A stretch of 33,962 nt of DNA, taken from NCBI GenBank assembly GCA_902797175.1, contig CADBRX010000181.1, forward strand, positions 1-33,962, given 5' to 3'. The notes beneath the pieces are model-generated. The model ran no database searches, was not told the origin of the DNA, and saw only the letters and a list, made by a program, of their open reading frames with translations. The DNA is from an uncultured Coriobacteriaceae bacterium (GTDB lineage Bacteria > Actinomycetota > Coriobacteriia > Coriobacteriales > Atopobiaceae). Positions 1 to 33,962 of this stretch are shown here, in pieces. Numbering within the stretch: position 1 is the first letter of the stretch; every line of letters starts with the position of its first letter. The position numbers were made by a program, and so were the translations under genes.

Positions 1-84
1 CCCTGCGACGTCATCCCCATGGCCGACTACGGCATGGTCAACGGCAAGAACGTCCTGGCCTTCGCCAAGAAGCTCATCGGCTAG
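1..84 (+). CDS. PTS sugar transporter subunit IIB, lactose/cellobiose family (3' end only)
   Basis: The reading frame is open from the window edge to a TAG at 82-84 and gives the last 27 residues. The piece ADYGMVNGKNVL matches the C-terminal signature of cellobiose/chitobiose-type IIB proteins, which usually reads D-x-DYGxMNGxxVL. IIB carries the phosphocysteine that passes phosphate from IIA to the incoming sugar. The IIA gene follows about 100 bp downstream on the same strand, which supports the call. The catalytic Cys lies upstream of the window and cannot be checked. Confidence 0.75.
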   Translation, partial: PCDVIPMADYGMVNGKNVLAFAKKLIG

Positions 85-106
85 TACGTCTCTTTCAGGC
101 ACCAAA

Positions 107-128
107 CGCCCGCCTTTCGAGGCGGGCG
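107..128 (+). terminator. GC-rich hairpin between PTS IIB and IIA genes
   Basis: CGCCCGCC (107-114) pairs perfectly with GGCGGGCG (121-128) around a 6-nt loop. No U-run follows, so this is more likely an attenuating or mRNA-stabilising hairpin inside the operon than a full terminator. Confidence 0.5.
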
Positions 129-189
129 GATTCTGCGGGCGTCTCGTCCGCAATTGGGAAGGAAACCATTTTTACGTAAGGAGTGCGAC

Positions 190-519
190 ATGACCGAAGA
201 GCTCGAGCTCACCCTGTTCCAGATCATCACTGCCGCTGGCGGCTCCAAGTCCAGCTACATCGCCGCCATCCAGGAGGCCAAGGCCGGCAACTTTGACGCT
301 GCCAAGCAGCTCATCAAGGACGGCGACGACTTCCAGTCCCAGGCCCACGATCCCCACGCCAAGCTCCTCACCCAGGAGGCTCAGCTTTCCATGGAGGGCA
401 AGAACTCTGCCGATCTCGTCTGCCTGCTCCTCATCCACGCCGAGGACCAGATGATGAGCTGCGAGGTCTTCAAGCAGATGGCCGAGGAGTTCATCGCTGT
501 TTACGAGAAGATCGCCTAA
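190..519 (+). CDS. PTS lactose/cellobiose-specific subunit IIA
   Basis: This 109-aa protein has the length and helical composition of the IIA(Lac/Cel) family. That family forms a trimeric three-helix bundle and is phosphorylated by HPr on a histidine. The motif LLLIHAEDQMM near residues 78-88 is the family signature around the phosphorylated His in helix 3 (usually VHAQDHLM). The start at 190 was chosen because AAGGAG (178-183) sits seven bases upstream; a longer in-frame start at 154 has no such site. With the IIB gene before it, this gene forms the cytoplasmic half of a PTS permease; the IIC gene is not in the window. A strong terminator follows at 547-581. Confidence 0.88.
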   Translation: MTEELELTLFQIITAAGGSKSSYIAAIQEAKAGNFDAAKQLIKDGDDFQSQAHDPHAKLLTQEAQLSMEGKNSADLVCLLLIHAEDQMMSCEVFKQMAEEFIAVYEKIA

Positions 520-546
520 GCGCACAGCCTCTCTTTGTCGACTCGG

Positions 547-581
547 ACGGGGAGGGGCATCTGCTCCTCCCCGTGTTTTTT
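547..581 (+). terminator. Rho-independent terminator after PTS IIA
   Basis: ACGGGGAGG (547-555) pairs with CCTCCCCGT (566-574) and is followed by GTTTTTT. This is a canonical stem plus U-run directly after the IIA gene. Confidence 0.85.
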
Positions 582-591
582 GTCACGATAA

Positions 592-623
592 CGGGCCCGT
601 GGGAAATGCTTCCCACGGGCCCG
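592..623 (-). terminator. Perfect 14-bp stem-loop between convergent genes
   Basis: Bases 592-605 are perfectly complementary to 610-623, with the tetraloop ATGC. The stem lies just past the stop of the minus-strand GH4 gene and just past the terminator of the plus-strand IIA gene. It probably terminates the GH4 transcript, though the U-run on the minus strand is poor (TTATCG). Confidence 0.6.
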
Positions 624-649
624 CGCCTGCGATGTATGTCTGCTCGTGC

Positions 650-2053
650 CTACAACCCCTGCTCGCAGAGCTCGCGGACCACATCGTCCTTGATGGTCAC
701 GCCAGCTGCCTCGAGCTCGGCGATCTTGTCGGCAAACTGCGGCAGGTACTGCTTGTGGGCAATGAGCAGCTCGTCAATCACGCGCTTGGCGTCGGCGCCC
801 GAGGGCGTCTGCGGGTTGAGTGCCACAGCCTCGAGCAGCGCGCCATAGCTGCCCGTGACGGCCGCTTCCTCCACCAGGCGCTGCATGTTCCACATGAGCT
901 GCAGGTATCCACGAGCAGCGGGCTCCATGGGCCCAAAGGCCACCGGCTTGGCGCCGTCTCCGCCCACGTAGCTCGACACCTGGACCACGGCGTCGGCAGG
1001 CAGGTCAGGAATGGCGCCGTTGTTGAGCGTGGAGCACACGATGTGCGTGTTGGTGTTGTTATAGATGGCGGCAATGGATTCGCATGCCACGTCGGAGTAG
1101 TGTGCGCCACCGCGCTTGGAAAGCAGCTCGGGCATCTCGGTGAGGTTCGGGTCCTTGTACAGCTCAAACAGCTGGTCCTCGACCTCCTTGACCTGCTGGG
1201 CACGCGTGCCCTTCTCGGGGTCGGCAAACTCCTTGAGGCCGTCTGCGAGCATGTCGGTCTGCAGGTAGTAGTAGCGGTGGTAGCCGCAGGGGATCATCTT
1301 GAGGTGCTCGAGCTGCTCGCGATAGAACGGGATGTCGTGGATGTTGGCCGGGATGCCGGCGTCCTCGTTGGGGTCGAGCATCTTGTCGATGATCTTCATC
1401 GTGACTTCCTCTCCGGTGGCGCCGTCAAAGACGCGGTGCCAGTGGAAGTGGTCGATGCCCGCAAAGCGATACACGAGGTCGTCCAGGGTCTTGCCGATGA
1501 GCTCGGGCTCGTGCAGCATGGCGCCGATGGGCACGTTGCACAGACCTATGCAGCGGTTCCAGCCGCCGTAGCGGATGACCGACTCGGTGACCATGCCTGA
1601 CGGGTTGGTGAAGCTCACCAGGAAGGCATTGGGGCAGAGCTCCTTCATCTCCTCGACAATCTCGAGGATGACGGGAATGGTGCGCAGGGCCTTGAACATG
1701 CCGCCGGCGCCGTTGGTCTCCTGGCCAAGCATGCCATAGGAGAACGGGATGCGCTCGTCCTTGATGCGCGCCTCGAGCAGGCCCACGCGGAACTGCGTGG
1801 TCACGAAGTCGGCGTCCTTGAGGGCCTCGCGACGGTCAAGGGTGAGGTGCACCTTCACGTCGTGTCCCGAGGCATCCCACATCCGCTGGGCCAGCGCGCC
1901 GACGGTCTCGAGCTTCTCGCGCCCACGCTCCACGTCAACAAGCCAGATCTCCTTGATGGGAAGCCTGTCGTAGCGCTTGATGAAACCATTCATGAGCTCG
2001 GGCGTGTAGCTTGAGCCACCGCCAATGGTGCAGATCTTCAGTCCGTCTTTCAT
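650..2053 (-). CDS. 6-phospho-beta-glucosidase, glycoside hydrolase family 4
   Basis: The 467-aa protein has the usual length for GH4, the NAD- and Mn-dependent hydrolases that cleave phosphorylated disaccharides brought in by PTS permeases. Visible motifs are the dinucleotide-binding loop IGGGSSYTPE (residues 10-19), SFTNPSG (147-153), the metal-binding Cys in GLCNVPIG (Cys172), and GIDHFHW (199-205), whose His202 is the expected second metal ligand. The resemblance is to the 6-phospho-beta-glucosidase branch (LicH/CelF type) rather than the alpha-glucosidase branch. The start at 2053 has AAGGAGG a few bases upstream. It converges on the PTS IIB/IIA genes, so cellobiose-6-phosphate or a related beta-glucoside phosphate is the likely substrate. 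Substrate specificity is inferred. Confidence 0.9.
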   Translation of the reverse strand: MKDGLKICTIGGGSSYTPELMNGFIKRYDRLPIKEIWLVDVERGREKLETVGALAQRMWDASGHDVKVHLTLDRREALKDADFVTTQFRVGLLEARIKDERIPFSYGMLGQETNGAGGMFKALRTIPVILEIVEEMKELCPNAFLVSFTNPSGMVTESVIRYGGWNRCIGLCNVPIGAMLHEPELIGKTLDDLVYRFAGIDHFHWHRVFDGATGEEVTMKIIDKMLDPNEDAGIPANIHDIPFYREQLEHLKMIPCGYHRYYYLQTDMLADGLKEFADPEKGTRAQQVKEVEDQLFELYKDPNLTEMPELLSKRGGAHYSDVACESIAAIYNNTNTHIVCSTLNNGAIPDLPADAVVQVSSYVGGDGAKPVAFGPMEPAARGYLQLMWNMQRLVEEAAVTGSYGALLEAVALNPQTPSGADAKRVIDELLIAHKQYLPQFADKIAELEAAGVTIKDDVVRELCEQGL

Positions 2054-2085
2054 GACGCCTCCTTGTCCTTATGAAACGTCTTTTA

Positions 2086-2091
2086 AGTATA
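2086..2091 (-). promoter_or_regulatory. Candidate -10 box for the GH4 gene
   Basis: On the minus strand this reads TATACT, about 30 bp upstream of the GH4 start codon. No convincing -35 element is visible. Confidence 0.35.
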
Positions 2092-2146
2092 AGCCGTATG
2101 GGCCCCGCATATGGGACGTCGGGGCGTGCTCCTCAAGCTGCTCGGG

Positions 2147-2152
2147 TATACT
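2147..2152 (+). promoter_or_regulatory. Candidate -10 box for the mupG-rok-phosphoesterase operon
   Basis: TATACT lies 38 bp before the ATG at 2191. It is the only good -10 match in the divergent intergenic region on the plus strand. The -35 region is weak, which would suit activator control. Confidence 0.4.
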
Positions 2153-2190
2153 CAGACGCAACGTTTGCGTCATCGAGAGAAGAGGTCACC

Positions 2191-3375
2191 ATGTCCGTGC
2201 TTGGCGTCTCCGTATATCCCGATATCCGACCGCTTGACGAGATTGCCGACTATCTGCACCTCGCGGCAAAGCATGGCTTTACCCGCGTCTTTACGAGCAT
2301 GTTTTCTGTCGAGGGAACACCCGAGGAGCTCCTTGCCTACTTCCGCGACCTCGACGCCGTGGCGCATGAGTGTGGCATGGAGATCTCGCTCGACATCAAT
2401 CCCGAATGCATGGAGCGCTTGGGCGCCACCCCCTCTGACCTCTCCGTCTTTGAGGGCATCAAGGCGGACATCCTGCGCATGGACGGCGCCTACGAGGAGG
2501 ACGACAACGTCGTCATGCTCAACAACCCCTACGGCATGAAGATCGAGTACAACGCGAGCGCCCTCACCCCCGAGACCATCGAGGCCCTCGTGGCCCGCGG
2601 GGTCGACAAGGACCGCATCCTTGCCTGCCACAACTTCTATCCGCAGCGCTACACGGGTTTTCGTTGGGACAAGTACCGCGCGGTCAACGAGCGCCTGAAC
2701 AAGCTCGACATCCGCGTGGGGGCCTTTGTGGCGTCGCAGGCACCAAACACGCATGGCGTGTGGGATGCCACCTGCGGCCTGCCCACGGTCGAGCGCACGC
2801 GCGACTATCCCGCAGACCTCGCGGCGCGCGTCGTTGCCGCCGGGGGTGCGACGGACGTCTTCTTTGGCAATGCCTATGCGACCGAGGACGAGCTTGCCGC
2901 GGTTGCCGAGGCGCTGGGCCCCGTGGAGCCCCACTACACGAAGCCCGAGGTGGAGCAGATGTTTGTCAATTCGGTCTTCGTGGATGCCCAACAGGTCATG
3001 AGGCACCAGCGCAAGGTGCGCGTCGAGCCCCTCTACGACATCACGCCCGTCGAGCGCGAGATCCTCTTTGACTTCTTCCCCCACCTTGACATGGGTGACA
3101 GCTCCGAATGGATCTGGCGCACGCGCATGCCGCGCATGTTCTACCAGGGCCAGACTATCGCTCCGCGTCGCTACCCGCTCGACCACTTCCAGGTGGGCGA
3201 CGTGGTCATCGTCAACGACAACTACAAGCACTACGCCGGCGAAGTGCAGGTGGTGCTCGAGCCCATCGTCAACGATGGGACGCGCAACCTCGTGGCGCGC
3301 ATCGACCACGAGGAGATGACCATGTTTGACGTCATCGCCGACAACGACCTTGTGGTGTTCCTTCCCGCACGATAG
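2191..3375 (+). CDS. mupG: MupG-family (DUF871) 6-phospho-muramidase-like protein
   Basis: This 394-aa cytoplasmic protein has the two-part DUF871 architecture: a TIM-barrel N-terminal part (from SVYPDIRP, through LDINPE and the HNFYPQRYTGF motif) and a small C-terminal beta domain of about 110 residues (from about VRVEPLYDI to the end). The characterised member, Staphylococcus aureus MupG, splits MurNAc-6-phosphate-GlcNAc taken up by PTS into MurNAc-6P and GlcNAc. The start at 2191 was chosen for AGAGAAGAGG just upstream and its distance from the -10 at 2147; the upstream in-frame extension overlaps the promoter. A gene encoding a IIB-ROK fusion follows after 7 bp. A role in peptidoglycan-sugar salvage is inferred; other phospho-disaccharides are possible. 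Confidence 0.82.
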   Translation: MSVLGVSVYPDIRPLDEIADYLHLAAKHGFTRVFTSMFSVEGTPEELLAYFRDLDAVAHECGMEISLDINPECMERLGATPSDLSVFEGIKADILRMDGAYEEDDNVVMLNNPYGMKIEYNASALTPETIEALVARGVDKDRILACHNFYPQRYTGFRWDKYRAVNERLNKLDIRVGAFVASQAPNTHGVWDATCGLPTVERTRDYPADLAARVVAAGGATDVFFGNAYATEDELAAVAEALGPVEPHYTKPEVEQMFVNSVFVDAQQVMRHQRKVRVEPLYDITPVEREILFDFFPHLDMGDSSEWIWRTRMPRMFYQGQTIAPRRYPLDHFQVGDVVIVNDNYKHYAGEVQVVLEPIVNDGTRNLVARIDHEEMTMFDVIADNDLVVFLPAR

Positions 3376-3382
3376 GAGTCCC

Positions 3383-4813
3383 ATGTCCATCAACGAGGAA
3401 TATCGCGCTTGGCTGCTCTCTTATGAGCAAAGCGTCTGCACGCTCGAGTCCGTTGACCCTGATCACGTGAGGCTTTTGGGAAAGGGCGCCACGGGCGAAA
3501 TCGCCTTCTACCGCTTTGAGGGGGAGCCCGAGATCGTGGAGATGCGCATCTGGCGCGAAGGATGCGAGGACCAAAACCTCTTCTTCCTCCACTTTGAGCT
3601 TGATGACCTTGGCCGTGCCCAGGACCTCTTTAGGGAGATGCTCGAGGCCTTTGCCCATCAGATGTCGCGCACGGTCACCAAGGTGCTTCTGTGCTGCACC
3701 TCGGGCATGACGACCACGCTCTTTGCCGCACGGATGGGTGAGGCGGCAAAGACGCTTTCGCTCGGCTTTGAGTTTGAGGCGCTTCCGCTCGAGCAGGCCA
3801 TCGCTCACGGTGAGGACTACGTTGCCATCCTGCTGGCGCCACAGGTGGGATACCGCCGTGGCGAGGTTGCGGATGCCTATCCCGACAAGGTCGTGCTCGA
3901 GATCCCCGCCAAGATCTTTGGCTCCTATGACGCTGGCGCCGCCATCAGGCTCCTGCTCTCGGCGCTCGAGACCTATGCGCGCGGCGCCCGCCCCGAGGCT
4001 CCCGAGGTCATCGAGCGCGATCTTTCCAACGACAAGAAGATTCTGGTCATATCGTCGGTTCATCGCGTTAACAGCGCCCGGATTGGCTACCGCGTCTACG
4101 ACCATGGCAAGAAGGTTTTGGATGGGCGTGTGTACAAATACCGCCTTGACATCCGTGACGTTGAGGACGTGGCGGCGGCCGTGCGCATGTCGGGCATCCG
4201 CATGCACGAGCTCGATGCCATCAGCGTGGCGGTTCCGGGCGTCGTCAACGACGGCGTGCTCATCATGGCGGGGGATGGCTCCACCGTGTCATATGACGTC
4301 AAGGGGCGGCTTGAGGAGCGCTACGGCGTGCCGGTCTTTGTGGAGAACAACGCCAACGCGGCTGCCGTGGGCTGCTATGTGGCAGAGGACGACTACGAAA
4401 ACATCGTGCTCCACACGCAGCGTACGGGACACGCCGTCCCCGGGCAGGGCACCATCATACAGGGCCAGCTCGTGCGTGGCCGCAAGGGTGCTGCCGGCGA
4501 GATGCGCTACGCGGGGAGCCGCCTTGCCAGTTGGGAGGACGGCCCCTCAATGTGCTGGTCGCAGGAGGGCATGACGGAGCTTGTGGCGTCCTACCTGCTC
4601 TGCAACATCAGCGTCAGCGCTCCCGAGGCAATCTTTGTCGCGGTGCAGCTCGTGCCCGACATGGAGCTTCTGCGGCAGAAGCTGCTCGAGGCGCTGCCCG
4701 AGGAGTTCGTTCCCGACCTCATCCCTGTGGACAACTACCACGAGCGCATCATGATCGGGGGGCTCGCCCTTGGTCTGCGTGGGCTGAGGGCGTTGGCTGC
4801 CCAGGAGGCCTAG
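3383..4813 (+). CDS. PTS IIB domain fused to a ROK-family domain with degenerate kinase site
   Basis: The 476-aa protein has three parts. Residues 1-98 are an unrecognised alpha/beta region. Residues 99-200 resemble a lactose/cellobiose IIB domain: KVLLCCTSGMTTTLFAARM matches the IIB phosphocysteine loop, placing the active cysteine at Cys105, and LLAPQVGY matches the IIB motif LLGPQIAY. Residues from about 215 on look like a ROK fold (VAVPGVVNDG, VFVENNANAAAVG). The ROK catalytic Asp in E-N-D-A-N is Asn323 here, the DxGGT phosphate loop is not recognisable, and the CxCGxxGC zinc motif is absent. It is therefore probably a sugar or phosphorylation sensor rather than a sugar kinase. No helix-turn-helix was recognised. 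It lies between mupG and a phosphoesterase gene with gaps of 4-7 bp. Confidence 0.75.
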   Translation: MSINEEYRAWLLSYEQSVCTLESVDPDHVRLLGKGATGEIAFYRFEGEPEIVEMRIWREGCEDQNLFFLHFELDDLGRAQDLFREMLEAFAHQMSRTVTKVLLCCTSGMTTTLFAARMGEAAKTLSLGFEFEALPLEQAIAHGEDYVAILLAPQVGYRRGEVADAYPDKVVLEIPAKIFGSYDAGAAIRLLLSALETYARGARPEAPEVIERDLSNDKKILVISSVHRVNSARIGYRVYDHGKKVLDGRVYKYRLDIRDVEDVAAAVRMSGIRMHELDAISVAVPGVVNDGVLIMAGDGSTVSYDVKGRLEERYGVPVFVENNANAAAVGCYVAEDDYENIVLHTQRTGHAVPGQGTIIQGQLVRGRKGAAGEMRYAGSRLASWEDGPSMCWSQEGMTELVASYLLCNISVSAPEAIFVAVQLVPDMELLRQKLLEALPEEFVPDLIPVDNYHERIMIGGLALGLRGLRALAAQEA

Positions 4814-4817
4814 GCGC

Positions 4818-5561
4818 ATGGGTGTCACGACCTATGTCACGGGGGACATTCACGGCAGCTTTGACATCGGCAAGCTGCTGCCCGACCGCTGGCCTGAAGG
4901 ACAGGAGCTAAGGCGTTGCGACTACCTTCTCATCTGCGGCGACTTTGGCCTCGTGTGGAACGAGAACCCGCCCATAGAGGACCGCTACTTTCTGGGATGG
5001 CTGAACGACCAACCCTGGACCACACTCTTCATAGATGGCAACCATGAGAACCATGACCTGCTCGACAGCTTTCCCGTGAGCTCCTGGCATGGTGGCAAGG
5101 TGCATGTGCTCCCGGGCTATCCCAACCTGATTCACCTCATGCGCGGCCAGGTGTTTGACATGGGAAGCGACGGGACGTGGTTCACGATGGGAGGGGCCTG
5201 GACGCGCGATTCGGCCTTTCGGGTCGCGGGCGACGGCTGGTGGCCGCGCGAGCTGCCGAGCGACGAGGAGTACGCGGAGGCGCGTGCCAACCTCGACGCC
5301 GTGGGGTGGAGCGTCGACTACGTGATCACGCACGAGTGCCCGAGGTCGCGGCGTCCCTATGCCATGTATGACTGGTACTGCGAGGAGTTTGACCCGGCAG
5401 ACGGCCTCTCCCTCTTCTTGGACGAGGTCGACGAGCGGATCGACCACACGCGGCTCAAGCGCTGGTATTCAGGCCACTATCACGCCGACATCACGCTGGG
5501 CGACGAGCAGCACGCCATGCTCTACCGCCAGATAATCCCTCTCGGCGAGCTTCCGCGATAG
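4818..5561 (+). CDS. Calcineurin-like metallophosphoesterase
   Basis: The 247-aa protein has the full set of metallophosphoesterase motifs in order: TGDIHG (residues 8-13), CGDFG, GNHE, THECP and GHYHAD near the C-terminus. These provide the two-metal site of the family. There is no signal peptide or membrane segment, so it is cytoplasmic. Its ATG is 4 bp after the stop of the IIB-ROK gene, and the ribosome site GGAGG (4805-4809) lies inside that gene's end, so the two are probably translationally coupled. The substrate is unknown; proteins of this size group act on phosphoproteins, nucleotides or phosphosugars. Confidence 0.85.
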   Translation: MGVTTYVTGDIHGSFDIGKLLPDRWPEGQELRRCDYLLICGDFGLVWNENPPIEDRYFLGWLNDQPWTTLFIDGNHENHDLLDSFPVSSWHGGKVHVLPGYPNLIHLMRGQVFDMGSDGTWFTMGGAWTRDSAFRVAGDGWWPRELPSDEEYAEARANLDAVGWSVDYVITHECPRSRRPYAMYDWYCEEFDPADGLSLFLDEVDERIDHTRLKRWYSGHYHADITLGDEQHAMLYRQIIPLGELPR

Positions 5562-5609
5562 CCAAAGGACGCCATGTGCGTGGCTACCCTACACGTCGCC
5601 GGGCGAATG

Positions 5610-6950
5610 CTACAGCGTGAACTCGGCAAACTGGCTGCCCGCCTCGGGCTCCTCGGGGTCGCCGGGCAGCGGTGCGTGGCTGAGGGCATCTGACCCCAAA
5701 AGCTCGGCTACGCTCAGCTGCGGGTTCTGGCAGAGGATGTCCAGCATCTCTATGAAGTCGCGGATGACCTCGCGCGGCGTGAGGTGCGTCTCCGACCCCA
5801 CGCGTCCGTACTCGAGCTGCAGGAACGTGACCAGGTCCTGCTCGCCCAGCGTGCGCGTATAGCCAAAGTAGCCCGCATGGATGTCGGCGAGCTTCTCAAC
5901 CAGCACCAGCAGCTCCTCGTAGGTGAGCGGCTCCAGGCGGATGACGGGAGCCAGCATGTCCAGGAGTCCCTCCTGCGCAAAGCGGCCCTGCGTCAGGCGC
6001 GAGCGCAGCGCCTCGTAGCTGTAGAGACCGCGCCGACGGTCCTCGATGGACTGCGGCGTGCCGCTCATGATGATGCCCAGGTGGTGCGCACGGCCCTGCA
6101 GCGTGTCGTTGTACATGGTCAAGATCTTCTCGTAGTTGTACTGGCGCGAGATGGCGTTGGGGATCTTGTACAGGTTGACCAGCTCGTCCACGAGCACGAC
6201 CAGGCCCTCGTATCCCGCCTGCACCAAGAACTCCGCAAAGAGCTTGAGGTAGTCATACCAGTCGTCATCGCCAATGACGATGTTGACGCCCAGCTCCTCA
6301 CGCGCCTCGCTCTTGGTGCGATATTCCCCGCGGAACCACTTGGTGACGTTTGCCTTGGTCTCGTCGTCACCCTCCAGGTGCGAGCGCCAATACATGGTGA
6401 GCAGGCGCGCAAAGTCGTAGCCATGCACCAGCTCCTGCAGCTGCGAGATGGTGCCCATGATGCGCGCCTCTACCTCGCGGGCAAATGCGGGGTCGTCCTG
6501 GGGAAGTCCGGTCGCCAACGCTACGTCCTGCTGCACGCCGCTGATCCAGCGGTCAAGGATGAGCGTGAGCGCACCTCCGTCTGGGCGGGTCTTGGTGGAG
6601 AGGTTGCGGATGAGCTCGCGATACGTGGCAAGGCCCTGGCCCTTGCCGCCCTGCAGCCTGCGTTCGGGGGAGAGGTCGGCGTCGCACACCACAAAGTTGC
6701 GGCCCATGGCGTGGTTGCGGATGGTCTGCAGAAGGAAGCTCTTGCCACTGCCGTACCGTCCGACCAAGAAGCGGAAGGAAGCCCCTCCATCAGCAACAAG
6801 GTCAAGGTCGTGGAGAAGGGCGCGGATCTCGGCCTCGCGTCCCACCGTCACATAGGGGAGCCCCACGCGGGGCACGACGCCGCCCTTGAGCGAGTTGATG
6901 ATGACCGCCGCGATGCGTTTGGGTACCTTGACCTGCTGTTCGTCCGTCAT
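5610..6950 (-). CDS. DUF2791-type P-loop ATPase (BREX-system ATP-binding domain family)
   Basis: This 446-aa protein has Walker A GRYGSGKS (residues 64-71), Walker B LVVLVDE (Asp255, Glu256) and a downstream MSGTPQSIEDRR region with an arginine-rich sensor-like segment. This matches the DUF2791/BrxD-type ATPase family, an AAA/STAND-related group found in BREX and related defence or stress loci. Its ATG overlaps the stop of the TerB gene as ATGA, so translation is coupled. In other bacteria this ATPase commonly sits with a TerB_N/TerB_C gene and a large DEAD/DEAH helicase; no helicase is present on either side here. The C-terminal tail is acidic. The ATPase call is strong; the biological role is inferred. 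Confidence 0.82.
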   Translation of the reverse strand: MTDEQQVKVPKRIAAVIINSLKGGVVPRVGLPYVTVGREAEIRALLHDLDLVADGGASFRFLVGRYGSGKSFLLQTIRNHAMGRNFVVCDADLSPERRLQGGKGQGLATYRELIRNLSTKTRPDGGALTLILDRWISGVQQDVALATGLPQDDPAFAREVEARIMGTISQLQELVHGYDFARLLTMYWRSHLEGDDETKANVTKWFRGEYRTKSEAREELGVNIVIGDDDWYDYLKLFAEFLVQAGYEGLVVLVDELVNLYKIPNAISRQYNYEKILTMYNDTLQGRAHHLGIIMSGTPQSIEDRRRGLYSYEALRSRLTQGRFAQEGLLDMLAPVIRLEPLTYEELLVLVEKLADIHAGYFGYTRTLGEQDLVTFLQLEYGRVGSETHLTPREVIRDFIEMLDILCQNPQLSVAELLGSDALSHAPLPGDPEEPEAGSQFAEFTL

Positions 6951-8782
6951 GCGCCCAGAATCTCCCTTACATCCTCAAGATAGTCCTCGACAAGGACCGG
7001 ATCGTCTCCCTCATACTCTATGACGGCGTCGCCCACCACGTCAAAGAGCTTCTCGTTAATGCTATCAATCACCAGCGACAACATCTGCCCCTCCGGGTTC
7101 GTGGGAGTTGCTGCCCCCGTGATCAGTGCATGTAACACGACCCGCTCAGCTGTCGTCAGCGCGAAAGCGGACTCAGGGAGCGCGTCGGGAGACTCCTCTC
7201 GCTGATCCCTTTCCGAGCGCACGCTTTCTGCGCGAGGAGGGTCGAGAGGGGAGTCTCCCGACGCGCTCCCTGAGTCCTCCCTCTCTTGTTCGGTGGGCAG
7301 TGCCTCCCGCTCCTCGTCGGTGAGCAGCGCCTCCTGCGTCACGGCGGCGGCCGCGCGTATGCCGGCTAGCTGCGAAAAGTCGATGGTGATGCGGCGTCTC
7401 TCGGCCTCGGCCTGCGCGGCCAGCAGCTCGTCGATGGCCTTGTCGATGATCTTCTCGACATAGGCGGCCACGGGTCGGTCCTTGAGGGGATAGGCATAGT
7501 TCAGGCGCGCACGAAGCCGCGCGTCCACGGCGTGCATGATGGTGCCCAGCTCGGAGCTGCGGCCGCTCGCGCTGCAGAGGAGGTGCTGCCGCCACCTGCC
7601 GTTGCGGCAGGTGAAGGTCTCTGTGGGGGTCAGGTGCACCACGCAGTCCGCATGGGGTTCGCTCTCATAGAAGACGGCCGAGGAGAACATGGTGTACACG
7701 TCCGCGGTGGGGCTGCCGTAGAGCCCCTCCACAAAGTCCGTCTTGCGGCGGCGAGAGCAGTGCGTTACGAGCGCGCGGAACGTCTCGCATGCCACGGTGC
7801 GCAGCTCGTCGGGGTGGTCCTTGAAGAGGCGGGCCCCGCATGGCTGATAGCTCGAGCATTCGTTGAGCGCGGTGAGAAGCGCCTCGTCAGTGGGGGTGTT
7901 ATGCGCCGGAAGGGCTCCCTGCTTTCGCTCGAGGCCGCCCTTTCTCAAGGCGTCCTCCTCCGCCTGGAGCAGCGTGAGCACCTGCTCCTGCTGGCCCCCG
8001 GAGCGCTCTGTCAGAAGCGCGGGATCAAGGTTGTGGTAGACCACGTAGTCGCGGATCCAGCGGCGCAGATATGACCCAAACGTGGATCCTGCGGCCGCGT
8101 CGGTCTTGCCAAAGGCATCCCTAAACGTCATGAGGTCGGCCAGGCCCTGCTCTCCAGGCACCGTGCCTACGCCGCAGAGCAGCTCGTATACGTGCAGGAA
8201 GGCAAACGAGAGCGGCGCCTCGGGCATCTCGCCTGCGCGCACGCGCGTCCGCCACGAAAAATAGCCGCGTAGCTGGGTGAGCGTCATCGAGCTATAGGTG
8301 GGAAAGTACTGTGAGTACGTGCCGTGAAACTCGAAGTCGTCCTCGAAGTCCTCCATGAGGCGTGCCTGCTCGTAGAAGAGGCGGTTTGCGGAGCGCGTGC
8401 CATAGGCCAGCGCGCCGCGCCAGGACGAGGCCGCCGCGTTTGGCTGCGCTCCGGCAAGCTCGCGCAGCCGGTAGTAGCGTTCGGGGATGTTTTCGTGGGC
8501 GAGCTGCTGCTCGCGGGCCACGGAGGGCATCCGGTCAAACGACATCTGCTGCTGTCGCGGCACCGGCTCTCGGGGAAAGGTGCGCTCGTCGGGCGTGTAG
8601 TCGGTCCGCGGGAGGCTGCTGAGCGGGGGACGGCCTTCACGATTTCTGTCCATCCGCTCGCGCAGCTGCTTGCCTGTCTGGATGATGGGCTGGTCAGAAT
8701 AGGTCCGCGAGGTGAAGGTGGCACTTTCGCGCAGGCGTCGGTCCCCCAGGAGCTCTTGCAAGATCTTGTCGATGTCCGGCAT
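6947..8782 (-). CDS. TerB N-terminal and C-terminal domain protein
   Basis: The 611-aa protein begins with a charged, Pro/Arg-rich disordered segment (residues 1-95). A TerB_N-like domain follows (about 100-300); its core MTLTQLRGYFSWRTRVRAGE plus FAFLHVYELLCGVG matches the family pattern of a helical Y/F-x-WR-x-R-x-GE repeat. A helical middle region is next, then a low-complexity Ser/Glu/Asp/Arg linker (about 490-540), then a TerB_C-like domain (about 540-611, from FALTTAERVVL). There is no signal peptide. These domains occur in predicted stress and phage-response systems around tellurite-resistance modules. The start at 8782 has GGGGAGG upstream. The linker DNA (7169-7277) is a near-perfect inverted repeat (see repeats). 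The ATPase gene follows with an ATGA overlap, and the promoter contains a LexA-like box. Confidence 0.75.
   Translation of the reverse strand: MPDIDKILQELLGDRRLRESATFTSRTYSDQPIIQTGKQLRERMDRNREGRPPLSSLPRTDYTPDERTFPREPVPRQQQMSFDRMPSVAREQQLAHENIPERYYRLRELAGAQPNAAASSWRGALAYGTRSANRLFYEQARLMEDFEDDFEFHGTYSQYFPTYSSMTLTQLRGYFSWRTRVRAGEMPEAPLSFAFLHVYELLCGVGTVPGEQGLADLMTFRDAFGKTDAAAGSTFGSYLRRWIRDYVVYHNLDPALLTERSGGQQEQVLTLLQAEEDALRKGGLERKQGALPAHNTPTDEALLTALNECSSYQPCGARLFKDHPDELRTVACETFRALVTHCSRRRKTDFVEGLYGSPTADVYTMFSSAVFYESEPHADCVVHLTPTETFTCRNGRWRQHLLCSASGRSSELGTIMHAVDARLRARLNYAYPLKDRPVAAYVEKIIDKAIDELLAAQAEAERRRITIDFSQLAGIRAAAAVTQEALLTDEEREALPTEQEREDSGSASGDSPLDPPRAESVRSERDQREESPDALPESAFALTTAERVVLHALITGAATPTNPEGQMLSLVIDSINEKLFDVVGDAVIEYEGDDPVLVEDYLEDVREILGA
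7169..7277. repeat. Perfect 28-bp inverted repeat inside the TerB gene
   Basis: Bases 7169-7196 are exactly the reverse complement of 7250-7277, with a 53-bp spacer; a further 5 bp nearly match after a 2-bp slip. The arms encode residues 503-511 and about 529-538 in different frames, in the linker just before the TerB_C domain. If the spacer were inverted, the reading frame after the first arm would be TCT CGC TGA, truncating the protein at residue 513. Confidence 0.9.
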
Positions 8783-8814
8783 ATGCCACCTCCCCTCATC
8801 CGTGGTGACTCTCT

Positions 8815-8820
8815 ATTGTA
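8815..8820 (-). promoter_or_regulatory. -10 box of the TerB-ATPase operon
   Basis: On the minus strand this reads TACAAT, 33 bp before the TerB start codon. The 17-bp spacer region upstream is occupied by the LexA-like box and the -35 (TCACAA) is poor. Confidence 0.6.
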
Positions 8821-8823
8821 GCG

Positions 8824-8837
8824 CGAACACGTGTTTG
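8824..8837. promoter_or_regulatory. LexA/SOS-box-like operator
   Basis: The sequence CGAACACGTGTTTG agrees at 13 of 14 positions with the Gram-positive LexA (DinR) consensus CGAACRNRYGTTYC. It also fits the actinobacterial GAAC-N4-GTTC core with one mismatch. It sits between the -10 and -35 of the TerB promoter, the ideal place for a repressor. Confidence 0.65.
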
Positions 8838-9007
8838 TTGTGAGCCACACGGGGCACACACCCAAAAGTGATCCGACGGCATGTGGGGCCGCTCCCCTTT
8901 GTGCAGTTCACAGAGATGTTGTCGGCTTCTCCCGCAGGTCACGAAACGTACCTCTCAAGTCGTTATCATAAATGTGTCGCTACACATGCATACCGAAAGG
9001 TGGCCAC

Positions 9008-12000
9008 ATGGTCTTCCGCGTCTATGTAGAGAAGAAGCCCGGCTTTGACGTCGAAGCACGCCAGCTCCTTGCCGAGCTCCAAGACATTCTGGGCATCAAG
9101 GGCTTGACGGGCCTGCGCCTCATCAACCGCTATGACGTGGAGGGCATCTCGCGCGAGCTCTTTGAGCGCTGCGTCCCCACGGTCTTTTCCGAGCCGCAGT
9201 CAGACGACGCGAGCGAGACCATGCCCGATGCAGCGGGTGCCCAGGTCTTTGCCGTGGAGTTCCTGCCTGGTCAGTTTGACCAGCGCGCAGATTCCGCCAG
9301 CGAGTGCATCCAGCTCATCAGCCAGGGCGAGCGCCCGGCCGTGCTCTCCGCCAAGGTGTACTACCTTGAGGGCTCCCTCTCGGAGGGTGACGTCGCCGCC
9401 ATCAAGCATTACGTCATCAACCCGGTCGAGGCCCGCGAGGCGTCGCTCGCGGAGCGTGACACCCTCAAGATGGAGTATCCCAAGCCGCCCATGGTCGAGA
9501 CCCTCGACGGCTTCCTCGACCTCGATCAGGCGGGCCTTGCGGCCTTCATCGACGAGCGCGGTCTGGCGATGGACCTTGCCGACATCGCCTTCTGCCAGCA
9601 GTACTTTGCAAGCGAGGGTCGCACGCCGACCATCACCGAGATCAAGATGATCGATACCTACTGGTCGGACCACTGCCGCCACACCACGTTCGGCACGGTG
9701 CTGACCGACGTGGAGATTGACGACGAGGTCATTCAGGAGGCCTTCCAGCGCTATCTTTCCATGCGCGACGAGCTTGGTCGCTCCGAGCGCCCTGTCACGC
9801 TCATGGACATGGGCACGCTGGGCGCCAAGTGGCTGACGCATACCGGTCAGCTCAAGAACCTGGACGAGTCCGAGGAGATCAACGCCTGCACCGTCAAGGT
9901 GAAGGTGGATGTCAACGGTACGGATGAGGACTGGCTCTTCCTCTTCAAGAACGAGACCCACAACCACCCGACCGAGATCGAGCCCTTTGGCGGCGCGGCC
10001 ACGTGCATCGGAGGCGCCATCCGCGACCCGCTCAGCGGCCGCAGCTATGTGTACCAGGCCATGCGCGTGACGGGTGCGTCCGACCCGCTCGTGCCTGTGG
10101 CGCAGACCATCCCCGGCAAGCTTCCGCAGCGCAAGCTCGTGACCACGGCGGCCGCGGGCTACAGCTCCTATGGCAACCAGATCGGCCTCGCGACTGGCCA
10201 GGTCAACGAGCTCTACCACCCCGGCTACATGGCCAAGCGCATGGAGATCGGCGCCGTGGTGGGCGCAACTCCCGCCAAGAACGTGCGCCGCGAGTGCCCC
10301 GCGCCCGGCGATGTGATCGTACTTCTAGGTGGCCGCACCGGCCGCGATGGCATCGGCGGCGCCACGGGAAGCTCCAAGGCCCATAAGCTCGAGAGCCTCG
10401 AGACCTGCGGTGCCGAGGTGCAGAAGGGCAACGCGCCCGTCGAGCGCAAGCTTCAGCGCCTCTTCCGCCGCGAGGACGCATGCCGCCTCATCAAGCGCTG
10501 CAACGACTTTGGCGCGGGCGGCGTGAGCGTGGCCATCGGCGAGCTCGCGGACGGACTGTTCATCGACCTCAACAAGGTTCCCAAGAAGTACGAGGGCCTC
10601 GACGGTACCGAGCTGGCCATCTCCGAGAGCCAAGAGCGCATGGCCGTTGCCTTGGCGCCAGAGGACGTGGCCGAGTTCATCGGCTATGCGCACGAGGAAA
10701 ACCTCGAGGCGACCGAGGTCGCGACCGTGACGGCTGAGCCGCGCCTGCGTATGGTGTGGGAGGGCGTCACCATCGTGGACGTGAGCCGTGAGTTCCTCAA
10801 CTCCAACGGCGCGCCCAAGCACCAAGCCGTGCATGTGGTCGCGCAGGGCTCCTACGACGGCGTCACGCTTCCCGAAGGCAGCTTTGCCGACCAGATGAAG
10901 GCGCTGGTCACCGACATCAACGTCGCCTCCAACAAGGGCCTTTCAGAGCGCTTTGACTCCACCATCGGTGCCGCCACCGTGCTCATGCCGTTTGGTGGCC
11001 GCACGCAGCTCACGCCGTCCATGGCGATGGCGGCAAAGATGCCCGTCCTGGGCGAGACCACCACGTGCTCCGGCATGGCGTGGGGCTTCAACCCCTACCT
11101 CATGAGCGCTGACCAGTTCCACGGCGCGTACTGCTCGGTGGTGGAGAGCGTCGCGCGCCTGGTGGCCGCGGGCTTCCGCCACGAGGACGCCTACCTCACC
11201 TTCCAGGAGTACTTCGAGCGCCTGCGCGACGTGCCCGAGCGTTGGGGCAAGCCGGTCGCGGCCGTGCTGGGCGCCCTCATGGCCCAGGCCGACCTGGGCA
11301 TCGGCGCCATCGGCGGCAAGGATTCCATGTCTGGCAGCTTCGAGGACCTGGACGTTCCGCCCACGCTCGTGTCGTTCGCGACCGCCGTGGGCTCGGTGGC
11401 ACGCGTGACGTCCCCCGAGTTCAAGGGTGCGGGGCATCGCGTCGTCGCCGTGGTGCCGCGCTACCAGTCTGACGGCGTCACGCCCGAGGCCGGCTCCTTC
11501 AAGGCTGCCCTCGACGTGATCGAGGGTCTCATTGGCAGTGGTGCCGCGCTGGCCGTGGCGACGCCTGGCTATGGCGGCGTGGCCGAGGCGCTCTTTAAGA
11601 TGTGCGTCGGCAACCAGCTGGGCGTCGAGGTCGAGCCGAACTACACCGCAGACGCGCTCTTTGGTCTCGCATACGGCAGCTTCGTGGTGGAACTTGCCGA
11701 CGATGCGGTCGTGGACACGGCCTCTGACCTCGTCACCATTGCCGCGCTGGGCGTGACGACCGATGCCTATCAGCTCGTCGCCTGCGGCGAGACGGTCGCC
11801 CTTGCGCCGCTGCAGGAGGCGTGGGAGGCCAAGCTGGAGCCGGTCTTCCCGTATCGCCATGCCGGCACCGCGGTGGACGCTCCCAGCTACCGCATCGCAG
11901 AGATGGGCAAGGCGCGTGTAGCTCCCAAGGTCGGCGTCGCGCGCCCGCGCGTCATCATTCCGGTGTTCCCCGGCAACAACTGCGAATACGACTCCGCGCG

Positions 12001-12739
12001 CGCCTTTGAGCGCGCCGGCGCCGACGCGCACGTGCTGGTGATCAACAACCTCACGCCCGAGGCCGTGGCACAGAGCACGGCGCAGCTCGTGGACGAGATC
12101 AACAAGTCCCAGATCGTCATGATCCCCGGCGGCTTCTCGGGCGGCGACGAGCCGGACGGTTCCGCCAAGTTCATCACGGCCTTCTTCCGCGCACCCGCGG
12201 TGACCGAGGCCGTGCGCGACCTCTTGCAGGCGCGCGATGGCCTCATGCTGGGCATCTGCAACGGCTTCCAGGCGCTGGTCAAGTTGGGCCTGGTGCCCTA
12301 TGGCGACATCATTCCCATGACGGACACGTGCCCCACGCTCACCTTCAACACCATCGGTCGCCACCAGAGCCGCTTGGTGCGCACGCGCGTGGCGAGCGAC
12401 CTCTCTCCCTGGCTCTCCAAGTGCGCCGTGGACGACATCCACACCATTGCGATCAGTCACGGCGAGGGCCGCTTTGTGGCGAGCGACGAGCTGGTGGCGC
12501 AACTTGTTGCCGCGGGCCAGATCGCCACGCAGTACGTGGACGAGCAGGGCGTGCCCTCGCTTGACCTCAACGTCAATCCCAATGGGTCGGTCCTTGCCAT
12601 CGAAGGCATCACGAGTCCCGATGGTCGCGTGCTGGGCAAGATGGGCCACACGGAGCGCTACAGCGCGGGCACCTTCAAGAACGTGCCGGGCAACCCGTAT
12701 CAGCCGCTCTTTGAGGGGGGCGTCGCCTACTTCGCATAG
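9008..12739 (+). CDS. purL: Phosphoribosylformylglycinamidine synthase, long single-chain form
   Basis: This 1243-aa enzyme performs the fourth step of purine synthesis, making FGAM from FGAR, glutamine and ATP. It is the long form that contains the PurS-like, PurL and PurQ parts in one chain. Residues 1-160 are the PurS-like part. The synthase core follows with DTYWSDHCRHTTF, KNETHNHPTEIEPFGGAATC and GGKDSMSG. The glutamine amidotransferase part starts at about residue 975 and has nucleophile Cys1084 in LGICNGFQ and the HGEGRF motif. The start at 9008 was chosen for GAAAGGTGG just upstream; an earlier in-frame start at 8972 has none. It is divergent from the TerB operon and monocistronic, ending at the terminator at 12756-12805. 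Confidence 0.96.
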   Translation: MVFRVYVEKKPGFDVEARQLLAELQDILGIKGLTGLRLINRYDVEGISRELFERCVPTVFSEPQSDDASETMPDAAGAQVFAVEFLPGQFDQRADSASECIQLISQGERPAVLSAKVYYLEGSLSEGDVAAIKHYVINPVEAREASLAERDTLKMEYPKPPMVETLDGFLDLDQAGLAAFIDERGLAMDLADIAFCQQYFASEGRTPTITEIKMIDTYWSDHCRHTTFGTVLTDVEIDDEVIQEAFQRYLSMRDELGRSERPVTLMDMGTLGAKWLTHTGQLKNLDESEEINACTVKVKVDVNGTDEDWLFLFKNETHNHPTEIEPFGGAATCIGGAIRDPLSGRSYVYQAMRVTGASDPLVPVAQTIPGKLPQRKLVTTAAAGYSSYGNQIGLATGQVNELYHPGYMAKRMEIGAVVGATPAKNVRRECPAPGDVIVLLGGRTGRDGIGGATGSSKAHKLESLETCGAEVQKGNAPVERKLQRLFRREDACRLIKRCNDFGAGGVSVAIGELADGLFIDLNKVPKKYEGLDGTELAISESQERMAVALAPEDVAEFIGYAHEENLEATEVATVTAEPRLRMVWEGVTIVDVSREFLNSNGAPKHQAVHVVAQGSYDGVTLPEGSFADQMKALVTDINVASNKGLSERFDSTIGAATVLMPFGGRTQLTPSMAMAAKMPVLGETTTCSGMAWGFNPYLMSADQFHGAYCSVVESVARLVAAGFRHEDAYLTFQEYFERLRDVPERWGKPVAAVLGALMAQADLGIGAIGGKDSMSGSFEDLDVPPTLVSFATAVGSVARVTSPEFKGAGHRVVAVVPRYQSDGVTPEAGSFKAALDVIEGLIGSGAALAVATPGYGGVAEALFKMCVGNQLGVEVEPNYTADALFGLAYGSFVVELADDAVVDTASDLVTIAALGVTTDAYQLVACGETVALAPLQEAWEAKLEPVFPYRHAGTAVDAPSYRIAEMGKARVAPKVGVARPRVIIPVFPGNNCEYDSARAFERAGADAHVLVINNLTPEAVAQSTAQLVDEINKSQIVMIPGGFSGGDEPDGSAKFITAFFRAPAVTEAVRDLLQARDGLMLGICNGFQALVKLGLVPYGDIIPMTDTCPTLTFNTIGRHQSRLVRTRVASDLSPWLSKCAVDDIHTIAISHGEGRFVASDELVAQLVAAGQIATQYVDEQGVPSLDLNVNPNGSVLAIEGITSPDGRVLGKMGHTERYSAGTFKNVPGNPYQPLFEGGVAYFA

Positions 12740-12755
12740 AAAGCAAGGCACCAAA

Positions 12756-12805
12756 AGGGGCGCTCCTTCTTTCCCAGACAGGAAAAGAAGGGGCGCCTAT
12801 TTTTG
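12756..12805 (+). terminator. Rho-independent terminator after purL
   Basis: AGGGGCGC plus CCTTCTTT pair with AAAGAAGG plus GGCGCCT across a short loop, followed by ATTTTTG. The stem has one or two bulges but a clear U-run. Confidence 0.8.
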
Positions 12806-12852
12806 TTCAAAAAGATCTCGCCTTTGTGCCGAAGAATAACCGCCGTGAGGGG

Positions 12853-12866
12853 CTTGCGTACGCAAG
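12853..12866. repeat. Perfect 14-bp palindrome CTTGCGTACGCAAG
   Basis: The palindrome lies in the convergent purL/ecfT intergenic stretch. No associated gene start is nearby, so its role is unknown. Confidence 0.5.
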
Positions 12867-12882
12867 GAAACCGTGCGCCGCT

Positions 12883-12975
12883 GTTTGTGCGGTCTGGAAC
12901 CAGCACAATCGTGCTGCTGGGAGCCTTTTTAGGCTCGACAGGACCGTTTGTGCGGTCTGGAGCCTGCACAAACGT
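12883..12975. repeat. Pair of ~30-bp direct repeats, each a dyad, 63 bp apart
   Basis: GTTTGTGCGGTCTGGA occurs at 12883-12898 and 12946-12961, and similarity extends to 12912 and 12975 with three mismatches. Each unit is itself an inverted repeat: TTGTGC then GCACAA about 12 bp later, with perfect 9-bp arms CGTTTGTGC/GCACAAACG in the second. Two small hairpins lie between them (CAGCAC-AATC-GTGCTG and GAGCC-TTTTT-AGGCTC at 12921-12936). The block occupies the convergent region after purL and ecfT, so it may act as a bidirectional terminator or be a dispersed intergenic repeat. Confidence 0.7.
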
Positions 12976-13007
12976 CGAGGATGATGGCTCTCCAGCTGTG
13001 CGGAGGG

Positions 13008-13802
13008 CTATCCCAGCACTACAAGCATGCCCACGTACGCTGCCGTGACGGCAAGTGCGATCCAGTCCTTCCCCTGCATCTGGAGCGGGTGCCAGTGGCT
13101 GCGCGTCCCCCCGCCTTCGTAGCAGCGTGCGTCGAGGGCGCGCGAAAGCCCGTTGGCATGCCTCAGGCTGCTGGCAAGCAGTGCCACGATGATGGGGACG
13201 ACGGCACGTGCCCTGCGCACAAGGCTGCCCTCCGCCAAGGCGCCTCCACGAGCTGTCTGGGCATCCATGATGGCGGATGCCTCGTCTGCCAGCGTGGGAA
13301 TGAAGCGCAGCATGAGCGAGAAGACCATCGCAAGCTCATGGCCGGGAAGGCCAAGGCGCGAGAGCGGGGCCAGCGCCGCATCGAAGGCGTCGGTCAGCTG
13401 TGTGGGCGTGGTGGTCAGGAGGAGAAGCGCCGCGGCTATCACGGCCACCACCAGCCTGAGCGAAAAGACCACGGCGGCCCATACGCCTCCCGATGTGATG
13501 GTCACGGGCCCAAGGGCAAGAAGCACGCTTCCCGAGCGCGTGAGCAGCAGGTTGCACAGAGAAAGCACCAGGAGCATGAACACGACAGGGCGTATGGACG
13601 CGAGGACCTTGCCCACGGGAACGCGAGAGAGCGCGACGAGGCAAAGTGCCGCCGCCCAGCCAAATGCGAGCTGCACGGGGGTGTGCACAAAGAAGACTGA
13701 CACCATGATGGCAAGGGCACAGGCCACCTTCGCACGGGGGTCAAGGCGGTGGAGCAAAGATCGTGCCGGCCAGTACTGTCCCATCGAGAGCCTAAATGCC
13801 AT
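13008..13802 (-). CDS. ecfT: ECF transporter transmembrane subunit EcfT
   Basis: This 264-aa membrane protein opens with MGQYWPARSLLHRLDPRAK, the typical EcfT N-terminus. It continues with several hydrophobic helices and an ARG-containing coupling region (TARGGALAEGSLVRRARAV). EcfT links the substrate-binding S component to the two ATPases. The start at 13802 was chosen because it puts the family N-terminus at the beginning; the frame is open further upstream but overlaps the ATPase gene. It overlaps the end of the ecfA gene by 11 bp, which indicates coupled translation. It is the last gene of the FMN-riboswitch operon. Confidence 0.9.
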   Translation of the reverse strand: MAFRLSMGQYWPARSLLHRLDPRAKVACALAIMVSVFFVHTPVQLAFGWAAALCLVALSRVPVGKVLASIRPVVFMLLVLSLCNLLLTRSGSVLLALGPVTITSGGVWAAVVFSLRLVVAVIAAALLLLTTTPTQLTDAFDAALAPLSRLGLPGHELAMVFSLMLRFIPTLADEASAIMDAQTARGGALAEGSLVRRARAVVPIIVALLASSLRHANGLSRALDARCYEGGGTRSHWHPLQMQGKDWIALAVTAAYVGMLVVLG

Positions 13803-15570
13803 GGGGCGCCTCCTCCCGCAGGACGAGGGCCTCGACCAGCTCCTCCATGGTGAGGGGCGCCTCGGCAAGCCCCAGCGCAAGGGCCCACTGCATGGGTTCG
13901 GGCAGCCCGAGCCCCGCATCATGCAGCAGGGCCTCGTGAGAGGCAGAAAACACCTCGCGCGGCGCGCCCTGCATGAGCAGATGCGCCTGCGAAAGCACGA
14001 TGACCTGCTGCGCACGCGCGGCGTCGTGCATGGAGTGCGTGACGCGGATGATGGTCACGCCGTGGTCGTGGATGTCGTCCAGGATGAGCGAGAGCTGCCT
14101 GCGCCCGCGTGGGTCGAGGCCCGCCAAGGGCTCGTCCAGAACGAGGATGTCCGGTTCCATGGCCAAGATGCCCGCAATCGCGCAAAGGCGCTGCTGCCCG
14201 CCAGAGAGCTGGAAGGGTGACGCGTCTTCCTTCCCCACAAGGCCCACAAGCCCCAGAGCGTGGGCGCAGCGCTCACGCACCTGTTCGGCAGAAAGCCCCA
14301 TGTTGCGTGGGCCGTAGGCGACATCCTCAAGCACGGTCTCGGCAAAGAGCTGACGCTCGGGGTGCTGCATGACATAGCCCACGTGGCCGTGAAGCCGGCG
14401 ACGGTCGCGGCGTGCGTGCGTGTCGATGCCGCTTACCACAATGCGTCCCAGGTCAGGGACCTCGAGGGCGCAGAGCAGCCGCACGAGCGTGGACTTTCCC
14501 GATCCCGTCTGGCCGACGATGGCAACGGACGTCCCTTCGTCGATGGCAAAGCTCACGTCGTCAAGCGCACGCCTACCCGTGTCGTCCTGATAGGAATACG
14601 CGACGTGGTCGCAAGAGACGGCCTGGCCCGTGGAGGGGATGTCTCGTTCCACCTCTGTCCCCATGCGTGGGGCGATGGTGCCCTGCCCCCGACCGGACAG
14701 CTCGCGCATCAGCGTGTCCTTGTCGCAGGTCCAGGCGACGTCGATTCCGCGCGAACGGAGCGTCGTGGCGAGCTGCGCCGCAAAGGGCATCTCAAGCCCC
14801 AGGGCGGACAGCTCGTCTCCGTGCGCAAAGACGTCCTGAGGACTTCCTTCGAGGACGATGCGCCCGTGGTCAAGGACGATCACGCGGTCGGCGTCGAGCG
14901 CCTCCTCCATGAAGTGCGTGATGTGCATGACGGTGGTTCCCGCTTCGTGCAGCTCGGCCATGACGCGCCGGATGCCACGGCGACCGCGCACGTCCAGGAG
15001 GGCCCCAGGCTCGTCGAGCACGAGCACCTGCGGCTCCATGGCAAGGGCGCCCGCAATGGCGACGCGCTGCTTCTGCCCTCCCGAAAGGCGCGAGGGGTCG
15101 TGCTGTGCGTACTGCTCCATGGCGACACGCCTGAGCTGCCGACTCACGCGCCGGCCGATCTCGTCGCTGGGAAGCCCCAGGTTCTCGGGCCCGAACGCAA
15201 CGTCCTCCTCGACGATGGAGGTGACGATTTGGTCATCGGGATTTTGGAAGACGAGGCCTATTCCGCGCCGCGCCCTGCGGTACGCCTCGAAGTCCACGCC
15301 GTGGGGACCCAGCACGTCTTCGCCCAACAGGCTGACCGTGCCCTCGTCAGGTGCGAGCAGCCCGCAGACGACCGAGGCCAAGGTGGACTTGCCTGACCCG
15401 TTCGCCCCCAGGACGCAGATGCGTTCCCCGGGCTGCACGGCGAGCGTGACGTCGTCAAGCGCAACCACCTCGTGCGCCTCGTCGCCATAGCGCAGCGTCA
15501 CGTGGCTCAACGACACGATGGGCTGTCCGTCATGCCTTCCGACCGTTGTGACTGTGGCTTCGTGCGGCAT
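13792..15570 (-). CDS. Fused double ECF ATPase (EcfA-EcfA')
   Basis: This 592-aa protein contains two complete ABC ATPase domains in tandem. Domain 1 has Walker A GANGSGKS (Lys61), signature LSGGQKQR, Walker B VLVLDEP and H-loop HITH. Domain 2 has GQTGSGKS (Lys359), LSGGQQR, ILVLDEP and RVTHSM. In many bacteria EcfA and EcfA' are separate genes forming a heterodimer; here one polypeptide carries both. The Walker B extension of domain 1 reads LDEPGALLD where LDEPTxxLD is usual. The gene starts 3 bp after the ribU stop and overlaps ecfT, so the three form a tight operon supplying ATP-driven riboflavin uptake. Confidence 0.93.
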   Translation of the reverse strand: MPHEATVTTVGRHDGQPIVSLSHVTLRYGDEAHEVVALDDVTLAVQPGERICVLGANGSGKSTLASVVCGLLAPDEGTVSLLGEDVLGPHGVDFEAYRRARRGIGLVFQNPDDQIVTSIVEEDVAFGPENLGLPSDEIGRRVSRQLRRVAMEQYAQHDPSRLSGGQKQRVAIAGALAMEPQVLVLDEPGALLDVRGRRGIRRVMAELHEAGTTVMHITHFMEEALDADRVIVLDHGRIVLEGSPQDVFAHGDELSALGLEMPFAAQLATTLRSRGIDVAWTCDKDTLMRELSGRGQGTIAPRMGTEVERDIPSTGQAVSCDHVAYSYQDDTGRRALDDVSFAIDEGTSVAIVGQTGSGKSTLVRLLCALEVPDLGRIVVSGIDTHARRDRRRLHGHVGYVMQHPERQLFAETVLEDVAYGPRNMGLSAEQVRERCAHALGLVGLVGKEDASPFQLSGGQQRLCAIAGILAMEPDILVLDEPLAGLDPRGRRQLSLILDDIHDHGVTIIRVTHSMHDAARAQQVIVLSQAHLLMQGAPREVFSASHEALLHDAGLGLPEPMQWALALGLAEAPLTMEELVEALVLREEAPHGI

Positions 15571-15573
15571 GCG

Positions 15574-16149
15574 CTATGCCTCGAGTGCCTTGGAGATGGG
15601 CTTGTAGACCAAGATGGTGATGACGCAGTTGAGGACGATCTTGAGCACATTGAACGGCAGCAGCGTGGGGACGATCATGGCGATGACGGCCTCGCGCGGG
15701 GCGCCCATGTAGATGGGGGTGACCACGATGTTGGCAAGAATGCAGCATACGAGGCAGATCACGCCGCCCACGACGAGGCCCGTGATGGCGCCACGCATGG
15801 TGGTGTTGCGCTGGTACACGAGAGACGCGGGCAGCACCAGCGTGAGCGTGGCCACGATGGCCATGAAGGTGCCATAGATGCCGCTTTCCGTTGCGAGATG
15901 CACCAGGTAGGGGAGGACCGACACGACGGCGCCCGTCGCGGGGCCAAAGGCAAACCCTGCCACCAGCGCCGCAATGGCGGAGGGGTCGTACTTGAGGAAG
16001 GTCACGCCCGGAAGGATGGGAAACTCGATGAAGAGCGTGCAGATGGCGGCAACGGCGCAGAAGAGCGCCGTGACGGCAATGCGCTTGGTGGACCAGCCCC
16101 CACCTGCGGTGGTGGAATGGGTGTCGTGACGTGTGGATGATGTGGCCAT
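15574..16149 (-). CDS. ribU: Riboflavin ECF transporter S component
   Basis: This 191-aa integral membrane protein has about six hydrophobic segments. It contains the RibU-type stretch FPILPGVTFLKYDPSAIAAL after the first helix; FLKYDPSDIP is characteristic of riboflavin-binding S components. An FMN riboswitch sits directly upstream and independently points to flavin as substrate. The ribosome site GGAGG (16157-16161 on the minus strand) is seven bases before the ATG and next to the 3' edge of the riboswitch. The first 20 residues are a polar extension without clear function. It is the first gene of ribU-ecfAA'-ecfT. Confidence 0.92.
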   Translation of the reverse strand: MATSSTRHDTHSTTAGGGWSTKRIAVTALFCAVAAICTLFIEFPILPGVTFLKYDPSAIAALVAGFAFGPATGAVVSVLPYLVHLATESGIYGTFMAIVATLTLVLPASLVYQRNTTMRGAITGLVVGGVICLVCCILANIVVTPIYMGAPREAVIAMIVPTLLPFNVLKIVLNCVITILVYKPISKALEA

Positions 16150-16160
16150 GAGGATGCCTC

Positions 16161-16282
16161 CGTTTCTTCCATCCGGACTGTAACCGTTGGTCCTGGAATC
16201 TCACCAGGTCGGCCGCCTCATTGCGGCTCGCGGACTTCGGGCCTTGCCCGTTACCGCCAGTGGGGAATTTCGCCCCGCCCTG
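16161..16282 (-). ncRNA. FMN riboswitch (RFN element)
   Basis: Read on the minus strand, the element runs from GGGCGGGGCGAAATTCCCCA through GGCGGTAACGGGC and AGTCCGCGAGCCGC to GGTGAGATTCCAGGACC and AACGGTTACAGTCCGGATGG. These are the conserved blocks of the RFN aptamer in the right order. It ends next to the ribU ribosome-binding site with no obvious terminator stem, so FMN most likely blocks translation initiation. Low FMN would allow riboflavin import. Confidence 0.95.
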
Positions 16283-16298
16283 AAACTATGTGTCCATG

Positions 16299-16327
16299 AG
16301 CATAGCCCTTGTGTTGGCAGGGTGCAA
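16299..16327 (-). promoter_or_regulatory. Promoter of the ribU operon
   Basis: On the minus strand TTGCAC (16327-16322) and TATGCT (16304-16299) are separated by exactly 17 bp. They place the transcript start just ahead of the FMN riboswitch. Confidence 0.65.
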
Positions 16328-16421
16328 CTGTCTGTCTTGGAAGGCCGCCCGCCCACTGGGCCTTTTTGTGGGTCCGAAAGGGCCCATCCAGCGGAGAACG
16401 GTCGCTCGCCAGAGGCTACGC

Positions 16422-16427
16422 TACACT
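16422..16427 (+). promoter_or_regulatory. -10 box for the zinc-ribbon gene
   Basis: TACACT lies within the 11-mer TACGCTACACT (16417-16427). The same 11-mer recurs at 16756-16766 upstream of murB. This position makes ATG 16462 the plausible start rather than the in-frame ATGs at 16429 and 16435. Confidence 0.45.
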
Positions 16428-16461
16428 TATGCCGATGCCCATCCAGACACGACGAGGCTCG

Positions 16462-16752
16462 ATGACCAGCAGAAAGCGCTCTGCGCGACAAAAACAGGTT
16501 GAGGCGTTCAGGGCGCAGCTCTCAAGCGGCCTTGACGAAGTCTATGCGCGTGCCCAGGCAGAGCATGCGGCGGCAGACAGCCGTCGAGAAGAGGCCTATC
16601 GCGCGAAGTCCTGCGAGTCAAAGAACCGCTATGCCACGCGCTGGGATGCCCAAGAGGCGATCGCATCGTGTGCTGCCCATGGAAGGACGGGGCTTACGTG
16701 CTATCGCTGCGACTTCTGCGGTGGCTGGCACCTGACGTCCCACCCGCGGTAG
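16462..16752 (+). CDS. Small zinc-ribbon-like protein of unknown function
   Basis: This 96-aa protein has a basic N-terminus (TSRKRSARQKQ), an alanine- and glutamate-rich helical segment likely to be a coiled coil (residues 12-48), and a cysteine-rich C-terminus. C-terminal pieces are CESKNRYATRWDAQEA, a lone Cys in IASCAAHG, and TCYRCDFCGGWHLTSH. The last resembles the Y-x-C-x-x-C-GGWHLT motif found in small phage- and host-encoded zinc-ribbon proteins. A nucleic-acid-binding role is plausible but not shown. It has its own -10 and lies upstream of murB in the same direction. Confidence 0.65.
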   Translation: MTSRKRSARQKQVEAFRAQLSSGLDEVYARAQAEHAAADSRREEAYRAKSCESKNRYATRWDAQEAIASCAAHGRTGLTCYRCDFCGGWHLTSHPR

Positions 16753-16760
16753 CGATACGC

Positions 16761-16766
16761 TACACT
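16761..16766 (+). promoter_or_regulatory. -10 box for murB
   Basis: TACACT lies 40 bp before the murB ATG within the same 11-mer (TACGCTACACT) seen upstream of the preceding gene. No strong -35 is visible. Confidence 0.45.
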
Positions 16767-16805
16767 GCTTGAACGCATGAACGCGACATGACCCAAGGAG
16801 ATGAC

Positions 16806-17729
16806 ATGTCCGATACCGGCTACGACAGTACGAGCCTGGCCCAACGTCTGATTCAGATCGTGGGTGAGGACAACGTTCTTGTCGACGAACCCATGAGCGA
16901 GCATACGACCTTTGAGATTGGTGGTCCGGCCGACCTGTTTGTGACGCCAGACGATGCGGACGAGGTGTCTGAGGTGCTGGATGCCTGTCGCGCCGCCAAT
17001 GCCCCCTTCTTTGTCCTGGGCTGCGGCTCTGACCTCCTTGTTTCCGACGAGGGGTACCGTGGCGTGATCGTGTCGCTGACCGAGGGGCTCATCGGCGTTT
17101 CGGTGGACGGGCGCGAGATGAGCTGCCAGGCGGGAGTCGGCCTCAAGGAGGCCTCCGAGATGGCCTGCGAGCTGGGCCTTTCGGGACTGGAGTTTGCCTG
17201 CGGCATCCCCGGCTCCATTGGCGGCGCCTGCTTTATGAATGCGGGCGCCTACGAGGGATGCATCGCCGACGTGCTCAAGAGCGTGCGCGTGCTCAAGGCG
17301 GACGGCTCGGTAGACACGCTGGGAGTGGACGAGCTCAACCTCGGCTATCGCAAGAGCCGCATTGCCGATGAGGGCATGGTCGTGCTTTCTGCCACGTTTT
17401 TGCTCAAGCGCGGCGACTCGGAGGAGATCCGCGCGCACATGGATGACCTCACGCGACGTCGTGAGGAAAAGCAGCCTCTTGAGCTGCCCAGCGCTGGATC
17501 CACCTTCAAGCGCCCCGAGGGGTACTTTGCGGGAAAGCTCATCTCCGACGCCGGACTCAAGGGCTGGCAGTCTGGTGGGGCGGCCGTCAGCAAGAAGCAC
17601 GCAGGCTTCGTGGTCAACGTGGGCGGAGCCACGGCGGCAGACGTCCATGCGGTCATCGAGCACGTGCAGGACGAGGTCGAGAGCCAGTTTGGCGTGCGTC
17701 TGGAGCCCGAGGTCCGCTTTTTGGGATAA
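16806..17729 (+). CDS. murB: UDP-N-acetylenolpyruvoylglucosamine reductase
   Basis: This 307-aa FAD enzyme reduces UDP-GlcNAc-enolpyruvate to UDP-MurNAc with NADPH in peptidoglycan synthesis. Family motifs run in order: HTTFEIGGPADLFV (FAD domain start), LGCGSDLLVSDEGYRG, GIPGSIGGACFMNAGAYEG, YRKSRI, and AGSTFKRPEGYFAGKLI with the catalytic Ser. The C-terminal substrate-binding domain follows with GGAAVSKKHAGFVVN. The start at 16806 is set by AAGGAG at 16795-16800; the in-frame ATG at 16788 has no ribosome site. The C-terminus ends in LEPEVRFLG, as usual. Confidence 0.96.
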   Translation: MSDTGYDSTSLAQRLIQIVGEDNVLVDEPMSEHTTFEIGGPADLFVTPDDADEVSEVLDACRAANAPFFVLGCGSDLLVSDEGYRGVIVSLTEGLIGVSVDGREMSCQAGVGLKEASEMACELGLSGLEFACGIPGSIGGACFMNAGAYEGCIADVLKSVRVLKADGSVDTLGVDELNLGYRKSRIADEGMVVLSATFLLKRGDSEEIRAHMDDLTRRREEKQPLELPSAGSTFKRPEGYFAGKLISDAGLKGWQSGGAAVSKKHAGFVVNVGGATAADVHAVIEHVQDEVESQFGVRLEPEVRFLG

Positions 17730-17755
17730 CAGTGAGCAAATGAAGAGGAGCCCAC

Positions 17756-17825
17756 GGGCGGGCATGGTTCCACGCGAGTTCCGCAGCGTAGCGAGGACTG
17801 TTTGAGCGTGAAATCATGCCCGCCC
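17756..17825. repeat. Long dyad in the murB/DUF711 convergent intergenic region
   Basis: GGGCGGGCATG (17756-17766) is the exact reverse complement of CATGCCCGCCC (17815-17825). Inside it CACGC and GCGTG also pair. The centre (TTCCGCAGCGTAGCGAGGA) can form a smaller stem. This is a structured bidirectional terminator or dispersed repeat; there is no U-run on either strand. Confidence 0.65.
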
Positions 17826-17886
17826 CTGGGCGTCCAACTCAAATGAATCTCACAGCGCAATCAAACGAGCAACTTAAGCCCTCTCG

Positions 17887-19251
17887 TCAGTTCTTCAGGC
17901 TGTTGAGCGGCGCGGGGAAGCGTCCCCCGCGGTGCGCCAGCACGCTGCCCGCAAATTGGTTGATGGGCATGACGGGCGCGGTTCCCAGCAGTCCGCCAAA
18001 CTCCAGCGTGTCTCCCACGCCATGGCCAATGGCCGGGATCACGCGCACGGCCGTCGTCTTGGTGTTGATGACGCCGATGGCCATCTCGTCGGCAATGAGG
18101 CCGGCAATGGTCTCTGCCGAGGTGTCCCCCGGTACGGCGATCATGTCAAGGCCGACGGAGCAGACGCAGGTCATGGCCTCAAGCTTCTCGAGCGTGAGTG
18201 CTCCCTCGCCCACGGCGCGGATCATGCCGGCGTCCTCCGACACGGGGATGAAGGCGCCCGAGAGGCCGCCGACGCTCGAGCTCGCCATGACGCCGCCCTT
18301 CTTGACGGCATCGTTCAGGAGCGCCAACGCGCAGGTGGTACCAGGCCCTCCCGTGCGACCCACGCCGATGATCTCGAGGATTTCGGCAACGGAATCTCCC
18401 GCGGCGGGGGTCGGTGCCAGCGAGAGGTCCACGATGCCCTTCTCCACGCCCAGGCGCCTCGATGCCTCGCGGCTCATGAGCTCGCCTGCGCGTGTGATCT
18501 TGAAGGCGGTCTCCTTGATCTTCTCGGCCACGTCCATGAGGTTGGCGTCGGCAGGCAGTTGGCGCAGTGCCGCGGCCATGACGCCGGGACCCGAGACGCC
18601 CACGTTGATGACGGCGTCCGCCTCGCCCGTCCCGTGGATGGCGCCCGCCATGAAGGGAGAGTCCTCCACCATGTTGGCAAAGACCACGAGCTTTGCCGCG
18701 CCACAGCAGTCGCGTGCGGTGGTCGCCTCGGCGGTCTGCACGATGGTCTGAGCCATGAGCAGGACGGCGTCCATGTTGATGCCGGCGCGCGTGGAGGCCA
18801 CGTTCACGCTGCTGCAGACACGCTCGGTGGTAGCAAGCGCGGCGGGAATGGACGAGATGAGACGCCGGTCAGCGTCCCCCATGCCCTTCTGGACGAGTGC
18901 CGAGAAGCCACCCAAAAAGTCGATCCCCAGCGTCTCGGCTGCGCGGTCGAGCGTCACGGCAAGCGGGGAGAGGTCCTTGTCCGGGCATGCCGCGGCAATC
19001 TGGGCGATAGGCGTCACCGACACGCGCTTGTTGGCAATGGGGATGCCGTATTCGCGCTCCAGGGCATCGGCCGTCTCCACAAGATGCTCCGCTGTGTGCG
19101 TGATGCGGTCATAGATCTTGGTGGACATGCGACCCATGTCCTCGTCGGCACAGCCCATGAGCGAGATGCCCATGGTGATGGTGCGAAGGTCAAGGTTTTG
19201 CTGGGAGACCATGGCCATGGTCTCGGCGACTTCTTGCGGGGTGATGTCCAT
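17887..19251 (-). CDS. PFL-family protein, DUF711 (UPF0210)
   Basis: This 454-aa cytoplasmic protein matches the UPF0210/DUF711 family over its full length. Visible features are the N-terminal [16 protein letters not shown], a Gly/Ala-rich centre ([11 protein letters not shown] in its form [10 protein letters not shown]) and the [23 protein letters not shown] loop. The fold is related to pyruvate formate-lyase, but there is no glycyl-radical motif and no reaction has been assigned. In many genomes a small ACT-domain gene (UPF0237) precedes it; here galM does instead. The start at 19251 has AGGAG upstream and a -10 TATAAT about 30 bp ahead. Confidence 0.9.
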
Positions 19252-19281
19252 GAGGGCTCCTATCTGCGACGCAACACTCTC

Positions 19282-19287
19282 ATTATA
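19282..19287 (-). promoter_or_regulatory. -10 box for the DUF711 gene
   Basis: On the minus strand this is a perfect TATAAT, 31 bp before the start codon. It suggests independent transcription from galM. Confidence 0.6.
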
Positions 19288-19341
19288 GGGGAGCGCCGCA
19301 TTGCAGACGGGGCTGCCCAGAAGAGCCAGCGAGCCTACGAG

Positions 19342-20367
19342 CTAGGCAACAGAAAAAGCGAATATCGTGGTCTGCTCGTAGGGGCGGTCGGGCCCGAAAA
19401 TGGGGCTTGGCCAGTCGCTATGGTGAATCGCGTCGGGCCAGTACTGGGTCTCGAGTGCGATGCCCGAAAACCACCCATAGCTCGCCCCGTCCTTGCCCTG
19501 CATGTCGTCAAGCCATCCGGCCATGTAGACCTGCAGTCCCGGGGCGTCGGTGGTGACGTCCAGCACGATGCCTGACTCCTCGCTTGTCAGTCGTGCCACG
19601 TGAGCGGGCGTGCCCTCGCTCGCGAGGCAGAAGTTGTGGTCAAAGCCGCGCGGGAGGGCACCCAGCACGTCGCGAAGGACGACCGGCTCACGCAGGTCAA
19701 AGACCGTGCCGTCAACCGGCGCCACATGGCCCAGCGGGATGTTCTCGTCGTCTGTGGGCAGGTAGCCGTCGGCCGCGACAGAGAGCGTGTGGTTGAGCAC
19801 GTCTCCGGAGGCATGGCCGTTGAGGTTCCAGTAGGTGTGGTTGGTCATGCTGACGATGGTCCGCACGGAAGGCAGCCCCTCATAGTGGATCGTCAGCCGG
19901 TCGTCGTCCGACAGCGCATACGTGGCGCGGGCCGTTACCGCGCCGGGAAAGCCTTGGTCGCCATCGGGGCTCTCAAGCTCAAAGGTCACGTGGTCATCTG
20001 CGGCATCCGTGACGCTCCACATGCGCTGGAACCAGAGGTCAGGTCCGCTGTGCAGGCTGTTTCTGCCTTCGTTGGTGGTCAGCTGGTAGTCAACGCCATC
20101 AAGCTCAAACGAGCCGCCGGCAATGCGGTTGGCGTGCCTGCCCACCGTAGCGCCAAAGCCCATGGGGTTGTGCTCGTAACCGTGCGGCCCCTTGTGGGCA
20201 AGCACCACGTCGAGCGGGCTTCCGTCCCTGTCCGTCACCCGGACCGATACCAGGCAGGCGCCTAGGTCGGTCACGGCGACCGTTGTGCCCGTGCTGTTGG
20301 CAAGCACATACAGATGGGCTTCATGTCCGTCGGCGGTCAGGCCGTAGGGGAGCGAGCAAAGAGACAT
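19342..20367 (-). CDS. galM: Aldose 1-epimerase (galactose mutarotase)
   Basis: This 341-aa protein interconverts alpha and beta anomers of aldoses such as galactose and glucose. Motifs in order are TVGRHANRIAGG, NEGRNSLHSG (usually LHGG), TNHTYWNLNGH with the catalytic His, GFDHNF, and the catalytic Glu in ALETQYWPDAIH (about Glu306). There is no signal peptide, so it is cytoplasmic. The start at 20367 has AAGGAG upstream. No other Leloir-pathway gene is adjacent, so its partner pathway cannot be read from context. Confidence 0.94.
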   Translation of the reverse strand: MSLCSLPYGLTADGHEAHLYVLANSTGTTVAVTDLGACLVSVRVTDRDGSPLDVVLAHKGPHGYEHNPMGFGATVGRHANRIAGGSFELDGVDYQLTTNEGRNSLHSGPDLWFQRMWSVTDAADDHVTFELESPDGDQGFPGAVTARATYALSDDDRLTIHYEGLPSVRTIVSMTNHTYWNLNGHASGDVLNHTLSVAADGYLPTDDENIPLGHVAPVDGTVFDLREPVVLRDVLGALPRGFDHNFCLASEGTPAHVARLTSEESGIVLDVTTDAPGLQVYMAGWLDDMQGKDGASYGWFSGIALETQYWPDAIHHSDWPSPIFGPDRPYEQTTIFAFSVA

Positions 20368-20514
20368 GACAACTCCTTCTAAAAGTTAGCCATAGTTGAA
20401 GTTAGACAGCGTATACTTCTCACAGGGACAAAGGATATCCGCGCAGTCTCAGTATCTGTCTGCGCGGCGCCTCTGCCAAGCATGCTATCGACAAGGGGAA
20501 AGAGAGGCTTTTCC

Positions 20515-20736
20515 ATGATCAAGAACCACATCGTCATTGCCGCAGGATCCTTCCTTCTGGGGACGGTTGCCCCTGCCATCCTTAAGAGCGAGCCCGTCCA
20601 CAAGGCATGCGTGAAGGGCGTTGCCGCCGGCATGCGCGCCAAGGCCCGCTACGAGCAGGTCGTTGAGGAGGCGCGTGCCGAGGCGGGCGACATCGTTGCC
20701 GAGGCCACGTACGTCAACATGGCCGACGCCAAGTAG
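20515..20736 (+). CDS. DUF6110 family small protein
   Basis: This 73-aa protein begins with MIKNHIVIAAGSFLLGTVAP, a single N-terminal hydrophobic segment, followed by an amphipathic Ala/Glu-rich helix. This matches the small DUF6110 family, which typically sits directly before a P-type metal ATPase gene, as here (18 bp gap). It is likely a membrane-anchored accessory subunit of the transporter, but no function has been assigned. The start at 20515 was chosen for AAAGAGAGG just upstream; an in-frame ATG at 20482 is less well placed. Confidence 0.72.
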   Translation: MIKNHIVIAAGSFLLGTVAPAILKSEPVHKACVKGVAAGMRAKARYEQVVEEARAEAGDIVAEATYVNMADAK

Positions 20737-20754
20737 CCACGTGCCCCGCCATCC

Positions 20755-22827
20755 ATGAGATTCACGATCGAGCATGAGGTGCCTGGGCGCATGCGCGTGC
20801 GCCTTGACGGTGCGGTTCCGGATGCAGACGTCGACGCCCTTTCGCAGGTGGTCAGGGGCTGTCCCACCGTGAGGGACGTGACGGTCTTTCCGCGCATTGG
20901 GTCGCTGGCGGTCCGCTATGACAGCGAGTCGCGGTCCACGGTTCTGGCATACCTCTGCCGCATTGACGGCGAAAGCGTGAGCGCTGCCCGCGCGGAATGC
21001 ACGGTCGCGCTGGCTCCGCGCACGCATTCGCTTCTGCTTGACATAGCGGACCTCGTGGGTGGCTACTATCTGCGCAAATGGTTTCTGCCCTATCCGCTGC
21101 GCGTCATCTGGACGCTCTGGCGCTACCGCCATTACCTCTGGGAGGCGCTTCGCTCCCTGGCCCGCTCGCGTCTCGACGTTCCGGTGCTCGACGCCTCGGC
21201 GATCGGGGTCTCGCTCGTGCAGCGCGACCCCCTCACGGCGTCCGAGACGATGTTCTTGCTCGACTTTGAGGAGACGCTCGAGGACTACACGCGTGCGCGC
21301 TCACAGAACGAGCTGATCTACTCGCTGCTGGCCGTCCCCGAAACCGCCCAGCGCATACGAGGCTCCGAAGAGGAAACCGTGCCTGCCACAGAGCTCACGC
21401 AGGGCGACTTCATCGCATTGCGCACGGGGACGCCCGTGCCCATCGACGGGACGGTCGAGCGGGGCACGGCCATGGTTAACCAGGCGGCCCTCACGGGTGA
21501 GCCGCTTGCGGTCGAGCGCACCGTTGGCGATGACGTCTTTGCAGGTACCGCCATCGAGGAGGGCGAGATCTTCGTCCGGGTGCGCGCCACTACGGGGCAG
21601 ACCAAGCTTCGCTCGATCGTGACGCTGGTCGAGCGGTCGGCATCGCTGCGCTCCGTGACGCAGGAGCGCCGTGACCGCCTGGCTGACGCGATCGTCCCCT
21701 GGAACTTCCTGCTGGCGGGAATCGTCGGACTCGTCACGCGCGACATCACCAAGGTGGCGGCAGCCCTCATGGTGGACTATTCCTGCGCGCTCAAGCTGAC
21801 GGGGTCGGTGTCTGTCCTTGCCGCCATGAGCGAAAGCGCGCGCCTGGGCTTTACGGTTAAGGGCTCCAAACACTTCGAACGCGTCGCCCAGGCCGACACG
21901 ATCGTCTTCGACAAGACGGGGACCCTGACGGAGGCGTGTCCGCGGGTGGCCAAGGTCATAGGCTCTGAGGGCTGGAGCCGCACGCGCGTCCTGCGCCTGG
22001 CGGCCTGCCTGGAGGAGCACTATCCGCATCCCGTGGCCCGTGCCGTGGTGAATGCCGCCGCGGAGAAGAACCTCAAGCATCGTGAGCGCCACGCAGAAGT
22101 CGAATACATCGTGGCCCATGGGCTCGTGTCTTCCATCGACGGCGTGCGCGTGATCATTGGGTCGCGCCACTTTGTGAAGGAAGACGAGCAGGTGCAGTTT
22201 CCTCCCGAGATGAAGGAGCGCATCAAGCACGAGCTGGCGGGGCTGTCGGTGCTCTACCTCGCCTACGACGGCGTGCTGGTGGGGGCCATCGGCATAGAGG
22301 ACCCCCTCAAGAGCGATGCTGCCGAGGCGGTGGCGCAGCTACGCGAGCTGGGATACGAGCACGTCGTCATGCTGACGGGCGACAACTGGGCCTCGGCACA
22401 GCGCACTGCCGAGGCGGCGGGCATCCTGGAGTACCAGGCAAACATGCTCCCGGAAGACAAGCACGCCTATGTCGAGCGGCTGAGGGATGAGGGGCGCCAT
22501 GTCGTCATGGTTGGTGACGGCGTGAACGACTCGCCCGCGCTCTCTGCGGCAGACGTGGGGATCGCCATGGCGACCGGAACCGCCGTTGCCCGCGAGGTTG
22601 CGGACATCACGCTGACCGATTCTGACCTCCAGGCGCTCGTGACGCTCAGGCGCATCGGTCAGGGGCTCTCACGTCGCTTTGATCGGTCGTTCCACACCAT
22701 CATGGGGTTCAACTCCGCGCTGCTTGCGCTGGGAATTGCGGGCGTGATCACGCCCCAGACGTCAGCACTCCTTCACAACGGGTCGACGGCGGCGCTGGGC
22801 GTGTCTGCCATGCGCAGCTACGTATAG
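20755..22827 (+). CDS. P1B-like metal-transporting P-type ATPase with atypical transmembrane motif
   Basis: This 690-aa protein has an N-terminal HMA-like domain lacking the CxxC metal motif (residues 1-70), then a few transmembrane segments. The actuator domain has LTGEP, the phosphorylation site DKTGTLT (Asp386), a HPVARA nucleotide-domain motif, GDGVNDSPAL and two C-terminal helices. The membrane motif that is CPC in copper ATPases reads DYSCALKL here (Ser343, Cys344), which puts it outside the classical Cu, Zn and Co groups. Substrate is therefore uncertain; Mn, Fe or another ion is possible. No ribosome-binding site is visible, so translation probably depends on the upstream DUF6110 gene. 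Confidence 0.88.
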   Translation: MRFTIEHEVPGRMRVRLDGAVPDADVDALSQVVRGCPTVRDVTVFPRIGSLAVRYDSESRSTVLAYLCRIDGESVSAARAECTVALAPRTHSLLLDIADLVGGYYLRKWFLPYPLRVIWTLWRYRHYLWEALRSLARSRLDVPVLDASAIGVSLVQRDPLTASETMFLLDFEETLEDYTRARSQNELIYSLLAVPETAQRIRGSEEETVPATELTQGDFIALRTGTPVPIDGTVERGTAMVNQAALTGEPLAVERTVGDDVFAGTAIEEGEIFVRVRATTGQTKLRSIVTLVERSASLRSVTQERRDRLADAIVPWNFLLAGIVGLVTRDITKVAAALMVDYSCALKLTGSVSVLAAMSESARLGFTVKGSKHFERVAQADTIVFDKTGTLTEACPRVAKVIGSEGWSRTRVLRLAACLEEHYPHPVARAVVNAAAEKNLKHRERHAEVEYIVAHGLVSSIDGVRVIIGSRHFVKEDEQVQFPPEMKERIKHELAGLSVLYLAYDGVLVGAIGIEDPLKSDAAEAVAQLRELGYEHVVMLTGDNWASAQRTAEAAGILEYQANMLPEDKHAYVERLRDEGRHVVMVGDGVNDSPALSAADVGIAMATGTAVAREVADITLTDSDLQALVTLRRIGQGLSRRFDRSFHTIMGFNSALLALGIAGVITPQTSALLHNGSTAALGVSAMRSYV

Positions 22828-22887
22828 GAATCCGCCCACATGACGGTTCCGTGGTGGTTCTGAGCGAGGCAGCTCCTTTTCTCATGT

Positions 22888-22922
22888 TGTGCAATACTAC
22901 ACACTCTGTGAATAACTGCACA
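22888..22922. promoter_or_regulatory. Operator-like dyad upstream of the TetR gene
   Basis: TGTGCAATACTACACA and TGTGAATAACTGCACA are imperfect inverted copies around a 3-bp centre, starting TGTGCA and ending TGCACA. The dyad ends 17 bp before the TetR ATG and overlaps a possible TTGTGC (-35)/GAATAA (-10) promoter. It is the likely autoregulatory site of the TetR protein. Confidence 0.55.
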
Positions 22923-22939
22923 CAGTGAGAAAGGCTTCT

Positions 22940-23650
22940 ATGCCAACTAACGTACAGGAACAGCTGGTGGCCTGCACCGATCGCCGGTCGCGTCGCACAC
23001 GCATCGCGCTGCGCGATGCCCTCGCGGCCGAGATCAAGGCGACGGGCGACCTCTCGCAGGTGACGGTCACGGCGGTCACCGACCGGGCCGACGTCACGCG
23101 TCGCACCTTCTATTCCCACTATCGCGACATTCCCGCCCTGGTCCGCGGCATTGAGGACGAGGCGATCGCCGAGATCCGGCCCTACGTCTCGCGCATTGCG
23201 CAGACGACCCTCGACGAGCTCGAGGATGCCCTCAAGTCCTTCAATCCGTGTCCTGGGTCAATCGAGCTGCTCGAATACTTCAAGGAGAACGGCGCACACC
23301 TTTCCGCACTGCTTGGGGATGGCGGCGACCCGGCCTTCTCCAAGCGCCTGAGCGACATGGTTCGCGAACAGGTGCATGACCGCGTGGTCGAGGGCCTGGT
23401 CGTTCCCCATGCCGAGACCATCGTCGAGTACTACCTCACCTTTGCCATTTCGGCTGCCGTCGGGGTGCTTGTGCGGTGGCTCACGACGGGCATGCAGGAA
23501 CCCGTGGGCATCATGGCACGCATGGTGACTGCGCTCATGTTCGTCCGCCCCGGAGACCTTTACGGCAGACCCATCGGCTTTGACATCCCGTCCCTCGCTC
23601 GGACGTCTGCCTCCCAACGAAAGGAGCCCTTCAATGGTTCGGACAACTGA
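22940..23650 (+). CDS. TetR/AcrR-family transcriptional regulator
   Basis: This 236-aa protein has an N-terminal TetR helix-turn-helix (residues about 15-70) with the pattern VTVTAVTDRADVTRRTFYSH, in which TFYSHY is the typical end of the recognition helix. A C-terminal helical ligand or dimerisation domain follows, ending in a basic tail. The start at 22940 has AGAAAGG upstream; a GTG five codons earlier is less likely. The 3' end overlaps the next gene by 17 bp, so the regulator and the dehydratase-activase protein are probably one operon controlled through the dyad at 22888-22922. Ligand unknown. Confidence 0.88.
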   Translation: MPTNVQEQLVACTDRRSRRTRIALRDALAAEIKATGDLSQVTVTAVTDRADVTRRTFYSHYRDIPALVRGIEDEAIAEIRPYVSRIAQTTLDELEDALKSFNPCPGSIELLEYFKENGAHLSALLGDGGDPAFSKRLSDMVREQVHDRVVEGLVVPHAETIVEYYLTFAISAAVGVLVRWLTTGMQEPVGIMARMVTALMFVRPGDLYGRPIGFDIPSLARTSASQRKEPFNGSDN

Positions 23651-26600
23651 CTCGCAGGTTGCGCAGAGCCAAGTGACGCCCAGCATGCTTCTGCGGCAGG
23701 ATGGCGCTGAGCTGAGTCCTGCCAGGCCTGCTGACTTTCGCCATGCCGACCTGCGTCTGGGAATCGACGTGGGTTCAACTACGGTCAAGCTTGCCGTCAT
23801 CGACAGCCACGACCACCTGGTCTACGCCAACTACCTGCGTCACCATACCGACATCCGCGCGACGGCGCGCGACCTCTTCGAGCGGGCCCAGCGCGTGCTC
23901 GGCGATGCGCGCATGCGCGTGTCCATCACGGGCTCGGGCGGCATGCTGCTCGCAAAGTGGCTTGACCTCGAGTTCGTTCAGGAGGTCATCGCCTCAAAGC
24001 GCGCCGTCGAGGTGCTCATCCCCCAGACCGATGTCGCCATCGAGCTGGGCGGCGAGGATGCGAAGATCATCTACTTTGACAACGGCATCGAGCAGCGCAT
24101 GAACGGCACGTGCGCGGGCGGGACGGGCGCCTTCATCGACCAGATGGCCTCCCTGCTCGAGACGGACGCCGCGGGCCTGAACGAGCTGGCCAAGGGTGCC
24201 ACGCACATCTATCCCATCGCCAGCCGCTGTGGCGTCTTCGCCAAGTCCGACGTGCAGCCCCTGCTCAATGAGGGTGCTGCCCCGGCAGACATTGCCTGCT
24301 CCATCCTGCAGGCGGTGGCCAACCAGACCGTCTCGGGCCTCGCGTGCGGACATCCCATCCGCGGCTATGTCGCCTTCCTGGGTGGTCCGCTCCAGTACCT
24401 CTCCGAGCTGCGCACGCGCTTTTACGAGACGCTCGGCCTTGACGAGGAACACCGCATCATTCCCCAAAACGCCCACCTCTTTGTGGCGACGGGTGCCGCC
24501 CTTGCGGGCGAGACGGACAAGCGCGTGACGTTTGCCCAGGTCATAGAGGCGCTCGCTGACCTCAAGGACACGCAGGGCTCGGAGGTCGCACGACTCGACC
24601 CGCTCTTTGCCTCCGACGAGGAGTACTATGCCTTCAAGCGCCGTCATGACCGTGAGGTCGTGCCGCGTGGCAACCTCTCCGACTATCGAGGCCGCGTGTT
24701 CGTTGGCCTCGACGCCGGCTCCACCACCATGAAGGCGGCGGTCGTCGGCGAGCAGGGGCAGCTCCTCTATACCTGGTATGGCAACAACAACGGTGACGTC
24801 CTGGGCACGGCCCGCAAGATCATGGACGACCTCTACGACAGCCTGCCCGAAGGCGTGACCATCGGTCACGTGACCACCACGGGCTATGGCGAGGCCATTC
24901 TCATCGAGGCGCTCCAGGCTGACTCCGGGGAGATCGAGACCGTGGCGCACCTGCGTGGCGCCCAGGCCTTCGTTCCCGATGTCCAGTTCATCCTCGACAT
25001 CGGCGGACAGGACATGAAGTGCCTGCAGGTTGCCGACGGCATCATCGAGCACATCTCCCTCAACGAGGCGTGCTCCTCTGGATGCGGCTCGTTCATCGCG
25101 AGCTTTGCCGACTCCATGGGCATGAGCGTGCAGGACTTTGCCGCGACGGCCATTCATGGCGAGCATCCCGTCGACCTGGGCAGCCGCTGCACCGTGTTCA
25201 TGAACAGCCGCGTCAAGCAGGCGCAGAAGGAGGGGGCGACCATCGGAGACGTGGCCGCGGGCCTGTCCTACTCCGTCATCAAGAACGCCCTCTTCAAGGT
25301 CATCAAGCTGCGCGACTACGAGCAGATCGGCACGTACGTGGTGGTCCAGGGTGGCACCTTCATGTCCGACGCCACGCTGCGTGCCTTCGAGCTGCTGACG
25401 GGTCGCGAGGTCATCCGTCCCGACATCGCGGGCAGCATGGGCGCGTATGGCGCTGCGCTCCTTGCGCGCGAGCGTGCGGGCGCTGATGGCGTCTCCACGC
25501 TGCTTTCGCGCGAGGAGATCGACCACCTCCAGGTCAGGCAGACCAAGGTGCACTGTGGCCGTTGCTCCAACAACTGCCTGCTCACGGTCAACGACTTTGG
25601 TGGCGGTCGGCGCTTTGTCACGGGCAACCGCTGCGAGAAGGGCGCGGGCACCAAACGCAACAAGGTCGAGGCGCCCAACCTCTTCAAATTCAAGAACGAG
25701 CTGCTCTTTGACCGTCCCTGCCTTGATCCGAGCGAGGCGCCCCGTGGCACGGTGGGCATCCCCCGCGCGCTCAACATGTACGAGAATTACCCCTTCTGGC
25801 ATGCCTTCTTCACGCATCTGGGCTTCTCGGTGGTGCTCTCCGACCAGACGACCAAGAAGACCTACGAGGCGGGCATCGAGTCCATGCCGTCTGAATCGGT
25901 CTGCTACCCGGCCAAGCTCAGCCACGGGCACGTGATGAACCTCCTTGCCAAGGACCCCGACTTCATCTGGATGCCCTGCGTGCGCTGGGAACGTACCGAA
26001 GACGAGACGACGACCAACCACTACAACTGCCCCATCGTCATGAGCTATCCGCAGGCGCTGGAGCTCAACGTCGACGAGCTTGCCGCACCCAACGTCGAAT
26101 ACCTGTGCCCGTTCCTTCCCTACGACAAGAAGGGCGAGCTCAAGCGGCGCCTCTATGAGGTGGTCTCCGAGCAGCGTGAGGCTGATGCCGCTGCGGGCAA
26201 GGGTCGCTTCCGCGGCGCGCACATCACGCGCGCCGAGATCGACGAGGCGGTCAACGTGGCCTGGGAGGCAGACCTCGCCTTCAAGGACGCCATCCGCAAG
26301 AAGGGTGAGGAGACGCTCGCCTGGATGGAGGAGCATGACGTCCATGGCATCGTGTTGGCGGGCCGCCCCTATCACAACGATCCCGAGATCAACCACGCTA
26401 TCCCCGAGCTCGTGAACGGCTTTGGCTTTGCGGTGCTCACCGAGGACTCCGTGGCGCACCTGATGGAGGTCGAGCGCCCCATCCGCGTGGTCGACCAGTG
26501 GATGTATCACAGCCGTCTGTATCGCGCCGCCCGCCTGGTGGCCAGTCGCAACGACCTTGACCTCATCCAGCTCAACAGCTTTGGCTGCGGTCTCGACGCC

Positions 26601-28148
26601 CTGACGACCGACCAGGTCCAGGAGATCCTCGAGGCGAGCGGAAAGATCTACACCCTGCTCAAGATCGACGAGGTGTCCAACCTGGGTGCTGCGCGCATCC
26701 GCGTGCGCTCGCTCATGGCCGCCCTCAAGGAGCAGCGGGCTGACCTTGAGCGCAAGGTTGCTGCTGACTCCTCGGTTTCCGGAACGGTGCGCGTCCCCAT
26801 CCAGCGCCGTGCCGCATCGACCGCCTTCCCCAAGGTGCGCTACACCAAGCAGATGCAGGAGCAGGGCTACACCATCCTCGCGCCCCAAATGTCGCCCATC
26901 CACTTTGACTTGGCCCAGGCACTTCTGAGGTCGCAGGGCTACAACGTCGTGCTGCTTCCGTCCGTCGACCACGGTGCGGTTGAGGCGGGCCTCAAGTACG
27001 TCAACAACGACATCTGCTACCCGTCCATCCTGGTCACGGGGCAGATCATGAACGCCATCGAGAGCGGCAAGTACGACCTTTCGCGCACGGCGGTGCTCAT
27101 CTCACAGACCGGCGGCGGCTGCCGTGCCACCAACTACATCGCCCTCATCCGCAAGGCGCTCAAGGAGGCGGGGCACCCCGAGGTGCCCGTCATCTCGCTT
27201 TCCGTTGCGAGCAATCTCGACGAGAGCAATCCCGGCTTCTCCATCAAGGACCCCGCGTTTCTCATGCATGCGCTGTACTGCGTCCTCTTTGGTGACCTCA
27301 TCATGCAGTGCCTGTATCGCGTGCGTCCGTACGAGGCCGAGAAGGGCTCTGCCGACCGCCTCTACGACGCCCTCATGTCGCGTGCCTGCACGCAGATTCC
27401 GCATGCAAGCAGGCGCACCTTCTATCGCCTCTGCAAGGACACCGTCGAGGCCTTTGATGCCCTGCCGGTGACAAACGACCGCTCCAAGCCGCGCGTCGGC
27501 GTGGTGGGGGAGATTCTGGTCAAGTATCACCCCACGGCAAACAACCAGGTCGTTCGTGTCATCGAGTCCGAAGGCTGCGAGGCAAACGTCCCTGGCCTCA
27601 TGGACTTCTTCCTCTTTGGCCTGACCAACAACAGCAGCCTCAAGGACGAGCTGGGAGCTCCCAAGCGCAAGCTCATGACGCATGCCGCGGCCATCTCGAT
27701 GATTCATGCCCTGCGCGAGCCCATCAACAAGATGCTGCGCGACTCTGAGCGCTTTGAGCCCTACGGCAACATCTACGACCTGCAGAAGAAGTCCTCCGAG
27801 GTGCTTTCTTCGTGCAACACCATGGGCGAGGGGTGGTTGCTGACGGCCGAGATGCTGGAGCTGGTGGAGTCCGGCACGCCCAACATCGTGTGCGCTTCGC
27901 CCTTTGCGTGCCTGCCCAACCATGTCGTGGGCAAGTCCGTCATCAAGCGCATCCGCCAGCTGCATCCCGAGAGCAACATCGTCGCGGTCGACTATGACCC
28001 CGGCGCGTCGGAGGTCAACCAGCTCAACCGCATCAAGCTGATGATCTCGGTGGCCAAGGAGAACTGGCGTCAGGGCAAGGGCTTTGTGTTCGGGCCCGAT
28101 GACGATCCGTTCGAGCGCCTGAAGGAGCAGCTCGCCGCCGCTCGATGA
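23634..28148 (+). CDS. Acyl-CoA dehydratase activase / 2-hydroxyacyl-CoA dehydratase-related fusion protein
   Basis: This 1504-aa cytoplasmic protein has two BadF/BcrA-type ASKHA ATPase domains. Domain 1 has GIDVGSTT with Asp45, Cys160 in NGTCAGGTG and Cys199 in SRCGVF. Domain 2 has GLDAGSTT with Asp360, Cys480/Cys484 in CSSGCGS and Cys519 in SRCTVF. The paired cysteines match those that hold the bridging 4Fe-4S cluster in dehydratase activases. Next comes a Cys-rich knuckle (Cys641, 644, 648 and 667; HCGRCSNNC, NRCEKG), then the large DUF2229/dehydratase-like region. The family is thought to do ATP-driven low-potential electron transfer; its substrate is unknown. Start 23634 has AAGGAG (23621-23626). 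It overlaps the TetR gene and its stop lies in a long palindrome. Confidence 0.9.
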   Translation: MVRTTDSQVAQSQVTPSMLLRQDGAELSPARPADFRHADLRLGIDVGSTTVKLAVIDSHDHLVYANYLRHHTDIRATARDLFERAQRVLGDARMRVSITGSGGMLLAKWLDLEFVQEVIASKRAVEVLIPQTDVAIELGGEDAKIIYFDNGIEQRMNGTCAGGTGAFIDQMASLLETDAAGLNELAKGATHIYPIASRCGVFAKSDVQPLLNEGAAPADIACSILQAVANQTVSGLACGHPIRGYVAFLGGPLQYLSELRTRFYETLGLDEEHRIIPQNAHLFVATGAALAGETDKRVTFAQVIEALADLKDTQGSEVARLDPLFASDEEYYAFKRRHDREVVPRGNLSDYRGRVFVGLDAGSTTMKAAVVGEQGQLLYTWYGNNNGDVLGTARKIMDDLYDSLPEGVTIGHVTTTGYGEAILIEALQADSGEIETVAHLRGAQAFVPDVQFILDIGGQDMKCLQVADGIIEHISLNEACSSGCGSFIASFADSMGMSVQDFAATAIHGEHPVDLGSRCTVFMNSRVKQAQKEGATIGDVAAGLSYSVIKNALFKVIKLRDYEQIGTYVVVQGGTFMSDATLRAFELLTGREVIRPDIAGSMGAYGAALLARERAGADGVSTLLSREEIDHLQVRQTKVHCGRCSNNCLLTVNDFGGGRRFVTGNRCEKGAGTKRNKVEAPNLFKFKNELLFDRPCLDPSEAPRGTVGIPRALNMYENYPFWHAFFTHLGFSVVLSDQTTKKTYEAGIESMPSESVCYPAKLSHGHVMNLLAKDPDFIWMPCVRWERTEDETTTNHYNCPIVMSYPQALELNVDELAAPNVEYLCPFLPYDKKGELKRRLYEVVSEQREADAAAGKGRFRGAHITRAEIDEAVNVAWEADLAFKDAIRKKGEETLAWMEEHDVHGIVLAGRPYHNDPEINHAIPELVNGFGFAVLTEDSVAHLMEVERPIRVVDQWMYHSRLYRAARLVASRNDLDLIQLNSFGCGLDALTTDQVQEILEASGKIYTLLKIDEVSNLGAARIRVRSLMAALKEQRADLERKVAADSSVSGTVRVPIQRRAASTAFPKVRYTKQMQEQGYTILAPQMSPIHFDLAQALLRSQGYNVVLLPSVDHGAVEAGLKYVNNDICYPSILVTGQIMNAIESGKYDLSRTAVLISQTGGGCRATNYIALIRKALKEAGHPEVPVISLSVASNLDESNPGFSIKDPAFLMHALYCVLFGDLIMQCLYRVRPYEAEKGSADRLYDALMSRACTQIPHASRRTFYRLCKDTVEAFDALPVTNDRSKPRVGVVGEILVKYHPTANNQVVRVIESEGCEANVPGLMDFFLFGLTNNSSLKDELGAPKRKLMTHAAAISMIHALREPINKMLRDSERFEPYGNIYDLQKKSSEVLSSCNTMGEGWLLTAEMLELVESGTPNIVCASPFACLPNHVVGKSVIKRIRQLHPESNIVAVDYDPGASEVNQLNRIKLMISVAKENWRQGKGFVFGPDDDPFERLKEQLAAAR

Positions 28149-28210
28149 CTCACAAGGGTCCCACCCCTTTGAGTCAATTTGAACTCAAAGGGGTGGGACC
28201 CTTGTGAGTC
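28147..28210. repeat. Perfect 28-bp palindrome shared by two convergent gene ends
   Basis: Bases 28147-28174 are the exact reverse complement of 28183-28210, with an 8-nt loop. The TGA stops of both convergent genes (28146-28148 plus, 28211-28209 minus) lie at its edges. It can act as a strong bidirectional hairpin, but there is no U-run; it may instead be a REP-like dispersed palindrome. Confidence 0.9.
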
Positions 28211-29291
28211 AGAGCGCACGCGTAGACTCGAGAAGCTCGTCTGCGACCTTGACGATGAGGTCAGCCTCCTCAAGAAGCTCGAGGTCAAAGGCCTCTTCGA
28301 CCATGTGTCGTCCCCAAAGAGCACCGAGGATGTTTCCGGCTATGGAGGCGGTCGAGTCCGAGTCGCCCTGGTGATTTGCGGCACAGCGGAGCGCCGCGGC
28401 TACGTCGTCTGTGTGCGCAAGGGCAGCATAGAGCGCGATGAGAAGCGCCTCGTCGCCCACCCAACCCTCACCAAGCTCGTGGATGCAGGAGAGGTCATCT
28501 GTCTTCTCGTGGGAAAGGCCGAGTTCGATGGCGCGCAGCATGCGGTCACGGAGCTCCCCTGCCTCTTCCCACTCGCCAAACGCATGGGCAATGACCCCTG
28601 CCACACCCCGTGCCGTCATCGCAAGCGTTTCCTGGGCATCGTGGGCCGTCGTCCCGCTCGTGTTGCAGAGCAACGCGACAAGACCTGCAAGGGCGGCCGC
28701 CGGCAGCCAGCCCATGGGATGTCCGTGCGTGAGCGCGGCAGCGCGTGCCCCCATCGCAAAGGGGTCGAGGTCATCGCAAAGGCTTGCGGAAAGGCCGATG
28801 GGCGCGACGCGCATGACGCCGCCACAGCCTTTCGAATGATTGACGGGTCGCTCGAGCGTGCCGCCGTCCTGGCTTGACCGGATGGCCGAGAGACAGGTGC
28901 GGCCTGGTGCGCGCAGCTCGTGCAGCGCTCGCTGGCTAGAGAGGCGCATATTTGGGTGCTCGGGGTCGTCCATGCGGGAGGTGTCGCCTTGCGTGCCAAG
29001 CCATTCCCGGTACGCAAGCCAGATGTCCGACGGCGCGGGAATGCGGCCCCTTTCCATGCCATGCATGAGTCCCTCGGCGGTAAAGAGCGTCATCTGCGTG
29101 TCGTCAGAAAAGTGCGCCACGTCCGCGTGCGTCACCTCAGCCGCCTGCGCAAGCGTCCGGATGCCCTGCTGCCCAAACTGCGAGAAGATCTGTCCTTCGT
29201 CCCAGAACTCTATGGCGTATCCCAGCGCGTCGCCCGCCGCCCCGGCGAGCAGGCATCCTTCAAAGCGGTCTCTCAAAGTCGCGCAATCCAT
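28209..29291 (-). CDS. ADP-ribosylglycohydrolase family protein
   Basis: This 360-aa protein has the DraG/ARH fold signature: GCLLAGAAGDALGYAIEF at the N-terminus, the metal-binding FSDDTQMTLFTAEGL, GCGGVMRVAPIGL, and the C-terminal HQGDSDSTASIAGNILGALWG. The last two supply the second set of Mg ligands. The enzymes remove ADP-ribose from proteins or small molecules. The start at 29291 was chosen for AGAGAGGGG just upstream and because it begins with the family N-terminus; an ATG at 29318 lacks a ribosome site. No ADP-ribosyltransferase is visible nearby, so the substrate cannot be inferred. Confidence 0.93.
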   Translation of the reverse strand: MDCATLRDRFEGCLLAGAAGDALGYAIEFWDEGQIFSQFGQQGIRTLAQAAEVTHADVAHFSDDTQMTLFTAEGLMHGMERGRIPAPSDIWLAYREWLGTQGDTSRMDDPEHPNMRLSSQRALHELRAPGRTCLSAIRSSQDGGTLERPVNHSKGCGGVMRVAPIGLSASLCDDLDPFAMGARAAALTHGHPMGWLPAAALAGLVALLCNTSGTTAHDAQETLAMTARGVAGVIAHAFGEWEEAGELRDRMLRAIELGLSHEKTDDLSCIHELGEGWVGDEALLIALYAALAHTDDVAAALRCAANHQGDSDSTASIAGNILGALWGRHMVEEAFDLELLEEADLIVKVADELLESTRAL

Positions 29292-29384
29292 GTCATGCCC
29301 CTCTCTGTCTGCCTTCATTGTACGTTTGCGTGGCGTGACGGGGTCAACTGGCAGGGGACATGACGCCTTAGGGGAGGTCGTTCC

Positions 29385-29412
29385 TTGCCAGCGTCAAGGC
29401 ATCAACTACACT
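29385..29412 (+). promoter_or_regulatory. Promoter of the GatZ-like/amidohydrolase operon
   Basis: TTGCCA (29385-29390) and TACACT (29407-29412) are 16 bp apart, and the ATG follows 54 bp after the -10. Confidence 0.55.
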
Positions 29413-29466
29413 TTGATGTGTATGGACTGCGGGACCGCGCGTCCGCGACAAGCGAAGGAGAACACC

Positions 29467-30750
29467 ATGGCCAACAAGCTCACCATCATGCAGGCCGTCG
29501 AGGGCATGCTCAAACTGACCGAGCAGGGCAAGCCGTCTACCCTGATAGGCATTGGCCCTATGAGCCCCAACCTGCTGCAAGCCACCTTCGAGCTGGCGCG
29601 CGACCTCGACTTTCCGCCCATGTTCATTGCCAGCCGCAACCAGGTCGACTCGGACGAGTTTGGTGCTGGCTACGTCAACGGGTGGGACCAGTTCCGCTTT
29701 GCGGCGGACATCAAGGCCGCGGCTGACGTCGTGGGATATACCGGTGACTATTACCTTTGCCGCGACCACGGTGGTCCCTGGCAGCGGGACGAGGAGCGCA
29801 ATGCTCACCTGCCCGAGGCCGAGGCCATGGATATTGCGCGCCGCAGCTATCAGGCAGACCTCGAGGCGGGCTTTGACCTGCTCATGATTGACCCCACCAA
29901 GGATCCGTTCGAGATTGGCAAGGTCATCCCGCTCGACACCGTGCTGACGCGAACGGTCGACCTCATCCAGTGGTGCGAGGACAAGCGCAAGGAGCTCGGC
30001 CTTGCGCCCATCGGCTACGAGGTGGGAACCGAGGAGACCAATGGCGGCCTTACCACCACCGACAAGTACCAGGAGTTCATCGAGCGCCTGAAGGTCGAGC
30101 TGGGTAAGCGCGACCTGCCCATGCCCACCTTCATCGTGGGTCAGACCGGCACCCTCGTGCGCATGACCGACCAGGTGGGTACCTACGACTTTGAGAATGC
30201 CGTCGAACTGGCGCAGATGGCGGCGAGCTACGGCGTGGGTCTCAAGGAGCACAACTGCGACTATCTGGACGACGAGACCATGCTCATCCACCAGGCGGCG
30301 GGCGTGACGGCGAGCAACGTGGCGCCTCAGTTTGGCACCGAGGAGACCCGCGCGTACCTGCGCCTGGCGCACCTCGAGCAGACGCTGGTCGAGAAGGGTC
30401 TCATCAAGGCCGATGATGCCTCTGACCTGCGCAACGTTTTGCTTGACCATGCCATCCGCACCGAGCGCTGGCGCAAGTGGATGGTGGGGGACGACACCAA
30501 GCTGACGGTGGAGCAGATCTTTGCCGACGAGCAGAAGGCGCTGGTCATTCTGGACATTGCCGGCCACTACACCTTCAACGAGCCCGAGGTGCGCGCCGAG
30601 GTTGCCAAGAACGCGGCGAACCTGGCTACGTGCCACATCGACGCGCAGCGCTATGCCGTCAACTGCGTCAAGCGCTCCATCCAGCAGTTTGTGGAGGGCT
30701 ACAACATGGTAGGCGTCACGTCGCGCATCAAGGAGGCGCTGGGAGCGTAA
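29467..30750 (+). CDS. Class II D-tagatose-bisphosphate aldolase, non-catalytic subunit-like (GatZ/KbaZ)
   Basis: This 427-aa protein matches the GatZ/KbaZ family along its length, for example SPNLLQATFELA, ASRNQVDSDEFGAGY, RDHGGPW, GFDLLMIDPTKD and YEVGTEETNGG. In the galactitol and N-acetylgalactosamine pathways this subunit stabilises the catalytic aldolase (GatY/KbaY). No catalytic subunit, tagatose kinase or matching PTS is in the window, so this copy either works with a distant partner or belongs to a branch with its own activity. The start at 29467 has GAAGGAG upstream. The amidohydrolase gene follows after 35 bp on the same strand. Confidence 0.85.
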   Translation: MANKLTIMQAVEGMLKLTEQGKPSTLIGIGPMSPNLLQATFELARDLDFPPMFIASRNQVDSDEFGAGYVNGWDQFRFAADIKAAADVVGYTGDYYLCRDHGGPWQRDEERNAHLPEAEAMDIARRSYQADLEAGFDLLMIDPTKDPFEIGKVIPLDTVLTRTVDLIQWCEDKRKELGLAPIGYEVGTEETNGGLTTTDKYQEFIERLKVELGKRDLPMPTFIVGQTGTLVRMTDQVGTYDFENAVELAQMAASYGVGLKEHNCDYLDDETMLIHQAAGVTASNVAPQFGTEETRAYLRLAHLEQTLVEKGLIKADDASDLRNVLLDHAIRTERWRKWMVGDDTKLTVEQIFADEQKALVILDIAGHYTFNEPEVRAEVAKNAANLATCHIDAQRYAVNCVKRSIQQFVEGYNMVGVTSRIKEALGA

Positions 30751-30785
30751 GGCTTGTTGTCTGAGACGCCGAATGGAGGGACATC

Positions 30786-32090
30786 GTGAGATACGCGCTG
30801 GTAAACGGTCATGTGCTGGACGGGACGCTCAATGCCGACGGCCGCATGGAGGCCCATGAGGGCTGGGTGGTTCTCGTTGACGAGGACCATATCGCGGCGG
30901 TGGGGGATCTGCCCACCTCTGCGCTCATGGGGTACGAGGTGGTCGACCTGGGCGGTGCGTGGGTCGTGCCGGGCCTCATAAACCTCCATGCCCACATCGC
31001 TGCCTCGGGCAAGCCCCCGCGCGCCAACGCCAAGCCCATCGACTACAAGAAGCTCTTTGACACGCTCTCCAAGATGCCGCCCGTGCTGGCGGGCTATCGC
31101 GCGATGTGCGCCAACCTCGCCAAGACCGAGCTGCTCTCGGGCGTGACCACGCTGCGCACGGTTGGCGGCATCCTGGACTTTGACGGCCAGATTCGCGACC
31201 GCATCAACGCAGGCAAGGCGGTGGGCCCGCGCATGCTCGTGTGCAACACGGGCGTCTCTGTGCCGGGCGGCCACTTTGCGGGGTCGCTTGCCACCGAGGC
31301 CTCCTCGCCCGAGGAAGCGGCCGAACATGTGCGCCAGATCTCGACGACCAAGCCTGACTGGATCAAGCTGATGATCACCGGCGGCGTGATGGATGCGAGC
31401 GAGGAGGGCGAGCCTGGTGTGCTGCGTATGCCGCCCGAGGTGGTGCGCGCCGCCTGCGACCAGGCTCACGATCTGGGATATCGCGTATGCGCGCACGTGG
31501 AGAGCCCCGAGGGCGTGCGCGTGGCGCTCGAGAACGGCGTCGACACCATCGAGCACGGCGCCACGCCTGACGACGAGATCCTCTCGCTGTTCAAGGAGCG
31601 TGGTGCGGCGGACATCTGCACCATCAGCCCTGCGCTGCCGTACGCGCTCTTCCCGCTGGAGGAGAGCCACGCGCCGGAGATTGCCAAGGTAAACGGCAAA
31701 GTCGTGATGGACGGCATCATCGCATGTGCCAAGGCGTGCCTTGATGCGGGCATCCCCGTGGGCCTGGGCACTGACAGTGGTTGTCCCTTCATCACGCACT
31801 ACGACATGTGGCGCGAGGTGCTCTACTTTGTGCGCTACTGCGGCGTGTCGCCCGACTTTGCGCTGCATACCGCCACGCTGGGCAACGCGCGGATCTTGGG
31901 GATGGGCGACGAGATCGGTAGCCTAGAGGAGGGAAAGAGTGCTGACCTCATCGTGTGCGACGCGAACCCACTCGAAGACCTCTCGCGCCTGCGTAAGCTG
32001 CGCTACGTGATGTGTCGAGGCAAGCTCGTCAAGAACCCGCGCCCGCGCAAGATGGCTGCGGTCGAGAAGGCCTTGGACCGCTACCTGTAA
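30786..32090 (+). CDS. Metal-dependent amidohydrolase
   Basis: This 434-aa protein belongs to the imidazolonepropionase/Xaa-Pro dipeptidase-like branch of the amidohydrolase superfamily. Expected metal ligands are visible in order: LHAHIA (HxH), IKLMITGG (the bridging Lys position), CAHVES (His), EHGA (His) and GTDSG (Asp). A short N-terminal beta domain and C-terminal ADLIVCDANPL segment complete the composite fold. Translation starts at GTG 30786, supported by GGAGGG six bases upstream. There is no signal peptide. The substrate is unknown; cyclic amides, dipeptides and lactones are known substrates in this group. It is probably co-transcribed with the GatZ-like gene. Confidence 0.87.
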   Translation: MRYALVNGHVLDGTLNADGRMEAHEGWVVLVDEDHIAAVGDLPTSALMGYEVVDLGGAWVVPGLINLHAHIAASGKPPRANAKPIDYKKLFDTLSKMPPVLAGYRAMCANLAKTELLSGVTTLRTVGGILDFDGQIRDRINAGKAVGPRMLVCNTGVSVPGGHFAGSLATEASSPEEAAEHVRQISTTKPDWIKLMITGGVMDASEEGEPGVLRMPPEVVRAACDQAHDLGYRVCAHVESPEGVRVALENGVDTIEHGATPDDEILSLFKERGAADICTISPALPYALFPLEESHAPEIAKVNGKVVMDGIIACAKACLDAGIPVGLGTDSGCPFITHYDMWREVLYFVRYCGVSPDFALHTATLGNARILGMGDEIGSLEEGKSADLIVCDANPLEDLSRLRKLRYVMCRGKLVKNPRPRKMAAVEKALDRYL

Positions 32091-32105
32091 GCCGCTGTCT
32101 CCCGA

Positions 32106-32206
32106 GCAAAACTACACAGCTCTGTTCTACTTTTGAGTCTTGAGCCTACAAAATGCCAGTTGCTAGGCAATTCAAGCGTAAAAACAGAACAGAGCTGTGT
32201 AATTGC
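32106..32206. repeat. Palindromic element, left copy
   Basis: TACACAGCTCTGTTCT (32113-32128) pairs perfectly with 32186-32201, and the pairing extends outward to GCAAAA/AATTGC. The interior holds a second imperfect stem (CTTGAGCCTA with TAGGCAATTCAAG) and the motif CCAGTTG. It also serves as a hairpin after the amidohydrolase gene. It is a diverged copy of the element at 33376-33479. Confidence 0.85.
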
Positions 32207-32266
32207 TAAGGGATGCGTGAGAGTATTCAGCCGTGCTCCGATCTCTAACGTCTAAGAAGAACTACC

Positions 32267-33364
32267 ATGCACGCATTTCTTTCATTTCTTTCTGCATGCG
32301 AAGCCCTTAGGTCTCTCGAAGGACCTCAGCAAACGTGGCCTCCAACCTCGCGCAAGCTTCCTCTTGAGGGAGACTGCGTCTCCAATCAGCGCGGATTCAA
32401 AACGCTTGTCCGCAGTGTTGACTTACAAGGCTTTGGCGTTCATACCAGTCCTGTCGACTTGCTCGTACCCGCGCAGGCCATGCGCAGCCGTGGCAAAGAT
32501 GCCCGTTTCCATGTGTGGAGTGGCTCCGTGCCCCAGGGGGCGATGATTCGACTGTCAAAAGAGTTGCTGCTCAGCGGGCCTGAACTAACGGTCGTGCAGT
32601 ATTGCGGTGCACAAAGTAAGGTCGAGTTCTTATTAGATGAGCATGCTCGTGCCGTGCGAGCTGAGCGCGATACGCTTGCTATGCTTGGCTTGGACGAAGA
32701 GCCCGTGATAGACGACCCACGTGCGCGTGACTCCATTGAGCGGTTGGTCGCTGCCGTCGTGTTGGCGTGCGAGTTTGCAGGCACCTATCGTCTTGGCGTT
32801 GGTGGTGAAGAGACCCAGTATCATATGGCGCCACTTATGGATGAGGAAAGCTTTGGGCGGGTGATCTCTGGCGTCGAGGGAACGGCCAACAAAACGCGTG
32901 CGGCGGAAGTTGCGGGACTCTTTTACGAAGGCTCTGCCTCTCCCATGGAAACCGCGCTTGTCTTGATGCTCACGCTGCCCGTTAACTTTGGCGGACTTGG
33001 CCTTCCGAGGGCTGAGCTCAACAAGTCGGTGGACGTGTCGGCCGTACGGGGAACGCTATCCGATAGAGACGAGGTCACGCCTGACCTGATGTGGCGTTGG
33101 GCGCGCGTTGCTGTCGAGTACGATAGCGCCGAGTTCCACGAGCAGCTCGGATCGCGGCAACTTGAGGAAGACGCTCGCCGTTCGAATATCCTCACGACGC
33201 AGGGATACAGGGTGCTTCACGTAACTCCCGGTGTGGTGAGGACGGTCAATGACGTGGAGCTCTTTGCGCGTCAGATTGCCCATCTTCTAGGAGTCACGCT
33301 CAAGGCACCAAGTGAGATTCAGGCCCTTAGGAGGCGGAGGCTGTTCACGTTGCTTATGAGTTAA
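32267..33364 (+). CDS. Hypothetical protein with DUF559/Vsr-like nuclease C-terminus and AbiEi-like middle
   Basis: In this 365-aa protein, residues 270-342 (PDLMWRWARVAVEYDSAEFH, then EEDARRSNILTTQGYRVLHVT) match the DUF559/Vsr-type PD-(D/E)xK pattern: VAVEYDS as the E-x-D strand, a following H, the D-x-x-R helix and GYRVLHVTP. The middle part (PVDLLVPAQAMRSRGKDARFHVWSG) resembles the segment preceding such domains in AbiEi-like proteins. Codon use is visibly more AT-rich and less biased than in neighbours, suggesting transfer. It is flanked on both sides by copies of a ~100-bp palindromic element. No partner toxin gene is next to it. The nuclease call is by pattern only; activity and role are inferred. 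Confidence 0.6.
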   Translation: MHAFLSFLSACEALRSLEGPQQTWPPTSRKLPLEGDCVSNQRGFKTLVRSVDLQGFGVHTSPVDLLVPAQAMRSRGKDARFHVWSGSVPQGAMIRLSKELLLSGPELTVVQYCGAQSKVEFLLDEHARAVRAERDTLAMLGLDEEPVIDDPRARDSIERLVAAVVLACEFAGTYRLGVGGEETQYHMAPLMDEESFGRVISGVEGTANKTRAAEVAGLFYEGSASPMETALVLMLTLPVNFGGLGLPRAELNKSVDVSAVRGTLSDRDEVTPDLMWRWARVAVEYDSAEFHEQLGSRQLEEDARRSNILTTQGYRVLHVTPGVVRTVNDVELFARQIAHLLGVTLKAPSEIQALRRRRLFTLLMS

Positions 33365-33375
33365 GGAACGCTCAT

Positions 33376-33479
33376 GCTTAAACTACACAGCTCTGTTCTA
33401 TTTTTTGGAGTGAGGAGGGAATAAGCCCAGTTGGCAAGAATTCCTCGCTCAAAAATAGAACAGAGCAGTGTAGTTTTGC
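33376..33479. repeat. Palindromic element, right copy
   Basis: The 22-bp arms 33384-33405 and 33451-33472 are complementary except for one position, and pairing resumes in GAGTGAGGA/TTCCTCGCTC. The core TACACAGCTCTGTTCT and an internal CCCAGTTGGCAA match the left copy at 32106-32206. Its outer end and the outer end of the left copy form a 24-bp terminal inverted repeat with one mismatch. Confidence 0.85.
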
Positions 33480-33483
33480 ATGC

Positions 33484-33516
33484 AAAAAGGGGCCGCCGCA
33501 TTGCTGCGACGGCCCC
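33484..33516 (-). terminator. Rho-independent terminator for the GGGtGRT gene
   Basis: On the minus strand a 12-bp G/C stem with a GCAA tetraloop (33516-33489) is followed by TTTTT. It lies downstream of the duplicated gene end rather than directly after the real stop codon. Confidence 0.85.
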
Positions 33517-33523
33517 AAAACCG

Positions 33524-33584
33524 ATGCAAGAGGACCTTACTTCTTCAGGGCCTCCTCGACGGCGACGGCGCACGCGACGGTGCA
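33524..33584. repeat. Detached 61-bp copy of the GGGtGRT gene end
   Basis: This segment is identical over 61 bp to 33661-33721, which is the last part of the GGGtGRT coding sequence plus 13 bp past its stop. It contains the last codons and stop (33537-33539 on the minus strand) but is not joined to the gene. Confidence 0.95.
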
Positions 33585-33660
33585 ATGCGTACCAGAACGT
33601 CCCGCCACCAAGTACGGGTGACGGGACGTTGTGGACGTCTGCACCGCCGCGTGCGGCGGA
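33585..33660. repeat. 76-bp insert with two hairpins between the 61-bp copies
   Basis: AACGTCCCG (33596-33604) pairs with CGGGACGTT (33622-33630), with CACC/GGTG continuing inside. CCGCCGC (33644-33650) pairs with GCGGCGG (33653-33659). No reading frame is supported. It looks like a small structured element inserted at the gene end. Confidence 0.7.
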
Positions 33661-33721
33661 ATGCAAGAGGACCTTACTTCTTCAGGGCCTCCTCGACGGC
33701 GACGGCGCACGCGACGGTGCA
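33661..33721. repeat. 61-bp direct repeat, in-gene copy
   Basis: This is the native copy, running from 13 bp after the stop codon into the last 15 codons of the GGGtGRT gene. It is identical to 33524-33584. Confidence 0.95.
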
Positions 33722-33962
33722 GCCGACCATCGGGTTGTTGCCCATGCCGATGAGGCCCATCATGTCGACGTGAGCCGGTACGGAGGAGGAGCCTGCAAAC
33801 TGGGCAGAGCTGTGCATACGGCCCATGGTGTCGGTCATGCCGTAAGAGGCGGGGCCGGCGGCCATGTTGTCCGGGTGCAGGGTACGGCCAGTGCCGCCAC
33901 CAGAGGCGACGGAGAAGTACTTCTTGCCAGCCAGCGTGCGCTCCTTGAAGTAGGTGCCCGCC
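33674..33962 (-). CDS. GGGtGRT family protein (C-terminal part; gene continues past the window)
   Basis: The visible 95 residues include SGGGTGRTLHPDN, the motif that names this family (Pfam GGGtGRT protein), followed by MAAGPASYGMTDTMGRMHSS and ending VAVEEALKK. Complete members are around 330 residues, so about two thirds of the gene lies beyond the edge. Function is unknown; the family is common in anaerobes and often near iron-sulfur assembly genes. Codon use is highly biased, suggesting strong expression. Its 3' end is duplicated downstream. Confidence 0.88.
   Translation of the reverse strand, partial: AGTYFKERTLAGKKYFSVASGGGTGRTLHPDNMAAGPASYGMTDTMGRMHSSAQFAGSSSVPAHVDMMGLIGMGNNPMVGCTVACAVAVEEALKK

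Follow-up and report, generated by a model that had tools for sequence, protein, structure and literature searches.

A family of PTS IIB-ROK fusion proteins in Atopobiaceae and a candidate link to a metallophosphatase

The 33,962-nucleotide stretch of DNA analysed here (the window) encodes a protein of 476 residues in which a PTS IIB domain of the Lac/Cel type is joined, in a single chain, to a ROK domain that has lost its ATP-binding and catalytic motifs. We tentatively propose, rating the idea a little short of even, that this IIB-ROK protein is a cytosolic subunit that senses the state of the PTS and controls how active a partner enzyme is, in this case a phosphatase acting on phosphosugars. 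The sequence-only reading that drew attention to the gene had described the fusion itself; it misses the main clue to the output, namely the adjacent gene for a metallophosphatase (MPE), which is fused to IIB-ROK in 20 relatives. The features of the locus are as follows.

1 to 84, forward strand: ordinary stand-alone PTS IIB, C-terminal end, cut by the contig end (recognised by eye; C-terminus as in the complete IIB at 7027-7482 of locus L075)
190 to 519, forward strand: PTS IIA (Lac/Cel), Pfam PTS_IIA 86.2 bits
547 to 574, forward strand: terminator-like hairpin after the IIA gene (3 such sites in the region versus 3.1 in shuffled sequences)
650 to 2053, reverse strand: GH4 glycosidase, divergent, Pfam Glyco_hydro_4 and 4C
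2191 to 3375, forward strand: MupG/GH170-type 6-phospho-glycosidase, first gene of the run, Pfam MupG_N 213.9 bits and MupG_C 79.2 bits
3383 to 4813, forward strand: IIB-ROK protein, 476 aa, open reading frame with Pfam PTS_IIB and ROK
3383 to 3676, forward strand: N-terminal domain, residues 1-98, alpha-beta5-alpha, unrecognised family
3677 to 3973, forward strand: PTS IIB domain (Lac/Cel type), residues 99-197, from Pfam, fold match and dN/dS
3695 to 3697, forward strand: Cys105 codon, predicted phosphorylation site
3974 to 4030, forward strand: linker, residues 198-216 (pLDDT below 50 at residues 197-204)
4031 to 4810, forward strand: pseudo-ROK domain, residues 217-476, from Pfam, structure comparison and motif counts
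4349 to 4351, forward strand: Asn323 codon, replacing the ROK catalytic Asp
4818 to 5561, forward strand: calcineurin-type MPE, 247 aa, with metal motifs; homologue fused to IIB-ROK in relatives

Architecture and distribution of the IIB-ROK family

The gene is a single open reading frame that runs from an ATG at 3383, closely preceded by AGGAG, to a stop codon at 4811-4813. In the window protein, Pfam places PTS_IIB (PF02302) at residues 100-164 (25.4 bits against a cut-off of 23.6) and ROK (PF00480) at residues 262-374 (58.4 bits against 22.9), whereas every NCBIfam model stays below its cut-off. The AlphaFold model, built from 53 family members, has a pLDDT of 87 and a pTM of 0.84, and shows three folded parts covering residues 3-95, 98-197 and 217-475. 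When the model is compared with known structures, the best counterpart cited for IIB is IIBchb (2wy2, 100 aligned; Z 17.1, rmsd 1.5), and the ROK part superposes on NanK (2aa4; Z 20.2, rmsd 2.8, 233 aligned). Cys105 aligns with the active-site Cys of IIB-chitobiose/cellobiose. The Pfam and fold matches thus agree on the IIB plus pseudo-ROK architecture first read from the sequence. The motif check likewise bears out the claimed loss of the catalytic Asp, the phosphate loop and the zinc motif from the window ROK domain, which reads ENNAN with Asn323 at the catalytic position and contains neither a DxGGT-type loop nor CxCGxxGC.

The sequence-only reading had also proposed a role without DNA binding, which the absence of an HTH supports, and had noted that the 98 initial residues match nothing recognised, which holds. 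A Pfam scan with E up to 1 detects neither PRD nor HTH in the window protein, no Pfam HTH occurs across the 53 family members, and an N-terminal HTH of the kind found in NagC/Mlc is absent from the N-domain model, an alpha-beta5-alpha fold with a pLDDT of 90.7. For residues 1-98, no meaningful Pfam match was obtained from 53 members (best E 0.018), the best E against PDB sequences was 0.24, and Foldseek returned nothing below E 0.16 with the model. Comparison with T3S-chaperone/YbjN-like folds reached Z 8.7 at best (7ui9_q) and 7.6 for DR_1245 (4h5b), which we take to be YbjN-like. DR_1245, CapZ, the T3S chaperones and KhtT were considered as names; since most of their VIA-align Z values of 5-9 are ones that the program itself labels 'common', the domain is left unnamed.

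The family is present in all 18 genomes of the genus. The genome from which the window comes has seven full-length IIB-ROK places, of which five are distinct, because one 51-kb contig (C87) looks like its own mirror image, so that the copies on it are counted twice: the 4395 bases of one locus (L004) recur there as a reverse complement (L048), probably an assembly artefact. In all, 60 genomes were searched and 36 gave some match; besides those of the genus, G018 and G035, from two other genera, carry the family, and the remaining genera yielded separate IIB or ROK matches only, except that G029 has a short match to the N-domain. Sampled evenly across the class, the family turns up in 13 of 296 genomes, which represent 3 of 124 genera, all with family code f1. 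Among the best 80 loci in named genomes, 61 are family-like, mostly from Atopobiaceae/Coriobacteriaceae MAGs, and the other 19 (L139-L157) are Streptomyces ROK-only matches left out of the family count; scattered Firmicutes members, at 28-35% identity, come from Selenomonas, a Veillonellaceae, Solobacterium, an Erysipelotrichaceae and a Clostridiales MAG. One scan of viral contigs gave no relatives, and among the plasmid matches listed (5 of 103 records) the similarity lies at the GH4 gene only.

Conservation of the IIB and ROK residues

The residue counts below refer to 93 distinct members, of which 92 entered the tree (L128 was too short), and alignment A1 holds 53 of the first 54; no open reading frame was obtained for L134. 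Cys105 is Cys in 90 members and His in one (L135), and column 105 is missing from two: L136, a fragment, and L129 (738-1050; G013 contig C14), in which an unrelated initial stretch of 100 aa is joined to IIB-ROK from about residue 172, probably a chimeric contig join. The phosphorylatable-type Cys, expected to be invariant in orthologues, is thus conserved in 90 of the 91 members with a residue at this position; in the single exception (L135, 5938-7404), the IIB domain looks degenerate. The IIB residues Pro153 (92/92) and Gln154 (91/92) are kept as well.

The ROK part gives a different picture at one position. The expectation that residue 323 would never be Asp fails: it is Asn in 66 members, Asp in 23 and Ser in 3, and is missing from one. 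No family member has an intact ROK active site, though, since DxGGT, GTG and CxCGxxGC are each absent from all 92 members that reach 300 aa or more; the orthologue with an intact site that would speak against a pseudokinase was sought and not found. Among ordinary ROK proteins of the same genome, DIGGT occurs in 5 of 6, the Asp of ENDAN in all 4 recovered of the 6 (L165 and L166 were not recovered), and the zinc motif in 1 of 6. Since ordinary ROK proteins keep DIGGT and the Asp, the loss of DxGGT and of the Asp in the family is meaningful, and since only one of the six has the zinc motif, its absence is weak evidence. Several other ROK residues, which we take from ROK structures to belong to the sugar pocket, are largely retained, namely Pro285 (91/92), Gly286 (91/92), Asn322 (87/92) and Glu373 (80/91).

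These data bear on whether the protein might still be an ATP-dependent kinase with unusual motifs, as the ROK fold (Z 20 to NanK) and the Asp in 23 of 92 members could suggest. We consider this very unlikely, given that DxGGT or GTG occurs in 0 of 92 members against DIGGT in 5 of 6 ordinary ROK proteins encoded by the same genome.

Comparison of the window gene with its nearest orthologue gave a dN/dS of 0.105 overall, with 0.135 for the N-terminal domain, 0.117 for the ROK domain and 0.039 for the IIB domain, the most strongly constrained of the three. Purifying selection acts on all three domains, so the dead ROK domain is being maintained. A functionless, decaying or chance fusion is therefore contradicted by the conservation data, and we find it scarcely credible: the family is in 18 of 18 genus genomes and dN/dS is at most 0.135 in every domain, although some copies do carry an in-frame stop and one remnant is known from a different genus of the same family. 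This decayed copy (L047, 4325-4645) consists of roughly the first 56 residues of the N-terminal domain and lies beside an apparent GH1 fragment.

The metallophosphatase and other gene neighbours

The MPE gene starts 4 bases 3' of the IIB-ROK gene; MupG, IIB-ROK and MPE are closely spaced, and their order is the same in the window and in L075. The metal motifs DxH, GD, GNHE, H and GHxH are invariant in 22 of 22 MPE homologues, 16 of which match Pfam Metallophos (PF00149; best 4e-8), and the window copy itself gives no Pfam match. In 20 distinct family members an MPE of 260 aa is fused in frame to the N-terminal side of IIB-ROK, with 56-60% identity to the free MPE of the window. A close MupG (at least 69% identity) was found in 14 of the 18 genus genomes, and in 13 of these 14 the same gene run contains MPE: fused to IIB-ROK in eight (G002, G003, G005, G009, G012, G015, G016 and G017), free after the IIB-ROK gene in two (the window and G001), and free directly after MupG, with no IIB-ROK between, in three (G006, G008 and G011). 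In G013, MupG sits on another contig.

The fusion in close relatives suggests a hitherto undescribed switch by which sugar uptake would be coupled to the activity of a phosphatase. For the sensor proposal we count the retention of Cys105 in 90 of 91 members, the strongest constraint falling on IIB, the in-frame MPE fusion and the MupG-MPE linkage in 13 of 14 genomes. Counted against it are the three genomes in which MPE has no local IIB-ROK, the many paralogues (the majority) that are not beside MPE, the loss of the Cys in L135, and free MPE homologues (30-53% identity) in genera that lack the IIB-ROK family. Because MPE directly follows MupG in those three genomes, the phosphatase needs no local IIB-ROK; the same three carry a fused MPE-IIB-ROK elsewhere in the genome.

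The window copy and the fused copies fall into different clades of the tree, and a tree that unites them is worse by 25.5 log units (AU p 0.043), so that two origins of the MPE linkage are suggested at borderline strength. Fused copies that adjoin MupG have Asn or Ser at position 323 (8 of 8), and those that do not adjoin it have Asp in 8 of 9, the ninth (G007, Asn) starting near a contig end; this split may represent one event. In G013, a phosphatase-fused and an unfused IIB-ROK stand in tandem (L087, 3500-7437).

A neighbour is known for 88 members. Next to them and in the same direction lie, among others, a Cof-type HAD phosphatase (9), MupG and an HPS-like enzyme (7 each), GH1 (4), free MPE (3) and phosphotrehalase-like GH13 (2); these counts describe related sequences and not independent events. 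In 41 of the 88, IIB-ROK is accompanied by a phosphosugar enzyme or by a phosphatase, either adjacent or fused, with no such gene in the other 47, and 31 of 88, many of one clade, are linked to MPE or a Cof-type HAD phosphatase. Cof-HAD was considered as a general partner and set aside as suggestive only, being the immediate co-directional neighbour in 9 of 88 with 3 changes on the tree, and PF08282 occupying 22 places in the genome (20 with the mirrored contig counted once). At eight loci (L026, L027, L040, L049, L050, L051, L054 and L063) the IIB-ROK paralogue comes after genes for an HPS/KGPDC-like enzyme and a LacY-like MFS protein, in a conserved cluster that has no visible PTS genes.

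This variety of neighbours, which takes in GH1, phosphotrehalase-like GH13, HPS-like plus MFS and HAD genes, could also come from a PTS-linked regulator that controls transcription or transport through protein-protein contact, with the phosphatase link as a side branch of one lineage. Such a protein might titrate a transcription factor or gate a transporter, by analogy with dephosphorylated EIICB-Glc, which holds the repressor Mlc; this contact between an EIIB and a ROK protein is a precedent (structure 3bp8 and the available part of PMC3901232). We judge the contact regulator rather unlikely, since the twelve genes most often found adjacent and co-directional in 88 contexts include no transcription-factor gene, several clusters in this set being unannotated, and since the recurrent partner in the window lineage is an enzyme.

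A further possibility, which we regard as improbable, is a soluble PTS sugar phosphotransferase, whose ROK pocket would hold a free cytosolic sugar and whose IIB Cys~P would donate the phosphate instead of ATP. The neighbouring MupG, GH1 6-phospho-beta-glucosidase and phosphotrehalase-like GH13 belong to families that release a free sugar, most members retain Asn322 and Glu373 despite the loss of the ATP loop, and 23 of 92 members have Asp at 323. Against this, 69 of 92 members have Asn or Ser as the catalytic base, among them the window gene and each of the 8 fused copies beside MupG, and other ROK proteins that do carry DIGGT are encoded in the genome. Extended to the MPE, the idea becomes a membrane-free PTS switch, in which IIB would carry the PEP-derived phosphate, the ATP-blind ROK domain would pass it to the sugar it holds and MPE would reverse the reaction; we see this as a long shot. 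If it were true, PTS charge would directly set the kinase/phosphatase balance on cytosolic sugars, within one polypeptide in the fused relatives. The phosphotransferase reading is bolder and less likely than that of a sensor of PTS charge.

Proposed function and relation to known PTS regulation

The sensor that we favour calls for a working PTS, and EI, HPr and IIA-lac are all present in the genome, at two distinct places, so that its PTS is complete in these components. The ordinary IIB that ends at position 84 has a complete orthologue in L075, so the transporter has an IIB besides the fused one; no IIC gene was seen near this contig end, which starts inside the ordinary IIB. The adjacent IIA gene precedes the terminator-like hairpin and may therefore belong to another transcript. 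Past MPE, the reverse strand of the window (5610-8782) carries genes for a P-loop ATPase (446 aa) and a 611-aa protein, possibly a defence-type pair; both recur beside MPE in L129 and L180 and the ATPase alone in L177, the ATPase at 93-94% identity.

By homology, a Lac/Cel-type IIA~P would charge Cys105 of IIB when the transported sugar is scarce, and high PTS flux would leave Cys105 discharged. The ROK fold, having lost the use of ATP, may serve as a docking or sugar-binding module, and the combined state of IIB and ROK would set the activity of the partner enzyme with no DNA binding. At the window locus the candidate partner is the MPE encoded downstream, whose counterpart in sister lineages forms the N-terminal portion of the fused chain. 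Its probable role would be to let PTS flux decide whether phosphosugars from the MupG/GH4 pathway are dephosphorylated, a scheme in which the phosphorylation, the ligand, the phosphatase substrate and the direction of control are what we infer.

It is instructive to set this protein beside known systems. It shares the fold (Z about 20) and part of the sugar pocket with the ROK sugar kinases NanK and GlcK, and unlike them has no DxGGT, catalytic Asp or zinc motif. Mlc, a non-kinase ROK protein, keeps the zinc motif. As in the Mlc/EIIB-Glc complex of E. coli (3bp8), a ROK fold and a PTS IIB would take part in one regulatory event, whereas here they occupy one chain, the IIB has the Lac/Cel fold and there is no HTH. 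MtlR, a PTS-controlled regulator, has an EIIB-like domain with a conserved Cys (as far as the available part of PMC8560693 describes it), and the window protein resembles it as a non-transport protein with a conserved EIIB Cys; unlike MtlR-type proteins, with their EIIB and EIIA domains, it has no PRD or HTH, its partner domain is a pseudo-ROK and its output is apparently enzymatic. In Lacticaseibacillus, a GH170 enzyme occurs together with a cellobiose PTS, and the GH170/cellobiose-type operons (MupG, ChbE) resemble the window in combining a MupG-family enzyme with Lac/Cel PTS genes, their accessory gene being DUF3284 (ChbD) where the window has IIB-ROK and MPE (available part of PMC12791066). 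A literature search on combinations of ROK, IIB, pseudokinase and metallophosphoesterase found no IIB-ROK fusion in the portions of the sources available, and a search on inducer expulsion gave nothing useful.

Taken together, EIIB sensors of the PTS on DNA-binding regulators, and the ROK/IIB contact between separate proteins in Mlc, were already known. What is new is a large family that joins IIB and an ATP-dead ROK domain in one chain with no recognisable DNA-binding domain, and to which a phosphatase was added in one lineage; the IIB-ROK family is a new form of EIIB-based PTS regulation. If the sensor proposal is true, there would be a direct post-translational link from PTS charge to phosphosugar metabolism. 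The family makes testable the idea that the sugar pockets of pseudokinases act as metabolic sensors, and the proposal gives a first candidate function to a recurrent, unannotated gene of rumen Atopobiaceae.

Follow-up and report, generated by a model that had tools for sequence, protein, structure and literature searches.

The sngA gene in the window, by which we mean the whole stretch of 33,962 nucleotides analyzed here, carries a long inverted repeat within its protein-coding sequence, and the best explanation, to which we give an even chance, is that this quasi-palindrome lies in a disordered linker of SngA and is maintained by the copying of one arm onto the other through template switching. 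It provides a clear example, in a bacterium, of a palindrome in protein-coding sequence whose two arms have changed in sequence and yet stayed complementary in at least three species. With it one can test whether mutational copying alone can maintain a hairpin over long periods, thereby mimicking the covariation that is usually taken as proof of a selected RNA structure. Flips within populations, if they occur, would also give an anti-phage system an inversion switch.

A palindrome within a Shango gene

The sngA gene (6947-8782, minus strand) encodes a 611-residue protein of a Shango-type anti-phage system, with Pfam matches to TerB_N and TerB_C and a PADLOC match to SngA (E = 4.7e-75). The next gene on the same strand, sngB (5610-6950), encodes a BrxC/D-like ATPase of 446 residues that matches Pfam BrxC_BrxD and PADLOC SngB (E = 8.9e-192), with an NCBIfam BrxD match far under its cut-off. 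The sngA stop and the sngB start overlap in an ATGA (6947-6950, minus strand), as the initial annotation had stated. Together with an intact SngC helicase gene on a separate contig (G000:C172:1078-3399, locus L101, E = 3.5e-272), the genes for a TerB protein, an ATPase and a helicase described for Shango (PMC10250203) are all found in this genome, and on these matches sngA and sngB belong to that system, with anti-phage activity predicted. As SngC matches were obtained in 18 of 18 genomes of the genus, the Shango gene set looks like a genus-wide core trait rather than a recent island. This genus-wide occurrence differs from the described system (PMC10250203), as does the unlinked position of sngC in the species that carry the palindrome. 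Placement of sngC apart from sngAB was also observed in some other members of the genus; sngC lies near sngA on one contig in G002, G003, G009, G012, G016 and G017. No report of a palindrome in Shango was found in the literature searched.

The inverted repeat consists of two perfect 28-bp arms on the minus strand, the first in gene direction at 7250-7277 and the second at 7169-7196, separated by a 53-bp spacer (7197-7249), which confirms the geometry given in the initial annotation. The arms reach 32 nt if one mismatch is allowed. The spacer is partly self-complementary, with an apical stem of GCGCA/TGCGC, and the whole 109-bp element shares 80% identity with its reverse complement, indicating that the spacer is partly palindromic as well. 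In dinucleotide shuffles of the window, the arm was never present twice. Relative to shuffled sequence, the hairpin folds with z = -8.2 as RNA and z = -9.9 as single-stranded DNA, and relative to synonymous-codon shuffles that preserve the protein, its folding still has z = -6.7. The inverted repeat is real and would not be expected from chance alone, and it is present as a single copy in the window's own genome.

AlphaFold2 predicts that SngA residues 495-538 (7169-7300, minus strand) are disordered, with pLDDT below 50, and that they are flanked by ordered parts on both sides. The palindrome corresponds to residues 502-538 of this predicted linker. The repeat had been placed at the boundary before TerB_C, but it sits inside the Pfam TerB_C match (residues 455-606), where, according to the model, it occupies a disordered insertion separating two folded parts of this domain.

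In order to place this element against the genomic background, palindromes were scanned in a 547-kb sample from G000 (the window's genome) and G006, with reading frames judged by position only. Within this sample, sngA was the sole homology-confirmed gene with palindrome arms longer than 24 bp and a spacer longer than 20 nt. Other high-scoring palindromes in long reading frames had short loops and look intergenic, lie near frame ends, or fall in likely spurious frames. That no second gene in the 547 kb carries such a palindrome counts against arm copying as the explanation, which would have to invoke either a single rare founding event or selection specific to this locus.

Distribution and turnover of the arms

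The comparison set contained 18 genomes of the genus, one per species, in which the nearest SngA orthologues of G000 are those of G001 (83% identity), G011, G006, G004 and G010. Perfect arms are found in the same SngA linker of G006 (27 bp) and G011 (28 bp), each around a 61-bp spacer, and the linker of G004 contains a decayed quasi-palindrome. A tree of SngA with the linker removed clusters G000, G001, G004, G006 and G011 (support 100/97) and leaves G010 outside. These five species form a clade, and each of the four members that could be tested carries the quasi-palindrome, with perfect 27-28 bp arms in three of them (G000, G006 and G011). The initial annotation had counted a lack of the repeat in orthologous linkers toward refuting its switch, but these linkers keep one in spite of their divergence. 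In the fifth member, G001, the contig stops inside the linker, past a left arm resembling that of G011, and a search for the downstream half of the gene did not recover it in that assembly. In the G011 linker (locus L007), a scaffold gap of N lies where the right arm ends on its outer side, and the same 25 nt appear before and after the gap, which indicates that the repeat caused difficulty in assembly.

The self-complementarity of the G000, G004, G006 and G011 linkers was not matched by any of 500 synonymous or 500 codon shuffles. The linker of G010, the nearest outgroup, is only marginally above its shuffles and forms no such hairpin. A comparable linker hairpin was also absent in the ten further members of the genus that were assayed; in G013, where the folding covered just a short section of the linker, any perfect repeat in the gene is shorter than 11 bp. 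Among the genomes compared, the palindrome is confined to the five-species clade, a distribution that implies either its presence in the ancestor of the clade or repeated origin within it.

The arms themselves have turned over. Those of G000 are unrelated in sequence to those of G006 and G011, and the left linker likewise shows no relation between G000 and its sister G001, even though the proteins are 83% identical. G006 and G011 differ at two sites in each 27-bp arm, in every case opposite a site that differs in the other arm, and there are no unpaired differences. All four of these changes are synonymous, falling in Pro and Gly codons on the left and in Ala and Pro codons on the right; at the fourfold sites of sngB, 41% differ between the same two species. 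The codon register is the same in all four species, with third positions facing third positions, which allows a paired change to be silent. These alignments indicate that arm pairing is maintained during sequence turnover, a conclusion drawn from just four informative species that include one close pair. Similarity of the right arm, considered as a pointer to which arm served as template in G000, gave no signal.

Most simply, the quasi-palindrome would have arisen in the ancestor of the five-species clade, and the complementarity of its arms would have been kept by copying one arm onto the other, most likely through replication template switching at a hairpin formed by single-stranded DNA. The same template switching may occasionally invert the spacer. 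The linker would tolerate such bursts of change through its lack of structure and through the facing of third codon positions. Template switching between inverted repeats homogenizes arms and inverts spacers in coding genes (PMC8604942), and it creates and maintains hairpins (PMC8794818). Short spacers are favored in this process (PMC8604942), so the 53-61 nt spacers observed here count against it, an objection mitigated by their self-folding, which leaves a loop of roughly 7 nt. That copying is the mechanism and that the element has no regulatory function are both inferred. The sngA element shares concerted arm homogenization, possible spacer inversion and multi-nucleotide coding changes with template-switch quasi-palindromes (PMC8604942; PMC8794818), but its arms are longer (27-28 bp), its 53-61 nt spacer is self-folding, it persists across bacterial species, and the mechanism is here a proposed one. 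Long perfect inverted repeats within protein-coding genes are also found in the mitochondria of Nematomorpha (PMC6649704), although those are numerous, reach 284 bp and occupy conserved protein regions, in contrast to the disordered linker of a single gene.

Alternative explanations

The main rival, which we consider rather unlikely, is that the hairpin has been selected as a nucleic-acid structure. It might act as an mRNA hairpin that slows ribosomes at the domain boundary, set the SngA/SngB ratio, or serve as a binding site for an RNase or another protein; the same roles could be played on an antisense RNA, or the structure could act as a DNA cruciform. The folding far above synonymous shuffles and the pairing that outlasts sequence turnover, with paired synonymous changes, would be expected from such selection. 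On the mRNA strand, however, A-C mismatches outnumber G-U ones (in small numbers), and as selection on an mRNA should favor G-U over A-C on the coding strand, this opposite trend argues against an mRNA role. The mRNA hairpin that the initial annotation had offered as its alternative is further weakened by better folding of the antisense strand in all four species. Decay of the hairpin in G004 and its absence beyond the clade also speak against a selected structure. An intrinsic terminator was rejected, as no T-run stands beside the stem on either strand, and a known RNA family was rejected as well, with no Rfam match at the palindrome.

A phase-variable intragenic inverton, in which a flip of the 53-bp spacer would convert full-length SngA (Shango on) to a 513-residue product (off), appears improbable to us. 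Intragenic invertons, reportedly described by Chanin et al. in 2024, likewise have inverted repeats within a gene and a flip that would recode or truncate it. In G000, inversion does give a frame ending ...GDSSR*, with a TGA after residue 513, reproducing the stop proposed at the outset, and it would uncouple sngB. As the TerB_C match spans the palindrome, this stop would delete its final folded part but not all of TerB_C. The inverted frame stays open in the other three species, however (G004, G006 and G011, the last readable up to its scaffold gap), so that the predicted truncation applies to G000 alone among the four. The repeats are kept in orthologues, but the arm sequences are wholly different between lineages, leaving no shared recombinase site. 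Assemblies of two relatives, G001 and G011, break at the repeat, which would fit a flipping element but would also be expected from a 28-bp repeat alone at a short k-mer. The invertase that the initial annotation suggested seeking elsewhere may have candidates in five tyrosine recombinase matches in the G000 genome, all on other contigs; no serine recombinase of the resolvase family was found in this genome, which is 82% complete, and the genes listed for the window include no evident recombinase. With truncation predicted for G000 only, a conserved truncating switch is unlikely, and the sngA element differs from intragenic invertons in that truncation is not conserved, no dedicated invertase was found in these searches and the flip is hypothetical.

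The orientation of the spacers is also suggestive of inversion. Those of G000 and G004 are nearer to the reverse complement than to the forward form of the G006 and G011 spacers (pair-preserving shuffles, two-sided P about 0.03, for short and partly palindromic spacers and with several comparisons made), and the short tail of G001 resembles the forward form. The evidence that lineages carry the spacer in opposite orientations is weak; if they do, the clade has seen more than one inversion of the spacer. Opposite orientation is also predicted by template switching. A further reading, which we regard with considerable doubt, is that of a diversity element that repairs itself and flips repeatedly, whose inversions within populations would switch Shango off in some species and merely swap linker peptides in others.

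That a mobile palindromic element, of the kind found in Rickettsia, was inserted into the coding sequence is very unlikely. The location in a variable, disordered, hydrophilic linker and the many intergenic palindromic repeats in the genus would fit such an origin, but there is no second copy in its own genome or the genus, and the G006 element has only short partial matches elsewhere; a mobile family is largely refuted by this restriction to a single locus. No viral contig contained the arm sequence. An assembly or library artefact is barely credible: the G000 assembly is a fragmented and apparently metagenome-assembled draft (82% complete, 194 contigs), but independent assemblies of other species share the architecture, with other arm sequences and open reading frames.

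Additional structured elements in the window

Several other features of the window were recorded. Two homologous hairpins of about 100 bp (32106-32210 and 33375-33479), with arms of about 25 bp and 45-nt spacers, share the motif CTACACAGCTCTGTTCTA, which is absent elsewhere in the genome, and flank an orphan 365-residue open reading frame (32267-33364) that matches neither Pfam nor NCBIfam. An FMN riboswitch (16157-16291, minus strand; Rfam RF00050, 110 bits) lies directly upstream of a 191-residue open reading frame on the same strand (15574-16149). Finally, a 29-bp perfect hairpin with an 8-nt loop (28146-28211) stands at the end of the 23580-28148 open reading frame, where it is terminator-like, and belongs to a class of palindromes with a AGGGGTGGGACCC core that recurs elsewhere in the genome sample.
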